From contig JANWWK010000076.1 in the NCBI GenBank assembly GCA_025056175.1, positions 1 to 64,000 on the forward strand: a stretch of DNA of 64,000 nucleotides, read 5' to 3'. Origin of the DNA: Anaerolineales bacterium (GTDB lineage Bacteria; Chloroflexota; Anaerolineae; Anaerolineales; Villigracilaceae). A program made the position numbers and the translations under genes. Positions 1 through 64,000 of the stretch are shown piece after piece (the stretch's first letter is position 1; the number at the start of each line of letters is the position of its first letter). Under the pieces are notes generated by a model. It worked only from the letters and a program-made list of their open reading frames with translations, was not told the DNA's origin and searched no databases.

Positions 1-3000
1 GCGGCTTCTGACCGGCGGGGGCCTGCAACTTCTTCAAATGCGCGTCCCTGAGGTGCTCCTCCACCTTACGGCGAATTTCCACCAAACTTTCTCTGGGCAA
101 CACGAGACGGCGCGGCGTTTCGGGCGTAGAGCGGATGAGCGGATAAATGCGCTCCGGACTCTCCTCGATGGTCTGCCGGGCGAGGTCGTAGAGCAACCAT
201 TTCGTGCTGCCCGCTTCCAGGCTCCACACGCCGCTCGCGTCCGGCCCCGGAACCCGGTAGCAGAAGAAGACGGCCTGCGCGCCGGCGGAGGGGTGGGTGC
301 GCCCGCTGAAGACGCGCAGGGGCATCGCGCGCAGGCGCTCTTCCAGGCCGGGGTTGGCCTGGAGCAGGTCGTTGAACGCAGCGCGCATTTCCTCCAGCGG
401 GTTCATCTGCCCCTCGTAGGCGCGGCCAAACTCTTTCAATGCCTCGTAATCGTCTTCGGGGGTGAGCAACTGGCGGCCTTCGATGCCAAACAGTTTGGAG
501 ATGCGCAGGGTCTTGTGCGCCACGCGTTCGTACAGGCGCAGCACGTCGTCCAGTTCATTCGGCGGCAGAAAGTTCCAGAAATACACCTTGCCGCGCAGTT
601 CACGCGCTTCGGGATGGTCGGCCAGCAATTTTTGTTCGATGTCCGGGTCGAGACGGCGGTCCACGCGGCCAATGCGCTGCATCAGGCGCACCGGATTCCA
701 GTGCAGGTCATAGTTGATGAGCAGGCAGGCATCCTGCAGGTTGAGGCCTTCCGAAAGCACATCGGTGCTGATGAGGATACGGGTTTCCGGCCGGCCCTGG
801 GCGGCCAGGTCGCCGCTGCTGGATTCGTTGTAATAGGGTGAAAAGGCAGTAATGATCTCGCCGCGGTCGCCGCCGCGTCCGCTGTCCACCTCGGCGATGT
901 GAGTGAAGCCGGCCTGCTGCAATGTTCGGTACAGGTAACGCGCCGTGTCGCGGTATTCGCTGAAAATCAGCACCTTGTGGCGGCGGAGCAGGTCATCGTT
1001 CTGGAGCAAGGCAATCAGAGTCTGGACTTTGTCGTCGCTGGCCGCCGAAAAATGGCGGATTTCGCGCAGGAAAGTGACCAGCTGCTCCAGGTCGAGGTAG
1101 GTTTCGTTCAGGATTTCTTCGACGCGATACTGCTTACGGGAGAGTTTTTCCACCTTTTCCAGCAGGTCGAGCGGCAGGCTGGCGTCGTCCTCCAGTTCCT
1201 CCTCGCCGCTTTCCTCCTGCTTGCGGCGGTTGATTTCGATGAGCAGTTCCTCGTGCTGCGCCTTCCAGCGTTCCAGGCGGCGTGTCTCAGCGGGCGTCTC
1301 GCTGTGGACTTCAACCCAGGCCAGCAGTTTCAGGAGCAGGTCTTCACAGGTGGCGCGGAAAGCGTAGGCCGAACTCTCAAAACGTTTGAGCAATTGCGTG
1401 CGGATGAGGCCGACCACCTGCTCCTGGCGGCCTTTTTCGAATTCGTAATCCAACCCGCTCTTGCTGTCCAGCGTCATCTGCCGGACGGGGTAGTTCAAGG
1501 GGTAATAGACGGCCAGGCTGAGCAGGGGCTTTTCCTTGCTGAAGGCTCTCTTCAATTCTTCCAGCAGGCCGCCATAGGTCTTTTGCAGAGAATACGCCGC
1601 GACCCTGGGCGGCTGGCGTTGGGGAAAGATGACCTGCGCCCCGCCGTGCTGTTCCTGGCTGCGACGGGCGTAGGCGCGGCTGCGCTGCACCACCACAGCG
1701 CGGAACAGTTCATCCTGGCTCAGCAGGCGCTCGGCCTCCGCAGCGGAGATTTCCACACTGCCATCGCCGGCGGCTTTCTGCAGGGCTTTTTCTAACGTGC
1801 GGAAATGCCCCGGCAGGCTGTGAATCCCGATGCTGCGGAAGTGGTCAGGGCGGCGGCGCGAAAACAACTCGATGAGATGTTGTAAATCCAGCGAGCTGTT
1901 GTTGATGGGCGTGGCGGTCAGCAAGAAGACTTGCTTGCCTGCGAGCATTTCAAACAATTTGCGGTACGAGCGGGCGGCCTGATTGCGAAAGTGATGCGCC
2001 TCGTCAATCAGCACGACATCGGCTCTTTCGGCCACTTCCTGCATCCGTCGGGGGTAATCCTGGCTTTCACGCAACAGGTCTGTGTGGTTATAAATCACAA
2101 AGTTGTTGCCAAAGCGCGAATCCACGACGCCAGGCAGATACTTGTTCAGTTTGGCCTCCCAGACGGCCTCGCGGGCGGCCTTCGGCACAAAGAGGGCTAC
2201 GCGCTTGCGGTCGTGCAGCAGGCGTTCGATGAGCATCAGCCCGATGAAAGTCTTGCCCAGGCCGACGCTGTCGCACAGCAGCGCCCCGTTGAAATCTCTG
2301 GCCTTATCCAGCAGGTCGTAGTAGCCTTCTTTCTGATAATGGTCCAGCACGCGGAACATGACCGACTGCTCGCGTTCCCACTCGCTGGCGCTCATCTCGT
2401 GCCCTTCGAAAAACTCGTAGAGCGCCCTGGCGTACACTTCGAAGGGGCTGAACTCGCGGGTGTGCCGCTCGATGACCTGCAGAATCTCCGGCGTCACGTC
2501 TTCGGCTTCGTTCCAGTATTGCTCGTACCAGGCTTGCAATTCCTCCACATCGTGGCGAATGCGGACGTTCAACTCGATGTTTTCGGTCAGTCCGGGCAGG
2601 GTAAAGTTGCTCGACCCGACCAGCGCCGCTGCGCCGACGACCTCCAGGCGCGGGTAGGTGATATAGGCTTTGGCATGAAATTTGCGCTCACGATAGACCC
2701 GGCAGGCAATCTTGCCGCTCTGCAGCGCCTGCACAATGGCCGGGACGCCGGTCAAAAAGTCGTTCTTTTCTTTTTCGGTTTCGATGCTGTCATCCAGTTT
2801 CTTCTTCAGACCGCCCAGCGCCTGGACAAAAACCTCGTGCGTGCGCTTGCTGGCTTCGTCGCCCATCAGGATACGAATCCGGTCAAGATTTTGCCACTTC
2901 CCGTCGAGCGCCAGCAGCGCGCCGATTTCAAAGTAGCCGCTGGCAACGTCCAGAGCAGTCGAAATTTCGCACCACTCGCGCAGATAACGCAGAACTTTCC

Positions 3001-3136
3001 ATTGCTCGTCACTGTTATCCACGATGAACAGGTCACCGCTGCGTTCAGGCGCAGGTTTCTTCGATTTCCCCGTTTGCGAAGACGGCACGTCTGGGAGGGA
3101 GGGCTGCAAGGGCGAGATAGGCTTTGAGGACGGCAT
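1..3136 (-). CDS. PLD-nuclease-like / SNF2-family helicase fusion (3' end beyond window)
   Basis: I translated this frame by eye. It stays open from the ATG at 3136 to the window edge (about 1045 codons), and its stop lies outside. Residues about 40-210 resemble a phospholipase D-type domain with H154-x-K156 and GSSNF at 174-178. A superfamily 2 (SNF2/RapA-like) helicase follows: GLGKT near 292-296, DEAH at 378-381, TATP at 407-410, and a C-terminal helicase half ending in LMQRIGRVDR near 800-825. The start is set by GGAGAAG just upstream. PLD+SNF2 proteins of this kind commonly sit in DNA-defence or restriction loci, where the ATPase translocates on DNA. DISARM uses separate PLD (DrmC) and SNF2 (DrmD) proteins, so I do not assign this fusion to it. 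The partners that would decide the role lie left of base 1. Confidence 0.88.
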   Translation of the reverse strand, partial: MPSSKPISPLQPSLPDVPSSQTGKSKKPAPERSGDLFIVDNSDEQWKVLRYLREWCEISTALDVASGYFEIGALLALDGKWQNLDRIRILMGDEASKRTHEVFVQALGGLKKKLDDSIETEKEKNDFLTGVPAIVQALQSGKIACRVYRERKFHAKAYITYPRLEVVGAAALVGSSNFTLPGLTENIELNVRIRHDVEELQAWYEQYWNEAEDVTPEILQVIERHTREFSPFEVYARALYEFFEGHEMSASEWEREQSVMFRVLDHYQKEGYYDLLDKARDFNGALLCDSVGLGKTFIGLMLIERLLHDRKRVALFVPKAAREAVWEAKLNKYLPGVVDSRFGNNFVIYNHTDLLRESQDYPRRMQEVAERADVVLIDEAHHFRNQAARSYRKLFEMLAGKQVFLLTATPINNSSLDLQHLIELFSRRRPDHFRSIGIHSLPGHFRTLEKALQKAAGDGSVEISAAEAERLLSQDELFRAVVVQRSRAYARRSQEQHGGAQVIFPQRQPPRVAAYSLQKTYGGLLEELKRAFSKEKPLLSLAVYYPLNYPVRQMTLDSKSGLDYEFEKGRQEQVVGLIRTQLLKRFESSAYAFRATCEDLLLKLLAWVEVHSETPAETRRLERWKAQHEELLIEINRRKQEESGEEELEDDASLPLDLLEKVEKLSRKQYRVEEILNETYLDLEQLVTFLREIRHFSAASDDKVQTLIALLQNDDLLRRHKVLIFSEYRDTARYLYRTLQQAGFTHIAEVDSGRGGDRGEIITAFSPYYNESSSGDLAAQGRPETRILISTDVLSEGLNLQDACLLINYDLHWNPVRLMQRIGRVDRRLDPDIEQKLLADHPEARELRGKVYFWNFLPPNELDDVLRLYERVAHKTLRISKLFGIEGRQLLTPEDDYEALKEFGRAYEGQMNPLEEMRAAFNDLLQANPGLEERLRAMPLRVFSGRTHPSAGAQAVFFCYRVPGPDASGVWSLEAGSTKWLLYDLARQTIEESPERIYPLIRSTPETPRRLVLPRESLVEIRRKVEEHLRDAHLKKLQAPAGQKP

Positions 3137-3186
3137 CTTCTTCTCCTGACCGGCGGGGATGCCCCCGTTTGTGAAATATAGCCAAA

Positions 3187-3195
3187 ATTATAGCA
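3187..3195 (-). promoter_or_regulatory. Extended -10 promoter of the helicase gene
   Basis: On the minus strand the sequence reads TGCTATAAT, a consensus -10 preceded by the TGN extension. The predicted start lies near 3180, giving a leader of about 45 bases that carries the GGAGAAG ribosome site. No convincing -35 is seen. Confidence 0.55.
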
Positions 3196-3394
3196 CGCAA
3201 GGCAGACTGTTCCGTCTGCCCTGCCCGTGTGTCAGTATGATTATCGCTGTGTACTCGATAAAAAACATCCCTGCTCAAATCCAGAAGACCATTTCGTCGC
3301 AGCCCAAAATATACAACTGGGCAAAGCCTGCAAGCCATCAAATAGCACCGCCTGACACCATCCCATTCGGTCTCACGCCCCCTACGCCCGGCAT

Positions 3395-3490
3395 AACCCC
3401 GCCTTCAGGTTAGACAGGTAACCCCGCCTTCAGGCGGTAGATTACACAGGCCAAAGCCTGTGCCACAACCCCGCCTTTCAGGCGGTAGAC
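3395..3490. repeat. Three imperfect copies of AACCCCGCCTTCAGG in the helicase-rnpB gap
   Basis: The gap 3137-3520 holds no gene that I can support. It contains AACCCCGCCTTCAGG at 3395-3409 and 3420-3434, and a copy with one extra T at 3467-3482. The last two copies continue into GGCGGTAGA, so that CCGCC-TTCA-GGCGG can fold. Between copies two and three is the small hairpin CACAGGC-CAAA-GCCTGTG (3445-3462). Another hairpin, GGCAGAC-N6-GTCTGCC, lies at 3201-3220. This looks like degenerate intergenic repeat material, not a CRISPR: the units are short and unequal and no spacers of constant length separate them. Confidence 0.6.
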
Positions 3491-3520
3491 GCGCCCTGTG
3501 CCACCACAAAAAAACACCCC

Positions 3521-3967
3521 AGGCTGGTCTGTAAGCCGCATTCTGTCCAGCGGCGGAGAGCGTTCCTCCGCGCCTGGGCGGTCATCTCTCTTGGCGGCAT
3601 GTCGCCACGCCGCTCCAGCAGCCTACCCGGGACTGGCCTCCTGAACAGGAGGCACATGGGGAAACGAGCACATTTCCCGATGGTCCGCAGACCACTTCGT
3701 CCCTGCTTGGCCTTGCTCCCGGCGGGGGTTACCAGGCCGCCCGCATTACTGCGGGCACCGGTGGTCTCTTACACCACCTTTTCACTATCACCGGCCTCTC
3801 CCAAAGGAAGAGAGCGGCTACCTGTTTTCTGTGGCCCTGTCCGGCAGGTTGGCCCTCCAACGAAGGGAGGATTGCCCCGCCCCGGGTATTATCCGACGCC
3901 GTGCTCTATGGAGTGCGGACTTTCCTCGACTCCGAACTCGCGGAGCCGCGACCGCCCGACCAGCCTT
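3521..3967 (-). ncRNA. rnpB: RNase P RNA, bacterial type A
   Basis: RNase P RNA is the catalytic subunit that trims tRNA 5' leaders. Read on the minus strand, the RNA contains the universal GAGGAAAGTCCGCACTCC near its 5' end. It also has the GATAGTGAAAAGGTGG region, the AGCAAGGCCAAGCAGG segment, and the 3' signature ACAGAATGCGGCTTA. The ends are set by helix P1: AGGCTGGT at 3966-3959 pairs with ACCAGCCT at 3528-3521. Length is about 447 nt. A run of seven T residues on the minus strand (3510-3516) follows and probably ends transcription. Open frames crossing this region are not genes. Confidence 0.95.
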
Positions 3968-4064
3968 GAGGTATTTTTATCATACCACAAATGACCCGGC
4001 CTTCCCCCCTGACCGTCATGACAAACATACTCCCCAAAACGTGACGCGCGTCTCGGCTGAAAAA

Positions 4065-4073
4065 TGCTACACT
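4065..4073 (+). promoter_or_regulatory. Extended -10 promoter of tryptophanase
   Basis: TGCTACACT (TGN plus TACACT) lies 42 bases before the ATG. The same nonamer, within the longer shared string ATGCTACACTA, precedes the recombinase-like gene at 5557-5565. Confidence 0.5.
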
Positions 4074-4115
4074 AACGATACCATGCGTTTCATCTTTCAC
4101 CCACCAGGAGAACCC

Positions 4116-5492
4116 ATGCCCTACCACCCCCCTGAACCGTTCCGCATCAAAACCGTCGAACCCATCCGTCTGCCCAGCCTGGCAGAGCGGAAAGCCGCCA
4201 TCCAGGCGGCAGGCTACAACGTCTTTGCCTTGCGGGCTGAAGATATTTTCATTGACCTGCTGACCGACTCTGGCACGGGCGCAATGAGTCAGAACCAGTG
4301 GGCGGCCATGATGCTCGGCGACGAATCCTACGCCGGAGCGCGCTCCTACCAGCGTCTCAAAACCGCAGTTGAGGATATTTTCGGCTTCAAACACTTCTTC
4401 CCGACCCACCAGGGGCGCGCCGCAGAGAACATCCTGGCCGCTGCTCTCGTCCGCCCGGGCAACGCCATCCCCTCCAACATGCACTTCGACACCACCGATG
4501 CCAACATTCGCGCACGGGGCGGCCGACCGGTGAACCTGGTGATTGACGAAGCCAGCGACCCCCAAAACCCGCACCCCTTCAAAGGCAATCTCGACATCGC
4601 CAAATTGAAAGCCTTCATTGAGAAGACCGGGCCGCAAAACATCCCCTTTGGCATGATGACTCTGACGAACAACGCCGGCGGCGGGCAGCCGGCCTCGATG
4701 GAGAACATCCGCGCCGTTGCGGAGACCTACCACGCCTTCGGCATTCCCTTCTACATTGACGCGGCACGCTACGCCGAAAACGCCTACTTTATTAAACTAC
4801 GCGAACCTGGCTACCAGCAAAAGACCCCTCTGGAAATTGCCCGCGAGATGTTTTCGCTGGCCGATGGCTTTTGCATGAGCGCCAAAAAAGACGCCATTGT
4901 CAACATTGGCGGTTTGCTCGGCACAAACGATGACGCCGTCGCCGAACGCTTGCGCAACGAGCTGATTTTGCGCGAGGGCTTCGTTTCCTACGGCGGGCTG
5001 GCCGGGCGCGACCTGGACGCGATGGCTGTGGGCCTGTACGAAGGGCTGGACGAGAACTACCTGGCCTACCGCCTGAGCCAGACTGCCTACGTGGCTGCCC
5101 GGCTCAAAGAAATTGGCGCGCCGATGATTGAACCCCCCGGTGGACACGCCATCTACCTGGATGCCGGCGCCATCCTGCCGCACATCCCGCACGGCGAGTT
5201 TCCCGGTCAGGCACTCACGGTGGAACTCTACCTGGAAGGCGGCATCCGCGCCTGTGAAATCGGCTCGGTCATGTTCGCTCATCCCGACCCCGATACCGGC
5301 GAGATGGTCTACCCACGCCTGGAACTGGTGCGCCTGGCAATTCCGCGCCGCGTCTATACCCAAAGCCACTTCGACTACCTGGTGCAGTGCATCGCCAACA
5401 TCCTCAAGCGCGCCGAAAGCCTGCGCGGGTATCGCCTCACCTACGCTCCCGAACTCTTGCGCCACTTTACGGCGCGCTTCGAGCCGCTCTAA
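4116..5492 (+). CDS. tnaA: Tryptophanase (tryptophan indole-lyase)
   Basis: A PLP-dependent beta-eliminating lyase of 458 residues that cleaves tryptophan to indole, pyruvate and ammonia. The [12 protein letters not shown] block places the PLP lysine at about K258. Tryptophanase and tyrosine phenol-lyase are close relatives. This protein has FDTT (D125) where tryptophanases carry the aspartate equivalent to E. coli D137 and tyrosine phenol-lyase has FTTT. It also has GIRACEIGS, as in tryptophanase, instead of the lyase's MERG. I therefore prefer tryptophanase. The start is set by AGGAGAA at 4106-4112; an in-frame ATG at 4083 lacks this spacing. It appears monocistronic, and I see no obvious TnaC leader peptide. 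Confidence 0.9.
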
Positions 5493-5525
5493 AGATGCAA
5501 AAATGGTTATAAATTCATTTCAACA

Positions 5526-5540
5526 CGTGTTTGAAACACG
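5526..5540. promoter_or_regulatory. Perfect 7-1-7 palindrome over the -35 region of the recombinase-like gene
   Basis: CGTGTTT-G-AAACACG is a perfect inverted repeat centred about 39 bases upstream of the predicted transcription start. It sits where a dimeric regulator would block or recruit polymerase. It could equally be the downstream edge of the tnaA transcript, but it has no following T run. Confidence 0.45.
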
Positions 5541-5556
5541 GTTTTGCACAAAAATA

Positions 5557-5565
5557 TGCTACACT
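5557..5565 (+). promoter_or_regulatory. Extended -10 promoter of the recombinase-like gene
   Basis: TGCTACACT ends about 25 bases before the ATG at 5591, with AAAGGAGAAG as ribosome site in between. It is identical to the tnaA element at 4065-4073. Confidence 0.5.
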
Positions 5566-5590
5566 ATGCGCGTAACGAAAGGAGAAGCGT

Positions 5591-6487
5591 ATGGCAACCA
5601 CTCCGGTTACGGCGCATATCACCGCCAATACCTCCATCCTTCCCGCCATCAGTGCGTATGAAATTTTCCTGAACGACCAGGGCCGTTCTCCCTATACTGT
5701 CAAAGCCTTCCTCTCCGACCTTCGTCTGATGGCTTCGTATTTTCCGCCGGATCGCACGCTCGGCGCCATCACCACCGCCGATTTGAACGCCTTCTTCGAG
5801 TGGATGCAAAGCGAACGTGGCGTGCCGTGCAGTCCCAAAACCCTTGCCCGGCGCATCACCACCGTCAAATCATTCTTCCGCTGGCTGAACAAAAACGGCG
5901 TGTTGCTGCTGGACCCGGCAGAAAAGGTCGTGCAGCGCTCCGTGATGTCGCCCCTGCCCACCGTGCTGACCGAGGACGAAGTCCAGGCCGTCATGCTGGC
6001 CGCCGACCGCTACCGGCGCAAACCCAAACCCGATGCCCGCCCGTATGCTCTGCTCTACCTGTTGCTCTCAACGGGCGTGAAAAAAAGTGAGTGCCTGGGC
6101 ATTCACCTGAATCACCTGGATCTGACCGCCCCCGAAGGGCCGCGCGTATTCATCAAATACGCCAGCCCGGTCAACCGCTACAAAGAGCGCAAATTGCCCC
6201 TGCCCGATGACTGGATACCGGTCTATGAAGAATACGTGGCGCAATACAAGCCGGTAGACCGCCTGTTCCCCTGGTCACCGCGCCGGCTGGAATATCTGCT
6301 CGAAGACATCGGCAATGATGCCGGGCTGGAAAAACACCTGTCTTTCGACATGTGCCGCTGGACGTATGCGCTCGGAGAATACCTGCGCGGCGTGGAACCC
6401 GATACCATCCGTCAAAATCTGGGCGTCTCCAAAATCCAGTGGCGTGAGTTGAACCTGAAACTCAAACAACTGGCCGGCAACGCCTGA
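5591..6487 (+). CDS. Tyrosine recombinase-like protein lacking the catalytic tyrosine
   Basis: 298 residues with the two-domain plan of phage integrase/XerC proteins. The N-terminal SAM-like core-binding domain is at about 16-115 and the catalytic-fold domain at about 125-295. The fold is recognisable but the active site is eroded. The first catalytic Arg is K164 (TGVKKSE). The HxxR histidine is D253 (FDMCR, keeping R256). The LGH histidine is V279. The nucleophile position is N288. Only the beta-hairpin Lys (K198) and second Arg look intact. It is therefore probably a DNA-binding relic or regulator, not an active recombinase. The ribosome site AAAGGAGAAG fits the start. Confidence 0.8.
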   Translation: MATTPVTAHITANTSILPAISAYEIFLNDQGRSPYTVKAFLSDLRLMASYFPPDRTLGAITTADLNAFFEWMQSERGVPCSPKTLARRITTVKSFFRWLNKNGVLLLDPAEKVVQRSVMSPLPTVLTEDEVQAVMLAADRYRRKPKPDARPYALLYLLLSTGVKKSECLGIHLNHLDLTAPEGPRVFIKYASPVNRYKERKLPLPDDWIPVYEEYVAQYKPVDRLFPWSPRRLEYLLEDIGNDAGLEKHLSFDMCRWTYALGEYLRGVEPDTIRQNLGVSKIQWRELNLKLKQLAGNA

Positions 6488-6510
6488 AGGGCCTGAATCC
6501 TCCCCCTCCG

Positions 6511-6540
6511 TGTGGGACAACTCGTAGGAGTTGTCCCACA
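6511..6540 (+). terminator. Hairpin after the recombinase-like gene
   Basis: TGTGGGACAACTC (6511-6523) pairs perfectly with GAGTTGTCCCACA (6528-6540) around a GTAG loop, giving 13 base pairs. It lies 24 bases after the stop codon. Only ACATTTTC follows, so the T tract is weak; it may act as an imperfect terminator or an RNA-stability element. Confidence 0.5.
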
Positions 6541-6634
6541 ACATTTTCAGGGGCATGTACAACCCATCTCCTGTGGACAATTTCCTGGTCAAACAGGTAA
6601 CCAATCGTCGTACCCCCTCCGCTCTCCATTTCTC

Positions 6635-6643
6635 TGGTATGAT
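6635..6643 (+). promoter_or_regulatory. Extended -10 promoter of the MscS gene
   Basis: TGGTATGAT (TGN plus TATGAT) lies about 56 bases before the ATG at 6700. GGAAAGG is the nearest ribosome-site-like sequence, somewhat far from the start. Confidence 0.45.
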
Positions 6644-6699
6644 TCGCGCCTGCGGCAACTCCAACGGCGCAAATTCTTTCGGAAAGGCCTCTCGCCTGC

Positions 6700-7521
6700 A
6701 TGAATCTGGAAACCATCCTGCTGGAATGGAAAACCCTGCTCAACCTGCTCCTGCCCAAACTGAGCGTGGCATTGCTCATTTTTCTCGTAAGTCTATACCT
6801 TTCCAAAGTAGTGAACGGCCTGCTCTTGCGCGCATTGGAGCGGCGCAAAGTAAACGCCGGCGCCGAACGGTTGATTGCCGAAAGCGCACGCTGGAGCATC
6901 CTGGTATATGGCACCATTCTCGCGCTTCAACAATTTACTGATGTCACTGCCTTTCTGGCCGGGTTGGGAATTTTGGGTTTTACGGTTGGGTTTGCCCTGC
7001 AAGACGTGATGAAAAATTTCGCCGCCGGGGTCTTGCTCCTGTTGCAAAAGCCGTTTCGCGTGGGCGAGAACATCTCCGTCTCCGGCTTCGATGGCACCGT
7101 CACGGCCATTGACCTGCGCTCAACCGAAATCAAAACCTTCGATGGGCGCATCGTCATCCTGCCAAATGCCGATGTTCTGAATCAGGCCATCATCAACTTC
7201 ACCCGTTCGGTTCACCGCCGGGTAGAACTACCGGTCAGTGTGGCTTACGGAAGCGACCTGGAGCAGGTGCGCGCCATCACACTCGAAGCCATTGCCCAGA
7301 TTCCAGGCCTGCTCTCCGAACCGGCCCCGCAGGTGGTCTTCCGCCATTTTGGCGATTCCGCCGTCAACTTCACGGTTTTCTACTGGGTAGATACCACGCG
7401 CATTGGTCTGCTCGCTGCGCAGGATGCCGGCCTCAAGTTCATTACGCAGGCATTTCAGCAACAGGGCATCGAAATCCCCTCCCCTACCCGTACGCTGCTG
7501 ATTACCAGAGAGAAGCAATAG
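6700..7521 (+). CDS. MscS-family small-conductance mechanosensitive channel
   Basis: 273 residues, close to the minimal E. coli MscS (286). The inner-membrane channel opens on membrane stretch and releases solutes during osmotic downshock. Hydrophobic helices lie at about 15-40, 65-85 and 88-115. The pore helix is the glycine/alanine-rich GLGILGFTVGFALQD segment, followed by NFAAGVLLLLQKPFRVGE at the start of the beta domain. The cytoplasmic vestibule has the family's ILPNADVLNQAIINF region. It stands alone, convergent with the DUF951 gene, with only four bases between stop codons. Confidence 0.92.
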   Translation: MNLETILLEWKTLLNLLLPKLSVALLIFLVSLYLSKVVNGLLLRALERRKVNAGAERLIAESARWSILVYGTILALQQFTDVTAFLAGLGILGFTVGFALQDVMKNFAAGVLLLLQKPFRVGENISVSGFDGTVTAIDLRSTEIKTFDGRIVILPNADVLNQAIINFTRSVHRRVELPVSVAYGSDLEQVRAITLEAIAQIPGLLSEPAPQVVFRHFGDSAVNFTVFYWVDTTRIGLLAAQDAGLKFITQAFQQQGIEIPSPTRTLLITREKQ

Positions 7522-7525
7522 CCGC

Positions 7526-7726
7526 TCATCCGCCAGCAGAGGGGCGGGGCAAAACGACCTTCAGGCGACGCGACAACTCGCGCCGCGTGAGCAACACCCG
7601 ATGCCCGCACGTGCGGCACTCCAGACCAATATCGGCCCCCAGCCGAACCACCGTCCACTCGTAGCCGCCACAGGGGTGCGGCTTTCGCAGACGTACCACA
7701 TCATTCAATTGCAGGTCACAAAGCAT
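7526..7726 (-). CDS. DUF951 family protein
   Basis: A small protein of 66 residues matching DUF951, often found as a single small gene in Firmicutes and Chloroflexota: [17 protein letters not shown], then [22 protein letters not shown] conserved cysteine precedes a CxxC pair, suggesting metal binding, but its function is unknown. I start it at 7726 because the family begins right there and TATAAT ends six bases before this ATG. A longer frame beginning at 7783 would add 19 residues unlike the family. It is convergent with the MscS gene. Confidence 0.85.
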
Positions 7727-7732
7727 GGCAAA

Positions 7733-7738
7733 ATTATA
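7733..7738 (-). promoter_or_regulatory. -10 element for a leaderless DUF951 transcript
   Basis: The consensus TATAAT is separated from the ATG by six bases on the minus strand, so transcription should begin at or next to the start codon. There is no room for a ribosome binding site. Confidence 0.6.
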
Positions 7739-7892
7739 TCGCGGAGAGGCCGCGGGGATGTAACCCTGTTCCCTCCTGCGCATCTAAACCAGCACTACGC
7801 CATATCGCCGCTGAGGGGATAGGGCGTAGTAAAATTGGAGCATTGCTCTCAAATTCACTGCCGGGATACTCCCGGTTCACAAAGGAGAAACC

Positions 7893-9293
7893 ATGTCACA
7901 AACCTTCGATGTCGTTGTCATCGGTGCAGGCCCTGGTGGATACGTCGCCGCCATCCGCGCCGCACAGTTGGGATTGAAAACCGCCATTGTCGAAAAACAG
8001 TGGATGGGCGGTGTATGTCTGAATGTAGGCTGCATCCCCTCCAAAGCCCTGCTCCGCAACGCCGAACTCGCGCACATCTTACGCGAACGCGGCAAAGAGT
8101 TCGGCTTCACTTTTGAGAATCTGAAACTCGATTACAGCGTGGCTGTTAAACGCTCCCGTCAGGTTTCGGATCGGCTCGTCAAAGGCATCGGCTTCCTGAT
8201 GAAAAAGAACAACATCTCCGTCTTCATGGGGACGGGCAAACTCGCCGGCCCGAACACGGTCACAGTCACCGACTCGAACGGTGGCGTGACGGAACTGACC
8301 GCCCGTAACATTATCGTGGCAACGGGTGCGTCCTCTGCCGTCCCTGCCGCCTGGAAGATAGACGGGGAGAAGATACTGACCTATTGGGAAGCCATTCTGC
8401 AGGAAAAACTCCCCAAGAGCGTTGTGGTTATCGGCTCCGGCGCGATTGGCGTAGAATTTTCAACCATCTGGAATTCCTACGGCGTAGAGGTCACCATTGT
8501 TGAGATGATGCCGCGCATTGTGCCGCTCGAAGACGAAGAAATCTCGGCGGAATTGGAAAAATCTTTCAAGAAACGCGGCATCAAAGTCCTGACCGGCCAC
8601 AAAGTAGAAGCCGTCGAAGCGGTCGAAAGCGGCGTGCGCGTCACCGTTTCATCAAACGGCGCAAGCACCGTGCTGGAGGCCGAACAGGCGCTGGTTGCCA
8701 TCGGCTTCCGTCCCAATTCCAGAGGGCTGGGCCTGGAAGAAGCGGGCGTTGCCATCTCCGAACGCGGATTCGTTGAAATCAACGAACGAATGCAAACCAG
8801 CGTGCCACACATCTACGCCATTGGGGATGTGACCGGCAAGCTGATGCTGGCACACGTCGGTTCCGCCATGGGCATCCTGGCTGCCGAAGCCATTGCCGGG
8901 CAAGAAATTCACCCGCTGAACTACGAAATGATGCCGCGCGCCACCTACTGCCAGCCGCAAATTGCCTCCTTCGGCCTGACCGAAGCACAGGCCAGAGAAC
9001 GCGGCTACAGCGTCAAGGTTGGGCGCTTCCCCTTCCAGGCCAACGGCAAAGCGCTGGGACTGGGCGACTACACCGGCTGGGTAAAACTGGTCGTAGATGA
9101 AAAATACGGTGAGATTCTCGGTGCCTCCATGATTGGCCCCGAAGTGACCGAGCTGCTCCCTGAACTCACGCTGGCACAAATGATGGAACTCACCCCCGCT
9201 GAAATTGCCCGCAACGTTCATGCACACCCAACCCTCTCCGAAACGCTGATGGAAGCCGCGCACGGCGCAGAAGGACAGGCCATTCACATTTAG
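7893..9293 (+). CDS. lpdA: Dihydrolipoyl dehydrogenase (E3)
   Basis: 466 residues. This FAD enzyme re-oxidises the dihydrolipoyl arms of 2-oxoacid dehydrogenase (or glycine cleavage) complexes with NAD+. The FAD-binding GAGPGG is at about 11-16. The redox disulfide is C42/C47 in GGVCLNVGCIPSK. A second nucleotide fold begins VVVIGSGAIGVEF. The C-terminal catalytic pair is H445/E450 in HPTLSE. Start: AAAGGAGAAACC-ATG. It is not adjacent to the E1/E2 operon at 25.5-29.3 kb but is the only E3 in the window, so it may serve that complex. Confidence 0.95.
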   Translation: MSQTFDVVVIGAGPGGYVAAIRAAQLGLKTAIVEKQWMGGVCLNVGCIPSKALLRNAELAHILRERGKEFGFTFENLKLDYSVAVKRSRQVSDRLVKGIGFLMKKNNISVFMGTGKLAGPNTVTVTDSNGGVTELTARNIIVATGASSAVPAAWKIDGEKILTYWEAILQEKLPKSVVVIGSGAIGVEFSTIWNSYGVEVTIVEMMPRIVPLEDEEISAELEKSFKKRGIKVLTGHKVEAVEAVESGVRVTVSSNGASTVLEAEQALVAIGFRPNSRGLGLEEAGVAISERGFVEINERMQTSVPHIYAIGDVTGKLMLAHVGSAMGILAAEAIAGQEIHPLNYEMMPRATYCQPQIASFGLTEAQARERGYSVKVGRFPFQANGKALGLGDYTGWVKLVVDEKYGEILGASMIGPEVTELLPELTLAQMMELTPAEIARNVHAHPTLSETLMEAAHGAEGQAIHI

Positions 9294-9330
9294 AATTGAT
9301 TGCCAACGCTCTCCCAACGCTCTACCCTCG

Positions 9331-9379
9331 CCCTGGCCCTCTCCCATCCCCTATGGGGACAAGCGGGAGAGGGCCAGGG
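9331..9379. repeat. Long intergenic palindrome downstream of lpdA
   Basis: CCCTGGCCCTCTCCC pairs perfectly with GGGAGAGGGCCAGGG, a 15-base stem. The 19-base loop itself contains CCCC-TAT-GGGG. No T tract follows, so this looks more like a REP-type repeat than a terminator. The core CCTCTCCC...GGGAGAGG recurs at 40357-40379. The rest of the gap 9294-9543 shows no gene. Confidence 0.6.
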
Positions 9380-9543
9380 CCGCAAATCCGGTAATTTGGC
9401 TGTCAGAAACGGTGAAAATCCGGCCACTTTCTGTTCCTTTGGGACTGCGAAGCGCGCCGAAGGCTCGGAACAAACCCCGCAAGGCGGGATGAGGGAGACT
9501 AGAAATACAAAAAAGGCGAGAGATTCTCTCGCCTTAAACTGAG

Positions 9544-9616
9544 CGCCCCAGGCAGGATTCGAACCCACAACCTACTGATCCGAAGTCAGGCGCTCTGTCC
9601 ATTGAGCTACTGGGGC
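9544..9616 (-). tRNA. tRNA-Arg (anticodon UCG)
   Basis: A minus-strand cloverleaf. The acceptor stem is GCCCCAG/CTGGGGC, the D arm GCTC...GAGC, the anticodon loop CTTCGGA, and the T loop TTCGAAT. Aligning the loop to arginine tRNAs puts T33 before TCG. CCA is not encoded after the discriminator G. It is followed closely by the AT-rich end of the 9294-9543 gap. Confidence 0.93.
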
Positions 9617-9664
9617 GTGGGGCAAATTATACCGCAACCTGAGTCGCCAGGCTGCCAATTTTTT

Positions 9665-10423
9665 CTATAAAATCCCTGCCAGGCGAAGCACGACCAGTGC
9701 GCCAAAGGAGACCAGCACCAGCGCAAACGCCGCCAGCGCAGCCAGCGGTGCGCGTTCATCCTTCAGCCAATAAAACGGGTATCCCCCTTCCATCCGCAGA
9801 AGCGGGCCGCCAAACCAGGTAAACAGCAAACCGCCAAACAACCCGCCCAGGTGACCCCAGTTATCAATTCCAGGACTCAGCCCAATCAGCAGGTTGATGA
9901 CCGCTACCTGCAGGATGTTCATCAGGGCTGCGCGCGCCTGGCCGCCGAACAACGCACGATGACGATAGAGAAACACCGCTTCGGCTCCCAGCAGCCCAAA
10001 AATGGCAGTAGAAGCACCCAGGGATGGATTCACTGTCAGCAAAAACGAAAAGACGTTGCCCGCAAACGCCCCGGCCACATACAGCAGCAAAAAGCGCAAA
10101 TGCCCAAAGCGCCGTTCTAATGGCAGTCCAATGATAAACAGTGCGTACATGTTAAAACCGATGTGCAACAGAGAACCATGCAAGAACATCGGTGTAACCA
10201 GCCGCCACCACTGTCCGGCGGCAATCAAATCGTTGATTTTCATCCCCAGCAGCGCCGGAACATCGTACCCCAACAGCGCATCCGTCCCCATCTGCAGGAG
10301 ATAAACCAGTATCGTCACCACCAAAAGCCCATAGCCTACCACCGGCGTAAAGAGATGCTCTTCCACCACCGGGTGGGGCGGCGGGGCAGGGTACTCTTCG
10401 TTCGGTTGTTCATACTGATTCAC
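9665..10423 (-). CDS. Rhomboid-family intramembrane serine protease
   Basis: 252 residues with six or more membrane helices. The catalytic dyad is visible: S138 in GASTAIFG and H191 in NWGHLGGLFGG. H87 and N91 in LHIGFNM fit the oxyanion-side residues of the family. The N-terminus is cytosolic and proline-rich. Rhomboids cut transmembrane proteins within the bilayer; no substrate can be named here. Its ATG overlaps the stop of guanylate kinase by four bases, so the two are translationally coupled. Confidence 0.9.
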   Translation of the reverse strand: MNQYEQPNEEYPAPPPHPVVEEHLFTPVVGYGLLVVTILVYLLQMGTDALLGYDVPALLGMKINDLIAAGQWWRLVTPMFLHGSLLHIGFNMYALFIIGLPLERRFGHLRFLLLYVAGAFAGNVFSFLLTVNPSLGASTAIFGLLGAEAVFLYRHRALFGGQARAALMNILQVAVINLLIGLSPGIDNWGHLGGLFGGLLFTWFGGPLLRMEGGYPFYWLKDERAPLAALAAFALVLVSFGALVVLRLAGIL

Positions 10424-11040
10424 AGCGACACCACTTTCTGATGCACCCGTGCATGTTCGGCGGTGATGATGGCCTGAATGGTATCTACCGCCTGGTCAAG
10501 GTGGTCATCCGCATTCACAACGACGTAATCGAACGCCTCCACCCGCTGCAATTCTTTGCGCGCGGTGGCAATGCGCAAAGCCAGTTCTTCGGCAGTTTCG
10601 GTCTTGCGTTCGCGCAAGCGGCGCTCCAGTTCATGTTCATTGTCCACCGTCATGAAAATCAGGATGGCGTTGGGGGCCAGTTTACGGACGGTTTCTGCAC
10701 CCTGCACATCAATCCGCATCACCACATCTTTCCCGCTCGCAAGCGCTTCGCGCACCTGTTGTTTGGGAATGCCTTTATAATCACCATACACAATGGCATA
10801 CTCAATCAACTCATCCTGCTCAATCATGCGCGCGAACTCTTCTTTGCTGACGAAGAAATAATCGCGCCCATGCACTTCCCCTTCGCGACGCGGGCGGGTG
10901 GTGGCCGTCACCACGAAGTGAAACGGCATGCCGCGCTGCTTCATGCGCTGAACGATGGTATCTTTGCCCGCGCCAGAGGGGCCGGAAATCACAATCAACA
11001 ACGGTTTAGGGTCTATTACTTTGAAATTCGGTTCGGTCAT
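10420..11040 (-). CDS. gmk: Guanylate kinase
   Basis: 206 residues, the usual length. It converts GMP to GDP with ATP. The P-loop GPSGAGKD is at 20-27. The GMP-binding block TTRPRREGEVHGRDYFFVS and a lid-region ELERRLRER are present. The start codon is six bases from a TAAAAT -10, implying a leaderless message. The gene is divergent from the FmdB-like gene across only 42 bases. Confidence 0.95.
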   Translation of the reverse strand: MTEPNFKVIDPKPLLIVISGPSGAGKDTIVQRMKQRGMPFHFVVTATTRPRREGEVHGRDYFFVSKEEFARMIEQDELIEYAIVYGDYKGIPKQQVREALASGKDVVMRIDVQGAETVRKLAPNAILIFMTVDNEHELERRLRERKTETAEELALRIATARKELQRVEAFDYVVVNADDHLDQAVDTIQAIITAEHARVHQKVVSL

Positions 11041-11044
11041 AGCC

Positions 11045-11076
11045 CTATTTTACTTCACCAAAGTTCGTTAAAATAG
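11045..11076. promoter_or_regulatory. Divergent, symmetric leaderless promoters for gmk and the FmdB-like gene
   Basis: CTATTTTA (11045-11052) and TAAAATAG (11069-11076) form a perfect 8-base inverted repeat spaced by 16 bases. Each arm contains a TAAAAT -10. One faces gmk with 6 bases to the ATG at 11040; the other faces the FmdB-like gene with 8 bases to the ATG at 11083. Both messages would start at or near the initiation codon. Confidence 0.55.
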
Positions 11077-11082
11077 AGAACT

Positions 11083-11505
11083 ATGCCCACCTACGATTAC
11101 ATCTGCCACAACTGTCACAAACGCTTCGATGTATTTATGACGTATCAGGAGTACGGCACCCGGCCGGTGACCTGCCCGCATTGCAGCAGTGGGAACGTCG
11201 CTCGCCGGGTACCGCGCGTGCGCGTGCTGAAAGGGGAGGAGGCCCGGCTGGAGGCCTTCTCAGACCCCGCAAAATTTGCCGGGCTGGAAGACGACCCCCG
11301 TGCGATGGGCCGGATGTTCCGGGAAATGGGCAGCGCTCTCGGGGAGGAGATGCCCCCGCAGTTCGATGAAATCGTCGAACGCCTGGAAGCCGGTCAAAGC
11401 CCCGAAGAAATCGAAAAGACCATGCCCGATTGGGGCGAAGGGCTGGGAACGCAGGAATTCGGCGGCCACAGCCACGAAGACCACACCCACAGCCACGAAG
11501 ATTGA
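11083..11505 (+). CDS. FmdB-type zinc-ribbon protein with histidine-rich tail
   Basis: 140 residues. The N-terminal 45 residues form the FmdB zinc ribbon with C8/C11 and C31/C34. A middle region follows (MGRMFREMGSALGEEMPPQF...). The C-terminus, GGHSHEDHTHSHED, is rich in histidine and acidic residues and could bind metal. FmdB was named as a putative regulator of formamidase genes, but most members have no proven role. It heads an operon with the kinase (10-base gap) and the NUDIX gene. Confidence 0.85.
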   Translation: MPTYDYICHNCHKRFDVFMTYQEYGTRPVTCPHCSSGNVARRVPRVRVLKGEEARLEAFSDPAKFAGLEDDPRAMGRMFREMGSALGEEMPPQFDEIVERLEAGQSPEEIEKTMPDWGEGLGTQEFGGHSHEDHTHSHED

Positions 11506-11515
11506 AAACCCGCGC

Positions 11516-12967
11516 ATGCCCACTTCTCTCGAAGGTCAGACGCTCGGCAAATACCGCATGGTGCAGGCGTTGGGGCGTGGCGGCATGGCACAGGTGTATC
11601 GCGCCTACCATCCCACACTCGACCGCTATGTGGCCGTCAAAGTCTTGCGCACCGACCTGATAGAGCAGGCAGACTTTCTGGAACGCTTTCGCCGCGAAGC
11701 ACGTGCTGTTTCGGCCCTGCGCCACCCGGCCATCGTACAGGTCTTCGATTTCGATGTGCAGGATGACCTGTACTACATGGTCATGGAATTGCTGGAAGGG
11801 GATACCCTGCGCGCCCGACTGAATGACTACCGCACGCGCGGTGAATTTATGCCCCTGCCAGAAATTGTGCGAATCCTGCAGGATGTTCTCGACGGGTTAG
11901 ACTACGCTCACCACGAAGGCGTCATCCACCGCGACTTGAAGCCCTCCAACATTCTGCTCACCCGGCGGGGACAGGCCGTTCTCACCGATTTTGGGATTGC
12001 CCAAATTGTGGGTGCCACCCAACACACCGTCAGTGGCGCACTGCTCGGCACGCTTCATTACATGGCGCCGGAACAGGGACTGGAAGGCGTTTGCGATGCC
12101 CGCAGTGACTTATATTCCCTGGGCATCGTCCTGTACGAAATGCTGACCGGTGCGCCCCCGTTCGATGCCGAAACGCCGCTTGCCATCCTGCTCAAACATC
12201 TGAACGCCCCTGTGCCACCGCCCCGACAGGTCAACGCAAACATTCCGCCAGCGCTGGAACACATCGTCCTGAAGGCACTTGCCAAAGACCCTGCCGAGCG
12301 CTTCCAAAGCGCAGCAGAAATGCGCGCTGCCCTGCAACCCCTGACCGAAAACACGCCCACTCCCCACCTGGTTGTTTCGGGGAACGCCCGCCGGACAATT
12401 ATGGGGCAGCCTTTTACCGAGGAAAACACGGTGGTCGAAACACGTTCCATTGCCCTCGCAGAGCAAGAGAAAAAGCGCACTTCCCACCCTACCACCCTGC
12501 TCGCAACGCTCCCGGCCCGCATCCGACCAGTCAGCCCGGTCTCAGCGGCCTTTCTCAGCCTGGTGTTGTTCACACTGGTCAACCTGTTCGCCGCCCTGTT
12601 GAATACGCTGGGAAACGGCGGCCTGTTCTGGCGGGCGTGGCCGTTCGAAGTTTTCCTGATAGCGGCCTTGTTGGGCTTCATCGGTTGGGGAACGCAAACC
12701 CCCTGGCTGCTGACGCCAGGGATTCTCCTGTTCACCAACGCCGGCCTGCTGGCCTACACAACTCTCACCGGACGATGGGCGGACTGGTCGTTCTTGTGGA
12801 TGTTCGAGCCGCTCATCATCGGCCTGTCCATGTACCTGCCGCACCAGATGACCCGCCATTCGGAAGCCGTAGCACAAGACTGGGGCCGATTAAGCGGACT
12901 TGCGCTGGGAGTTCTGTCCATTTTAACGGCCTGCTTTGTCTGTCTGTTGGCTTTTGGAACTCCATGA
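11516..12967 (+). CDS. Ser/Thr protein kinase with a polytopic membrane C-terminus
   Basis: 483 residues. The cytosolic kinase domain is complete: glycine loop GRGGMAQV at 20-27, K42, HRD at 138-140, DFG at 158-160 and APE at 184-186. A linker of about 120 residues follows, then about five hydrophobic helices from near residue 340 to the end. Bacterial PknB-type kinases usually have one membrane helix and extracellular PASTA domains, so this arrangement is unusual. I place the start at 11516, the first ATG that leads into the kinase fold. The preceding part of the open frame overlaps the FmdB-like gene in another frame. The stop overlaps the NUDIX start (ATGA). Confidence 0.88.
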   Translation: MPTSLEGQTLGKYRMVQALGRGGMAQVYRAYHPTLDRYVAVKVLRTDLIEQADFLERFRREARAVSALRHPAIVQVFDFDVQDDLYYMVMELLEGDTLRARLNDYRTRGEFMPLPEIVRILQDVLDGLDYAHHEGVIHRDLKPSNILLTRRGQAVLTDFGIAQIVGATQHTVSGALLGTLHYMAPEQGLEGVCDARSDLYSLGIVLYEMLTGAPPFDAETPLAILLKHLNAPVPPPRQVNANIPPALEHIVLKALAKDPAERFQSAAEMRAALQPLTENTPTPHLVVSGNARRTIMGQPFTEENTVVETRSIALAEQEKKRTSHPTTLLATLPARIRPVSPVSAAFLSLVLFTLVNLFAALLNTLGNGGLFWRAWPFEVFLIAALLGFIGWGTQTPWLLTPGILLFTNAGLLAYTTLTGRWADWSFLWMFEPLIIGLSMYLPHQMTRHSEAVAQDWGRLSGLALGVLSILTACFVCLLAFGTP

Positions 12968-13443
12968 AACTCGCTACACTGTGCTACCTCAAACACGAAG
13001 GAAAAACATTGATGCTTCACCGCATCAAAAAAGCGGGAGATATTCACGCTGGAAAATGGAACGGTCTTGGCGGAAAACTCGAACCAGGTGAATCGCCCGA
13101 GCAGTGTGTCATCCGCGAGGTGCGTGAGGAAGCCGGGCTGAACATCGAAAATCCGCGCTATCACGGTCTGCTGGTTTTTGCCGATTTCAAAGGGGAAGAC
13201 TGGTACGTTTGGGTATTCACCGCCGAACAGTTCACCGGTGAGTTAACCGAATCTGCCGAAGGACGCCTGGCATGGGTACCCGATGAAGAGATACTTTCGC
13301 TTCCACTCTGGCCTTCAGACCGTGTATTCCTGCCCTGGCTGGCGCAAGAGCATATTTTCTCGGCACGGTTTCAATATGATGGCGAGGAAATGTGCGGCTG
13401 GCAGGCCACATTTTACAACCCCACAGCAAGACCGCACGCATAA
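12964..13443 (+). CDS. NUDIX hydrolase, MutT/8-oxo-dGTPase-like
   Basis: 159 residues. The Nudix box is perfect: G-KLEPG-E-SPEQCVI-REVREEAGL. The N-terminus, LCYLKHEGKTLMLHR, resembles bacterial 8-oxo-dGTP diphosphatases, which remove oxidised nucleotides. The exact substrate cannot be fixed from sequence. The start overlaps the kinase stop by four bases. The gap that follows (13444-13641) shows no further gene. Confidence 0.85.
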   Translation: MKLATLCYLKHEGKTLMLHRIKKAGDIHAGKWNGLGGKLEPGESPEQCVIREVREEAGLNIENPRYHGLLVFADFKGEDWYVWVFTAEQFTGELTESAEGRLAWVPDEEILSLPLWPSDRVFLPWLAQEHIFSARFQYDGEEMCGWQATFYNPTARPHA

Positions 13444-13627
13444 CCAGGTGATTCTTTTCGTGTTTTCCTATCAGGTACTTTTTTGGACACGGAATCATAC
13501 GGAAAAATCGTTACCCGGTGTCTGTTGTCCATGCGTTTTCACCCCTGCGTTTGCTCGGTATGTCAAATCTTCACGGCAAACCCGGGCGAGCCAACGAATC
13601 TGTAGAGGAAGATGCAACAGTTGGAAG

Positions 13628-13633
13628 TATAAT
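13628..13633 (+). promoter_or_regulatory. -10 element close to the coaBC start
   Basis: The consensus TATAAT ends eight bases before the ATG at 13642, so the message is leaderless or nearly so. There is no ribosome-site-like sequence in the spacer. Confidence 0.55.
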
Positions 13634-13641
13634 TCAGAATT

Positions 13642-14871
13642 ATGGCAATTTTCACGGGAAAACACATCTTGCTCGGCGTGACTGGTTCCATTGCGGCCTA
13701 CAAAGCCGCCGATTTGGCTTCCAAACTCACTCAACAGGGCGCTCAGGTAGATGTGATTTTCTCCGCCGGGGCTGAACAATTCATCACCCCGCTCACCTTT
13801 CAATCGGTAACAGGCCGCCGCGCCTTCACAGATGCAGATTTATGGGGCGGCGAAGCGCACATCTTGCACGTGGGATTAGGACACAGCACCGATTTGGTAG
13901 TGATTGCGCCCTGCACCGCCAACACACTCGCCAAACTGGCACATGGAATCGCCGACAATCTGTTGACCGTCACCGCGCTTGCGGCGGGCGGCGAAAAAAG
14001 CCGCCAAATTCCAATTCTCATCGCCCCGGCGATGGATGCCGGCATGTACGAACACCCGGCCACGCAAGAAAACGTCCGCATTCTGAAGGAGCGCGGGGTG
14101 GTCTTCATCGGCCCGGCGCAAGGGCGCATGGCTTCGGGCCTGGTGGGGTTAGGGCGCATGGTGGAACCGATGGAAATTCTCGGCCACATCCGTCTGGCGC
14201 TGGGACGCAACGGCAAACTGGCCGGCAAACACCTGGTGGTGACGGCAGGCGGTTCACAGGAACCGATTGACCCGGTACGCTACATCACCAATCGCTCTTC
14301 GGGGAAACAAGGCTATGCGCTGGCGCAAGCCGCTTTAGATGAGGGCGCAACGGTGACGCTGGTCACCCACCCGACCGGGCTGACTCCGCCGGTCGGCGCG
14401 CACGTGGTTGAAGTCCGCACTGCGCAGGAGATGCTGGAAGCGGTTCTCAAAGCGGTGGAACAAGCCGATGGGTTGGTGATGGCGGCAGCGGTGGCCGATT
14501 TTCGGGTAAAGCACGTTTCAGAACACAAATTGAAAAAACAGGATGGCATCCCGCACATCCTGTTAGAAGCTGCCCCCGATGTTTTGGGGACGGTTGGCAG
14601 GCTTCGGCCTGAATGGAAACGCCTGAAAACGGTGGTGGGATTCGCCGCCGAAAGCCGCGATTTGGTCGAGAACGCCATCGCTAAATTAAAATCCAAACAC
14701 CTGGATTTGATTGCAGCAAACGATATTTCTGCCCCCGACGCCGGTTTTGGCGTGGATACCAACCGCATCACCCTGCTCTATGCCGATGGGCGGCGCGAAT
14801 CTCTGCCGTTGATGAGCAAGGACGAGGCCGCGCGGTACATCATCGAACGGGTGGCGGCTTTTCTGGAGTAA
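13642..14871 (+). CDS. coaBC: Bifunctional phosphopantothenoylcysteine decarboxylase / phosphopantothenate-cysteine ligase
   Basis: 409 residues, the usual length. It performs two consecutive steps of coenzyme A synthesis: ligation of cysteine to phosphopantothenate, then FMN-dependent decarboxylation. The CoaC half has GVTGSIAAYKAADL, the APAMDAGMYEHPAT block and GRMASGLVGLGRM. The CoaB half begins near 195 with VVTAGGSQEPIDPVRYITN and has the dimer motif NRSSGKQGYALA and the late AANDIS. It is followed after one base by the phosphoesterase gene. Confidence 0.95.
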   Translation: MAIFTGKHILLGVTGSIAAYKAADLASKLTQQGAQVDVIFSAGAEQFITPLTFQSVTGRRAFTDADLWGGEAHILHVGLGHSTDLVVIAPCTANTLAKLAHGIADNLLTVTALAAGGEKSRQIPILIAPAMDAGMYEHPATQENVRILKERGVVFIGPAQGRMASGLVGLGRMVEPMEILGHIRLALGRNGKLAGKHLVVTAGGSQEPIDPVRYITNRSSGKQGYALAQAALDEGATVTLVTHPTGLTPPVGAHVVEVRTAQEMLEAVLKAVEQADGLVMAAAVADFRVKHVSEHKLKKQDGIPHILLEAAPDVLGTVGRLRPEWKRLKTVVGFAAESRDLVENAIAKLKSKHLDLIAANDISAPDAGFGVDTNRITLLYADGRRESLPLMSKDEAARYIIERVAAFLE

Positions 14872-14872
14872 T

Positions 14873-15604
14873 ATGCGCGTCCTGGTCATTTCCGATATTC
14901 ACGCCAACCTGACTGCTCTCGAAGCCGTGCTGGCCGATGCCGGGACGGTAGATGCCACCTGGTGTCTGGGGGATGTGGTGGGCTATGGCCCAGACCCCAA
15001 CGAAGTGGTGGAACGGATACGGCAAATTCCAAACCTGACCTGTCTGCTGGGCAATCACGATGTTGCCGTGTTAGGGCAAATGGATTATGCCGTGTTCAAT
15101 ACCGAAGCCCGACGTTCGTTAATGTGGCAAAAGAAAGCGCTCTCGCCGGAAAATGCAGCCTTTTTGGAAAGCCTGCCGCAAGAAACACAGGTACGGGAGA
15201 ATGTTTCGCTGGCACACGGCAGCCCGCGCGACCCGGTGTGGGAGTATATTTTGAACACCCTGGTCGCACGGTTGAACTTTGAGGCCTTTCAGACGCCCTA
15301 CTGCTTCGTGGGCCATTCGCACATTCAGTGCATGTTCCGGCTGGATGTGGAACGCGACCGGGTTTCGCTGGATATCCTGCGTCCAAATGAGATTTATCCA
15401 CTGCAACCGCGCGCCATTCTCAATCCTGGCAGCGTGGGTCAGCCCCGCGACCGCGACCCGCGCGCTTCTTACGCGATTTTCGACACTGAAACCGAGAGCT
15501 GGGAACCGCGCCGTGTCGCTTATGACATTGAATCTGTGCAGAAGCGCATTCGCGCGGCAGCCCTGCCCGAAAAACATGCCATGCGCCTGTCTGAAGGGTG
15601 GTAG
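14873..15604 (+). CDS. Calcineurin-like metallophosphoesterase
   Basis: 243 residues with the full metal-binding motif series: DIHAN near residue 8, GDVVGYGPDP, GNHD, HGSPRDP and GHSH. It belongs to the small phosphatase/phosphodiesterase group related to YfcE. The substrate is unknown. The start is one base after the coaBC stop (TAA-T-ATG), so it is presumably cotranscribed with coaBC. It is convergent with homoserine dehydrogenase. Confidence 0.88.
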   Translation: MRVLVISDIHANLTALEAVLADAGTVDATWCLGDVVGYGPDPNEVVERIRQIPNLTCLLGNHDVAVLGQMDYAVFNTEARRSLMWQKKALSPENAAFLESLPQETQVRENVSLAHGSPRDPVWEYILNTLVARLNFEAFQTPYCFVGHSHIQCMFRLDVERDRVSLDILRPNEIYPLQPRAILNPGSVGQPRDRDPRASYAIFDTETESWEPRRVAYDIESVQKRIRAAALPEKHAMRLSEGW

Positions 15605-15619
15605 GCCACGCAAAGCAAC

Positions 15620-16642
15620 TTACCGCACGGCGTTCAGAAAATCGGCCAGCAATCCGTAGGCGGTGGTGTGTGGACCGGGGTCGGTTTCGATGAGCGTCAG
15701 GTTGCCCAGCACGTCCGTTTGGAATTCAATAATCGAGGTCGTGCCTTCGACGCTGGCAAAGGGCGAGGCCAGTGAAACGAGTTCCGGCGCCACGCGGCCC
15801 CGCACCGTATCCCCGTCTTTTTCTGCGGTGCAGATGAGTTTGTAGCGTTTGCCTTCGGCTTTGGCAGCAGCAATGTGCGCAGGGGTAATTTCGCGGATGC
15901 CGGTGCGCTCGACCTGTTGCGGTTTGAGGGGCGTATCCATCAACACGGTAGCAAGCGCGGCAACTTTGATGGCCGCATCCCAGCCGTCAATATCGCCGGA
16001 GGGGTCGGTTTCGGCAATTCCAATTTGCTGTGCGTAACGCACTGCGCCATCGAACGTATCGCCGTTTTCCATGCGAGTCAGGATGAGATTGGTGGTGGAG
16101 TTGAGAACAGCGCGGAAGGCTTTCAATTGCGCGCCGGGCAGTGCGCCGCGAAACAGCGAGAAAATCGGCGCGCCATCCATGACGGTGGACTCAAAGAAGA
16201 ACCGTTTGCCCTTCTCTGCCGCCAGCGCCTTGAGTTCATGGTAAGCGTGGACGACCGTCCCCTTGTTGGCGGTGGCGACGTGCATTCCCTGCTCCAGCGC
16301 CGCGCGGACATGGTCAATGGCCGGCTGACCGGTCTCATAATTAACCGGGGAATTCTCGAACAAGACATCGGCGCCGCATTCTTGGATGAAATCGAGCGAA
16401 TTGGTCACCTTACGTTTGCTCAACAAATCGAGCGTGCGCCCGGTACGGAACAGGTCAAGCGCACCTTCCAGGTCAATTCCGTTCGGGTTAATCGCGATTC
16501 CATGTCTACCGGTGGCGATGCCGGTCACGCTAAAGGTGATGTCATAGCGTTCGTTCAACTCGGTGCGTTTGCGGAGCAAAAGCTGCGCCAGCGCACGGCC
16601 TACGTTTCCAAAACCAAGCAGGGCAAGTTTGTAGTGGGGCAT
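15620..16642 (-). CDS. hom: Homoserine dehydrogenase without ACT domain
   Basis: 340 residues. It reduces aspartate semialdehyde to homoserine in threonine/methionine synthesis. The Rossmann motif LLGFGNVGRAL is at the N-terminus. The catalytic-domain blocks are HVATANKG, FFFESTVMDGAPIFS, LNSTTNLILTRME and the DPSGDIDGWDAAIK loop, which carries the usual Asp-Gly-Asp acids in the form DPSGDIDG. The C-terminal regulatory ACT domain of longer homologues is absent. A ribosome site, AGGAG, sits just before the start. Confidence 0.92.
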   Translation of the reverse strand: MPHYKLALLGFGNVGRALAQLLLRKRTELNERYDITFSVTGIATGRHGIAINPNGIDLEGALDLFRTGRTLDLLSKRKVTNSLDFIQECGADVLFENSPVNYETGQPAIDHVRAALEQGMHVATANKGTVVHAYHELKALAAEKGKRFFFESTVMDGAPIFSLFRGALPGAQLKAFRAVLNSTTNLILTRMENGDTFDGAVRYAQQIGIAETDPSGDIDGWDAAIKVAALATVLMDTPLKPQQVERTGIREITPAHIAAAKAEGKRYKLICTAEKDGDTVRGRVAPELVSLASPFASVEGTTSIIEFQTDVLGNLTLIETDPGPHTTAYGLLADFLNAVR

Positions 16643-16708
16643 GGTGGTTGTTTCTCCTGTGCTTCGGTTATCTGGTTGTCTGGTTATTTAGCCATTCGCA
16701 TTCATCAT

Positions 16709-17437
16709 TCACAATGGCGGATAGGGGTAAGCACGCCGGTAGAGCGGTGGCTGGGGAAAATATCCCCCCGCAATCAATGCTTCGGCGCGGGCATCGAGGG
16801 CAGCAATCTCTTCGAGGGTCAGATGTGTCATTAAGGCAGCGCGCAGTTGTCCTTCTGGAAGGAGTTCAATGCGCAACCGGGCAAGCGCAGAGAGTAAATC
16901 GTCTGCTATCGGCTCTCCGGCAAAATCCCAAACGACGGTACGGAGTTTGTCTTCTTCGTGAAAACACAGCCCATGGTCAATGGCGTACAGGCGGCGCGTG
17001 TTTTTTTCGATGATGATGTGGCTGCCTTTTCGGTCGGCATTGTTAACCAGATGGTCGAACAGCGCAAGCGGACGCAGACGGTCTTTATCGGCGGGCTTGA
17101 AGTTGAAGTAATGATAGTTGGGATTGTATTCGATATATTCCTGGAGCGAACCCGGCCCATACGGACCGTCTTCACGTAGAATGGTATAGGGGACTAAATT
17201 CCATCCGAGCGCTTCGCTGACCAGATACGCCGCCACTTCACGCCCGGCCAGCGTATTTTCGGGGAAATCCCATAAGGGGCGTTCTCCGCGAATCGGTTTA
17301 TACACTGCCGGAAGCCGACCACTTTCATGCACCACTTCGACCAGAAAAGTATAATTGGAGCCAAGCATGAACTGGCCCTTAAGTTCCAACGGTGCGCGCG
17401 CAAAAAGGGGTTTCAGGTCATCAGGAAAAAGGGACAT
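16709..17437 (-). CDS. SCO1664 family protein (PI3/4-kinase-like fold)
   Basis: 242 residues matching the SCO1664 family of Actinobacteria. Characteristic blocks are YKPIRGERPLWDFPENTLAGREVAAYL, then LFDHLVNNADRKGSHII and LYAIDHGLCFH. The last two resemble the catalytic and metal-binding loops (DxxxNADRK and IDHG) of phosphoinositide-3/4-kinase-like folds. The activity is unproven. It sits 50 bases downstream of DUF3090 on the same strand, the same pairing as in Actinobacteria. Confidence 0.88.
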   Translation of the reverse strand: MSLFPDDLKPLFARAPLELKGQFMLGSNYTFLVEVVHESGRLPAVYKPIRGERPLWDFPENTLAGREVAAYLVSEALGWNLVPYTILREDGPYGPGSLQEYIEYNPNYHYFNFKPADKDRLRPLALFDHLVNNADRKGSHIIIEKNTRRLYAIDHGLCFHEEDKLRTVVWDFAGEPIADDLLSALARLRIELLPEGQLRAALMTHLTLEEIAALDARAEALIAGGYFPQPPLYRRAYPYPPL

Positions 17438-17487
17438 GGGGCATGAACGCTAAGGACAGCAGGTTGATTTATCCACTTGCTCATCGG

Positions 17488-18015
17488 CTAATGTTTGTGT
17501 CCATTCTTCTTGGGGCAAAAATGTCCTTCTGGCTCCATGGGCTGCCCACATTGCGGACAGATAGGCCGCCCGCGTTGAACAACTTCGGCACCCCAACGTG
17601 CCAGAGCGCGCGCCTGCGAGCGACTGCACCAAAAGCGGATAACGGCGGCTTCGTCGGGGTCATCTCCTTCCATGAGAATTTCGCGGGTGACAATTACCAC
17701 CAGGTCGCGCTCACGGTCATAGCCCAACCCAATTTCTCCGGCGCGAAAAATCGGTTCAACGGGGGGGTGAATGCGCATTTGGGCTTCATAAAAATCGGCG
17801 GAGGCTTCAGGCAGATGCGGGTTCTGGCGCGCCAGTTGTGCCAAAAACTGTTCGATACCCACCGAGAGCGATTGCAGTTGAATTTTTTCGATAACGACCG
17901 TTACCGTGCGGGCCGCCTGAAAGGCCTGAATGTAGAAAACGCGCTGACCGGGCAATCCAATCGCATCGGCGGTGATATGGTCACAAGGGTCAACATCAAT
18001 CTCAAAGCGGGGCAT
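17488..18015 (-). CDS. DUF3090 family protein
   Basis: 175 residues matching DUF3090 (SCO1663-like): GQRVFYIQAFQAARTVTVVIEK, VGIEQFLAQL, FRAGEIGLGYD and a C-terminal CPQCGQPMEPEGHFCPKKNGH zinc-ribbon-like tail. Its function is unknown. In Actinobacteria it travels with the SCO1664 family and a histidine-phosphatase-like gene; here only the SCO1664 partner is seen. Confidence 0.87.
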   Translation of the reverse strand: MPRFEIDVDPCDHITADAIGLPGQRVFYIQAFQAARTVTVVIEKIQLQSLSVGIEQFLAQLARQNPHLPEASADFYEAQMRIHPPVEPIFRAGEIGLGYDRERDLVVIVTREILMEGDDPDEAAVIRFWCSRSQARALARWGAEVVQRGRPICPQCGQPMEPEGHFCPKKNGHKH

Positions 18016-18049
18016 ACACTCATTCCTAACAAGATTGTCATTGCGCTGG

Positions 18050-18058
18050 AGTATACCA
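18050..18058 (-). promoter_or_regulatory. Extended -10 promoter of the DUF3090-SCO1664 pair
   Basis: On the minus strand TGGTATACT (TGN plus TATACT) lies about 35 bases before the DUF3090 ATG. Confidence 0.5.
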
Positions 18059-18083
18059 GAAATCGAATTGTAAGGTTTGAACG

Positions 18084-18112
18084 TTGCAGGTATGTGAAAA
18101 TCAGCGCATAAT
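18084..18112 (+). promoter_or_regulatory. -35/-10 promoter of the diguanylate cyclase
   Basis: TTGCAG (18084-18089), a 17-base spacer and CATAAT (18107-18112) form one of the few recognisable two-box promoters in the window. AGAGGG follows as ribosome site before the ATG at 18141. Confidence 0.5.
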
Positions 18113-18140
18113 TCAAAATAAAAGAGGGTCGAAACACTAC

Positions 18141-20276
18141 ATGATGGCTACGATGCAAAAATCATCGTCTTTCTTTCTTGCACATGTGCGCGAAAACCAG
18201 AAACTTCGTCTTTTGGGCGCAAGCGCATTGGTGCTGGTCTTTTTGCTGATGTACGGGGTTAACTGGCCGGCAACCCCCTTGTGGCTTTCAATGGCAGCAT
18301 TTGGCGTAGTGCTGCCATTTTCGTTCATTTACCGTGCCATCGAACGGAGTAGCTTACCGCCAGAACAGCAACACCGACAGGCACTGCGCGTTGCATTTGC
18401 TCAGGCCAGTCTCGATATCCTTTTCATCGCATTGCTCATCCACTTCAGCGGGGGCTACGATAGCCCCGTGGCATTGCTATATCTGATTCTGCTGGGGTCA
18501 GTTTCGGTCTTTTTTCATCTGCGTCAAATCATCCTGCTCAATTTGTGGGCAATGGGCGTGTATACCGCACTTATGCAGGCATACATTCAGGGTTGGCTTG
18601 CGCCAGTTTATTTGCCTTCTCAGGCGCAAGATACGCTCGGCCTGGACTTTGCCTCCCTGATTTGGATTATCTATCTGATAGCGATGAGCGCCAACTGGCT
18701 GGTGATTGCGCCCCATGCAATTCGCATTCGCGCCGCATGGAATGAAGCCGACCAGCAAAAAAACTACCTCGACCAGCTGCTCGGCCTGACACGGCTCGGC
18801 CTGGAACGCGGTGACCTGCCGAACCTGTATCAGACGCTGGCCGATGAAATTCGCGCCATTCTCGATGCCGATGCCGTTTACCTGACCCGCTGGGAGGAAG
18901 ACAACGCGCAAGTCCATCAGGGCGCCAGTTCTCACCGCTACGGCCCGGCGCGTCCGGCGCTGGCGCCGCTAGGAAAACACGAGGTCAGTCTGACCACCTC
19001 CGCACTGCGGGCAGGCAAGCCCTTGCTGGTGCGCGATGTCACATGTTCCCCTTATCTTTCCCAAACCGCTGCCCAACGGTTTAGCGAGACCTCCTTTCTG
19101 GCCGTGCCACTCTATGGCTTGCCTGAGCGCCGCTATCTGGGCGCCCTGCTGATTGGCTCGCACGCGCCGCATGAGTTCAGCCCTGAAGAAATCGAACGCG
19201 CTCAGCAGGTTGCGAATGTGGCTGCCCTGCTCATCTCGCGCATGAGCCTGTTCCACGAGACGCAATACCGCGCCGGATTACTCGAACAGATGGCAGGTCA
19301 AATCACGCTGTTGACTTCCGACCTGCGCCGCACCACCCTCCTGCCTTCGATTGTGGAGTCAGCGCGCACCCTGCTCGATGCCCAACGCGCCGCCCTGCAT
19401 CTGTACGACCCGCTGAGCAAAAAAATGGATTGTCGCTATTCGGTTGGCCTTTCGGAAGACTATCTGAAATTCATGGCAGAACATTTCGAGGCCTCGCCCG
19501 AGGCAGCCACATTTCAAGAGCAAAAATTCGTCCTCATTCCAGATGTAGGCCGCGATGAGCGCACCAGCCCCCTGCGCGGCATCATCGCCCGCGAGCAATT
19601 CCGCGCCTATGCCGTGTTTGCGCTGGAGGCCGAAAACAACCGGTTAGGAACACTCTCGCTATACTGGGACGAACCACATGCCATTTCCTCGATAGACGTC
19701 GCGGTTGGACAGTTGTTTGCCCGGCGTGCAGCGGCCATGCTTCAGAGTGCTAACCTCTACGAGCAGGCCACCGCTGAATCGCTCACCGATGCCCTCACCG
19801 GTCTGCCCAACCGCCGCTACCTGGACCGCCGCCTCTCCGAAGAATGTGAACGCGCCAACCGTTCCGGGCGTCCATTTGCCTTGTTGATGATTGACCTGGA
19901 CGGTTTCAAATCCATCAACGATACCTTTGGTCACGCCATTGGCGATAGCGTGATTCAACAGGTAGGCGCGGCGCTCAAACAATCTATCCGCTCCACCGAT
20001 ATGGTTGCCCGCTATGGCGGAGATGAATTCGCTGTCATCGTTCCCGAAACCGATAGAGAATCGGCCATTCGGCTGGCCGAAAAACTGAAATCGGTGCTGG
20101 CCTCCACCAAACTTCACCTGCCACGCGATACCCAACGCTACATTTCAGCCTCCATCGGAATTGCGCTCTGCCCGCCCGACAGCGATGACCCGCAAAGGCT
20201 ATTCGAGTTGGCCGACCAGCGAATGTTTCGGGCCAAGCGGCAAGTGCCGGGGACAATTGTCTTCGACGGAAACTGA
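18141..20276 (+). CDS. Membrane diguanylate cyclase with two GAF domains
   Basis: 711 residues. It makes cyclic di-GMP from two GTP. About six membrane helices occupy residues 20-200. Two GAF-type sensor regions follow (about 225-370 and 395-540). A GGDEF domain begins at about 550 with LTDALTGLPNRRYLDRRL. The active site is an intact GGDEF (626-630). RSTD five residues before it is an RxxD inhibitory site, so product inhibition is likely. I chose the ATG at 18141 because AGAGGG precedes it; the longer frame from 18084 would read through the promoter. Confidence 0.9.
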   Translation: MMATMQKSSSFFLAHVRENQKLRLLGASALVLVFLLMYGVNWPATPLWLSMAAFGVVLPFSFIYRAIERSSLPPEQQHRQALRVAFAQASLDILFIALLIHFSGGYDSPVALLYLILLGSVSVFFHLRQIILLNLWAMGVYTALMQAYIQGWLAPVYLPSQAQDTLGLDFASLIWIIYLIAMSANWLVIAPHAIRIRAAWNEADQQKNYLDQLLGLTRLGLERGDLPNLYQTLADEIRAILDADAVYLTRWEEDNAQVHQGASSHRYGPARPALAPLGKHEVSLTTSALRAGKPLLVRDVTCSPYLSQTAAQRFSETSFLAVPLYGLPERRYLGALLIGSHAPHEFSPEEIERAQQVANVAALLISRMSLFHETQYRAGLLEQMAGQITLLTSDLRRTTLLPSIVESARTLLDAQRAALHLYDPLSKKMDCRYSVGLSEDYLKFMAEHFEASPEAATFQEQKFVLIPDVGRDERTSPLRGIIAREQFRAYAVFALEAENNRLGTLSLYWDEPHAISSIDVAVGQLFARRAAAMLQSANLYEQATAESLTDALTGLPNRRYLDRRLSEECERANRSGRPFALLMIDLDGFKSINDTFGHAIGDSVIQQVGAALKQSIRSTDMVARYGGDEFAVIVPETDRESAIRLAEKLKSVLASTKLHLPRDTQRYISASIGIALCPPDSDDPQRLFELADQRMFRAKRQVPGTIVFDGN

Positions 20277-20285
20277 CGCTATAAT
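20257..20285 (+). promoter_or_regulatory. Promoter of the acyl-CoA mutase gene
   Basis: TTGTCT, a 17-base spacer and TATAAT (20280-20285) overlap the last codons of the diguanylate cyclase. The leader of about 84 bases ends in AAAGGAGAG before the ATG at 20376. Confidence 0.5.
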
Positions 20286-20375
20286 CAAACCGTCTTCGGC
20301 CTGCCGTTTCCCCCTCCTGCGGGAAACGAACCAGGGAAAGAGCAGCCAGTTACTGCCAAAGGAAAAGGAGAGAGC

Positions 20376-22055
20376 ATGTACGAGCGCAAGAAACTTGCGG
20401 AAATTCAGGATTCTCTGAAACAATGGGAGGAGACCACGCTCCAAAAGACTTCTGCCGCCCTGCCAGAACGCCGAACCACCTTCGTAACCACCTCCTCCGA
20501 ACCCATCCAACGGTTGTACACCCCGCTCGATGTCTCCGAACTGGACTATCTGCGCGATTTGGGGCATCCGGGCGAGTATCCCTTTACGCGCGGCATTCAC
20601 GCCACCCTGCATCGTTCCAGGCTGTGGACGATGCGCATGTTTGCTGGTTTTGGCACCGCCGAAGAGACCAACGCCCGCTTCAAATATCTGCTCGACCAGG
20701 GGCAAACCGGCCTTTCGATTGCTTTCGACCTGCCGACTTTGATGGGCTACGATACCGATGCGCCCGAAGCGTTGGGGGAATTCGGAAAATGCGGCGTGGC
20801 GGTTTCTTCGCTCAAGGATATGGAAATTCTGCTGGAGGGAATTCCCCTGGATAAAGTTTCCACCAGCATGACCATCAACTCGCCAGCGTCCATTCTGTGG
20901 GCAATGTACATCGCAGCCGCCGAAAAACAAGGCGTGCGCCCCAAGCAGCTGCGCGGCACCATCCAGAACGACATTTTGAAAGAATTCATTGCACAAAAAG
21001 AATATATCTTCCCGCCTGAACCCTCTATGCGCCTGGTGGTAGATACGATGGAGTACGGCGCAAAGCATGTCCCGCAATGGAACACTATCTCCATCAGCGG
21101 CTACCACATCCGCGAAGCCGGCGCCACCGCCGCCCAGGAACTGGCCTTCACTCTGGCCGACGGCATGGAATATGTGCGCTGGGGCATAGCGCGCGGCATG
21201 GACGTGGACGAATTTGCCCCGCGCCTTTCATTTTTCTTCAACGCGCACAACGACTTTTTCGAGGAAATTGCCAAATATCGCGCCGCCCGCCGCATTTGGG
21301 CGCGCGAAATGCGAGAAACCTTTGGGGCCAGGAACCCACGCTCCTGGCTCTTACGCTTCCACACGCAAACAGCGGGGGTCTCGCTCACCGCTCAACAGCC
21401 CGAAATCAACGTGGTGCGGGTCGCCATCCAGGCACTGGCCGCCGTACTGGGTGGGACACAATCGCTCCACACCAATAGCCTGGATGAAGCCCTCGCCCTG
21501 CCATCCGAACAGGCCGTCACGATTGCTCTGCGTACCCAGCAAATCATTGCCGAAGAATCCGGCGTAACGAATACGGTAGACCCCCTGGGCGGTTCGTTTT
21601 TCGTCGAAGCGCAAACCGACCGAATCGAGCGACAGGCCTACGATTACTTCCGCCGTATCGAAGCCCTGGGCGGGGTAATTCCTGCCATCGAGAAGGGCTT
21701 TTTCCAAAGCGAAATTGCCGATGCCGCCTACCGCTATCAGCGCGAAATTGACAGCGGCGAGCGCAAAATCGTGGGAGTCAATGCCTACGTGGAAGACAAG
21801 CCAGTAACCATCCCCATCCTGGAAATGGACCCGCACGGCTACGACCGACACATTGCCCGCCTGAACGAGGTGCGCCGCACGCGCGACAACGCCCGCGTTG
21901 GACAAGCGCTCGACCGCCTGCGAATTGCCTGCCAGGGAACGGAAAATACCATGCCCTACATCCTGGATGCCGTGCGCGCTTATGCCACCCTCGGCGAAAT
22001 GATTGGGGTGATGAAAGAAGCCTTTGGCGTATACGAAGAGCCGACATGGATATGA
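20376..22055 (+). CDS. Acyl-CoA mutase large subunit, isobutyryl-CoA mutase-like
   Basis: 559 residues, a B12-dependent acyl-CoA mutase catalytic barrel with no cobalamin-binding domain. It should need a separate small subunit, which I do not see here. By family alignment it has F89 (MRMFAGFG) and Q207 ([13 protein letters not shown]), where methylmalonyl-CoA mutase has Tyr89 and Arg207. Phe/Gln is the pair reported for isobutyryl-CoA mutase (Phe80/Gln198). Catalytic H244 is kept in [10 protein letters not shown]. The predicted reaction is isobutyryl-CoA to butyryl-CoA or a related branched substrate. Automatic annotation would probably call it methylmalonyl-CoA mutase. The stop overlaps the LLM oxidoreductase gene. 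Confidence 0.85.
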
Positions 22056-23113
22056 TGAAACTCGACGCTGCCCTGCCTCCCGTGCCATTGACCGAAGTTC
22101 CCGAAATTGCGCGCGCTGCCGAAGCGCTGGGCTTTGACTGTCTGTGGACGACTGAAACCATGCACGACCCCTTCCTGCCCCATGCGCTGATTGCCGAACA
22201 CACCCAACATATCAAAATGGGGACAGGAATCGCCGTCTCGTTTGCGCGCTCTCCCGCTACTCTGGCTTACACTGCCTGGGATTTGGCCGCACAGTCCAAA
22301 GGCCGCTTCATTTTAGGGCTGGGAACACAGGTCAAAGCACACATTGAGCGCCGCTTTGGCATGACCTGGCCCGATTCGGTCACCGGAAAACTCCGCGAAC
22401 AGATTCAGGTTATCCGCGCGTTTTGGAACACCTGGCAAACCGGCGCGCCGCTCAACTTTCGGGGCGAATATTACAAGATTACGCTGATGTCGCCGTTTTT
22501 TAACCCCGGCCCACTGCCTGCGCCGCTGGTCTCCCCAAATTCGACGGAACTTCATCAAAGCGGGAGAGATGGCAGAGGGGTTCCCATCTACATCGCCGGA
22601 GTGAACACCGGACTGGCAAAACTTGCGGGAGAACTGTGTCAGGGCTTCCACGTTCATCCCTTTCACACCCCCCGGTATCTTAAAGAAACACTTCTACCGG
22701 CCATCGAAGAAGGTGCCTCCAAAAATGGGCGGCAACGCATGGACGTGATGGTTACGGTATCGGTCTTCGCCGCAACTGAACCGCAGGAACGCGAATTTTG
22801 CCGTCAGCAGGTAGCCTTCTACGCTTCTACCCCCTCTTACCGCTCTGTGCTGGAACTGCACGGCTGGGGTGAAATCGGAGAAAAACTCTCAGCCCTGGCT
22901 GCACGTGGACAGTGGGCCGAAATGCCCGCACTGGTGAACGACGAGATGCTGGCCGCTTTTCTCACCGAAGCCGATACGCCTGACGCGCTCGCCGCTGCCC
23001 TGAAGGAACGGTACGCCTCGCTGGCCGACCGCCTGACGCTGTATCTCCCCTTCCGGCCAGGGCAAAACGATGCATGGTGGCGCGCGTTGGTCAGCGCGTT
23101 TCGGGCTGTTTAA
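22046..23113 (+). CDS. LLM-class (F420-dependent type) oxidoreductase
   Basis: 355 residues with the luciferase-like TIM-barrel fold: [66 protein letters not shown], and a central [16 protein letters not shown]. It resembles the F420-dependent LLM group in mycobacteria and Chloroflexota; use of F420 over FMN is inferred. Its ATG at 22046 overlaps the mutase by ten bases. A second ATG at 22052 gives an ATGA overlap and is an alternative start. The tight coupling suggests action on the same acyl-CoA-derived metabolite, but no substrate can be named. Confidence 0.85.
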
Positions 23114-23145
23114 GTTTTCTTAACCCGTTTCGCGTCATCCATAGA

Positions 23146-23151
23146 TATAAT
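23146..23151 (+). promoter_or_regulatory. -10 element for a leaderless DUF4126 transcript
   Basis: TATAAT is separated by exactly six bases from the ATG at 23158, the same geometry as at the DUF951, DDAH and BTAD genes. Confidence 0.6.
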
Positions 23152-23157
23152 TGATGT

Positions 23158-23724
23158 ATGGAACTCTTGCTCGGAATTTTTTCCGCTTTCGGCCTCTCGG
23201 CCAGCGCCGGGCTGAATGCTTACATTCCTCTTTTCACCATCGGCATCATCGCGCATTTCTTCCCGCAAGCATTCAAGCTGAGCTCCCCGTTTGACTTGCT
23301 CGCCAATCCCTGGGTCCTGATTCTGCTGGGCGTGCTTATCATTATCGAATTCCTGGCCGATAAAATCCCCGCCGTTAACCACATCAACGACATCATCCAG
23401 ACTTTCATCCGTCCCACCGCTGGAGCAATTGCATTCGCAGCGGCTGCGCGGGTACTGACTGATGTCAGCCCGTTCGTCTCACTGGTCTGTGGCCTGCTGG
23501 TGGCAGGGAGCGTACACGCCGCTAAAGCAGGCGTGGTGCGCCCGGCAGTGACAGCCACCACCGGCGGGGCTGGGAATGTGCCGGTCAGTATTCTGGAAGA
23601 CATCGTTTCAACGATAACATCCATTCTTGCCATCGTCCTGCCAGTTGTCATCGCCAGCGTACTGGTCATCGCCACGTCTCTGTTTGTCTATTGGCTGTGG
23701 CGGCGCGCCAAAGCAGGCGTCTAA
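23158..23724 (+). CDS. DUF4126 family membrane protein
   Basis: 188 residues with about five hydrophobic helices. The family start is typical: GIFSAFGLSASAGLNAYIPLFTIGI. The block FLADKIPAVNHINDIIQTFIRPTAGAI is characteristic. The function is unknown. It is followed after 29 bases by a tiny membrane protein, probably in one transcript. Confidence 0.85.
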   Translation: MELLLGIFSAFGLSASAGLNAYIPLFTIGIIAHFFPQAFKLSSPFDLLANPWVLILLGVLIIIEFLADKIPAVNHINDIIQTFIRPTAGAIAFAAAARVLTDVSPFVSLVCGLLVAGSVHAAKAGVVRPAVTATTGGAGNVPVSILEDIVSTITSILAIVLPVVIASVLVIATSLFVYWLWRRAKAGV

Positions 23725-23753
23725 ACCCATCTCTCACGAGGAGCAATCGCACC

Positions 23754-23918
23754 ATGGAACCGACCGCCACCCCCCTGACCCCCGAAGAACCGAAAAGCAA
23801 CAAAAAGACCATCATCATCGCCGTCGTTGCCGCCCTGGTGATTGTGTGCTGTTGTTGCCTGGCACTTGCCATTTTTGGCTGGACTTTTGGTGACCAAATC
23901 ATCGAAGCGTTCAGCTAG
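23754..23918 (+). CDS. Small single-span membrane protein with a CCCC cluster
   Basis: 54 residues. The N-terminus (TPLTPEEPKSNKK) is hydrophilic. One hydrophobic segment follows, with four consecutive cysteines in its middle (VIVCCCCLALAIFG), and a short acidic tail. GAGGAG lies upstream at normal spacing. I do not recognise the family. Four adjacent cysteines in a membrane span could be lipidated or bind metal, but nothing in the sequence decides this. Confidence 0.6.
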   Translation: MEPTATPLTPEEPKSNKKTIIIAVVAALVIVCCCCLALAIFGWTFGDQIIEAFS

Positions 23919-23936
23919 CCATCTTGCTGTGCCTGC

Positions 23937-23967
23937 AACGGCCTGCGGCATCAGACCGCAGGCCGTT
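23937..23967. terminator. Hairpin between convergent genes
   Basis: AACGGCCTGCGG pairs perfectly with CCGCAGGCCGTT (12 pairs, 7-base loop) just after the small membrane protein. The stop codon of the convergent DUF402 gene lies within the loop. TTT follows on the plus strand only. It probably terminates the plus-strand operon. Confidence 0.55.
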
Positions 23968-24415
23968 TCGCTTGGAACAAAGCCGCCAGTTCATAAAGCG
24001 CCTCGCGCACCTGCACACGGGTCTGCCAGTCCAGGCGCAGGCGGGCGTATTCGTCCCAATCGAGAAACGTCATCCGGCCCGCCGCTGAAACCCACAGGTC
24101 GAGGGCCAAATCCACATACGAAATTGCATCCACCGCCTCCCACACTGCCGGGCGGCCAACATTACAGTACCACCCTTTGATGTGGTCATCGTCACGGTCA
24201 TGAATCTCGAAGATGTTGTACCAGCGGTCGGTATAAAAAGTCTCCACAAAGCGGTCACCGACCCGAAAAACGGTATCCTGAAACGGGTAGTCATTTTCGC
24301 GGTGGAAACGTGCCTGCAGCCGCACAAAATTCGCGCCGCGTTCCAAAATCTCGCCTGTGTAACGCCATGTTTCCTGCCCATCCACAGCGCGCTTGATTAC
24401 GATGATGGCAGACAC
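23951..24415 (-). CDS. DUF402 family protein
   Basis: 154 residues with the DUF402 signature: ETFYTDRWYNIFEIHD, GWYCNVGRPA and the block around ISYVDLALDLWV. The family includes nucleoside di/triphosphatases and ribonuclease-associated proteins, with a metal site formed by conserved acidic residues. The specific role here is unknown. The start overlaps the end of the ABC ATPase gene by 19 bases, so it is the last gene of the E1-E2-ABC operon. Confidence 0.85.
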   Translation of the reverse strand: MSAIIVIKRAVDGQETWRYTGEILERGANFVRLQARFHRENDYPFQDTVFRVGDRFVETFYTDRWYNIFEIHDRDDDHIKGWYCNVGRPAVWEAVDAISYVDLALDLWVSAAGRMTFLDWDEYARLRLDWQTRVQVREALYELAALFQAKRPAV

Positions 24416-25470
24416 ATCACCCTCGCTTTAAGCCGCACGAGGTCGCCCAAACGTGGTGCAGCAGGCAGATGAAAATACCAGCCGTTTTCCAGCTCCACGC
24501 GAAAGCCCTCACCCCGAAAAACGATATCGGTTACGCGGCCCGCAATTTCGCCAGTGTCGTTCAACTCAGCATCCGGGCGAATCAGCAGCCAGGTGTGGGT
24601 GCCATCGGGCAGTGGGGTTTGGATGGAAAAGCGACCAAATGGCGTTTCCACCATTCCGCCACGCACCTGCCCCTGAACCACGTTACCCAATCCTAAAAAC
24701 GAAGCCACCCACGCAGAAGCCGGTTGCATGAACACCTCAGGCGGAGCGCCAGCCTGCACGATTTGCCCCTCCCGCAAGAGCAGAATGCGGTCGGCAATCG
24801 TAAAGGCTTCTTGCTGGTCATGCGTGACGTAAATCGCAGGGATGCCCGTCTGGCGCAAGATGTGACGCAACTCATCGAGCAGGGATTCTTTCAACGAGCG
24901 GTCGAGCGCACCAAGCGGTTCATCGAGCATGAGCAAACGCGGCTGTGGCGCCAACGCGCGTGCCAGCGCCACACGCTGTTGTTCGCCGCCCGAAAGTTCC
25001 GTCACCCGGCGGTGAGCAAACGCCTGCATTTGCACCAGCGATAGCACCGCCCTGACGCGCTGCTCAAGCGAACGACGCGAAAATCCAGCCTGTGTTTCTG
25101 CTTCCAGCGCATGGCGCGACAATTCGCCTGCTTCAAGACCACTGCTTTGCCTGAAAATCCACTCCTTCTGCATTCGCAGCCCAAAGGCCACATTCTCGAA
25201 CACGGAAAGGTGGGGAAACAAGGCATAATCCTGAAACATCAGGCCAAATCGTCGCCGATGCGCCGGAACGCCCGTCAGCGATTGTCCCTGCCAGCGCACT
25301 TCCCCGGATTCGGGTTCTTCTAACCCCGCAATGATGCGTAAAAGTGTAGATTTGCCCGACCCCGAAGCGCCAAGCAGGCAAATCGTTTCCCCAGGAGAGA
25401 CCGAAAAGGAAATTCCCCGCAGCAGAGGCTGATTTTCATAGGTTTTGGTAATGGAGATAAGTTCCAGCAT
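24397..25470 (-). CDS. ABC transporter ATPase with TOBE-like C-terminus
   Basis: 357 residues. The Walker A motif GASGSGKST is at 34-42, the Q loop is FQDYALFPHLSVFENVAFGL, the signature is LSGGEQQR, and LLMLDEPLGALD is Walker B. The C-terminal region from about 270 is a TOBE-like beta domain, as in PotA/FbpC/MalK importers. Between the Q loop and signature lies an unusual insertion of about 35 residues (EWIFRQSSGLEAGEL...). No permease or binding protein gene is nearby, so the substrate cannot be inferred. Confidence 0.88.
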   Translation of the reverse strand: MLELISITKTYENQPLLRGISFSVSPGETICLLGASGSGKSTLLRIIAGLEEPESGEVRWQGQSLTGVPAHRRRFGLMFQDYALFPHLSVFENVAFGLRMQKEWIFRQSSGLEAGELSRHALEAETQAGFSRRSLEQRVRAVLSLVQMQAFAHRRVTELSGGEQQRVALARALAPQPRLLMLDEPLGALDRSLKESLLDELRHILRQTGIPAIYVTHDQQEAFTIADRILLLREGQIVQAGAPPEVFMQPASAWVASFLGLGNVVQGQVRGGMVETPFGRFSIQTPLPDGTHTWLLIRPDAELNDTGEIAGRVTDIVFRGEGFRVELENGWYFHLPAAPRLGDLVRLKARVMCLPSS

Positions 25471-25492
25471 GGAGATTTCTTCAGAGAAGGGG

Positions 25493-26776
25493 TTACCAGC
25501 GCTCCAGCGTCTCTTTGACTTTGGTCAGGAACCAATCGGCTGAGGCACCGTCGAGAATGCGATGGTCAAAGACGAAGGAGAGATAGACCATCGGGCGAAT
25601 GGCGATGGAGTCACGTCCCAGTTCGTCCGTTTCGACCACCACCCGCTTTTGCATGGCGCCCACACCCAAAATGCCGCACTGCGGCTGGTTGATGACCGGA
25701 AAGGCAAACAACGACCCGCTGACACCGTGATTGGTGAGCGTAAATGTGCCACCCCGCACTTCGTCTGGCTGAAGTTTGCGCGCCCGCGCGCGGTTCGCCA
25801 AATCATTAACGGCACGCGCCATACCAAGCAGAGAAAGCCCATCAGCATGTTTGATGACCGGCACAATCAGACCCTCCTCACCAAGTGAAACCGCCATGCC
25901 CAGATGAATGCCTTTGTGCAAGACAATCCCCTGCTCGCTCCAGGAAGAATTCACCATCGGATAAGCCTTTAGCCCTGCGACAATTGCCATCAGAAAATAG
26001 GCAGTAAACGTCAGGTTGACGCCATCGCGTGCAAAGGCTTCTTTGTTTGCGGCGCGATGGGCAATGACACGGCTCATATCGGCCTCCATCACGGTCAACA
26101 CATGCGGGGAGGTGCGCTTGGACTCGACCATGTGGACGGCAATTTGTTTGCGGATAGGAGTCAGGGGCAAAAGAGTGTCAGGGGAGGAGAGGTCAGGCGT
26201 CGGGTGGGAGGGCGCAGGCGTGGAGGAGGAATGGTGCACGATGGGGGGCATTTCCACAGTCTGCGGTCGCTGGTCTGTGGTCTGCTGGCGACGCTCAATG
26301 AATTTCAGCACATCATTTTTGGTGATTCGGCCATTCAGCCCTGTACCGGTCACTTCCTGTAAATTCACTCCATGCTCTGCCGCAATTCTGGCAACAACGG
26401 GGGAGATAAAACCGAGGTCTTTCGGCGTTGAAGGTTGAAGATTGAAAGTTGCCGGCAGGGCATCGGACGTTTGGGCTTCAACCTTCGCTATCGGTTTTTC
26501 ACTGGTTACGGATAACGACTCACTGATTACTGCCTCACCCGGCACGCCAATCACCGCCAGCAATTCGCCCACGCGTGCCGGTTGGCCTTCGGATTTATGA
26601 ATGGATAGCAGGACACCTGTTGCCGGCGAGGGGATTTCGGTATCTACCTTGTCGGTATTCACTTCCAGCAGCGGCTCCAATTCGTTGACCGAATCACCAA
26701 CATGCTTGAGCCATCTGGTAATCGTCACTTCTTCAACACCTTCACCAAGCAGGGGGACTAGGACATTTGCAGGCAT
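25493..26776 (-). CDS. 2-oxoacid dehydrogenase E2 (dihydrolipoamide acyltransferase)
   Basis: 427 residues. The lipoyl domain is at 1-80 with the modified lysine at K43 (NTDKVDTE). The E1/E3-binding domain is at about 118-158 (ISPVVARIAAEHGVN...). The catalytic domain is at about 200-427 with H405 and D409 in DHRILDG. The domain order and single lipoyl domain fit branched-chain (BkdB-like) or generic E2s. The two linkers are odd: stretches such as TTDQRPQTVE and FNLQPSTP look like intergenic repeats read in frame. It lies directly downstream of fused E1. Confidence 0.92.
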   Translation of the reverse strand: MPANVLVPLLGEGVEEVTITRWLKHVGDSVNELEPLLEVNTDKVDTEIPSPATGVLLSIHKSEGQPARVGELLAVIGVPGEAVISESLSVTSEKPIAKVEAQTSDALPATFNLQPSTPKDLGFISPVVARIAAEHGVNLQEVTGTGLNGRITKNDVLKFIERRQQTTDQRPQTVEMPPIVHHSSSTPAPSHPTPDLSSPDTLLPLTPIRKQIAVHMVESKRTSPHVLTVMEADMSRVIAHRAANKEAFARDGVNLTFTAYFLMAIVAGLKAYPMVNSSWSEQGIVLHKGIHLGMAVSLGEEGLIVPVIKHADGLSLLGMARAVNDLANRARARKLQPDEVRGGTFTLTNHGVSGSLFAFPVINQPQCGILGVGAMQKRVVVETDELGRDSIAIRPMVYLSFVFDHRILDGASADWFLTKVKETLERW

Positions 26777-26787
26777 GGGTTACTCCA

Positions 26788-26824
26788 GTGGTCAGTGAAC
26801 AGTGGGCAGTGAGCAGTAATCAGC
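26788..26824. repeat. CAGTG-rich direct-repeat tract between E1 and E2
   Basis: The E1-E2 spacer (26777-26854) contains successive AGTGGTCAGTGAACAGTGGG / CAGTGAGCAGTAATCAG units and later ACTGATAACTGCTCACT. This is a low-complexity intergenic repeat type. Related strings are found inside the E2 linker coding sequence (for example 26502-26545). Confidence 0.5.
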
Positions 26825-26854
26825 GAAAACCGACACTGACGGACTGATAACTGC

Positions 26855-29269
26855 TCACTTAAACCTCGGAAACCTTCCCGGCTCCGTTTCGTGCATCATC
26901 TCATACACCGCATCAAAAATCGCTTCGGCATTGGGTTTGCTCCAGTAATCGCCATCGTTGCCATAGGCCGGGCGATGTTCGGCAGCAGGCAGGGTGCGGG
27001 GGGGCGAATCCAGCCAGTAGTAGCCGCCCTGTTCTTCGATGACCTTTTGCAGCATGTAAGCGGTCGTTCCACCGGGGACATCTTCATCCACAAACAGAAT
27101 GCGGCTGGTTTTTTTGAGTGATTCGACAATTTTCCCGTGAACATCAAACGGCAGCAGGCTTTGCACGTCTATCACTTCGGCTTCGATGCCCACGCGGGCA
27201 AGTTTGTCGGCGGCATCGAGCGCAATGCGGCAACACGCGCCATACGTAACGACTGTCACATCGGTCCCTTCGCGCAGAACTTCTGGCACGCCCAACGGCA
27301 CGGTGAACGCGCCGATATTTCTGGGCAATCGTTCTTTGATGCGATAACCGTTCAACACTTCGACCACAATCGCCGGTTCATCGGCCTGCAAGAGCGTGTT
27401 GTAGAAGCCTGCAGCGCGTGTCATATCGCGCGGGACGAGGACGTACATGCCACGCACCAGGTGGATGATGCCAGCCATCGGCGAACCGCTGTGCCAGATG
27501 CCCTCCAGGCGGTGACCACGCGTGCGAACGATGACAGGAGCTTTCTGCCCGCCAACCGTGCGCCAGGTAAGCGTCGCCAGGTCATCGGACATCAATTGCA
27601 AGGCATATAGCAGGTAATCGAGATATTGGATTTCGCAAATCGGGCGCAGGCCGCGCATCGCCATCCCAATTGCCTGCCCCAAAATGGTCGCCTCGCGAAT
27701 GCCGGTATCGGTCACGCGAAAAGCGCCGTATTTCTCCTGCATTCCTCGAAACCCCTGATTGACGTCGCCCAATTTGCCCACATCCTCGCCAAACGCAATC
27801 ACGCGCGGGTCACGGGCAAAGGCAGCATCGAAACAGGCATTGATAACCTCGAAACCCATCAGCGTAGGGGAATCGGTATCATACACCGGCGGAACAGCAG
27901 GAATGCGCAGCGCAGAGCCGGTGTACAGATGCGAACCTAACCGTTCGAGATTGCGCGCATGGTCAGCCTGTTTCCAATCTCGCAGTTTTTGCAAAAGGGA
28001 TGCAGATTCGTGGCGGGTCAGGCGCAGCGCCTCGTGAACTGCAATGTGCAAATCTCGGCGGGTAAAGTTGGGAAGCGCAAAAATGCTGTTACGAATACGA
28101 GTCAGTTCGCCGGCATGTTGACTGTGAGGAATCAATTCATCGAAAATCTGGAGCAGAGCGCGCCGTTCGGCCTGAAGCGGAGCCTGATAGGCCTCCCACG
28201 CGGCCTTGCGCAAGCCTTCCATGCGTTCTCGCGCTTCTGCTTCGAGGGCGTTCAACTCCGCTTCAGAAGCCACGCCATTTTCCAAAATCCACTCACGCAT
28301 TTTTTTGATGCAATCGAACTCGGCCTCCCATTGCAAGCGTTCCGGGCTTTTGTAGCGTTCGTGGCTGCCAGACGTGCTGTGTCCCTGCGGCTGGGTGACT
28401 TCGGTGACATGCACCAGTGCCGGGATGTGATACTCGCGGGCAATTTCGGCCGCGGTGGCGTAAGTTTCTAACAGGGCAGGATAATCCCACGCGCGAACAG
28501 TGTAAATATCGTAGCCATGTTCGATTTTGTCGGGCGGAGCGTCAGGGTCGCGCTCAAACCCTTTCAGGATGGCGCTAATGTTCTCTTTGACCATTTGAAA
28601 CTGGTTGGGAACCGAAATTCCATAGCCGTCATCATAGATGGTAATGATGGCAGGCGCCTTCAGGACACCAATGGCGTTCACGGCTTCCCAAAACAGGCCC
28701 TCAGCCGTGGAGGCATTTCCAATCGTGGCCCAGGTGACTTCATCTCCACGATGAGAAAATTGGGGAAACGCCGCCAGTTCTGGCAGTTGACGATACAAGA
28801 CCGAAGCATACGCCAGACCTACGGCGCGCGGCATTTGGGCAGCGGTGGGTGAAACATCAGCGGCGATGTTGTACAGTTCGGTCTGGTTCTTCCAGGAACC
28901 ATCGGGATTGATAAAGCGGGAAACAAAATGACCGACCATGGAGCGTCCACCGGTGGCCGGTTCAGCGTTCAGGTCGGCATGAGCATACAGTTGGGCAAAG
29001 AAGGCCTGAAAATCCAACACCCCCAAGGCATTGACCCACGTCTGGTCGCGGTAGTACCCGGAGCGCCAATCGCCCTTGCGAAAAGCGCGGGCAATGGCAA
29101 GTTGGGCCACCTCCTTGCCATCTCCAAAAATTCCGAATTTGGCTTTGCCGCTCAGCACTTCGCGGCGTCCGATGAGTGAGACCTGACGGCTCTGATACGC
29201 CAGGCGGTAATCACGCAGGATTTCTTCCGGCGGGAGGGGCAGGAGCGCAGAACCCTTCCTTTTGGGCAT
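26855..29269 (-). CDS. Fused E1 alpha-beta subunit of a 2-oxoacid dehydrogenase
   Basis: 804 residues. The E1 alpha half is at about 1-330, with a TPP-binding stretch running from GNASTAEGLFWEAVNAIG to DDGYGISVPN and the phosphorylation-loop region HSTSGSHERYKSPE. A helical linker spans about 330-480. The E1 beta half is at about 485-804 (VIAFGEDVGKLGDVNQGFRGMQ, EIQYLDYLLYALQ, VDEDVPGGTTAYM). TPP-dependent decarboxylation of a branched-chain or related 2-oxoacid feeds E2. Separate subunits are usual, though fusions occur in several phyla. Start: AAAGGAGAAGCC-ATG. Confidence 0.92.
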   Translation of the reverse strand: MPKRKGSALLPLPPEEILRDYRLAYQSRQVSLIGRREVLSGKAKFGIFGDGKEVAQLAIARAFRKGDWRSGYYRDQTWVNALGVLDFQAFFAQLYAHADLNAEPATGGRSMVGHFVSRFINPDGSWKNQTELYNIAADVSPTAAQMPRAVGLAYASVLYRQLPELAAFPQFSHRGDEVTWATIGNASTAEGLFWEAVNAIGVLKAPAIITIYDDGYGISVPNQFQMVKENISAILKGFERDPDAPPDKIEHGYDIYTVRAWDYPALLETYATAAEIAREYHIPALVHVTEVTQPQGHSTSGSHERYKSPERLQWEAEFDCIKKMREWILENGVASEAELNALEAEARERMEGLRKAAWEAYQAPLQAERRALLQIFDELIPHSQHAGELTRIRNSIFALPNFTRRDLHIAVHEALRLTRHESASLLQKLRDWKQADHARNLERLGSHLYTGSALRIPAVPPVYDTDSPTLMGFEVINACFDAAFARDPRVIAFGEDVGKLGDVNQGFRGMQEKYGAFRVTDTGIREATILGQAIGMAMRGLRPICEIQYLDYLLYALQLMSDDLATLTWRTVGGQKAPVIVRTRGHRLEGIWHSGSPMAGIIHLVRGMYVLVPRDMTRAAGFYNTLLQADEPAIVVEVLNGYRIKERLPRNIGAFTVPLGVPEVLREGTDVTVVTYGACCRIALDAADKLARVGIEAEVIDVQSLLPFDVHGKIVESLKKTSRILFVDEDVPGGTTAYMLQKVIEEQGGYYWLDSPPRTLPAAEHRPAYGNDGDYWSKPNAEAIFDAVYEMMHETEPGRFPRFK

Positions 29270-29304
29270 GGCTTCTCCTTTGGATTTTAGAGGGTGACGG
29301 TCTG

Positions 29305-29313
29305 ATTATAACA
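29305..29313 (-). promoter_or_regulatory. Extended -10 promoter of the E1-E2-ABC-DUF402 operon
   Basis: On the minus strand TGTTATAAT (TGN plus consensus TATAAT) lies about 35 bases upstream of the E1 start. It is back-to-back with the DDAH promoter at 29345-29350. Confidence 0.6.
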
Positions 29314-29344
29314 TCCACCACAAACTGTATCAGCGACATTCCTG

Positions 29345-29350
29345 TATAAT
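29345..29350 (+). promoter_or_regulatory. -10 element for a leaderless DDAH transcript
   Basis: TATAAT, six bases (CAACGC), then the ATG at 29357. No ribosome site can fit in the spacer. Confidence 0.6.
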
Positions 29351-29356
29351 CAACGC

Positions 29357-30127
29357 ATGACCCAAACGATTGCCATTACCCGCGCCATCAGCCCGCGTTT
29401 CGCCGAATGTGAGCTGACGCACATTCAACGGATGCCGATTGACCTCGACCTGGCACGCGCCCAACACCGTGCTTATGAACAGGCACTCCAGGCGCTGGGC
29501 GTCGAAGTCATACAGTTGCCAGAAGAACCCGCTTTCCCCGATTCCGTGTTCGTAGAGGATACGGCCGTGGTGCTGGACGAAGTGGCGCTGCTCACCCGTC
29601 CAGGGGCTGACTCGCGCAAGGGAGAAGTGGACTTGATTGCCAGTGTGCTGTCATCCTATCGCCGCCTGCTGCGTATCGAAGCGCCTGGCACGGTAGATGG
29701 CGGTGATGTTTTGCAATTGGGAAAACACATCTACGTCGGGCTGACCACACGCTCGAACCGCGAGGCGATTGCGCAAATGCAGGCTGCGCTTGCTCCCTAT
29801 GGCTACACAGTAAGCGGTGTGCCAGTGCGCGGGTGTTTGCATCTGAAAAGTGCCATCACGCAGGCAAGTGACGATACCCTGCTCATCAACCCGGCGTGGG
29901 TCGAAAGAAGCCTCTTTCCGGGTTGGAAGTTCATCGAAGTTGACCCAGACGAGCCAGCAGCAGCCAACATCGTGCGTGTGCCGGGCGGTGCTATCTTTCC
30001 GGCGCATTTTCCCAAAACCGGGGCGCGGCTGGAAGCCGCCGGTATTAGATTAACCCTCGTCCCGGCCACCGAAGTCACCAAAGCCGAGGGGGCAGTTACC
30101 TGTTGTTCGCTGATTTTCAGGAAATAG
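29357..30127 (+). CDS. Dimethylarginine dimethylaminohydrolase-like amidinohydrolase
   Basis: 256 residues of the DDAH/arginine deiminase superfamily. The substrate-binding block is FPDSVFVEDTAVV, the catalytic histidine is in GCLHLKSA, and the nucleophile is in the C-terminal TCCSLIF (C249 or C250). DDAH hydrolyses N-methylated arginines to citrulline and methylamine. Bacterial members may instead act on other guanidino compounds. It stands alone, convergent with recR with 12 bases between stops. Confidence 0.87.
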   Translation: MTQTIAITRAISPRFAECELTHIQRMPIDLDLARAQHRAYEQALQALGVEVIQLPEEPAFPDSVFVEDTAVVLDEVALLTRPGADSRKGEVDLIASVLSSYRRLLRIEAPGTVDGGDVLQLGKHIYVGLTTRSNREAIAQMQAALAPYGYTVSGVPVRGCLHLKSAITQASDDTLLINPAWVERSLFPGWKFIEVDPDEPAAANIVRVPGGAIFPAHFPKTGARLEAAGIRLTLVPATEVTKAEGAVTCCSLIFRK

Positions 30128-30139
30128 GGGCGCTGGATT

Positions 30140-30745
30140 TCAGGTCATCTCCTGCCGGCCCGAAAGCGCCCGCAAGAGAGTGTTCTGGTCGGCATATTCC
30201 AGGTCGCCGCCTACGGGCAGGCCGCGCGCCAGCCGGGTGACCTGGACGCCAAAGGGGAGCAGCTGCTGACGAAGATAGAGTGCCGTGGCGTCACCTTCCA
30301 TGCTGGGGTTGGTCGCCAGAATGACTTCGGTCACGCCACCACGCGCCACACGCTCCAGTAAGGGTTTGATTTTCAGGTCATCGGGGCCAATGCCTTCGAT
30401 GGGCGAGAGAACGCCGTGCAAGACATGGTATTTGCCCTTGTAGGCACCCACCCGCTCCAGCGCCAGCACGTCGAGCGGCTCCTCCACGACGCAAATGACA
30501 CGTTCATCGCGGGCGCGGCTCTCGCAAATTTCACAGCGTTCGCGCCCGGCCTGCATGATGTTGAAGCACTCCGGGCAGAAGGCGGTGTTTTGTTTGAGCG
30601 CAATCAGCGCATCGGCCAGTTGCCGCGAGACATCCTCCGGCGCACGCAGCAGAAAAAACGCCAGCCGCGAGGCCGATTTCGGCCCAATACCAGGCAAACG
30701 CTCGAAGGCCAGGACCAGGTTTTGGAGGGGTTGCGGTAAAAGCAT
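30140..30745 (-). CDS. recR: Recombination mediator RecR
   Basis: 201 residues, the usual length. It works with RecO/RecF to load RecA on gapped DNA. A helix-hairpin-helix is at the N-terminus (LPGIGPKSASRLAFFLL). A zinc finger CPEC...CEIC lies near 57-75. A Toprim domain follows (VCVVEEPLDVLALER, LATNPSMEGDATALYL). It is the last gene of the dnaX-kinase-receivers-ybaB-recR run. Confidence 0.95.
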   Translation of the reverse strand: MLLPQPLQNLVLAFERLPGIGPKSASRLAFFLLRAPEDVSRQLADALIALKQNTAFCPECFNIMQAGRERCEICESRARDERVICVVEEPLDVLALERVGAYKGKYHVLHGVLSPIEGIGPDDLKIKPLLERVARGGVTEVILATNPSMEGDATALYLRQQLLPFGVQVTRLARGLPVGGDLEYADQNTLLRALSGRQEMT

Positions 30746-30820
30746 GACAGATTGAGGTGGAAGGTGTCAGGTATCGGGGGAGGAGAAGGGGAGTGGTCAC
30801 ATCGGAGTCACACCAGCAGG

Positions 30821-31150
30821 TTAGAAGGGCAAGCCACCCGCCAGCGGGCCCATCATCTTCTCTTGCAATTCGCGCGATTTGTCGAGCGCCAGGTTGACAG
30901 CAGTGAGCAGCATGTCCTGGAGCATTTCGGCATCGGCCTCTTTAAGAAAATCCGCATCAATTTCGACTCCGGTACAACGCTGGTCACCAGTCATCGTGAC
31001 TTTGATGGCCCCGCCGCCCGCTGTGGCGGTGACCGTTTCAGTCTTGAGTTTTTCTTGTGCTTCTTCTATCTGGCGCTGAAGTTTCTGCAACTGTGCCATC
31101 ATGCCGGCCTGCCCACCGATGGCAGGCATTTTGTTGAAACCTTTTGCCAT
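30821..31150 (-). CDS. YbaB/EbfC nucleoid-associated protein
   Basis: 109 residues: MMAQLQKLQRQIEEAQEKLKTE, then a beta sheet around IKVTMTGDQRCTGVEIDADFL. YbaB proteins bind DNA as dimers and are usually encoded between dnaX and recR. I start at 31150 because GAGGAGAA lies just upstream; a longer frame to 31312 has no family-like sequence. The recR gene follows after 75 bases. Confidence 0.92.
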   Translation of the reverse strand: MAKGFNKMPAIGGQAGMMAQLQKLQRQIEEAQEKLKTETVTATAGGGAIKVTMTGDQRCTGVEIDADFLKEADAEMLQDMLLTAVNLALDKSRELQEKMMGPLAGGLPF

Positions 31151-31217
31151 GAATGAATTCTCCTCATCGTGTATTTTCAGGAAAATTGATTCCAAAATCC
31201 GTGCTGCGTTGAGAATT

Positions 31218-31583
31218 TCAGGATTGGGGTAAGATACGTTTTGCCAGGTCTTTGAGTTGCGCCGGGCTGACCGGTTTGAGCAGGACGATATCAGCCTGGT
31301 CGCTGAGTGCATCGGCCTGAAGCGCGTCTGCCGTCGCCAGAATGACGCGCGTATGCGAGAAACGCGCCTCAGCCCGCACGTATTCCAGAATTTTCGGGCC
31401 TGGAACGCCGGGCAAGTTCATATCCAGCACAATCAGAGCCGGGGTCTGTTGGCCTAGATTCGAGAGCGCCTCACTGCCATCATAAATCTGGACGATGTCG
31501 AAATCCGCTTTGAGAGTGAGACCAAACAACTGGTTGAGTTGCTGGTCATCTTCGATGATGAAAGCCAGGGGTTTGGACGTCAC
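31218..31583 (-). CDS. Single-domain response regulator (receiver), distal copy
   Basis: 121 residues, a lone CheY-like receiver with no output domain. The acidic pair is in FIIEDDQQLN, the phospho-acceptor Asp in LIVLDMNLPG, the switch Thr in ILATAD and the Lys in VLLKPVS. It lies four bases after the previous receiver gene and is presumably phosphorylated by the adjacent sensor kinase. Confidence 0.9.
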   Translation of the reverse strand: MTSKPLAFIIEDDQQLNQLFGLTLKADFDIVQIYDGSEALSNLGQQTPALIVLDMNLPGVPGPKILEYVRAEARFSHTRVILATADALQADALSDQADIVLLKPVSPAQLKDLAKRILPQS

Positions 31584-31587
31584 GAGA

Positions 31588-31956
31588 TTATCCTTGAATT
31601 TGAGAGAGAATTTCCTGTAAACGCATCATGCTGACCGGTTTGAGCAATACGCGCTCGCCCTGTTCCTGCAAAGCGCGCGCCTGCAGGATGTCGGCAGTCA
31701 CGATGAGGATGGGAACCTCGGCAAAACGTGCATCCGCGCGGAATTCCCGAAGCAGGTCTGCACCAGAGGCAAACGGCAGGTGTAAATCGAGCAAAACAGC
31801 CTGAGGAATGCCATGTTCTGCAAGCAACGCGCGATATTTATCACCGTCGCTGTCGAGCAAGGCCAACATGCCGACCTGTCTGGCAGCTTCGATGGCTACT
31901 TTCCCCAAAATCGGGTCATCTTCGAGAACGAGAAGATAGGGTTGCATGAAGTTCAT
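31588..31956 (-). CDS. Single-domain response regulator (receiver), proximal copy
   Basis: 122 residues. The receiver has LVLEDDPILG, VLLDLHLPFASG (acceptor Asp), ILIVTAD and VLLKPVS. It is related to the next receiver but clearly diverged. The ATG at 31956 has an alternative at 31947 (MQPY). It begins 15 bases after the kinase stop. Two receivers without outputs suggest a phosphorelay or sink arrangement. Confidence 0.9.
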   Translation of the reverse strand: MNFMQPYLLVLEDDPILGKVAIEAARQVGMLALLDSDGDKYRALLAEHGIPQAVLLDLHLPFASGADLLREFRADARFAEVPILIVTADILQARALQEQGERVLLKPVSMMRLQEILSQIQG

Positions 31957-31971
31957 TTTCCAGCGCCTGAA

Positions 31972-34900
31972 TTAAGGCACTTGCAGAGGTAAAATGACGG
32001 TGAAGGTGCTGCCGCGCCCGACTTCGCTTTCAAGTTGAATGCGTCCGCCCATCAATTCTACCAGTTGTTTGGTGATTGATAAACCCAGGCCGGTACCGCG
32101 GTTGTTGCGCGTGATGGCGTTATCAACCTGGCGGAAGGCATCGAAGATGTATTCCTGCGCCTCTTTGGGAATGCCTGCACCGGTATCGGAGACGCGCATC
32201 GCCCATTCAGAATCGTTCAGACGGAGCAGGGAGACGTGTACATGGCCCTCCTGCGTAAATTTAATGGCGTTGCCCGCGAGATTAATCAGCACCTGTTGCA
32301 GGCGGCGCTCATCGCCAAGCAGAGACGAGGGCAAAGACGGGTCAAGTTCGGCAACAAACTGCAAGCCTTTGTTGAGCGCCAGCACGGTCATATTCGCCTG
32401 CACGCTTCTGAGCAGGATGGCCGGCTCGAACGGCGCCAGATGGATTTTGACGGCACGGGCTTCGATTTGCGCCTGGTCGAGCAGTTCGTTAATCATCTGA
32501 TTCAGGTAGTTGGCGCTGGCAACGATATTTTCAGCGGCATCTTTTTGCTCATCGGTCAACGGGCCAAATGCGCCCTGATACATCAGTTCGGCATAGCCCA
32601 ACACACCGCCCAGGGGGGTACGCAGCTCGTGGCTGACGCGCGAAACCAGTTGGCTCTTGAAACGGCTGGCTTCCAGCGCCTGGTCGCGGGCTTCTTCCAG
32701 CGCTTTTTGAGTTTCTTTGAGTTCGGTAATATCGCGCGCCACCGCCTGAAAACTGATTTTGCCATCGGCCTGGCGAATCATCTGCACGTTTTGACCCAGC
32801 CAGATGACACGTCCCTCTTTAGTGATAGCCTGGAATTCATAGTACGTTGCCGGTTGTCCGGTAATGACCTGTTTTTTGTAGAAGGCTTTCACACGGTTGC
32901 GCCAATCGGGAGCGGCAAAATCGGTGAAGTATCTGCCTACAACTTCACTCTCTTCAGCATACCCCATCAGGCGCAACCCAACCGGGTTAACGTATACCAT
33001 CCGACCTTCAGAATCCATGCGGTAGATGATGTCGCTGGCGTTTTCGACAATCTGGCGGAAGCGCATCTCGCTCTCGCGCAGGAGTTCTTCGGTACGCTTG
33101 CGGCGGATGATATTGCTGAGCGTACCTGCAAAAGCCTGCAAAAAACGAACATCGCGCTCGTTATACTCATAGCCAGGAGGCAGGTACAGGACGATGACCC
33201 CAAGTACAGTTTCACCGCTCAGGATGGGGACATTGTAATGCCCATGGTCGGGGATACCTTCGTAGGTAATTTCATGCAGGTGGTCGACATGACTGCTGAA
33301 CTGCAATTGACGAGTCAGCGCGGCACGCCCGCAATGACACTTGCCGAGGGCAACCTGCTTGCACAATGAGCGGATTTGGGTCGAGAGGTTGCGGTCTGCT
33401 GTGAGAATCAGTGTATCAGTTTGGACGTCTTTCAGGAAAATACCACCTTTTGCTTCCAGCCCCAGCCAGGGAATGGCAAGCAGGTCATCCAGCGCTGCCA
33501 ACAAGATGTCTTCAAGCGTGTCTTCGCGCATCCCAATTTGCAAGATGGAGGTCAGCGCACGCTGTTCTTTTTCGCTGATTTCCAACTCGGCCTGAATTCG
33601 CTTACGTTCTTCCAGTTCGCGCAGGGCGGAATCGTACAGGTTGGCGTTATCCAGCACCAGGGCGGCAATTTGTGCAAGCGATTGACCGAACTCAACTTGT
33701 GAAGCATTGAACGGCAAAGCCGACTCGGAGCGTCCCAGCGCAATGACCCCTAACACCTGCCTGCCAGAAATGATAGGGAAATCGGCCACCGCGTGCAAGG
33801 TCTGACTCCCCGCCTGATATGTGCCGTATTTTTCTGCGTAATCGTCCACCACCACAGGTCGGCGCTTCTCAAAGGCCTGCCAGACAAGCGGCATGGTTTC
33901 GCGCAAAACAGGCTTGCCGTAGAGATCCTGCCGGTCTCTGGCGACAGCGCGAAAGACCAGTTGACCGTTCTCCCACAGCGCAATCGCGCCAAGCGAAGCG
34001 CCAAGCGCATCGCGGGCGCGCTGGAGGATGTTATCGAGCAGTTCCTGCCGGTCGCGGCGGTCGAGCAGTTCCAGGGTGATATTTTGCAGGGCGGCCAGGT
34101 ATTCGTTCTGGCGTGCCAGGGTTTCACGCAGTTCTTTTTGGGCCGTGATGTCTTCTTTGATGGCGACATAGTGGCGAATTTTCCCTTGTTCATCTTTGAC
34201 CGGCGCAATGGTGGCATATTCCCAATACAGGGAGCCGTCTTTGCGCTTGTTCAAAAACTCGCCCTGCCAGATTTCGCCATTGCTAATCGTCTTCCACAAA
34301 CGGCGATAGAATTCTTTCGATTGATGCCCGGAGCCAAGAATGTTGGAATTTTTCCCCAGCACTTCCTGAATGCTGTAGCCAGTAATTCGTTCAAAAAACG
34401 GATTGACGTACTCAATCTTTCCCTGCGCATCGGTAATAACAATACTATTTCCACTTTGTTCAATAGCCTGATAGTAGGTACGCAACTCATTCCGATTTTG
34501 CAGCGCCAGGTCACGCGCTTCGCGCAATTCTGCCGTGCGTTCGCGCACGCGCTGTTCGAGCAGGTCGCGCTCTTGTTTGAGCAGGGCACGGGCTTGTGTT
34601 TCTTGCTGCAAAGAGTAATTCAATCTATTAATCAAGACCAAAATGGCCGAAACAATGCCCCCTGCGGCGCCAGCAAAAACGACAATGCTGACGAAGGCGC
34701 TAATGAGGGTATCGGGAAGAACATTTTTGCCAGCCGGCATCGAAAACGGACGAAAACCACCAATGTTGATAAGCACTCCCAGCACGGCAAGCGTGATGAC
34801 CGCAAGCACTATGCCACCTAGCGCGCCGCGCGTTCCGCCCAGCAAAGCAAGTATGGAAACGAACGTAATCAACAGAGCAAACGCTTCGGCTGAATATCCA

Positions 34901-36351
34901 TAATTTAATAGTTCATTCAACGAAATTGTATAAAGAACCGCTCCCAAAAACCAGATACGCACCCCAAAGTCCAATTGGCGCGCCAAACCCAGCACCCATA
35001 GCATCGCCACAGCCACAAAAAAAATTATGAGAACAACCGGTGACTGAAAAATGGCTTGCGAATCATAAAACAAAACAGCTGTCAAGCCTATGACCGCGAG
35101 AATGCGCAAAATAACGGTGACCGTTCGTTCTATCGTCTGGTACCAAAATGAGTTTTCGTTCGGAGTTTGCTGGATTGGCAAGACAGGAGGCACGAAGAAA
35201 TCTCGAATTACCCGCCAAACGGGGTTGACCATACCGGTCTCCGGCGCAGACATGGCAGGCTGCTCAAGAGGCGGTAAAGGCTGAGTCAGCGGTTCGAGCG
35301 GGCGGGAAACGAACCGCCTGGGTAATTCGCCACCTGATTCCTGAAACGAAACCAGCCGCCCCAGCAAATTGCCGCGCTCATCGCGCAACGCGTTAACGCG
35401 CACATTCAACTGTCTGACCGCCTCGCCAGAGCCAATCTCAATGACGTCATTGAACTCGAATACATCGCGGAATTGCTCCAGCAAAGTTTGCCAGGGTTTC
35501 AAAATTTCGGCGGCGGGCTGACCGAGGATTTGCGCAGAGTGCAGACCAATGAATTGCGCGGCGCTGGCGTTGACATCCACAATGCGTCCCTGCAAATCCA
35601 GCACCAGCAAGCCTTCGCGCATATTGTCCACCACCAAATCACGGGCAATGGGGGCGATGTCGGTCAGACGGTAGCCGAAAATGGCCCAGACCAGCAGTAT
35701 CAAGGTAATATTGAAGGCAAAGGGGGTCGGGTCAATGCCGATGGGGGTGACGAAGTAGATGACATTCGCCACCCAGGGCAGGAGGACAGCAAAAAACAAA
35801 GCAAGAATCTGCGCGCGATAGAGGCCTTTCATGCGGCGCAGGTTACGGAGGATAAGCAGCGTGCCGCTCAACAGAAACAGGTAGGAAACCGCGAAATGTA
35901 CCCAGAACCAACCCGTATGACGGGTTCCCAGTACGGTGATTGGGCCTATCTGCTTGAGAAACGTCTCACTCCAGATGAGATGATGCCAATCATTGGTAAA
36001 AGTTAAGAGAACGGTGATGAGTGGAAAAATCCCCAGTAAGTGAACATACAACAACCGGCGAAGAAGATTTTCCTGCCGGGTGTAAGAGACGGCAAACAAG
36101 AGCCATGAAAATGGGACAAATGCAATGCCAATGTACTGCATTTGCGCCCAAAAGTATTTGGCAGAAAAATCGGGCATGGCGATTTCCAGCCCATACGCCG
36201 CCGACCATTCAGCAATCAACAGCGCCAGGGCGCCCAGCGCCGCTGAGCCAGGCGCGCGGCGGCGGGTGAAGATGTAGAGCGCCAGTACAAGCGAAAATGC
36301 AGAAGAGACGAACAGGAGGATTACAAGGAGGGAAAAACTCATGCCATTCAT
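31972..36351 (-). CDS. Large membrane sensor histidine kinase, 7TM-PAS-TM-PAS-GAF-GAF-PAS
   Basis: 1459 residues. A seven-helix N-terminal sensor module is at 1-225 and a PAS domain at about 240-340. A second cluster of five or six helices lies at about 410-580, then a coiled coil at 580-625. PAS follows at about 625-740, GAF at 760-905, GAF at 930-1085 and PAS at 1095-1210. HisKA has H1241 in SHELRTP and HATPase is at about 1345-1455 (NLAGNAIKF, DTGAGIP, GTGLGLSI). The second GAF has C997, C1005 and C1007 plus HGHY, which might bind a metal or cluster. Its ATG overlaps the dnaX stop by four bases. The ligand is unknown. Confidence 0.92.
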   Translation of the reverse strand: MNGMSFSLLVILLFVSSAFSLVLALYIFTRRRAPGSAALGALALLIAEWSAAYGLEIAMPDFSAKYFWAQMQYIGIAFVPFSWLLFAVSYTRQENLLRRLLYVHLLGIFPLITVLLTFTNDWHHLIWSETFLKQIGPITVLGTRHTGWFWVHFAVSYLFLLSGTLLILRNLRRMKGLYRAQILALFFAVLLPWVANVIYFVTPIGIDPTPFAFNITLILLVWAIFGYRLTDIAPIARDLVVDNMREGLLVLDLQGRIVDVNASAAQFIGLHSAQILGQPAAEILKPWQTLLEQFRDVFEFNDVIEIGSGEAVRQLNVRVNALRDERGNLLGRLVSFQESGGELPRRFVSRPLEPLTQPLPPLEQPAMSAPETGMVNPVWRVIRDFFVPPVLPIQQTPNENSFWYQTIERTVTVILRILAVIGLTAVLFYDSQAIFQSPVVLIIFFVAVAMLWVLGLARQLDFGVRIWFLGAVLYTISLNELLNYGYSAEAFALLITFVSILALLGGTRGALGGIVLAVITLAVLGVLINIGGFRPFSMPAGKNVLPDTLISAFVSIVVFAGAAGGIVSAILVLINRLNYSLQQETQARALLKQERDLLEQRVRERTAELREARDLALQNRNELRTYYQAIEQSGNSIVITDAQGKIEYVNPFFERITGYSIQEVLGKNSNILGSGHQSKEFYRRLWKTISNGEIWQGEFLNKRKDGSLYWEYATIAPVKDEQGKIRHYVAIKEDITAQKELRETLARQNEYLAALQNITLELLDRRDRQELLDNILQRARDALGASLGAIALWENGQLVFRAVARDRQDLYGKPVLRETMPLVWQAFEKRRPVVVDDYAEKYGTYQAGSQTLHAVADFPIISGRQVLGVIALGRSESALPFNASQVEFGQSLAQIAALVLDNANLYDSALRELEERKRIQAELEISEKEQRALTSILQIGMREDTLEDILLAALDDLLAIPWLGLEAKGGIFLKDVQTDTLILTADRNLSTQIRSLCKQVALGKCHCGRAALTRQLQFSSHVDHLHEITYEGIPDHGHYNVPILSGETVLGVIVLYLPPGYEYNERDVRFLQAFAGTLSNIIRRKRTEELLRESEMRFRQIVENASDIIYRMDSEGRMVYVNPVGLRLMGYAEESEVVGRYFTDFAAPDWRNRVKAFYKKQVITGQPATYYEFQAITKEGRVIWLGQNVQMIRQADGKISFQAVARDITELKETQKALEEARDQALEASRFKSQLVSRVSHELRTPLGGVLGYAELMYQGAFGPLTDEQKDAAENIVASANYLNQMINELLDQAQIEARAVKIHLAPFEPAILLRSVQANMTVLALNKGLQFVAELDPSLPSSLLGDERRLQQVLINLAGNAIKFTQEGHVHVSLLRLNDSEWAMRVSDTGAGIPKEAQEYIFDAFRQVDNAITRNNRGTGLGLSITKQLVELMGGRIQLESEVGRGSTFTVILPLQVP

Positions 36352-37904
36352 TGTACATCCACAATCTCACCGCCCAGTTGACTGGCGGCGGCCACCAGGC
36401 CATCGGGTTTGATGTGCGCAGGGAGGGCGTTCTTGCCGCCGGTCACGACGCCCTGTACGGGTAAATTTACCCCCAAAATTTCGCGCAAAACGTTACGGGT
36501 CAGTTCCAGGTTTTCGGGGCGGTTAAATTTGCCCTGTAAAATATCGCTGGCAAACGCAACCAGCAAAACGCCCTCGCGGATTTCGAGCGGTTTGCCGGAG
36601 TTGAGCAGGGCCGAAAGGTTGATGTCCTGCGTTTTGATGCGGGCGGCGGCCTGTTTCCAGGCTTTGACGACCGCCTCCAACGTGACCGCCGGAGGCGCGG
36701 ATTCGGCCCCTTTGGCGGCAGGCTGCCCGGTGACTGGTTCGCTGCGGGCAGGAACAGGCTGAGGCTGAGGCACTGCCGAATGGCGCGCCGCCGTTGGGGG
36801 CGCAGTGACCATCTCCATCTCCGCTTTGGGCAATTCCAGCATCTCGGCAAAGGCCAGTTCCAGACCCAGCGAAGGCGACCATCCGCCGCGCGGGTCGGAG
36901 GCAGCGGTGTTGAAGGCGCGCATGGCGCGCAACACGTCGGCGGTGGGCAGGGCGCGGGCGTGATTCATCATCTGGGCGCGCTGCTCGGCGGTGGCTTCAA
37001 CCTGGTCGGCGTTGCCGAGCTGGATGAGCAGAAGGCCGCGCAGGTATTCCACCACCTGGCGGGCAAAGGCGCGCGCATCCGCGCCGCCATCCAATGCGCG
37101 GTGGATTTCATCCAAACCGGCGGCGGCATTCCGCTCGATGAGCGCCTGCACGAGCGCAATCACCGCCTGGCTGGCCGCCGTGCCAAGCACGGTTTGGGCG
37201 GTTTCAAGGGTAATTTTTCCGCCAGCCGAGGCCAGCTGGTCGAGCAGGGAGATGGCATCACGCATGCCGCCGGCAGATTGCCGGGCGATGAGGGTGAGTG
37301 CTTCGGGGTCGGCTTCGATGCCCTCGGCGCGGCAGATTTCGCTCAGACGGCGGGTAATTTCGCTCAGCGGAAAGCGCCGAAATTCGTGCCGCTGGCAGCG
37401 CGAGAGGACGGTAGCCGGAATTTTGTGGCTTTCGGTGGTGGCAAGGATGAAAATGGCGTGCGGCGGCGGCTCTTCCAGCGTTTTGAGCAGGGCGTTGAAG
37501 GCAGCAACCGAGAGCATGTGAACTTCGTCAATGATATACACTTTGTACCGGCCCTGGCTGGGCGCAAAGTTGATTTTGTCGCGCAGGTCGCGCACGTCTT
37601 CGACCGAGGTGTTGGAGGCGGCGTCAATTTCGATGAGGTCCATGAAGCGGTTTTCATTCACTGCCACGCAGTGGGCGCATTGGTTGCAAGGCCGTCTGGT
37701 TTTGTCTTCTGCCAGGCAGTTGACGGCTTTGGCGAGCAGGCGGGCGGCGGTGGTCTTGCCGGTGCCGCGCGGGCCGCTGAACAGGTAGGCGTGCGCCACG
37801 CGGTCGGCGGCGACAGCGTTTTTCAACGTCTGGATGACGTGTTCCTGCGAGACGACCTCGTCCCAACCGAGGGGACGCCATTTGCGGTAGAGAGCCTGGG
37901 ACAT
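36348..37904 (-). CDS. dnaX: DNA polymerase III subunit gamma/tau
   Basis: 518 residues. The clamp-loader AAA+ ATPase has Walker A GPRGTGKTT at 44-52, a zinc module (CLAEDKTRRPCNQCAHC), YIIDEVHMLS, the SRC sensor in LSRCQRHEF and a tau-like C-terminal region from about 370. I see no clear A-rich slippery heptamer for a programmed gamma frameshift, so gamma may not be made. It heads the operon that ends with ybaB-recR. Confidence 0.95.
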   Translation of the reverse strand: MSQALYRKWRPLGWDEVVSQEHVIQTLKNAVAADRVAHAYLFSGPRGTGKTTAARLLAKAVNCLAEDKTRRPCNQCAHCVAVNENRFMDLIEIDAASNTSVEDVRDLRDKINFAPSQGRYKVYIIDEVHMLSVAAFNALLKTLEEPPPHAIFILATTESHKIPATVLSRCQRHEFRRFPLSEITRRLSEICRAEGIEADPEALTLIARQSAGGMRDAISLLDQLASAGGKITLETAQTVLGTAASQAVIALVQALIERNAAAGLDEIHRALDGGADARAFARQVVEYLRGLLLIQLGNADQVEATAEQRAQMMNHARALPTADVLRAMRAFNTAASDPRGGWSPSLGLELAFAEMLELPKAEMEMVTAPPTAARHSAVPQPQPVPARSEPVTGQPAAKGAESAPPAVTLEAVVKAWKQAAARIKTQDINLSALLNSGKPLEIREGVLLVAFASDILQGKFNRPENLELTRNVLREILGVNLPVQGVVTGGKNALPAHIKPDGLVAAASQLGGEIVDVQ

Positions 37905-37960
37905 GGGATTGAGGGATTAGAGGATTTGTGATGTTTTGATATTCAAATCACGGATGACGA

Positions 37961-37969
37961 ATGATAGCA
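37961..37969 (-). promoter_or_regulatory. Extended -10 promoter of the dnaX operon
   Basis: On the minus strand TGCTATCAT (TGN plus TATCAT) lies about 56 bases before the dnaX ATG. It sits in the AT-rich gap to the TspO-like gene. Confidence 0.45.
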
Positions 37970-37984
37970 CGATTTTGGAATTTT

Positions 37985-38740
37985 TCACTGCGCGCGCCGG
38001 AGGAGCAGGCTGAAAACGGCCAATCCAAACGCAAGGGCAGAGGCGGCCCAGGCGCTGGTGGCAACCACCGGAAAAGCGGACTGCTTGACGCCAATGCCCG
38101 CAAACGACCACACCAGTACGAAAAGATAGCCCGCGTCACGACGGGTAAGCGCCATCAGCAAGCCAGGCAGGGAGGCAACCACGAGCATGATGACCGCCCA
38201 GGTCGGGGCGGCGATGCCCCAGCCACTCCACTGGACGAAGTACAGCCAATCGGTAACGTTGGCAACAGTGGCAACCGTAATCCAGCCCAAATAGATGCTG
38301 AAGGGGGTATCCACGCACCAGCGTTCGGCGGGTGAAACCACCGCGCGCCCGACATCCAGCCGCAGGTAACTGACTATCAGCGTGGCAAGCAGCGCGAGCA
38401 TGACCAGTACGCTCAGCCCGAACAGATTGTAGTGCCAGCACAACAGCCAGAGCGAGTTGAAGACTCCGCTCAGGGCAAACCAGTAGCCCAATTTTTGCAG
38501 GCGTGGATTTGCGCGCTGGGCAGGCAAGGCCTGATAGACGGCAAAGGCAATCCAGCCAATGTAGATGAGACCCCAAATCGAAAAGACATAGCCCGCCGGG
38601 ACAAAAAAGACCTGAAATCGGTCGGAAATCTCGCCGGTGTTCTGCCCATTGAACGGCAGAGCATTCGCAAGGATGTTCATGACGATGGTCGCCGCTACGG
38701 AAAGCACGTTTACCATCGGACGGATGGTGTCGTTACGCAT
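37985..38740 (-). CDS. TspO/MBR-like tryptophan-rich membrane protein
   Basis: 251 residues with about seven membrane helices. It matches the long bacterial form annotated as tryptophan-rich sensory protein: FFVPAGYVFSIWGLIYIGW, FNSLWLLCWHY, and YLGWITVATVANVTDWLYFV. Members bind tetrapyrroles or other hydrophobic ligands; the ligand is unknown here. I chose the ATG at 38740; the longer frame to 39022 runs through thioredoxin. Confidence 0.82.
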   Translation of the reverse strand: MRNDTIRPMVNVLSVAATIVMNILANALPFNGQNTGEISDRFQVFFVPAGYVFSIWGLIYIGWIAFAVYQALPAQRANPRLQKLGYWFALSGVFNSLWLLCWHYNLFGLSVLVMLALLATLIVSYLRLDVGRAVVSPAERWCVDTPFSIYLGWITVATVANVTDWLYFVQWSGWGIAAPTWAVIMLVVASLPGLLMALTRRDAGYLFVLVWSFAGIGVKQSAFPVVATSAWAASALAFGLAVFSLLLRRAQ

Positions 38741-38787
38741 GTTGACTCCCAAACGGTGCGGAATACACGGTTTTCCAAAGTATCGCG

Positions 38788-39114
38788 TTAAGAAATATGC
38801 GGCCACATCTTGCCGACCAGTTTGTCCTTCGGCAGGTAGCCGGTGACGCGCTCCACCACCTGGCCGCCTTTGAAGAGCATGATGGTCGGAATCCCCAGAA
38901 TGCCGTATTTCATCAGGACGGCGGGGTTCTGGTCGGCATCGCACTGGACGACCTTGACCCGTCCCTGCCATTCGGCGTGCAACTGCGCGATGATGGGGGC
39001 AATCATCTTGCACGGGCCGCACCAGACGGCCGTGAAATCTACCAACACGGGCAGAGGAGAATCGAGAACTTCGCTCTGAAAATTTTGCTCGGTGACGTAG
39101 GGAACTTCAGCCAT
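38788..39114 (-). CDS. trxA: Thioredoxin
   Basis: 108 residues, the usual length. The redox motif is in FTAVWCGPCKMIAP, and the cis-proline is in ILGIPTIMLF. It reduces protein disulfides. The start is set by AAGGAGG five bases before the ATG at 39114. An extended -10 (TGATATGAT) precedes it, and the TspO-like gene follows. Confidence 0.95.
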   Translation of the reverse strand: MAEVPYVTEQNFQSEVLDSPLPVLVDFTAVWCGPCKMIAPIIAQLHAEWQGRVKVVQCDADQNPAVLMKYGILGIPTIMLFKGGQVVERVTGYLPKDKLVGKMWPHIS

Positions 39115-39130
39115 TGGAACCTCCTTTTCT

Positions 39131-39139
39131 ATCATATCA
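39131..39139 (-). promoter_or_regulatory. Extended -10 promoter of thioredoxin
   Basis: On the minus strand TGATATGAT (TGN plus TATGAT) ends 16 bases before the ATG, with AAGGAGG between. Confidence 0.5.
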
Positions 39140-39210
39140 TGGCTGAAAGCGATGATAATTTTTTTTAACCCAGCCGCGCCGCAACGCTAAAAAACCAGTT
39201 CATCGAACAG

Positions 39211-39285
39211 ACAAAAATGCACGGAAAACGCATTTCAGGCGACGCTTTTTCAGTATGCCTGTGTGTTCGCTGCGCTTTCCGTGCA
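39211..39285 (-). terminator. Terminator of the secreted-protein operon
   Basis: On the minus strand TGCACGGAAAGCGCA and TGCGTTTTCCGTGCA form a 15-pair stem with one G-U pair and a 38-base loop. TTTTTGT follows at once. It lies 25 bases after the stop of the last lipoprotein gene. The remainder of the gap to thioredoxin shows no gene. Confidence 0.6.
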
Positions 39286-39310
39286 AGCATGTCGCTTCAA
39301 ATGGAGTGTT

Positions 39311-40336
39311 TTATCCCGGGCAGAAGAAAAGCGGTACGGGGGCAGCATCGGCGCCGCCAGAATTGCCCGCGGTATCGCTGGCATCAACTGCAATACCAAC
39401 TGACCCGCTTGCGCCCTGATAGAAGTTATAGGCCTGGGCGCCGATGTCTATCACCGCGCGATAGTAGCCGCCGCCAATCGGAGTCATCTGGGTGAAGATA
39501 CCTCCCGCGCCTGCGCCGGTGAAACCATAGATAAGATACACTTCGCCAATGCTGGATTGCCCATCCTGCACGAAGGCTTCAACCGTCAGGATGCCGCTTT
39601 GAGCGCTGCAACCCTGTCCGTAGTACAGCGTGGTCGGGGTCACAGAGATGATGTAGACGACCGGCGGGGTGGTATCAGCCACTGGCGTAAAGGTCGGCGG
39701 AACAGGAGTAAAGGTGGGTAGGATGGGTGTAAAGGTGGGCGGGATGCGGGTGGCAGTGGGCGGCGCGGGCGTGAAGGTGGGCGGAGGCGTGACGCCGGCC
39801 GGCAGGGGGGTGAACGAGGGGGCCAGGGCGGTTTGGGTTAGCGCGGCGATTTCGGTGGCTTTGGCTTCGTCCACCACCGGCGCGGTGGCTTCAGCAGGAG
39901 AAACAGGCGCTTCGGGCAGAATGCAGCCGCCATTCGGCGAAAGCAGCGGCTCTTTGGCCTCCTGCGAGACGCACACCCGCGCCGGGGCGCTATCGGCAAA
40001 GCCGCCGCTCTTATCGTAGGCGCGCGCCGAAAGGTTGTATTCGCCGGGGGAGGAGGCGTTCCAGTTCAGTTCGGCATAGACCAGCGGGGCGGCGGGGTCG
40101 GTATCCACCGCGCCGACAGACACGCCATTGACCAGGAACTCGATGCGGGTGATGCCGCTGCCATCCACATGGCGGGCATGGGATTTGAGCGGAAACGCGC
40201 CCGGCGGCAGAATCGTACCGTTCACGGGCTGGTCGAGCCAGGCCTGCACGCTGCTGGCAGACAGGCTGCCTCCAGCGGCAGAGCAGGCGGACAAAAGCAG
40301 GGAAAACAGGGTCAGGAGGGTGAATAAACGTTTCAT
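39311..40336 (-). CDS. Lipoprotein with two Ig-like domains and a PTFTP stalk
   Basis: 341 residues. The signal peptide and lipobox LLLSAC give a lipid-anchored cysteine. An Ig-like domain is at about 30-125 (VNGTILPPGAFPLKSHARHVDG...). A stalk of repeated PTFTP units (with variants such as PTATRIP) spans about 190-225. A second Ig-like domain is at about 230-340. AAAGGAT precedes the ATG; the longer frame adds residues from a repeat. It is the last gene of the surface operon. I infer adhesion or envelope-matrix function but cannot name a ligand. Confidence 0.8.
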   Translation of the reverse strand: MKRLFTLLTLFSLLLSACSAAGGSLSASSVQAWLDQPVNGTILPPGAFPLKSHARHVDGSGITRIEFLVNGVSVGAVDTDPAAPLVYAELNWNASSPGEYNLSARAYDKSGGFADSAPARVCVSQEAKEPLLSPNGGCILPEAPVSPAEATAPVVDEAKATEIAALTQTALAPSFTPLPAGVTPPPTFTPAPPTATRIPPTFTPILPTFTPVPPTFTPVADTTPPVVYIISVTPTTLYYGQGCSAQSGILTVEAFVQDGQSSIGEVYLIYGFTGAGAGGIFTQMTPIGGGYYRAVIDIGAQAYNFYQGASGSVGIAVDASDTAGNSGGADAAPVPLFFCPG

Positions 40337-40356
40337 GGGAACATCCTTTCTAAACT

Positions 40357-40379
40357 CCCCTCTCCCAGTGGGAGAGGGG
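40357..40379. repeat. Perfect hairpin CCCCTCTCCC-AGT-GGGAGAGGGG
   Basis: A ten-pair stem with a three-base loop between the 827-residue gene and the last lipoprotein gene. It shares its core with the palindrome at 9331-9379. It could modulate message stability between these two genes. Confidence 0.6.
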
Positions 40380-40400
40380 CTGAGGGGCAAGAGGCTGGTT

Positions 40401-42884
40401 TCAGGGCGAAGGCAGGTCGCGCGCGCCTTGTACGCGCAGGGTCACGATGCAGCCTGCTTCGCCGTAGTTGCTTGCCAGTTGTACATCCTGGTTGATGCGC
40501 TCCCATTCCGCCACAGAACGCGGCGGCAAAGTTTTGCTGGCAACGCACAGGTTATCTCTGGAAGATTTTTCGGTGTCGTAATCCAGAATATAGACATTCA
40601 GAGTCAGGCCTGTGCCTTCTGAGGGCACTGCAACCGAATAGATTGGGAAGAAAAAACCTATCAGACTGCGCGACCTGACTGGGGGGTCATTCCGGTGGTA
40701 TATGCCCTGAGTCACACACACGGTATTTTGGGGGCAGTTGCCAAACAGGGTCGTTCCCGCGCCATGGCTGGGCTGCGCCCAGGAAGTCAGCACGCCGTTG
40801 GCGCCAAAGCCGCCAAAAATTTCCAGGCGAACATCGTTACAGAGAATGCAAATATCGCCAATGTCTTTGATGATGTTTTCTTCGCCATCGTTGAAGATAA
40901 CGTCATCGGTCGGGCCGAGTGGCGAATAGCGAGCAAGGAGTTGAATGGATTGCAGGTTGACCTTAACAACTGTGGAACAAGGCGGCTGGCGCACGATAAG
41001 CGGCGCGCTGGGGAGAGAATTACCTTGCCGCGTCAATGCCATCAACGTCACGCGCAATTCGACCCCACACATCGAATTCCGCGGCAGCGCAGGCGTGTTC
41101 ATTTCTCTTCTGCTGGCCGGGAAGGTGGGAGAAAGTTCCACCACCTCATTGGTTACGTATTCCCACGCCGCGCCGCTTTGCGAAGTATTCCTGGAATGGA
41201 CTGCCATAATCCAGCCGGTCAGGTCGTCTTCCGAAACATTTCGATTTCCATTCCAGTCCCACGTCAAGGCCGGAAGAAGAGGACAGAAGGATTCTCCGGT
41301 GATGGGCTGTATCGAAATAAAGGGCGAACAGCCAATGAAGCGGCGAATCTGCAAGTTGGTGGGAGCAGGGATGAACGAGTCGTTCCCGCCTTCCAGGGGC
41401 TGCAAAATCACCGGTATATTCAGGTAAACCGACCGCAGTACGCCCGGGGCGATGTTGCTCAAATCGAAGCGCGAACCAGCGGGCTGGAAGCGGTAGCGCA
41501 CGAAGGAAGCGCCGCCCGCTTCGGCAGGCAGGCCTTCCACCGAGGCCAGTTCGCGCGGCGCGAAGGCGCGCACCTCGCTGAGCAGGTCACGGCCATCCCA
41601 CTCGCCGCGGGCGTGACTGCCCGAAAAGCGTCCCAGGCTCAGGCTTTGCGCTCCGCGCCGCCCCCAACACTCACCGTCCAACCGCACCAGGCCATCGGAG
41701 GGAACGGTGATGGGGTACAGCCCCCGGCTGGGCAATTGCAGAGGCAATTCGTAGTAGAGACTGCCCGAGGTGGGACGCAGCAATCCCGGCTCGGCGGGCA
41801 GGCGCTCGTAGCGCGAACCGTTGAACGAAACGTAGCAATAGACGCCGTCATAGGCCTGTTCGGTGGTCAGGCTGAGCAGGAGCAGGTGGAGCGCGGTCGT
41901 TGTGCCTGTTCCGGCGGGGGAACACTCCGGGCCAATTTCGACGTTAAGCATGGAGGTCACCATCTCGCCCCTGGGGCGGACGGGCGCCAGGAAGTAGCGG
42001 TAGGTCCCCACGCGCGTCAGCGGGTCGGTGTAGGTCAGGGTATTGGCAGGCAGCGTGACCAGCAGGCTCATGCGGTCTTCGCCGGGGGCGAGGCGGTAGA
42101 GCCGGTAAGAGGTTTCATCGGGGGCATCCGTCCAGCGCATGGAGGCCTGACTGCACGAGTGCGTTTCGCCATTGAAGCGGGAGGCGGGCGGCGCATCCAG
42201 GTCGGTGCCGGGCGCGCCGGGCGCGGGCGGGGGAGGCGCGGATGCGGAGGGAGGAGCGGAGGGAGCGGATGGCGCAGAGGGTGCAGAGGGAGGAGGGTTG
42301 GGTCGGCGCGGCAGGTTGAGGGGCGTGCCGGGCGGGATGACCGCCTCGGGCGCGGCGGACAGGCCAGGGTTCAGGCGGGCAATCTCCGCCGGGGTCGTTC
42401 CGGCGGCGGCGGCCAGGTCGCCCACGCGGATTTCGGTCACGCCTTCGCCGCGCTGAATGGCATCCACATTCACTTCGATTGGCACGCCGCTCAAATCGGC
42501 AGTATCCACGAAAACGACCTGTGAATCGGCAAAATCATCTGCCGCAAAGAAGGCGCGCGCCACCAGAACGTGGCGTCCGGGGGTGAGCGGCGTCCAGGGT
42601 TGGACGAGAGTCAGAGCGTTTTCCTGTCCATTGGCCGCGGCAACGAGCGCGCCATCGGCATACACTTCCAGGCGCAAGACGGGACGGCTGGCTTCGGCAT
42701 AGACCATCAGCGGCAGGGCAGCGTTGACTTCGGTCAGCGCGCCGCTCTGCGGGGCGCGAATCTGGACGACCGCGCTCGTCCCCTGCGATTGGTTGGACAG
42801 GTACCACCAGCCCGCCGCTCCGCCGCAAAGCAGGAGCAGGAGCAGCAGGCCGCCTATTAGAAAACAACCGGTGCGTTTTTTCAT
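40401..42884 (-). CDS. Anchored surface protein with Ig-like, LysM-like and Fn3-like regions (copy 2)
   Basis: 827 residues. A hydrophobic N-terminal anchor at 6-28 starts the protein. An Ig-like region follows at about 38-135 (LPLMVYAEASRPVLRLEVYADGALVAAA). A degenerate LysM-like motif is at about 140-195 (IRVGDLAAAAGTTPAEIARLNPGL). A low-complexity PSAPSAPSAPP linker precedes a fibronectin-III-like region (SMRWTDAPDETSYRLYRL). The long cysteine-containing C-terminus is of unknown fold. It is a paralogue of the protein at 43122-45479, with the same order throughout. LysM-like and Ig-like modules suggest cell-wall or matrix binding. Ribosome site AAGGA precedes the start. Confidence 0.78.
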   Translation of the reverse strand: MKKRTGCFLIGGLLLLLLLCGGAAGWWYLSNQSQGTSAVVQIRAPQSGALTEVNAALPLMVYAEASRPVLRLEVYADGALVAAANGQENALTLVQPWTPLTPGRHVLVARAFFAADDFADSQVVFVDTADLSGVPIEVNVDAIQRGEGVTEIRVGDLAAAAGTTPAEIARLNPGLSAAPEAVIPPGTPLNLPRRPNPPPSAPSAPSAPSAPPSASAPPPPAPGAPGTDLDAPPASRFNGETHSCSQASMRWTDAPDETSYRLYRLAPGEDRMSLLVTLPANTLTYTDPLTRVGTYRYFLAPVRPRGEMVTSMLNVEIGPECSPAGTGTTTALHLLLLSLTTEQAYDGVYCYVSFNGSRYERLPAEPGLLRPTSGSLYYELPLQLPSRGLYPITVPSDGLVRLDGECWGRRGAQSLSLGRFSGSHARGEWDGRDLLSEVRAFAPRELASVEGLPAEAGGASFVRYRFQPAGSRFDLSNIAPGVLRSVYLNIPVILQPLEGGNDSFIPAPTNLQIRRFIGCSPFISIQPITGESFCPLLPALTWDWNGNRNVSEDDLTGWIMAVHSRNTSQSGAAWEYVTNEVVELSPTFPASRREMNTPALPRNSMCGVELRVTLMALTRQGNSLPSAPLIVRQPPCSTVVKVNLQSIQLLARYSPLGPTDDVIFNDGEENIIKDIGDICILCNDVRLEIFGGFGANGVLTSWAQPSHGAGTTLFGNCPQNTVCVTQGIYHRNDPPVRSRSLIGFFFPIYSVAVPSEGTGLTLNVYILDYDTEKSSRDNLCVASKTLPPRSVAEWERINQDVQLASNYGEAGCIVTLRVQGARDLPSP

Positions 42885-42888
42885 ATCT

Positions 42889-43119
42889 TCAGTCCTTTTT
42901 GGGTTTCAACGGTAAATCTTCGGGTTTCATCGTTCCCGGGTCGGTGGGGGCTTCGCTCTGGATGAGCAATCTCCACAGTTCACTGGCCGATTTGAACAAC
43001 CGTTCCTGGCGGCCATCCAGCGAGCGCAATACACCGCGCCATTCGCCAGGGGGCGCTGCATCGCTCGGCTCCTGCCAGATGCGCAGAATGTAGGTGATTT
43101 CGCGGCGTGGTTTGCTCAT
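42889..43119 (-). CDS. Small conserved-type protein between the two surface paralogues
   Basis: 76 residues beginning MSKPRREITYILRIWQEPS, continuing GEWRGVLRSLDGRQERLFKSASELWRLL, and ending in a charged KPKKD tail. The pattern (short beta strands, Trp-Arg-Gly, then a helix) resembles small uncharacterised proteins of Chloroflexota and Actinobacteria with the theme LRLWRE...WRASLEDPRTGER...F..L. I cannot name it. The stop of the upstream gene lies two bases before its ATG, so translation is coupled. A longer frame to 43251 would overlap the upstream gene. Confidence 0.7.
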   Translation of the reverse strand: MSKPRREITYILRIWQEPSDAAPPGEWRGVLRSLDGRQERLFKSASELWRLLIQSEAPTDPGTMKPEDLPLKPKKD

Positions 43120-43121
43120 GG

Positions 43122-45479
43122 TCAGGGGGCAATCGTCACTTCGGCAGTGACCAGGCAGGAGGCTTCCCCGAAATCGCTGGAGACGGTCAGGGTGCGGCGG
43201 AAGTTCCTGTCCACCAGCGGGCCAAGTTGCACTTCCGCGCTGCCCACGCACAGGGGGTCAGGACCGTTGTTGATGTCATAGTCACTCAGCGAGACGGTAA
43301 GAATAGCCGAGCCAGTATGCGGCACATCCCGCTGGAACAGCCAGGGAAGCCGTGTGGAAGATTCGCCCGGCCGATAACTTCCTCCCGTCAGGCAAGTCAT
43401 ACCGCCCGGGCAAGTCCCAAACAAGACGTGAGTCCAATCGTGACCCAGGCTGTCGTGCCGCTCGCCATAGCCGTTCAGATACACCGAACCGAACACTTCC
43501 AGGCGGCGGTCATCGCAGGCGATGCAGATGTCGCCATCATCGCGCAGTTGGCCGGTGCGGGCGCTGGGGGTGAGTTGAATCGAGGTAATGCGCACGCGCA
43601 GTTTATCCTGTTTGCACTCCGGCAGGCGCAAGATGAGCGGCGCGCTGGGCGCGGAATTGCCCTGCGTGGTGCGCGCCGAGACGGTGGCGTACACGGTAAC
43701 GCCGCAGCGATACGCCAGGGGCAGGGGCGTAAGCGGCAGGAACCGATTCGGCCCATCCACCTGGAACTGCGGCCCCGGCACCCGGCGCGAGGGGCTGCCC
43801 GGCTGCTCGAATTCCATTTTCACATCGAAACCGGTCAGCATGTTTTGGGTAACAGTTGCCGATGGCAGCCACGACCAGGCCAGACGCGGCACGGAAACGG
43901 CGCAGCGGAAGCCGCCTCCATCGTACAGGTACAGGCGCGCGTCACAGCCGAAGGTCCATTCCAGCGCCACGTTCGTGGGAGCAGGGATGCTGGAGACCGG
44001 CGCAGACAGGCGGTCGAGGACGGGCGGGATGTTCAGGTATTGCGGTTCGAGCGCGCCTTCGTAGATGCGGGAGATGTCGAGACTGGCCACCGGGCGGTAG
44101 ATGCGGTACGTCAGGTTGAAGACGTAACTTTTGGGCGCATCCGGGTTGGTGACGCGGCTTCTGCCCAAGAGGGGGCGGCCATCCCAATCTTCGGCGGGGT
44201 GACGGCCTTCGTACACGCCCAGAGAACTGGTGACGGCCCCGTTGCGCCCCCAGCATTCCAACGCCAGGTCCACGCTGCCGGTTTCCGGCAGGGTGAAAGC
44301 GTATTGTCCACGGCTGGGCAATTGCATTGGCAACTGGTAGGTGGTGTAACCCGGCCCGGGGCGCAGCAGGTCTTCTCCGGCGGGAATGCGCTCATAGCGC
44401 GAGCCGTTGACCGAGACGTAACAGTAGATACCGGTGAAATTTTTCTGCGTTTCGATTTTGAGCATCGCCAGCCGCAGGGAGGTCGTTCCGGCGGCAGGGG
44501 CGGGGTCGCATTCCGGGCCGAGCGTGATGCTGACCATATCGGTCACGCTGCTGCCGGAAGGTCGGCGCGGGGCGAGCAGATAGCGGTAGGTTCCGCCGCG
44601 CGCGGGGGTCGAATCGGTATAAGTGAGCGTGTTGGCGGGCAGGGTGGCGAGCAGGGTCTGGGCGTCTTCGCCGGGGGCAATGCGGTAGAGCAGATAGGCC
44701 GTCTCATCGGCAGAATCGGTCCAGCGCACGGAAATTTGACCGCATGAATGCGTCTCACCATTGAAGCGGGAGGCCGGCGGGGCGGCGGGGTCGCGTCCCG
44801 GCCCGCCAGGCAGGGGTGGGGGAACATCGGGAGCGGAGGGGGGAGCGGACGGGGGCGCAGATGAACCGGAGGGAGGAGCAGACGGGAGCGGGTTAGGGCG
44901 GCGGGGCAGAGTGACGGGCGCGCCGGGCGGGATGACCGCTTCGGGCGCGGAGGGCAGGCCGGGGTTCAGACGGGCAATTTCCGCCGGGGTCGTACCCGCC
45001 GCGGCGGCCAGGTCGCCCACGCGGATTTCGGTCACGCCTTCGCCGCGCGGCAGGTCATCCACATTCACCTGCACAGGCAGGCCGCTTAAATCGGCTGTAT
45101 CTACGAAGACCACTTGCGAATCGGCGAACTCGTCTGCATTGAAGAAGGCACGCGCCACCAGGACGTGACGGCCAGGAGTAGAAACCGTCCACGATTGGAC
45201 GAGCGTGAGGGCGTTGCCCGTCCCGTTGGCGGCGGCGATGAGCGCGCCATCGGCATACACTTCCAGGCGGGAGATAGGACGGTTGGCTTCGGCATACACC
45301 TCCAGCGGCAGGGAGTCGTTCAGGTTGGTCAGCACGCCGGTTTGGGGCGAGCGAATCTGGACGAAGGGCGGAGGCTGATTTTGGGCCGCGCGCCAGGCCA
45401 GCCAGCCCGCCGTCCCGCCGCAGAACAGGAGCAAGACGAGCAGCACGAAGAGAAGAAGACAGCCAGTGCGGTTTTTCAT
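43122..45479 (-). CDS. Anchored surface protein with Ig-like, LysM-like and Fn3-like regions (copy 1)
   Basis: 785 residues. It begins MKNRTGCLLLFVLLVLLLFC, a membrane anchor. The same module order as copy 2 follows: Ig-like, LysM-like (IRVGDLAAAAGTTPAEIARLNPGL), proline-rich linker, Fn3-like region with RFNGETHSCGQISVRWTD, and a long C-terminal part. The first 330 residues are nearly superimposable on copy 2, while the C-terminal halves have diverged strongly. Tandem duplication followed by divergence of the distal half is the likely history. Confidence 0.78.
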   Translation of the reverse strand: MKNRTGCLLLFVLLVLLLFCGGTAGWLAWRAAQNQPPPFVQIRSPQTGVLTNLNDSLPLEVYAEANRPISRLEVYADGALIAAANGTGNALTLVQSWTVSTPGRHVLVARAFFNADEFADSQVVFVDTADLSGLPVQVNVDDLPRGEGVTEIRVGDLAAAAGTTPAEIARLNPGLPSAPEAVIPPGAPVTLPRRPNPLPSAPPSGSSAPPSAPPSAPDVPPPLPGGPGRDPAAPPASRFNGETHSCGQISVRWTDSADETAYLLYRIAPGEDAQTLLATLPANTLTYTDSTPARGGTYRYLLAPRRPSGSSVTDMVSITLGPECDPAPAAGTTSLRLAMLKIETQKNFTGIYCYVSVNGSRYERIPAGEDLLRPGPGYTTYQLPMQLPSRGQYAFTLPETGSVDLALECWGRNGAVTSSLGVYEGRHPAEDWDGRPLLGRSRVTNPDAPKSYVFNLTYRIYRPVASLDISRIYEGALEPQYLNIPPVLDRLSAPVSSIPAPTNVALEWTFGCDARLYLYDGGGFRCAVSVPRLAWSWLPSATVTQNMLTGFDVKMEFEQPGSPSRRVPGPQFQVDGPNRFLPLTPLPLAYRCGVTVYATVSARTTQGNSAPSAPLILRLPECKQDKLRVRITSIQLTPSARTGQLRDDGDICIACDDRRLEVFGSVYLNGYGERHDSLGHDWTHVLFGTCPGGMTCLTGGSYRPGESSTRLPWLFQRDVPHTGSAILTVSLSDYDINNGPDPLCVGSAEVQLGPLVDRNFRRTLTVSSDFGEASCLVTAEVTIAP

Positions 45480-45509
45480 GGTAGATGAACCTTGTGCAGG
45501 AATTCAAAT

Positions 45510-46763
45510 TTACGGAATGTTGTAAGCCAGCAGAACGATTTCGGTACTGCCCATGTTGCTGGTTCCCACTGATTTCACCAACCCCACGCCAGGGACATGC
45601 CAGGCAGAATCGGAACTGGTGAACGAAAAAGCCAGACTGCCGGAGATATAAATGTCTATTTTGGTGGAGCACTCCACGCGCAGGGCAGAAAACTCCCCGG
45701 CAGGCACTTTGACCGTCTCCATATTCCCGGCTTTACAGGAGGTCACCAGCACGTTGCGCGACTCGATGGTCACACCACCGGTGTTTTGCTGACCGAGATA
45801 GACGATGTTCTGCGCCCATTCCTGTCCTGGCTGAGGATTGCTGGGGAAGGAAATGCCAGTGTTGGATTCGATGGTGAAATCGGCCTGCATCTCGGCGGTG
45901 AAGACGGCGGCCCCGGAGGAGGGTGTCAGGGCAATCAGATTGCCATTTTGACAGGCCCAACTGCCCTGGCGGGTCGTCCCGGCGCTGAAGACATCCTGGT
46001 CATCGAAGCCATCAGGGCGGACGGCAGTCAGAGTGCGCGTGAAGGTGCCGCTGCTTGTGCCGCTCAACTGATATTGCCAGGAAGCACCTTGCACAATGGG
46101 ATAGTACGAGTTTTGGCACTGCCCTTCAGCCGGGGCGGGTTGGTTCTGCCCCGAGCCAGGCTGGGCGGTCGGTTCGGCGGCCTGCTGGGGATACGGAATC
46201 AACCGCGCCTCGAACAGCCGCGCCAGGGCGATGACGGCCTGGCGGTCGAAGCCGCGCCCGTCCAGCGCGAGATACCAGCCATTGACAACAGCCTGGATAG
46301 AAATCAGCCCATCCCGCTCCTGAAGCAGGGCGGTCTCGCCCAGCGCGAGGGCTTCGGCTCCAGCAGTGGCATCGAGATATTGCATTCGGCTGTCATAGAC
46401 CTGCTTGCCGGGCTGGCCGGTGATGACGGTGACAGACACCGTCTGCCCGCCGCTGAAGTTGTAGTAGCAAGCAGTTTTGTTGATTTCGGCTTCGGGAACG
46501 CTATCGGAGGGCGTTTGGCCGAGCAGAGCGCTGAAATCGGGCGCGGAGAGCAGGGCGCATTCTTCCATCCCGGCCGTGTCGAGGGCGCGCGGGTCGAGCG
46601 GCGGGGCGGATGGGGGAACGGATGAGGAATCGGATGAAGCGGATGGGGAAGCAGAAGAGGGAGCAGCAGGAGAGGGCGGGGCGGCAGGAGCCGCGGGCGC
46701 GCCCAGGCTGCAGGCCAAAGCCGCCAGCGCGAGCAGGGAGAGGGCAAGGGAAATGGGTTTCAT
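45510..46763 (-). CDS. Lipoprotein with a DUF3558-like module and a beta-rich C-terminus
   Basis: 417 residues. Signal peptide with lipobox LAALAC. A Ser/Pro/Ala stalk is at about 20-55. A first domain is at about 58-195 ([21 protein letters not shown]...[15 protein letters not shown]...). It is a paralogue of the domain in the 46782-47405 gene. The second half, at about 215-417, is a beta-rich domain ([15 protein letters not shown]...). That layout resembles secreted DUF-type proteins of Chloroflexota. The function is unknown. Confidence 0.75.
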
Positions 46764-46781
46764 GGTCTCGTCATCCTTTCT

Positions 46782-47405
46782 TCAGTAGGAAACTAATCCG
46801 TTCATCAGCAATTCGGCCAGCAGAAGCAGGTGTTTGCGGTCGAGACCGGTGCCATCCAGAACGATGTACCAGCCCTTCAGAACGACTTCCAGGATAGTGC
46901 GGTTGTCTTCGGCGAACACCTTGAAAATGGCAATTTCGCCCAACGAGACCGGTTCGATGACTCCGCCGGTCATGGCGTCGAACTGGCGTACATTCTCGAA
47001 GGCTTCGCGTCCTGGCAGGCTGGTGAAAATTCCGGCGAAGAGCGTGCTGGGAGTGCCAGAGAACGTGTATAAACAGGCTTTCTTTTCAGCGTCAGACAAG
47101 GGCTGAGCAGAGGCTACAAAAGTGCCCGTTGCGTTGGGAAAATCCGACTCCAGAAAAATGTCGCAGCCAGAGAGGGCGCGCGGGTCAATCACGCGGGTTT
47201 GCGGCATGAGAGCGGTCGGCGGAGGCGTGAGGGTCGGCGGAGCAGGCGGTTCGGTCGGTTTAACTTCCACCTGCGCAGTGGGGGTGAAGGTGGGAATCTC
47301 GATGGGCGGAGCAGCAGGCGGCGGGCTGACCGTCTCCGGCAGATTGCAGGCCAGGGCTGCCAACAGCAGGCTTACGAGGGGCAAAACGCGCAAAAATTTA
47401 GACAT
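46782..47405 (-). CDS. Lipoprotein with a DUF3558-like module
   Basis: 207 residues. Signal peptide and lipobox LAALAC. A PTFTPT...PPTLTPPPTA stalk is at about 30-70. A globular domain follows: GCDIFLESDFPNATGTFVAS, CLYTFSG, and a C-terminal WYIVLDGTGLDRKHLLLLAELL. The last block aligns with [22 protein letters not shown] of the next gene, so the two are paralogues. AAAAGGAGGAGAGA lies before the ATG at 47405. Confidence 0.78.
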   Translation of the reverse strand: MSKFLRVLPLVSLLLAALACNLPETVSPPPAAPPIEIPTFTPTAQVEVKPTEPPAPPTLTPPPTALMPQTRVIDPRALSGCDIFLESDFPNATGTFVASAQPLSDAEKKACLYTFSGTPSTLFAGIFTSLPGREAFENVRQFDAMTGGVIEPVSLGEIAIFKVFAEDNRTILEVVLKGWYIVLDGTGLDRKHLLLLAELLMNGLVSY

Positions 47406-47427
47406 TCTCTCCTCCTTTTGAGGGTTT

Positions 47428-48792
47428 CTATGGCACAAAGGGCGGCGGCGTTTCGCAAAAGGCCAGCGTCCGCAGGGATTCCGCCGCGCCGAGGGCCAGG
47501 TCGCGGTAATACTCCGCGTATGGCTCCTGGGCTGTCAGTATCGCCGGGTTGCTCAGAAAATAGGCCATCCAGAGTTGCAGGGAGTACGTCACGCCGTAGG
47601 CATTCATTTCAGACAGAGATTTATCCAGGTTTCCGCAGGTATGCGGCCCTTTTTCGATGTGGCGGGCTTCGTGAACGAAGAGATTCACGTTTCCCTGCAC
47701 CAGCCCCCAGCCGGAGCGGGGGTCGGCCCAGCGCCAGGTTTCGCGCGGGCTGAGGCGGGCGAACGACCCCGAAGGAATGTTGATGACGCGCGCGGGACTG
47801 CAACAAGAACCCTGTGAGATGTCATCCCGAAAGCGAATGCCTTTGGCCGTTGAAACGAACCAGTCGTAGAGGGGGCGGTCGGTCCAGGGCAGGGGGCGCG
47901 TAAAGGTGAGCATTTTCATCGCCAGGAGGGCCTGGTAAGCCGATTTCTGAAAGGCTGTCAGGTCTGCCGAGCCTTCGGAGGCTTTGCAAACCAGTTCACC
48001 GGTGTTGCCGCCTTCAAAGATGAGTTCGATGTCGCGGTCAATGGCTGCAATTTCTTCGGCAGTGGGGCAGCGGGCAATCATTTCATCCAGCGTGCCGGGC
48101 TGAGGCGGGATAGCGGGCAGTTGCTCGTAAGCGGCTTCAGTCAACGGGTTGGAATCCTCCCCGGCGGCCGCATTGACTTTGAAGATGAAATCCTCGAAAG
48201 AAGAGGGTTCGCCCAGAACAATTGCGCTGCCTTGCGGATACAAGTCGCCGCTCAATTTCCAGTTGACCCACACTTTGCTGCCGCGCAGGCGAAGGAGATA
48301 CTCCTCCCCCGGTCGGACGGGGACAGGTTCGCTGAACTCGAAGCGCAGCCAGCCATCTATTCCCTCCGCGCCCACTGGAGCGGAGGTTTCGGCCAACACA
48401 TTTCGAGAAGCGTCCAAAATGGTCAGGGTCAGGGTATCGCCGCCGCCCTTGCCCGCAAAAACATTGACCTCGACCGACCGAATGGCACTGGAGACCGCCC
48501 TAAAGGTCTGCGCCATGAAATTAGACGGGTCGAGATTCGTCCAGGCGCCATCCCACGTCGTGGGCGCGTTGCGGGGTTCAGAAGGAAGGGGGGTGGGACT
48601 GGGCAGGGAGAGATGTGTTTCCGGCAAAAACGTGGGCGTCGCTTCCACTGGCGGGGCCGCGGTGGGGGTTTGCGTGGCAGTCGCGGGAGCGGTCGGCGTC
48701 ACGGGCAGCGCAGCCGGGGTGAGCGGGGCAGGCGCGCAGCCAGCCGTCAGAATGACAACCAGGAAAACGAACCAGAACGCCTTACAATTCAT
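47428..48792 (-). CDS. Lipoprotein with a zinc-protease-like HEARH motif
   Basis: 454 residues. Signal peptide with lipobox LTAGC (C19). A Pro/Thr stalk follows (LPVTPTAPATATQTP). A jelly-roll-like region is at about 70-215 (MAQTFRAVSSAIRSVEVNVFAG...). The C-terminal domain holds NLFVHEARHIEKGPHTCG, an HExxH motif typical of zinc peptidases. A third metal ligand is not certain. It might process surface proteins made by this operon. It is the first gene of the run and is preceded by GAGGAGAAA. Confidence 0.75.
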   Translation of the reverse strand: MNCKAFWFVFLVVILTAGCAPAPLTPAALPVTPTAPATATQTPTAAPPVEATPTFLPETHLSLPSPTPLPSEPRNAPTTWDGAWTNLDPSNFMAQTFRAVSSAIRSVEVNVFAGKGGGDTLTLTILDASRNVLAETSAPVGAEGIDGWLRFEFSEPVPVRPGEEYLLRLRGSKVWVNWKLSGDLYPQGSAIVLGEPSSFEDFIFKVNAAAGEDSNPLTEAAYEQLPAIPPQPGTLDEMIARCPTAEEIAAIDRDIELIFEGGNTGELVCKASEGSADLTAFQKSAYQALLAMKMLTFTRPLPWTDRPLYDWFVSTAKGIRFRDDISQGSCCSPARVINIPSGSFARLSPRETWRWADPRSGWGLVQGNVNLFVHEARHIEKGPHTCGNLDKSLSEMNAYGVTYSLQLWMAYFLSNPAILTAQEPYAEYYRDLALGAAESLRTLAFCETPPPFVP

Positions 48793-48977
48793 GCTTTTTC
48801 TCCTCAGCAGGAAAACCAACAGGGATAAAAATCAGGATTTTTTCTCCCTTGTTTCTCCTAATTGTAGAGAAAAAGCGTCCTCGAAACGTCCTCGGGATGG
48901 GGTTGGGAATAGGTAATTGGGGGGAGGGTTCCGATTCCGCCCAAAAAGGTTTGCCCCGCAACAAACACAACGCAATC

Positions 48978-49011
48978 AAAAAATCTTTGCAGCCTTTGCG
49001 TTGAGAAAAGG
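48978..49011. repeat. Dispersed AAAATCTTTGC...CTTTGCG element, copy A
   Basis: Contains AAAAAATCTTTGCAGCC followed by TTTGCGTTGAGAAAAGG. Related A/T-rich strings with the TCTTTGC / TTTGCG core occur at 54752-54803 and, inverted, at 62979-63040. The gap 48793-49021 has no gene. Confidence 0.4.
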
Positions 49012-49021
49012 CGGTGAACCG

Positions 49022-49459
49022 TTATTCGCTTGCCTTGCCCTCCAGCTCACTCACGAGCCATACCGGGATTTCCTGAACTCGCCGCAGATGCTCATCATTG
49101 GTCAGGAAGGCCTCACAGCCATTTACCAGCGCTACGGCCACTTGCATTGAATCCGCTAGCGTCAAGCGATAGCGAGCGCGCAATTCTGCCGCCATCTCTG
49201 CCGCCACATCATCAATCAGGCAAAACTCAACGCCTGCGCCCTGAACAAGCGCCGCCCGAAACAACTCCGCCAGTCGTTTATTTTTAGATTGCAGCGGAAG
49301 AACCAGACATTCTGCCAGCGTAATCGGGGAGACCACAGCAGTCCACTCATGGCGTTGCAGCCGTTGAAATATCTCCTCAACTGCTGCAGCAAACACCGGA
49401 TGTCCCTCCACAAAATAAATGACCGGCGCTGTATCCAGAAAAATCCGCCGGATGTGCAT
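49022..49459 (-). CDS. PIN-domain toxin, VapC-like
   Basis: 145 residues, a PIN ribonuclease fold. Acidic metal ligands are visible: D9 (FLDTAPVIYFVE), a Glu in LAECLVLP, an Asp in LTLADSMQVAVA and an Asp in FLTNDEHL. VapC toxins cut tRNA or rRNA and arrest translation. The start lies two bases after the antitoxin stop, the classical order (antitoxin first). Confidence 0.85.
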   Translation of the reverse strand: MHIRRIFLDTAPVIYFVEGHPVFAAAVEEIFQRLQRHEWTAVVSPITLAECLVLPLQSKNKRLAELFRAALVQGAGVEFCLIDDVAAEMAAELRARYRLTLADSMQVAVALVNGCEAFLTNDEHLRRVQEIPVWLVSELEGKASE

Positions 49460-49461
49460 GG

Positions 49462-49710
49462 CTAAACCTGTTGACGCATCATCATACTGCGTTGTTGGTC
49501 GCTCTCCTCACGCATCTGACATACCCAATCTTGCGCGTCCATGCCAGCAGCTGGATAAGTCAATTGTCCCTTCAAATGCGCCCACATTAATCGTTTTTTC
49601 TTCAAGACCGGTCTGACACTCTCAATCAAACGTCCGGCCAAAAAGAGACGTTCAGATGGAGAAAGAGAACGCGCCTGGCGCAACAAGGTTTCGAGCGTAT
49701 CTGAAGACAT
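49462..49710 (-). CDS. Antitoxin partner of the PIN toxin
   Basis: 82 residues. The helical N-terminus LLRQARSLSPSERLFLAGRLIESV resembles addiction-module antitoxins of the type found with PIN or RelE toxins. The C-terminal tail (QDWVCQMREESDQQRSMM) is the probable toxin-binding part. The ribosome site GGAGG sits before the ATG. Confidence 0.75.
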   Translation of the reverse strand: MSSDTLETLLRQARSLSPSERLFLAGRLIESVRPVLKKKRLMWAHLKGQLTYPAAGMDAQDWVCQMREESDQQRSMMMRQQV

Positions 49711-49727
49711 GACAACCTCCGTGCAAA

Positions 49728-49733
49728 ATTATA
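49728..49733 (-). promoter_or_regulatory. -10 element of the toxin-antitoxin operon
   Basis: TATAAT on the minus strand lies 17 bases before the antitoxin ATG. GGAGG lies between, so unlike the leaderless genes this message has a short leader with a ribosome site. Beyond it, the gap 49734-49901 to the BTAD gene shows no gene. Confidence 0.45.
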
Positions 49734-49901
49734 CTGTAAAAAGGCGTTCCTCTTCCCACATCAGCAAACTGCAAGCCAGCCATCATATCCTGCCTGCCCG
49801 TTTCATGGGCGCGCTGCGACCCAAAAGCGGCGAAGCCCGTCGCAGGCGATGAGGCGCGGGCAGCCCCGCAAGGCAGGAGAAGAGCCACAGATGATTACGA
49901 T

Positions 49902-52900
49902 TTACGCATTCCGCAAGACGATTTCCCGCAAAATTTCGTCCGAAGGTTGGTTGAACATGAGCTGGAAGGGGGCAAAAGCCGTTTCGGCCAGGGAGAGCAG
50001 GTCGGCGCGGCAGGTTGGGGCTGCGGCGCACTGACCGGCGGCCTGATGGATGCTCATCCGCAGTAGGAGCGCTTCGCCGGTGAGAATCGCATCGGGACAG
50101 GCGCGCGCCAGGCTGAGGGCTTCTTCAGCGGCGGCGAGCGCTTCGGGCAAGCGGTTTTCCGCGCGCAGGAGGGCGGCGCGGGTCAATTTCACCAGAATTT
50201 GCTGCGGGGTTTCGCCGAATTCTCCCGCCTGGCGCGAGAGGGTGTCCAGCAGCGCCTGGTCTGTTGCGCCGGTTTGCGCCTGGGCAAAAAGCCATTCCAG
50301 ACGCGCATTTTGGATAAACTGCGGCACACCGCTGGCCTGGGCGGCCCGGAGAGCGCGTTCGCCGATGGCATCCGCCTGCGAAACATCCCCTGCCAGCCGC
50401 CGCAACCGGGCGCGGAACAGGGCGGCCAGCATGACCACGGCGTGTAAGTCGAGTGCAGCGGCTTCCTTTTCCAGCGCGGCGAGCGAGTCGGGCGGAGTGC
50501 GACCGGCAGCCAGGGCGGTGAAGGCCAGGTAAACCCGCATGAGCAGCTGCCCGTAACGGCTTTCGACCCGCCGGGCAATCTCCAATCCGCGTTCAAAATC
50601 GGACTGGGCTTCGCCCAGCCGTCCCATGCGCAGGTACGCCGCGCCGCGCCCGGCGAATTTGCCCCACATGCCAGGCAGGTACGAGTCCCCGGCCACTTCG
50701 ATGGCCTGGCGATAGATTTCGATGGCTTCGGGATACCGTCCGCAGTTGAGCGCAATTTGCCCCTGCATGGTCAGGGCAGCCGATTCAAGCCGCCGCAACC
50801 CGCCGCGCCGCGCCAGTTCCACCGTTTTGGCGAGCGTTTCGTCCGCCCCGGCATAATCCTGCACGAAAACCAGCGCCGTGCCGAGGTGATTCAGGCTCTG
50901 CACAGTCTGCGCCGAGGGTTGGGCCAGGCTTTCTTCCAGCGCGAGGGCCTCGCGCAAATCCTGAATAGATTGCGCGTGCCGCCCCAGCAGGAGCGCGGCC
51001 ATGCCACGAATGTTGAGGGCGCGCGCAATGGCTTGCGAATCGGCCAGGGCGCGCGCCAGCAGGAGCGATTCGTCAGCAGATTGCCAGGCTTCGGCGTAGC
51101 GGTCACTGGTGTAGAGCGCATAGGCCAGACGAGCGAGGGCATGGGCGCGCAAGGGCGGGAAGTCACTGCACAGGCGCAGGGCTTCTTGCAAAAGCGGCAG
51201 GGCATCGGAGGCCTGGCCGCGATAGTGGGCAATGACGCCGCGCTGGAGAGCGGCTTGCGCCCACAATTCACGGCCTTCGAGCGAGGCATCACCCGTCAGC
51301 AGGGTTTCAGCGCGCTCGATGGCCTGCAAGGCTGCATCAAAAGCCGCCAGGTCGGTGCTTTCGCGGGCATGTTCCAGCCAAAAACGCGCGGCGGGCAGGG
51401 GCAACCCGGCGGCCTGGTAATGCGCGGCAATCCGCCCGGCAAAGCCGCTTTCACCAGCGTGAACCTGCTGGAGAACCAGGGCAACCTGCTGGTGCAGGAT
51501 AGCGGCGCGCGCGGCAGGAATGACTTCGAGCAGAATTTCGTGAATCAACTGGTGTGAAAAGACATATTCCGGCGCGCCGGGCAGGATGGCTTCGGTCACA
51601 AAGCGGTTGGCCGATAAACTATCAAGCGCAGCCGCCTGAGCCGCCTCCGACCAGCCGAGCAGGGCTTGCAGTTCGCGGTCGGAAAACGAAAAACCGAGCA
51701 AAGCGGCGGCTTCGAGCATCTCGCGCGCGGCGCGGTTCAACCCTTCCAGGCGCAGGGCAATCGAATCACGCAGGCCAGGCAGAGAAGGCCGCTCGCCCCG
51801 CGCCTGGCGGATGGTTTCGGCGGCTTCGCGCAGCAGGAGCGGCAGGCCCTCTGCGTAGCGGGCCAGTTCTTCGTAGAGCGAGGGCGGCAGGGTCTCTTCG
51901 CGCAGCAAGGCCTTCAGCAGGGAGCGTGCCTCCGCAGGGCGGAAGGCATGCAGCGGGAGTTCGACCAGGGCGCGGCGCTGGCGCAAAGCACGCTTGACCT
52001 GCAAGAGCGGCAGGGGCAGTTCTTCCAGGCGGTGCGTGATGAGAATGAGCAGGGGCAGCGCGGAGCAGGTGTCGGCCAGTTCGCGCAACACATCGAGCGA
52101 GGCGTCATCCGCCCAGTGAACATCTTCCAGAACCAGGATGAGCGGACGCGCCAGCGCCAGGGCGTGAAAAGCCTGCCGCAAAGCGGCGCGCAGTTCTGCG
52201 GCGTTGGGATGAGCCGGCGCCAGCAGACCAGGTTTGAGCAGCGCCAGGTCGGGGACGAGCGGCAGCAGGCGGTTCAACCATTCGGGCAGAATCTCCTCGC
52301 TGCGCGCCAGGAGCGGCGCGGCGGCATTGAGAATTTGTCCCCAGGGCGCATAGGGGCGGGGCGGCGAATCGCTCACCGGCGGGGAACAGCCCCCCCACAA
52401 GACGCGCGGCGCGATGCCCGTCGCATTATCGGCCAGGCGGCGCAGGGATTCCTGCAAGAGCGCAGTTTTGCCCACCCCCGCCGGGCCAGAGACGAAGGCA
52501 ACCCCTCCCCGCCCGTTTCCCAGTCCCCGAAACAGGCCGGAAAGTTGCTCCAGTTCGGCTTCGCGGCTGATGAAGAGCGGCGCAGCAGGTTTGGGGGGCG
52601 CGCTCGGGCGCATCAGGCGGTTGTGCAGGATGTCGCTGTAGAGCGTCATCGTCTCTGGCATGGGCTGGGTGTTAAGTTCGCGCTCCAGCTCACGCGCCAG
52701 AGTTTGATAGGTGGCGAGAGCGGCAGCGCGATTGCCAGTTTGGGCTTCCAGCGTCATCTTCAGGCGGGCGGCTTCTTCATCCCAGGGGTCTTCAAGCAGC
52801 AGACGGCGCACCCAATCCAGGGCGCGGGTCAGGTCGCCCCGCTCCGCATAGCCCTGCGCCAGGCGTTTGAGCAGGGAAAGGAAGCGTTCACGCAAGGCTT

Positions 52901-53333
52901 CGCGCCGGGCAATCAGGAACTCATCCCCCTGGATGCCCACCGCCAACCCGCCGCGATAACCTTCGACGGCGCGTTCCATCTCCTCCAGCCTTTCACCGGC
53001 CTGCTCGAAGGCAGTCACATCCACCCAAACAAGCGGAGAAGCCTGCCACGAAACGGTTTGCGAGGCAATGAGCAAAAGTTTCCGCACCTGGGGCGGCAAC
53101 AGGTTGCGGACCAGGTACAGGTGACGGCGCAGATTGGCAAGCGCTTCGGCTTCGGATTGGTCGGGCCAGAGCGCAAAGGCCAGGTTTCTACGCGAAAGCG
53201 GCCTGCCGGGTTGTAACAAGAGCCGCGCCAGCAGACACAGCAGGCTCTCACGGCGCGGCAGGGCCACCGTCTGCCCGTCCATTTCCAGGCGCGGTTCGCC
53301 AAACAGGAGGAGACGTACCACTCCGCTTTCCAT
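49902..53333 (-). CDS. BTAD/AAA-ATPase/TPR transcriptional activator
   Basis: 1143 residues. An OmpR/SARP-type DNA-binding domain is at about 5-95 and a bacterial transcriptional activator domain (BTAD) at about 100-245. A STAND/AAA-type ATPase has Walker A GPAGVGKT at 283-290 and LVLEDVHWADD near 405. TPR repeats extend over about 650-1130. Such proteins couple ligand or partner binding in the TPRs to transcription. I take the ATG at 53333 because TATAAT sits six bases upstream and the domain starts there; the longer frame to 53435 would contain the promoter. It follows the secreted-protein operon and may regulate it. Confidence 0.9.
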   Translation of the reverse strand: MESGVVRLLLFGEPRLEMDGQTVALPRRESLLCLLARLLLQPGRPLSRRNLAFALWPDQSEAEALANLRRHLYLVRNLLPPQVRKLLLIASQTVSWQASPLVWVDVTAFEQAGERLEEMERAVEGYRGGLAVGIQGDEFLIARREALRERFLSLLKRLAQGYAERGDLTRALDWVRRLLLEDPWDEEAARLKMTLEAQTGNRAAALATYQTLARELERELNTQPMPETMTLYSDILHNRLMRPSAPPKPAAPLFISREAELEQLSGLFRGLGNGRGGVAFVSGPAGVGKTALLQESLRRLADNATGIAPRVLWGGCSPPVSDSPPRPYAPWGQILNAAAPLLARSEEILPEWLNRLLPLVPDLALLKPGLLAPAHPNAAELRAALRQAFHALALARPLILVLEDVHWADDASLDVLRELADTCSALPLLILITHRLEELPLPLLQVKRALRQRRALVELPLHAFRPAEARSLLKALLREETLPPSLYEELARYAEGLPLLLREAAETIRQARGERPSLPGLRDSIALRLEGLNRAAREMLEAAALLGFSFSDRELQALLGWSEAAQAAALDSLSANRFVTEAILPGAPEYVFSHQLIHEILLEVIPAARAAILHQQVALVLQQVHAGESGFAGRIAAHYQAAGLPLPAARFWLEHARESTDLAAFDAALQAIERAETLLTGDASLEGRELWAQAALQRGVIAHYRGQASDALPLLQEALRLCSDFPPLRAHALARLAYALYTSDRYAEAWQSADESLLLARALADSQAIARALNIRGMAALLLGRHAQSIQDLREALALEESLAQPSAQTVQSLNHLGTALVFVQDYAGADETLAKTVELARRGGLRRLESAALTMQGQIALNCGRYPEAIEIYRQAIEVAGDSYLPGMWGKFAGRGAAYLRMGRLGEAQSDFERGLEIARRVESRYGQLLMRVYLAFTALAAGRTPPDSLAALEKEAAALDLHAVVMLAALFRARLRRLAGDVSQADAIGERALRAAQASGVPQFIQNARLEWLFAQAQTGATDQALLDTLSRQAGEFGETPQQILVKLTRAALLRAENRLPEALAAAEEALSLARACPDAILTGEALLLRMSIHQAAGQCAAAPTCRADLLSLAETAFAPFQLMFNQPSDEILREIVLRNA

Positions 53334-53339
53334 ATTCAG

Positions 53340-53345
53340 ATTATA
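53340..53345 (-). promoter_or_regulatory. -10 element for a leaderless BTAD-regulator transcript
   Basis: On the minus strand TATAAT is followed by six bases (CTGAAT) and the ATG at 53333. This fixes the start against the longer open frame. Confidence 0.6.
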
Positions 53346-53479
53346 GTGCCATCCTGCCGGCAAAAAAATACTTCCTTGGCAGGATAAGCCACTCTCCCCC
53401 CAAACACACCCCTTGACCCTGCACACAGAATTCAATAGAATGACGCTCTGATTTATGAATTTTTTGCAGGAGTATGGTC

Positions 53480-54712
53480 ATGATTCGTCTTGCTTACAGC
53501 ACTTTTGGCCTGACCAACCTGGACTTTCTGACCGCCATTGACGAAGTCGAAAAAGCGGGCTATGCGGGCATCGAAATTTCCTTCCACCGCGAACAATTCA
53601 ACCCATTCGACCTGAGCGATGACGACCTGGAAACGGTCCGAAAACGATTGGCAACGGGGCGTGTTCAGGCAGCTTGCGTTGCTACCGCTTCACATTTCTT
53701 CACGCCGCAGCGTCCGCATGAGCCTTCACTGATGTCACCCGACCTGGCCGGACGCAAACGGCGTATCGAGCTGGTCAAGCGCGGCATTCGGGTTGCGCGC
53801 AAACTGGGGGTAAACCTGGTGACCTTTGGGAGCGGCTTCATCCGCGATGAGCATGTCAGCAACCCCTCCGTCAATCCACGCGAGCTGCTCGTGGATAGCA
53901 TCCGGCAATGCCTGGCGGAAATTCATCCCGACGAAGACCTGACGCTGCTCATCGAACCCGAACCCGGCATGTACATCGAAACAATGGAGCAGGGGTTATC
54001 TCTCGTTGAAGAAATCAACTCGCCGCACTTTCGCCTGCATGTAGATATTCTGCACTCCTACTGTTCCGAAAAAAACTATGTGGAAGCCCTGGCACAGGCC
54101 GCGCCATACATCAAGTACCTGCACATTTCAGATGCCCAACAAGGTTACAACCTGAAAATTGTGAAAGACGCACCGAATCTGACGTTTGACCTGGATTTTG
54201 CCTCGTACCTGGTCTATTTCCCACAAACAGCCGATTACCTGCTGCTCGATCGCAACTTTCCGCGTTATTTCTGTGATGAACCGCCCTCCCCGGCGCTCAG
54301 CAGACGGATAGAAGCCCTGCTGAGTCAGGCAGGCATTCAACGCGAAGCGGAGATTGTCCATTACCCCGCGCTGTACGCCGGTTCTTCACCGTATGACGAC
54401 GAATTTTTCACGTACTGGATTTCGGTGCCAGGCCTGAGTTACGATGTGCTGGAACGCACCAGGCCAATTCTCGGCTATCTGCGCGGCGTGCGGGGGCCGC
54501 AACTGGTGAACAAGCGCATTGCCAACACCCTGACGGGTATCGTCCACTTTCACGAAATTCCGGGCGAAGGCACGCTCGATTTTGCCGCCAGTTTCAAAGC
54601 ACTGACTGAGAACGGATTCGATGGCTATGGCGCGGTTGAGCTGTATCACCATGTCGAAGCGTGGCAAAATGCGCTCACCGCCAGTTATCGGCATCTCTCG
54701 CAATTCGTTTAG
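53480..54712 (+). CDS. Sugar-phosphate isomerase/epimerase-type TIM barrel with extended C-terminus
   Basis: 410 residues. The xylose-isomerase-like TIM barrel starts IRLAYSTFGLTNLDFLTAIDEVEKAGYAGIEI. Metal/substrate sites are likely near E184 in LIEPEPGMYIE, in LHVDILHSYCSE, and in YIKYLHISDAQQGYNL. The protein is about 120 residues longer than typical members. The extra part holds a YLLLDRNFPRYFCDEPPSPALSRRIEALL segment and more before AVELYHHVEAW. The start at 53480 has AGGAG at 7-base spacing; an ATG at 53474 is too close to it. It lies 177 bases before luxS, same strand, so cotranscription is possible but unproven. Confidence 0.8.
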   Translation: MIRLAYSTFGLTNLDFLTAIDEVEKAGYAGIEISFHREQFNPFDLSDDDLETVRKRLATGRVQAACVATASHFFTPQRPHEPSLMSPDLAGRKRRIELVKRGIRVARKLGVNLVTFGSGFIRDEHVSNPSVNPRELLVDSIRQCLAEIHPDEDLTLLIEPEPGMYIETMEQGLSLVEEINSPHFRLHVDILHSYCSEKNYVEALAQAAPYIKYLHISDAQQGYNLKIVKDAPNLTFDLDFASYLVYFPQTADYLLLDRNFPRYFCDEPPSPALSRRIEALLSQAGIQREAEIVHYPALYAGSSPYDDEFFTYWISVPGLSYDVLERTRPILGYLRGVRGPQLVNKRIANTLTGIVHFHEIPGEGTLDFAASFKALTENGFDGYGAVELYHHVEAWQNALTASYRHLSQFV

Positions 54713-54751
54713 CGCCCCAACCGAAATCAATCTAAAATGGGTATTTACAAA

Positions 54752-54803
54752 GCAAAAACGCCAAAAATCTTTGCACTCTTTGCACTTTTGCACCAAGAAA
54801 GAG
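54752..54803. repeat. Dispersed AAAATCTTTGC element, copy B
   Basis: Contains CGCCAAAAATCTTTGCACTC and TTTGCACTTTTGCACC, a variant of the element at 48978-49011. It fills much of the gap between the TIM-barrel gene and luxS. The rest of that gap shows no clear promoter. Confidence 0.4.
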
Positions 54804-54889
54804 TTTGACCATAAAACACCGCAACACGCCGCCATTTTGACCGTCTGAACACGGTGACACTTCAACGGCGTTGCGCCACAGGAGTCATC

Positions 54890-55372
54890 ATGATAGATTT
54901 CCAAACACTTGGCTGGGATGTTCGCACCGTCGGCGAACTCGACCATCGCTTGCTCAAAGCCCCGCGTGTCAAACTGCGCTCAGCCAACCCCGGACCCAAC
55001 GGTGATATTGTCTATTGCGTCGATTTGCGCGTTAACAAACCCAACGCAGGGCAATACCTGACTTCGACCGAGTTACACTCCGTCGAGCATTTTCTGCTCG
55101 AAGGGTTACAGCGTTACCTGCCGAAAAATTTTCTCTCCATCGGCATTATGGGCTGCCAGACCGGCTTCTATATTGTGCTGCTGAATGAAGGCCGCGCCGA
55201 AGTCATTTGCAATGTACTGGAAAACATCCTGCAGGATATGCAAACGGCGACCGAAGTGCCATACGCAAATATCGAACAGTGCGGCAACTACCAGAATCAC
55301 AGCCTGGAACAGGCTCAGGCCGTTGCCCGGCGCATCCTGGCTGCACGCACAGAGTGGCTCGACATCGTATGA
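54890..55372 (+). CDS. luxS: S-ribosylhomocysteine lyase (LuxS)
   Basis: 160 residues. LuxS splits S-ribosylhomocysteine into homocysteine and 4,5-dihydroxy-2,3-pentanedione (the AI-2 precursor). All family catalytic residues are present: R47 (DLRVNKPN), H63-x-x-E66-H67 (ELHSVEHF), C89 (IMGCQTGFY) and C131 (NIEQCGNYQNH). The GELDH start motif is intact. Its stop codon overlaps the ATG of the cyclase (ATGA), so the two are translationally coupled, which is unusual for luxS. No pfs nucleosidase gene is in the window. Start: GGAG at 5-6 base spacing. Confidence 0.93.
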   Translation: MIDFQTLGWDVRTVGELDHRLLKAPRVKLRSANPGPNGDIVYCVDLRVNKPNAGQYLTSTELHSVEHFLLEGLQRYLPKNFLSIGIMGCQTGFYIVLLNEGRAEVICNVLENILQDMQTATEVPYANIEQCGNYQNHSLEQAQAVARRILAARTEWLDIV

Positions 55373-56544
55373 CCCTGCCTGTTGCACGCTGGCGCGTCTC
55401 GTATCAGCGCCCCATCGAGTATGAAATTGTCAACGCGCCGGGTCTGTTTGAACCGGAGAATCCTGCCCTGCTTTCCTGCGGTAGAGTCGAGAATGGACGC
55501 CGCTTCGTGGTGGTAGATAGCACCGTCTTTCGGCACTTCGGCGAGGCTATTCAAGCTTATTTTGATTACCACCGCATCCGTGCCAGAATCGTCCCCTTTG
55601 CCAGCGGTGAAGAACACAAAACGGTCGATTCGTATCTGGGCATTCTCTACGAACTGGATTCGTTTCCCATTCACCGCCGCGATGAACCCATCATCGCCAT
55701 CGGCGGCGGTGTGCTGACCGATGTGGTCGGGTTCGTTGCCAGCAGTTATCGGCGCAGTGTGCCGCACATCAAAGTCCCGACGACCCTGATGGGCTACGTA
55801 GATGCCTCGGTCGGCATCAAAACTGGCATCAACTTCAACAGTCACAAAAACCGACTGGGGTCATTTGAGCCACCCCGCCGTGTATTGCTCGACCGCGCCT
55901 TCCTGCGCACGCTGCCGCGCCGTCACATTCTCAACGGGGTGTGCGAAATTATCAAACTGGCAATTATCAAAGATGCCGCGCTCTTCAATCTGCTGGAAAT
56001 ACACGGCCCAGCCAGTGTCGAAGCACATTTTCAAGATGACGCGGGCGGAGACATCCTCGACCGCGCCATCAGCGGTATGCTGGAAGAACTCGAACCCAAC
56101 CTTTACGAGGACAACCTGGAACGCAAGGTAGATTTTGGTCATACCTTCAGTTATGGCCTGGAAACGCGCCACGAAGCACACCTGCTGCACGGCGAAGCCG
56201 TCCTCTTGGACATTCTCGCCTCGTGTATGCTTGCGTTGGGACGCGGCTTACTCTCCGAAAGTGAGACCGAGCGCATCATCAGCCTGGTTCACCAGCTGGG
56301 AATTGCGCTCGACCCCACCCTGCTGGACCCAGCCCTGATGTGGGAGAACTTGCTGGAACGAATCGAACACCGTAATGGCTATCAGCGCGTCCCGATGCCA
56401 GACGGAATCGGCCACTGCATCTTCCTTAACGACATCACGCAACGGGAAATCGAACAGGCTGTTGAGCGCCTGACGCGCTATGCGATATTCAACAACGCCC
56501 TGTCCGCGCACGCCTGCCTTGAACCACTGACCTCAAACACCTAA
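55369..56544 (+). CDS. Sugar-phosphate cyclase, 2-epi-5-epi-valiolone synthase-like
   Basis: 391 residues of the dehydroquinate-synthase superfamily. NAD-binding GGGVLTD is at 112-118. Probable metal ligands are E193, H258 and H274 (HGEAV). The block VDASVGIKTGINF, with HKNRLGSFEPP next, and the late GIGHCIFLNDI look like sedoheptulose-7-phosphate cyclases (EEVS/EVS/DDGS) more than AroB or EboD. The expected product is a C7 cyclitol; the exact branch cannot be called by eye. The ATG overlaps the luxS stop, and UbiG-like follows 21 bases on. Confidence 0.82.
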   Translation: MTLPVARWRVSYQRPIEYEIVNAPGLFEPENPALLSCGRVENGRRFVVVDSTVFRHFGEAIQAYFDYHRIRARIVPFASGEEHKTVDSYLGILYELDSFPIHRRDEPIIAIGGGVLTDVVGFVASSYRRSVPHIKVPTTLMGYVDASVGIKTGINFNSHKNRLGSFEPPRRVLLDRAFLRTLPRRHILNGVCEIIKLAIIKDAALFNLLEIHGPASVEAHFQDDAGGDILDRAISGMLEELEPNLYEDNLERKVDFGHTFSYGLETRHEAHLLHGEAVLLDILASCMLALGRGLLSESETERIISLVHQLGIALDPTLLDPALMWENLLERIEHRNGYQRVPMPDGIGHCIFLNDITQREIEQAVERLTRYAIFNNALSAHACLEPLTSNT

Positions 56545-56565
56545 TAAACCACGAAAGCGTCTGCT

Positions 56566-57294
56566 ATGACCCAATTTTCCAACGCCGACCATCAAGAAAT
56601 CACCAAGTTTGATAACGTCTCTGACATCTGGTGGGACCCGAAGGGCGAAATGGGCACGCTGCACACCATCAACCCGTTGCGCACAAAATTCATCCTCGAC
56701 CATATCCAGACCCCACAGCCACGCATTCTCGATGTAGGCTGCGGCGGAGGGATTCTGTCCGAGGCACTGGCACAGGCCGGAGCGCGCGTGACCGGGATTG
56801 ACCTTTCTCTGCCCTCGCTGGAAGTTGCCCGTCAACACGCCCGCGCCGGAGGCCTTGAAATTGAATACCGCCCTATCTCTGCGGAAGCAATCGCTGCTGA
56901 ACAGCCCGCCTCGTTCGATGCGGTGACCTGCCTGGAAATGCTGGAACACGTCCCCGAACCGCAGAACGTCGTCGCCGCCTGCGCGCGCGCCGTCAAACCC
57001 GGCGGCACGGTCGTTTTTTCTACCATCAACCGCACCCTCAAAGCATTGTTCGCCGTCATCCTGGTGGGGGAATATGTGCTGCGCCTTCTGCCGCGCGGCA
57101 CACACGATTACCGCAAACTGATTCGCCCCGCCGAACTCAAAGCCTGGGCGCAGCAGGCCGGGTTAGACTTCGTGCAAAGCGCCAGCCTGATATACAATCC
57201 GCTCACGGGCAAGTTCAAAATGGCGTACAATCAGGAAGATATGAACTACCTGGTGTGCTTCCGCAAACCCAGCGCACGTCCCCCTGTCTCCTGA
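56566..57294 (+). CDS. UbiG-like SAM-dependent O-methyltransferase
   Basis: 242 residues. The N-terminus FDNVSDIWWDPKGEMGTLHTINPLR is a clear UbiG hallmark. The SAM motif DVGCGGG is at 56-62, and the late block NQEDMNYLVCFR is also UbiG-like. UbiG methylates ring hydroxyls of polyprenyl-phenols in ubiquinone synthesis. Here the neighbours are a cyclase and a UbiA-like enzyme rather than a ubiquinone operon. I propose a hydroxylated cyclitol or lipid ring as acceptor; this is inference. Confidence 0.83.
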   Translation: MTQFSNADHQEITKFDNVSDIWWDPKGEMGTLHTINPLRTKFILDHIQTPQPRILDVGCGGGILSEALAQAGARVTGIDLSLPSLEVARQHARAGGLEIEYRPISAEAIAAEQPASFDAVTCLEMLEHVPEPQNVVAACARAVKPGGTVVFSTINRTLKALFAVILVGEYVLRLLPRGTHDYRKLIRPAELKAWAQQAGLDFVQSASLIYNPLTGKFKMAYNQEDMNYLVCFRKPSARPPVS

Positions 57295-57337
57295 CCGCTG
57301 CCCCCAATCCACCAATCACGGACCACTGATTCTGCCT

Positions 57338-58252
57338 ATGCTCTCCCGCTTTTTCGCCCTCTCCCGCACCACACACGGTGTTCTCGATATTGCCATGCCC
57401 GGCTTTGCCGCCTTGCTCTGGCTGGGAAAATTTCCTGATTGGCCGGTTCTGCTTCTTTCCTTGCTAACCGCCTTCGCCGGTTATACGGCCATTTACGCGC
57501 TCAACGACCTGGTTGCCATCAAAACCGACCGCGAAAAATTTGCCGGAGGAACCATTAATGAAGGTTACTCGGTAGAGGCCTCGGCCATGCGCTATCCGCT
57601 GGCGCAAAACATCCTCTCTGCCCGGCAAGGCTGGCTATGGTTCGGGGTCTGGTACGCCATTGCGCTGGTCGGAGCCTGGCTGCTGAACCCGGTCATCGTT
57701 TGGATTGTTCTGGCGGCTGCCGTGCTGGAAGTCATCTACTGCCGTCTGCTCAAAGTAACCTACTGGCGTACACTGGTCAGCGGCCTGGTGAAATCGGCCG
57801 GGCCGGTTGCAGCGGTGTTCGTGGTCGAACCCCGTCCTGCCCTGCCGTTACTCCTGCTCATGCTGGTCTGGCTCATACTGTGGGAAATTGGCGGTCAAAA
57901 CATCCCCGCCGATTGGAATGACGTCGAAGAAGACCGCCGCGTGGGCGCAAAAACCATCCCGCTCACCTTTGGGCCAGAACGCGCCGGGTTGATTGTGGTC
58001 ATCACCCTGGTTCTGACTACGCTGGTCAGTCTGTTCCTGCCGCTCATCGCGCCCATTCCACTGGGCCTGCCGTACCTGCTGGGAACAGCCTGCATCGGGC
58101 TATTTTTGCTGGTGTTGCCGGGCATTCAACTCTATCAAAAACGGGAGAGCCGTCAGGCCGCGCGCCTGTTCGACCGCGCCAGTTACTACCCGTTAGCGCA
58201 ATTGACGCTCATCACGATATTTGTCTTGCTACACGCCTGGAAGGTGGGATAA
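57338..58252 (+). CDS. UbiA-like polyprenyltransferase
   Basis: 304 residues with about eight membrane helices. The first aspartate-rich motif is N56-D57-x-x-A60-x-x-x-D64 (NDLVAIKTD), in which the third acid of the family motif is Ala. The second is IPADWNDVEEDRRVGAKT. These chelate Mg2+ and polyprenyl diphosphate. It is related to the EboC/UbiA group and may attach an isoprenoid chain to a product of the preceding genes. It begins 43 bases after the methylase. Confidence 0.85.
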   Translation: MLSRFFALSRTTHGVLDIAMPGFAALLWLGKFPDWPVLLLSLLTAFAGYTAIYALNDLVAIKTDREKFAGGTINEGYSVEASAMRYPLAQNILSARQGWLWFGVWYAIALVGAWLLNPVIVWIVLAAAVLEVIYCRLLKVTYWRTLVSGLVKSAGPVAAVFVVEPRPALPLLLLMLVWLILWEIGGQNIPADWNDVEEDRRVGAKTIPLTFGPERAGLIVVITLVLTTLVSLFLPLIAPIPLGLPYLLGTACIGLFLLVLPGIQLYQKRESRQAARLFDRASYYPLAQLTLITIFVLLHAWKVG

Positions 58253-58259
58253 AGACGTC

Positions 58260-58811
58260 TCATTTCTCCACAATCACCCACGCGTTGTAACCTTCCACCT
58301 GCACCTGCACGCGCGCCTGGGGCGGAAAAAGCGCCACAATTTGCGGCGGACTGAGAAAGTGGCTCCGCATGAGCGCCAGTTTCTCCACCACCGCCACAAA
58401 CTTGACGACCAGCCTGCGAATATCCGGCTCTTCGATGACCAGGCACCCGCCCGGTTGAAGCACACGCCACAATTCGGCAATCGTCTGACGCTGGTCGAGA
58501 ACGTGGTGCAGGGCATCTACCATGATGATGCGGGGAAAGACCGCATCGGGAAACGGCAACCGCTCCGACGGAGCGCGCACCCCCGTCAGCCGCTTTGCAC
58601 GCGCTTGCGAGAGCATACCCGGGGAGACATCAGCCACCACCACATCACGGGCGTAAGGCCTGAGCGCCGTTGCCACCCGCCCCGTCCCGCCGCCAGCATC
58701 CAGCAGGAGACCATCTACCGGCAGGCGAGCTGCCTTCAGCATCCAGTCGAGGCGGGCAAAAGGAATCGCGCGGTCGTACAGAGGAGCGAGCAAGTCGAAG
58801 TGATCGAACAT
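58260..58811 (-). CDS. Class I SAM-dependent methyltransferase
   Basis: 183 residues with a UbiE/Coq5-like N-terminus FDHFDLLAPLYDRAIPF. The SAM site LLDAGGGTGRVATAL and LPFPDAVFPRIIMVDALHHV follow. The substrate is unknown. It is convergent with the UbiA-like gene (7 bases between stops) and last in a minus-strand run of CPBP-GNAT-ComEA-methyltransferase. Confidence 0.82.
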   Translation of the reverse strand: MFDHFDLLAPLYDRAIPFARLDWMLKAARLPVDGLLLDAGGGTGRVATALRPYARDVVVADVSPGMLSQARAKRLTGVRAPSERLPFPDAVFPRIIMVDALHHVLDQRQTIAELWRVLQPGGCLVIEEPDIRRLVVKFVAVVEKLALMRSHFLSPPQIVALFPPQARVQVQVEGYNAWVIVEK

Positions 58812-58841
58812 GATAAATGAGATGTCTCAACGGCTCAAAAG

Positions 58842-59426
58842 TTACTCCACCGTCAAGTATGGCTTGATTTTTTCCAGTGTTTTCGGCCCAATGCCAGAGA
58901 CTTTCAGCAAATCCTCCACTTTCTGAAACGGTCCATTGGCCTCGCGGTACGCAATGATGCGGTTAGCAATCGTTGGGCCAATGCCAGGAACGGTTTCGAG
59001 CAAGGCGGCATCGGCAGTGTTGATGTTCACCAGCCCGCCCGGCGGCAGCGTAGGGGTGACGAGCAACCCCTTCCCGCCGATGACCAGTTGGGGCGTAGGA
59101 AACTCTCCGGTGCCGGGAATATCAATCCGTTGGCCGTCTTCCACCTTTTGCGCCAGGTTGATTTGAGTGATGTCGGCCCCTTCGCGCAGGCCGCCTGCCG
59201 CTGCAATCACCTGGACCAGGCGGCTGTTGCGCGGCACCTGATACACACCCGGACGTTCGACCGCACCCGTGATGTACACGGAAACCGGCTCCGGGGTAGA
59301 AGAAGGCAGTAACTCCACTTTTTGGGCCGAGGGCGCGCGAGTCGAAAGATACAACAAGCCTCCTAACAACAAACCCACCGCAACGCCCAACAAGACTCCC
59401 AGGGTGATTTCGACCATTTTTCGCAT
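58842..59426 (-). CDS. comEA: ComEA-type DNA-binding competence protein
   Basis: 194 residues. One membrane helix is at about 7-28 and a SLBB domain at about 47-115 (VYITGAVERPGVYQVP). A helix-hairpin-helix pair is at about 133-192 (VNINTADAALLETVPGIGPTIANRI). ComEA binds incoming DNA at the cell surface during transformation. No comEC is in the window. It starts three bases after the GNAT gene. Confidence 0.9.
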   Translation of the reverse strand: MRKMVEITLGVLLGVAVGLLLGGLLYLSTRAPSAQKVELLPSSTPEPVSVYITGAVERPGVYQVPRNSRLVQVIAAAGGLREGADITQINLAQKVEDGQRIDIPGTGEFPTPQLVIGGKGLLVTPTLPPGGLVNINTADAALLETVPGIGPTIANRIIAYREANGPFQKVEDLLKVSGIGPKTLEKIKPYLTVE

Positions 59427-59429
59427 AGT

Positions 59430-59867
59430 TCAATCTACCTTCATGACCAGTAACGTTCGATTGCTAAACTTCAGAACCAACCCCACCAGACGGCTCAGAC
59501 GCCGAAAATAGGGCGACATGTCTTCGGGTGCAACCACCCGAAACCCGAATTTTTCATAGAACGGCTGAAGATGACCGAGACAGGTCAGATACACCGGTCG
59601 CGGCGCTTTCGTCAGAAGCGCCTGAATCAGCCGCCGCGCCACGCCGCGTCTCCGCCAGGCCGGCACCACCGCCAGCGAGGCCAGTTCCAATGAACCATCA
59701 GCATGGGGTTTCAACTGCCCACAGCCAATCAACTCCCCATCCGGCGATTCGGCCACCAGAAAACGGCGCCAATCTAACCCAAAAGGGTTGATTCCCGTGC
59801 GGTAGATAAGCGCACGGATGGCGGGGAAATCCTCCGCACGCGCTTCGCGCAGGCTCACTTCAACCAA
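59430..59867 (-). CDS. GNAT-family N-acetyltransferase
   Basis: 145 residues. The acetyl-CoA loop is VVPAWRRRGVARRLIQAL. The start is EVSLREARAEDFPAIRALI and the end FYEKFGFRVV. The acceptor is unknown. It overlaps the end of the CPBP gene by eight bases. Confidence 0.85.
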   Translation of the reverse strand: MVEVSLREARAEDFPAIRALIYRTGINPFGLDWRRFLVAESPDGELIGCGQLKPHADGSLELASLAVVPAWRRRGVARRLIQALLTKAPRPVYLTCLGHLQPFYEKFGFRVVAPEDMSPYFRRLSRLVGLVLKFSNRTLLVMKVD

Positions 59868-60480
59868 ACCAGCCTCCGGCTGCTAAAACCACAAACGTAA
59901 AAATGGCCCAGTGAATTAAGAGCGGGTAGACGAACGATTGCGTCCGCCAGGCCACCCAACCGAAAACAAAACCACCGAATATTGTGGAAAGTGTTTCGAT
60001 TTCGGGTTTGCCGAAATGCGCAATCGCAAACGGCACGGCCTGCAACCAGAGCGCATCAGGGCCGAATTTGCGGGCATAACCGAACAAAATCCAGCCGCGA
60101 AAGAGAAACTCCCAACCCACCAGGTCGAGAAAAGTATACAACGGAAGGGACGGTTTAAGCAAAGGCGCGTAGTACGTTTGCATCGGCGGGCTGGAACGCA
60201 CCACAAACCACAACACCGGCAAGAGAAGCATTAAGGAGATTGCGCTGATGGCCAGACCGGCCTTCCAATCACCCAATTGAAACCCGTAAGTGCGCGGCGA
60301 CTCGCGAAAGGCAAACCGAATCACCGCCAGCGGCAAGACCAGAAACAAAACCACGCCGCTCATCGGGCGCCAGGTCGGGTGATAATGCGCGATTGTCAGC
60401 GCCAGGGTGCTGACAATGGTGATGACGGTCATTTTCGCATCGAAACGCGGGAGAGTAAAAAACAGGTTGTGGAACATCAT
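59860..60480 (-). CDS. CPBP-type membrane protease (Abi-like)
   Basis: 206 residues with several membrane helices. The motif is E-F-L-F-R-G (canonical members have EE-x-x-x-R), and the second motif carries the histidine in IAHFGKPEIE. A third block ends FVYPLLIHWAIF. CPBP proteins are intramembrane metalloproteases or bacteriocin self-immunity factors. I start at 60480, eight bases after an extended -10. The longer frame to 60558 runs back through that promoter. Confidence 0.8.
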   Translation of the reverse strand: MMFHNLFFTLPRFDAKMTVITIVSTLALTIAHYHPTWRPMSGVVLFLVLPLAVIRFAFRESPRTYGFQLGDWKAGLAISAISLMLLLPVLWFVVRSSPPMQTYYAPLLKPSLPLYTFLDLVGWEFLFRGWILFGYARKFGPDALWLQAVPFAIAHFGKPEIETLSTIFGGFVFGWVAWRTQSFVYPLLIHWAIFTFVVLAAGGWFG

Positions 60481-60488
60481 TGAAGTCA

Positions 60489-60497
60489 AGTTTACCA
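60489..60497 (-). promoter_or_regulatory. Extended -10 with near-leaderless spacing before the CPBP gene
   Basis: On the minus strand TGGTAAACT (TGN plus TAAACT) is followed by eight bases and ATGATG. It combines both promoter features recurring in this window. Confidence 0.5.
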
Positions 60498-60519
60498 GTT
60501 TTGTGCGCCAAACCAGGCC

Positions 60520-60551
60520 AAACAAAAGGCGGCTGTTTTTTGCAGCCGCCT
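60520..60551 (-). terminator. Intrinsic terminator of the small secreted-protein gene
   Basis: On the minus strand AGGCGGCTG-CAAAAAA-CAGCCGCCT (9-pair stem) is followed by TTTGTTTGG. It begins 16 bases after the stop of the gene at 60567-60953. Confidence 0.75.
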
Positions 60552-60566
60552 CGCACACAAACCCTG

Positions 60567-60953
60567 CTATTCACAATGTTCATCCCCAGGTGGTGGTGTT
60601 TCTTCGGCATGAGGAACTTGACCCGCAAAAGCAAACCCATTCACTGCACCAGACACCGGTTGGCCTTCGAGTTTGCCCTTGTGGCGAGCCGAACAAATCA
60701 GAGTATCCTGACTGCGCAAGGAGCAATTCAAAGGATAGGAAGCAGTACCTATTCTAACCCGGCCGCGATACGCATCAAACTTGCCGGTCACAGCAAAGCG
60801 CAAAATAACCCGCTTGCCTTCTGCTTTGATAGAAGTCAACTTAATAGACTTCTTGGCTTCCACAGGAGCAGCCAGAGCATGAGCGGCTGGCCAGGTGAAC
60901 GTCAGGCCAAGCGCAGTCAGCAAGACAAGCATGCATAACAAAAACTTTTTCAT
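60567..60953 (-). CDS. Small secreted protein of unknown function
   Basis: 128 residues. A signal peptide occupies about 1-28 (MKKFLLCMLVLLTALGLTF...ALA). The mature part has a beta-rich segment (KLTSIKAEGKRVILRFAVTG...FDAYRGRVRIG) and three cysteines. It ends ETPPPGDEHCE. I do not recognise the family. AAGGAGAGAA precedes the start, and a terminator follows, so it is monocistronic. Confidence 0.7.
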   Translation of the reverse strand: MKKFLLCMLVLLTALGLTFTWPAAHALAAPVEAKKSIKLTSIKAEGKRVILRFAVTGKFDAYRGRVRIGTASYPLNCSLRSQDTLICSARHKGKLEGQPVSGAVNGFAFAGQVPHAEETPPPGDEHCE

Positions 60954-61057
60954 ACAGTTCTCTCCTTCTCATAAAGTCCAAAATTTAGACAAAGTTTATA
61001 AGAATATACCGGCGAGAACCCGGCGGGGGCAAGTCACACAAATTTCCTAAATGACCG

Positions 61058-61063
61058 TATAAT
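61058..61063 (+). promoter_or_regulatory. -10 element of the gatCA operon
   Basis: TATAAT lies 21 bases before the gatC ATG with AAAGGA between. No strong -35. Confidence 0.45.
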
Positions 61064-61084
61064 TTCCACCAGAAAGGACAGCCC

Positions 61085-61405
61085 ATGAGCGACGAAATCA
61101 CTCCCGAACTGTTCCAACATCTCGTTGAACTCGCTGCGCTGGAACTCTCACCCGAAGAAGCCGATTACCTGCGCCGCGAATTGAACAACCAGCTCAGAGC
61201 CATTCACGAACTGGAAGCCATTCCTCTCGACCCGAATACTCCTATCGCCTCGCACGGCGTTCCCTACACCCCTGAAATTTCCCCGCCCCTGCGAGAAGAC
61301 CTGGTTGAGCCACATCCAGACCCGGCACGGCTGCTAGAGACCGCGCCCGAAACGGCGGATGGCTATCTCGTCGTGCCAGAAATTCCCCACCAACGCATAG
61401 GCTGA
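61085..61405 (+). CDS. gatC: Glutamyl-tRNA(Gln)/aspartyl-tRNA(Asn) amidotransferase subunit C
   Basis: 106 residues: ELAALELSPEEADYLRRELNNQL, then a linker, and the late REDLVEPHPDPARLL block. GatC holds GatA and GatB together in the amidotransferase that corrects Glu-tRNA(Gln). The gatA start follows one base after its stop. gatB is not in the window. Confidence 0.93.
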   Translation: MSDEITPELFQHLVELAALELSPEEADYLRRELNNQLRAIHELEAIPLDPNTPIASHGVPYTPEISPPLREDLVEPHPDPARLLETAPETADGYLVVPEIPHQRIG

Positions 61406-61406
61406 A

Positions 61407-62978
61407 ATGTCCCTGCATACTCTTACTGCCCTGGAAATTGCCCGCCAGGTGCGCGCCCGCGAAGTCAGCGCCAGCGAGGTGCTGGAAGCGCACCTGGCCC
61501 ACATTGCTCGCGTAGATGGCCTGCCCGGAAGGCTGGGTGGCGACCCGAACGCCGAACCCGACAAAGTCCACGCCTTCATCACCCTCACGGCCGACCGTGC
61601 CCGAAAGCAGGCCGCCGCCATAGATGCAAAAATTGCTGCCGGAGAAGACCCCGGCCCCCTGGCCGGCGTGCCAGTGACTGTCAAAGATATTTTCTGTGTG
61701 GAAGGTACGCCATCCACCGCTGCCAGCAAAATTCTGGCGAACTTCACCGCACCTTACACGGCAACCCCAGTTGCACGCTGGGAGGCTGCAGGTGCAGTGG
61801 TGCTGGGAAAAGTCAACCTGGATGAGTTTACTTTCGGCTCATCCAACGAATCCTCCGCCTTTCAACCTGTGCCGCGCAACCCCTGGAATCCCAACCACGT
61901 AGCAGGCGGTTCTTCAGGTGGCTCAGCAGCAGCGGTCGCAGCGTTAGAAGGCCCGATTTCGCTGGGAACGGATACCGCCGGTTCGATTCGCCTGCCCGCC
62001 GCGTACTGCGGTGTGGTTGGGCTGAAACCCACCTACGGGCGCGTCTCTCGCTATGGGTTGATTGCCTTCGGCTCCTCGCTCGATTGCCCCGGACCGCTCA
62101 CCCGCACTGTGGCCGATTCCGCGCTGGCGTTGGGAGCAATGGCCGGCCCTGACCCACACGACTCAACCGCCGCCACCGTTCCCGTGCCAGATTATCTGGC
62201 CGAGATGGAGAAAGGCGTCCACGGTCTGAAAATCGGTCTTTCGCCCGATTACTTCCGCATCACCTACTTTGATTCAAAGACCGGCGAACTGGTCGAACAG
62301 CCTGTTCCTGAAGTCATCAAACAATCCGTGCTGGAGGCCGCCCAAAAACTGGCCCAGGCCGGCGCAGAAATTATCGAAAACGTGCCAATGCCGCATACCA
62401 GATACGGCATCCCGGCCTATTTCGTCATCTCGCGCGTCGAGGCGGCCTCTAACCTGCACCGCTACGATGGCGTGAAGTACGGCTACCGCACGCCCGATTC
62501 GGTGGAAGACTTGCGCACCCTTTACCGTAAATCGCGCGGACAGGGGTTCGGACTGCAACCCAAACTGCGGATCTTGATGGGGATGTACGTTTCGGCGGCG
62601 CAATACAGCGAACAGTACTACGCTCGCGCCCTCAAAATCCGCTCGCTGATTCGGCGTGATTTCGACCAGGCCTTCCACAGTGTAGATGTTTTGCTCACCC
62701 CCTCCACGCCTACCGCTGCCTTCCCCATTGGTGGAGTTTATGGGGATTCCGTGCTGATGCAATATGCCGACCAGCTGCTCGTCACCGCCAACCATGCTGG
62801 TGTGCCGGGTATCTCCATCCCTGCCGGGTTTGATGAGAGCGGCCTGCCAATTGGCATCCACTTCTTCGCCCCCGACTTCCGCGAAGACCTGCTCTTCCGG
62901 GCTGGATATGCCTATGAGCAGGCTACCGTGCAGGAAGCCTGGCGAAACAGAAATCCGGCCATGCTATCGAATTCTTAG
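61407..62978 (+). CDS. gatA: Glutamyl-tRNA(Gln)/aspartyl-tRNA(Asn) amidotransferase subunit A
   Basis: 523 residues. This is the amidase that releases ammonia from glutamine for the amidotransferase. The Lys of the catalytic triad is in GVPVTVKDIFC. The serines are in GGSSGGSAAAV and GTDTAGSIRLPAAYCG. It is longer than typical GatA (about 485), with insertions near the RKSRGQGFGLQPKLRILMG region and early linker. It forms an operon with gatC. Confidence 0.94.
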   Translation: MSLHTLTALEIARQVRAREVSASEVLEAHLAHIARVDGLPGRLGGDPNAEPDKVHAFITLTADRARKQAAAIDAKIAAGEDPGPLAGVPVTVKDIFCVEGTPSTAASKILANFTAPYTATPVARWEAAGAVVLGKVNLDEFTFGSSNESSAFQPVPRNPWNPNHVAGGSSGGSAAAVAALEGPISLGTDTAGSIRLPAAYCGVVGLKPTYGRVSRYGLIAFGSSLDCPGPLTRTVADSALALGAMAGPDPHDSTAATVPVPDYLAEMEKGVHGLKIGLSPDYFRITYFDSKTGELVEQPVPEVIKQSVLEAAQKLAQAGAEIIENVPMPHTRYGIPAYFVISRVEAASNLHRYDGVKYGYRTPDSVEDLRTLYRKSRGQGFGLQPKLRILMGMYVSAAQYSEQYYARALKIRSLIRRDFDQAFHSVDVLLTPSTPTAAFPIGGVYGDSVLMQYADQLLVTANHAGVPGISIPAGFDESGLPIGIHFFAPDFREDLLFRAGYAYEQATVQEAWRNRNPAMLSNS

Positions 62979-63040
62979 CACAAACACGCAGAGACGCAGA
63001 GTCCTCTTTGTTTCTCCGTGCCTTTGCGTTAAAGATTTTC
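62979..63040. repeat. Dispersed TTTGCG...AAAGATTTT element, inverted copy C
   Basis: Contains CACAAACACGCAGAGACGCAG and, near the end, CCTTTGCGTTAAAGATTTTC. Read on the minus strand it shares AAAATCTTT and the TTTGCG-type core with copies at 48978 and 54752. It separates gatA from the DUF4870-like gene and probably supplies no ribosome site of normal form. Confidence 0.4.
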
Positions 63041-63042
63041 CC

Positions 63043-63918
63043 ATGAAACCATCCTCCTCCGACCGCATCCTCTCTATCCTCGCCCACCTGAGCGCGCTCG
63101 GTGTGGGAAATTTGAACTTTCTGCCGGCCATCCTGTGGAGCGAAAACCGTCGTCAATCAGCCTGGCTTCGCTTTCAAGTGTTGCAGGCCTTTGGCTATCA
63201 GACTCTTGGCTACACACTCTGGTCAATTGGGGCAGTAGCTCTCTTGGTCGCGTTCTACGGCGTGATTCTGCTCCTGGCCGCGTTCAACCCCGAAGCCATG
63301 CAAGACGAATTCACAGGAATACTGTTCGGGTTTGGGGCGTTATTCGGCGTTCTGGGGTATTTTTTCCTGTATCTCCTGCCCTCGCTCATCGGCGCGGTAC
63401 TATGCGCTTTGGGCAAAGACTTCCGCTATCCCCTGCTTGGCGGTCGCCTGGCGCGTGCGCTCGGCTACGACCCGAATACCCCCGAGGCCGCCCTCAATTC
63501 CGATTTCGAGGAACGATTTGTCGCTGCGATGGGACATTTCGCCGTCATCCTGCCGATGTGGGGCCTGGTTGCCCCAGCCTGGTTCTGGATAAATCATAAA
63601 GCGCATTCGCGCTGGCTCAAGGTGCAATCGGCGCAAACCACGTTGTATCAGTTATTCGTGAACATCTTTTACTTCACTATGATATTCGGGGCATTGCTGA
63701 TTGGGCTGGTCACAGGCATTGTGTTTACCATCAACTCCGGCTTGAGCGAATGGCCGGTGGCGGTGGGTATGTTAACGGCCTTTTTTGCGATGATGTGCGG
63801 TCTGCTGGTCATCCCACTGTTTCACATTCTGGGACAATGGGCCGGTTTACAGGTGTTGCTGGGGCGCGATTTCAAATATCCCCTGCTGGGTAAGTGGGTT
63901 GAGAGGAAACTCCCATGA
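63043..63918 (+). CDS. DUF4870-like membrane protein with internal duplication
   Basis: 291 residues with six or more membrane helices arranged as two similar halves. Half one has ILSILAHLSALG, NRRQSAWLRFQVLQAFGYQ and GKDFRYPLLGGRLARAL. Half two has AAMGHFAVILPMWGL, KAHSRWLKVQSAQTTLYQL and GRDFKYPLLGKWVERKL. The theme matches the DUF4870/Tic20-like family, whose members usually have one half. The function is unknown. The last codons overlap the next gene (ATGA). Confidence 0.78.
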   Translation: MKPSSSDRILSILAHLSALGVGNLNFLPAILWSENRRQSAWLRFQVLQAFGYQTLGYTLWSIGAVALLVAFYGVILLLAAFNPEAMQDEFTGILFGFGALFGVLGYFFLYLLPSLIGAVLCALGKDFRYPLLGGRLARALGYDPNTPEAALNSDFEERFVAAMGHFAVILPMWGLVAPAWFWINHKAHSRWLKVQSAQTTLYQLFVNIFYFTMIFGALLIGLVTGIVFTINSGLSEWPVAVGMLTAFFAMMCGLLVIPLFHILGQWAGLQVLLGRDFKYPLLGKWVERKLP

Positions 63919-64000
63919 AAATTCTGATTGCTGCCGACATGGAAGGCATTACCGGCGTGGTCAATTGGGACCAGGTCACGCCGGGGCATTACGAATATCC
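63915..64000 (+). CDS. M55-family metallopeptidase, D-aminopeptidase DppA-like (5' end only)
   Basis: Only 28 codons are in the window: MKILIAADMEGITGVVNWDQ and onward. The D-M-E-G-I-T-G start is the metal-binding hallmark of DppA, a zinc D-aminopeptidase acting on D-amino-acid peptides from cell-wall turnover. The start overlaps the preceding stop by four bases. The rest lies beyond the right edge. Confidence 0.8.
   Translation, partial: MKILIAADMEGITGVVNWDQVTPGHYEY

Follow-up and report, generated by a model that had tools for sequence, protein, structure and literature searches.

A LuxS homologue embedded in a conserved five-gene operon for a candidate prenylated, O-methylated ring lipid

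The window, a stretch of 64,000 nucleotides, carries an operon of five genes. A TIM-barrel enzyme comes first, then a LuxS homologue and a sedoheptulose 7-phosphate (S7P)-type cyclase; an O-methyltransferase of the UbiG family and a UbiA prenyltransferase complete it. With moderate confidence, we propose that this operon, spread by horizontal transfer, makes a small prenylated, O-methylated ring lipid, and that the TIM-barrel enzyme and LuxS process the product of the cyclase. The genes are:

53474..54712, + strand: TIM-barrel sugar isomerase/epimerase-like enzyme of 412 amino acids, first operon gene (PF01261, AP_endonuc_2, 123 bits)
54890..55372, + strand: LuxS-family protein of a separate clade (PF02664, 113 bits)
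55369..56544, + strand: S7P-type sugar phosphate cyclase whose active-site residues are of the EEVS type (DHQ_synthase PF01761, 122 bits)
56566..57294, + strand: UbiG-family O-methyltransferase (TIGR01983, 251 bits; cut-off 103)
57338..58252, + strand: UbiA-superfamily membrane prenyltransferase (PF01040, 112 bits)

LuxS and the cyclase (ATG at 55369) share four bases, ATGA. The cyclase stop and the UbiG-like start are 21 bases apart, the UbiG-like and UbiA-like genes 43. The original prediction gave the overlap and both spacings exactly, and its family assignments for these four genes hold by profile scores. Its extent was too short: it overlooked the fifth gene, a xylose-isomerase-type TIM barrel upstream of luxS on the same strand, with which the operon starts at 53474. 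Scans for an operon promoter and terminator gave signal at chance level, and an Rfam search matched no RNA family.

The cyclase served as the only query for collecting loci, 80 of them from a genome collection and 24 from the family of the window's genome. Once duplicates are taken out, 85 distinct loci remain, including the window. LuxS adjoins the cyclase or lies near it in all 80 collection loci and in all 24 family loci. The loci were chosen by their cyclase only, yet every one of them carries LuxS. Hence, the linkage between cyclase and LuxS is far above chance. The full order TIM-LuxS-cyclase-UbiG-UbiA is found in 24/24 family loci and in 76/80 collection loci from five phyla, with hosts in Chloroflexota, Pseudomonadota, Mycobacterium, Bacillota and Eremiobacterota. 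The linkage of luxS, UbiG and UbiA to the cyclase, first noticed at this single locus, is thus kept far beyond the window's genome. Pairwise distances of the five operon proteins co-vary (r between 0.81 and 0.87 over 76 distinct loci). The flanks of the operon are not conserved across loci, and no sixth conserved gene was found in them. In one MAG nirS adjoins the operon, and many of the hosts are denitrifiers; a connection between operon and denitrification is conceivable.

LuxS also comes and goes with the operon. Among 46 genomes of the window's family, it is present in 24/24 operon-bearing genomes versus 0/22 operon-less relatives. In 55 of the 56 hosts tested, the operon LuxS is the sole LuxS of the genome. 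Two genomes from distant lineages (L157 and L164) encode TIM barrel and LuxS as one fused protein. One of them, L157 from Desulforadius tongensis, has this TIM-LuxS protein and the cyclase, yet neither a UbiG nor a UbiA gene nearby. We consider it quite likely that LuxS acts on an intermediate of the pathway.

The LuxS homologue resembles the SRH lyase LuxS in its fold (TM about 0.9), its HxxEH and Cys metal ligands, Glu57 and Cys84. Its predicted structure (pLDDT 97) has H. pylori LuxS as best structural match (TM 0.86-0.91), and His54, Glu57, His58, Cys84, Cys126, Arg39 and His11 are all conserved in the operon proteins. It differs from the lyase in forming a clade of its own in the LuxS tree (support 100/97), in a changed Asp78, in a remodelled N-terminus and in the two fusions to the TIM barrel. 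The S6-F7 motif is replaced, so that the position of Phe7, which supports the active site, does not hold Phe, and an N-terminal extension carries an invariant Gly-Trp. The best score against the NCBIfam LuxS equivalog is 116 bits, below the cut-off of 158. Glu57, Arg65 and Asp78 are reported to bind the substrate of LuxS (PMC2656534). The Asp78 position is replaced in 84/84 operon proteins, by Ser, Gly or Cys; in the canonical reference set it is Tyr in 2/14. For Arg65 the alignment is ambiguous by one residue, and a basic residue one place off may substitute. We therefore dropped the claim that Arg65 is lost.

Could the operon LuxS still be a normal SRH lyase, recycling the SAH that the UbiG methylase leaves behind? 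The protein keeps both the LuxS fold and the catalytic residues, a methyltransferase is nearly always near the operon LuxS, and some hosts have MTAN (MTAN/Pfs scores above cut-off in 2/24 family hosts and 7/32 other hosts, and the Mycobacterium hosts have MTAN above cut-off). Against this, SahH is present in 46/46 genomes of the window's family, and the operon-less relatives among them do without LuxS. A Pfs-like match was sought without success in the complete HdN1 genome and in ten more hosts. The fusion partner of LuxS is a sugar isomerase-like enzyme and not a methylase, L157 keeps TIM-LuxS and cyclase with no methylase gene beside them, and Asp78 is gone. Recycling of SAH, one of two roles that the original prediction offered for LuxS, is therefore unlikely.

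The other role was to supply pentanedione. SRH would be cleaved to 4,5-dihydroxy-2,3-pentanedione, which would then be joined to the cyclitol as a carbon building block. Strict linkage and fusion do place LuxS inside the pathway. However, a source of SRH is required, and several hosts appear to lack one. In many Anaerolineae genomes such a source is possible, since they encode an MTAN-like nucleosidase that scores below cut-off. These weak matches are real nucleosidase-superfamily proteins, and we dropped a blanket statement that Anaerolineae have no Pfs. Also, the operon has no enzyme that joins two carbon units, and the substrate-binding Asp78 is missing from every operon LuxS. We regard a pentanedione block as very unlikely.

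The cyclase points to the first step of the pathway. Its best relative of solved structure is the EEVS ValA (PDB 4p53, 341 bits), followed by DDGS (5tpr, 263 bits) and AroB (about 150 bits). In the cyclase tree, the operon cyclases form their own clade (100/100) inside the S7P cyclases (100/99), from which AroB and EboD branch apart; the three EEVS references do not resolve as one clade in this tree. D255 and H334 are invariant in 85/85 loci. In the alignment they correspond to Asp and His in ValA, presumably at positions 281 and 360, and to Ala and Thr in DDGS. Judged by sequence, the cyclase is thus an EEVS-like clade of the S7P type and neither AroB nor EboD, which agrees with the resemblance to S7P cyclases claimed earlier. 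An AroB assignment is ruled out by the AroB model TIGR01357 (217 bits, cut-off 305) and by the position in the tree, and the window's genome has a separate AroB-type gene on contig C59. The operon cyclase differs from ValA in having its own clade, and in being linked to LuxS and TIM genes instead of aminocyclitol- or acarbose-type genes.

An S7P cyclase next to a TIM barrel and a UbiA-type enzyme recalls the ebo operon (EboA-F), which contains the same three enzyme classes (PMC5133447). Our initial reading was indeed that of an ebo cluster; we dropped it because the NCBIfam models and the cyclase tree disagree. The EboE (NF035939) and EboC (NF035940) models do not match the window's proteins. 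As a control on Azospirillum ebo proteins, the EboE model scores above its cut-off, and the EboC model matches solely below its own. The operon cyclase lies outside the EboD clade (100/99) and reaches 198 bits against PRK06203, below the cut-off of 333. EboE is absent from 35/36 operon genomes, and the one exception carries it in addition to the operon. EboA, EboB and EboF were not among the conserved neighbours in the flank survey. By model and tree, each class is represented by another family, and described ebo sets have neither LuxS nor UbiG. A rearranged ebo cluster is therefore extremely improbable, for all the three classes in common. The parallel to Ebo in the original prediction stands as an analogy (a cyclase with a UbiA enzyme), but not as kinship.

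The TIM-barrel protein (AlphaFold model, pLDDT 95.7) is structurally nearest to ketose 3-epimerases (Z about 30), then to IolI (Z 27), and its fold also matches AsbF. Residues E161, D191, H217 and E389 are invariant and presumably form a Glu-Asp-His-Glu metal site. In a rival reading, TIM barrel and LuxS precede the cyclase: two isomerases would make an unusual heptulose phosphate, and the cyclase would close the ring. The gene order TIM-LuxS-cyclase, the ketose 3-epimerases as top structural matches and the aldose-ketose isomerisation known for LuxS all fit. However, the active-site residues of the cyclase are those of enzymes that work on plain S7P, a common metabolite, and the TIM fold family includes a ring dehydratase, AsbF, as well as IolI, whose substrate is a cyclitol ketone. 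Action before the cyclase is thus not likely, though less remote than either SRH-based role of LuxS.

The last two enzymes would decorate the ring. The UbiG-type protein aligns end to end with E. coli UbiG (4kdc, 233 bits, residues 6-230) and, by this match and its profile score, is a member of the UbiG family. It is the sole UbiG of the window's genome, and its identity with the UbiG that Pseudomonadota hosts encode outside the operon is 43-51%. Chloroflexota and Mycobacterium hosts have no other UbiG; in 7/8 Pseudomonadota tested the operon UbiG is a second copy. In the UbiA-type protein, two Asp-rich motifs (N56, D57, D64 and D192, D195, D199) are near-invariant, and its scores fall short of the cut-offs of all named UbiA subfamilies. 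Prenyltransferase and O-methyltransferase come from the same superfamilies as in ubiquinone synthesis; in contrast to the ubiquinone enzymes, the operon UbiG occurs in hosts without any other UbiG, or else as an extra copy.

Our preferred reading, in which TIM barrel and LuxS act after the cyclase, can be put together as follows. The cyclase would take S7P, its presumed substrate, and form a 2-epi-5-epi-valiolone-type C7 keto-cyclitol. Next, this intermediate would pass to the TIM-barrel enzyme and LuxS, which would shift its carbonyl by way of an enediolate and eliminate a beta substituent. Such chemistry is typical of both the TIM and the LuxS folds. Two dehydrations would then give a phenol resembling trihydroxybenzyl alcohol, and chorismate would not be used. 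That the ring turns aromatic has, in our view, slightly less than an even chance. UbiA would add an isoprenoid tail to the ring and UbiG would methylate one ring hydroxyl, much like their counterparts in ubiquinone synthesis; the order of these two steps is our assumption. The operon contains no oxidase gene for quinone formation, which counts against a quinone product.

Known pathways share parts of this scheme. In the BE-40644 pathway, an EEVS product is later prenylated by a UbiA-type farnesyltransferase (PMC5133447); that paper mentions no LuxS or UbiG-type methylase, and the clusters were compared by description only. Gadusol and mycosporine pathways also let an O-methyltransferase follow an S7P cyclase (e.g. 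Nostoc L084), but the operon cyclase lies outside the DDGS clade, the methylase is UbiG-type and a membrane prenyltransferase follows. In the literature searched, no description of LuxS alongside valiolone, a cyclase or a prenyltransferase turned up, apart from one paper that names these five genes in an uncommented list. The cyclitol pathway with O-methylation and prenylation envisaged at the outset is supported by the cyclase, which falls in the EEVS/DDGS group, and by the widely conserved linkage. More tentatively, and somewhat short of an even call, the LuxS clade may be an isomerase or eliminase in a chorismate-independent route that leads from S7P to a phenol or quinone bearing methoxy and prenyl groups, in an operon spread horizontally through at least five phyla. 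No earlier member of the LuxS family would then have had another task than the usual one.

A luxS gene in a genome is routinely taken as evidence of AI-2 signalling. For hosts of this operon (Mycobacterium, Rhodanobacter, Anaerolineae), this is probably wrong, because in 55/56 hosts tested the only LuxS is tied to the operon, and it no longer has one of the residues that bind the substrate. Here the LuxS relative appears to be an ordinary pathway enzyme and not a signal maker. The operon is a testable lead to a new prenylated ring lipid; this may be a quinone whose synthesis bypasses chorismate. If our reading is true, the LuxS family has a member with a job other than SRH cleavage.

The operon is made up of five genes on one strand, each assigned to its family by model searches:

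53474-54712, + strand: xylose-isomerase-like TIM-barrel protein
54890-55372, + strand: LuxS
from the ATG at 55369, + strand: sugar phosphate cyclase
56566-57294, + strand: UbiG-like protein
57338-58252, + strand: UbiA-like protein

For the last four genes, the families, strands and spacings of the original prediction are exact, including the four-base overlap between the end of LuxS and the cyclase ATG. The TIM-barrel gene, 177 bases upstream of LuxS, is part of the conserved unit as well. A large BTAD/AAA/TPR regulator gene (49902-53435, - strand) diverges from the operon; this neighborhood is conserved in the sister species only. By eye, two small adjoining genes at 49022-49710 (- strand) resemble a PIN-domain toxin-antitoxin pair.

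We searched 100 genomes of the family Villigracilaceae for the cyclase. Besides the window's own genome, 24 carry a close orthologue (60-82% identity), separated by a clear gap from AroB-type matches at about 27-41%. The predicted linkage of LuxS, UbiG and UbiA to the cyclase holds in these other Anaerolineae: all 24 loci share the gene order TIM, LuxS, cyclase, UbiG, UbiA, and the flanks are alike in the sister species only. In a set of 46 family genomes that included operon carriers and non-carriers, each of the 24 carriers has a single LuxS copy and none of the 22 non-carriers has any. LuxS turned up in 8 genomes when 199 from the class were searched, and the TIM protein in 12 when 400 from Chloroflexota were; all of these belong to this family.

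Beyond the phylum, about 85,000 species genomes were scanned once with a cyclase alignment, and the best 80 of 255 relatives were kept. These 80 fall into Chloroflexota (39), Pseudomonadota (35, including Rhodanobacter, Lysobacter, Luteimonas, Castellaniella and the complete HdN1 genome), Mycobacterium (3), Bacillota (2) and Eremiobacterota (1). LuxS adjoins the cyclase in all 80 (in the Tissierellales locus L163 it is close by); because just the best 80 of 255 were examined, more distant relatives may lack LuxS. All five genes stand in the same order in 76 of the 80 loci, some truncated by contig ends. Four loci depart from this pattern: L131, where UbiG was not found; L134, whose contig begins within LuxS; L157 from Desulforadius, with TIM-LuxS and cyclase only; and L163, where TIM, LuxS and the cyclase are accompanied by a methylase of the FkbM type and a pair of B12-binding radical SAM proteins in place of UbiG and UbiA. 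Merging duplicate fetches left 85 distinct loci, window included. Both the patchy taxonomy of the hosts and the cyclase tree point to horizontal transfer of the operon.

Several loci have features of their own. In L163 (6515-13504, from a MAG) the radical SAM and FkbM genes flank the three shared genes, and related radical SAM genes lie near the operon in L095, L096 and L101. An FNR-type regulator gene is close to the operon at L111:11035-11817, with related genes in L104, L109 and L148. The TIM gene is matched as two separate pieces at L088:2498-3708 and L133:6126-7483, suggesting a frameshift or insertion.

The cyclase was predicted to group with EEVS and DDGS rather than AroB, and the tree agrees. 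Among solved structures it lies closest to the EEVS ValA (341 bits) and to DDGS (263); AroB proteins score no more than about 150. Maximum-likelihood analysis places the operon cyclases in a single clade (100/100) within the EEVS/DDGS group, apart from EboD and AroB. At two alignment positions, which we take to discriminate EEVS from DDGS, all 85 operon cyclases carry Asp and His, as does ValA; DDGS has Ala and Thr. The window's genome has a separate AroB-type gene.

The operon LuxS keeps the fold (model pLDDT 97; TM 0.86-0.91 to H. pylori LuxS) and retains His54, Glu57, His58, Cys84, Cys126, His11 and Arg39. It forms a clade separate from 13 canonical LuxS proteins (100/97). A published study lists Glu57, Arg65 and Asp78 as substrate-binding residues of LuxS and reports the Phe to be conserved across all LuxS proteins it analysed (PMC2656534). 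In the operon proteins the Ser6-Phe7 motif is replaced, and an N-terminal extension bears an invariant Gly-Trp. The Arg65 position is mostly Gln if aligned ungapped, but a basic residue one place further may stand in for the Arg. In all 84 distinct proteins that could be read, Asp78 has given way to Ser, Gly or Cys, a change that alone is not decisive because 2 of 14 reference LuxS carry Tyr there. One genome, that of L163, holds both canonical and operon LuxS.

MTAN, which supplies the canonical substrate S-ribosylhomocysteine, exceeds the cut-off in 2 of 24 family operon genomes and 7 of 32 other hosts. Even at E 0.001 no match appeared in HdN1, whose genome is complete, or in ten further hosts. 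The weak matches in Anaerolineae are true nucleosidase superfamily members below the MTAN cut-off, found with or without the operon (for example at locus L235, G000:C86:17000-18500), and might supply S-ribosylhomocysteine there. SahH is present in 46/46 family genomes.

The UbiG-type protein aligns with E. coli UbiG over its full length. No other UbiG passes the cut-off in the window's genome or in the Mycobacterium hosts, but 7 of 8 Pseudomonadota tested carry it as a second copy, beside another UbiG that shares 43-51% identity with the window's protein. Both Asp motifs are intact in the UbiA protein, which reaches no cut-off among the named UbiA subfamily models; the window's genome has five further UbiA-superfamily genes. 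In fold, the TIM protein comes closest to ketose 3-epimerases; IolI, an isomerase of the inositol pathway, and AsbF, a ring dehydratase, are also among its matches.

Identity with the ebo cluster was rejected, contradicted by the EboE and EboC models, the cyclase tree and a genome-wide EboE search. Mycobacterium angelicum has the operon and, elsewhere in its genome, a separate EboE gene. On a Streptomyces plasmid (L081:3765-10991), ebo genes (EboA, TatD, EboE, phosphodiesterase) lie beside genes for an SCO3242 prenyltransferase and an inositol-3-phosphate synthase, and none of the adjacent genes encodes a sugar phosphate cyclase; a different cyclitol-forming enzyme may have replaced EboD there. 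The same five genes appear in one published table, close to a nirS in a Chloroflexi MAG and with no accompanying analysis (PMC8756737); a search mostly outside subscription journals found no other mention of the operon.

In two genomes, Desulforadius (L157, 592 aa) and a Legionellales MAG (L164, 589 aa), a single open reading frame encodes both TIM barrel and LuxS, which is evidence for a shared pathway. Across 76 distinct loci the five proteins show correlated pairwise distances (0.81-0.87), which argues against frequent gene swapping and is no proof of joint function, because co-inherited genes correlate anyway.

The product of EEVS-type cyclases is a C7 keto-cyclitol. Isomerases and dehydratases of cyclic ketones (IolI, IolE, AsbF) occur in the xylose-isomerase-like TIM family, the LuxS reaction combines isomerisation of a sugar carbonyl with a subsequent beta-elimination, and phenol rings are prenylated by UbiA and O-methylated by UbiG. 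Combining these known chemistries gives the simplest route: cyclisation would come first, TIM and LuxS would then carry out one or two isomerisation or dehydration steps, and prenylation and methylation would come last. If 2-epi-5-epi-valiolone lost two waters, the result would be a trihydroxybenzyl alcohol, which is the proposed product and a plausible substrate for UbiA and UbiG.
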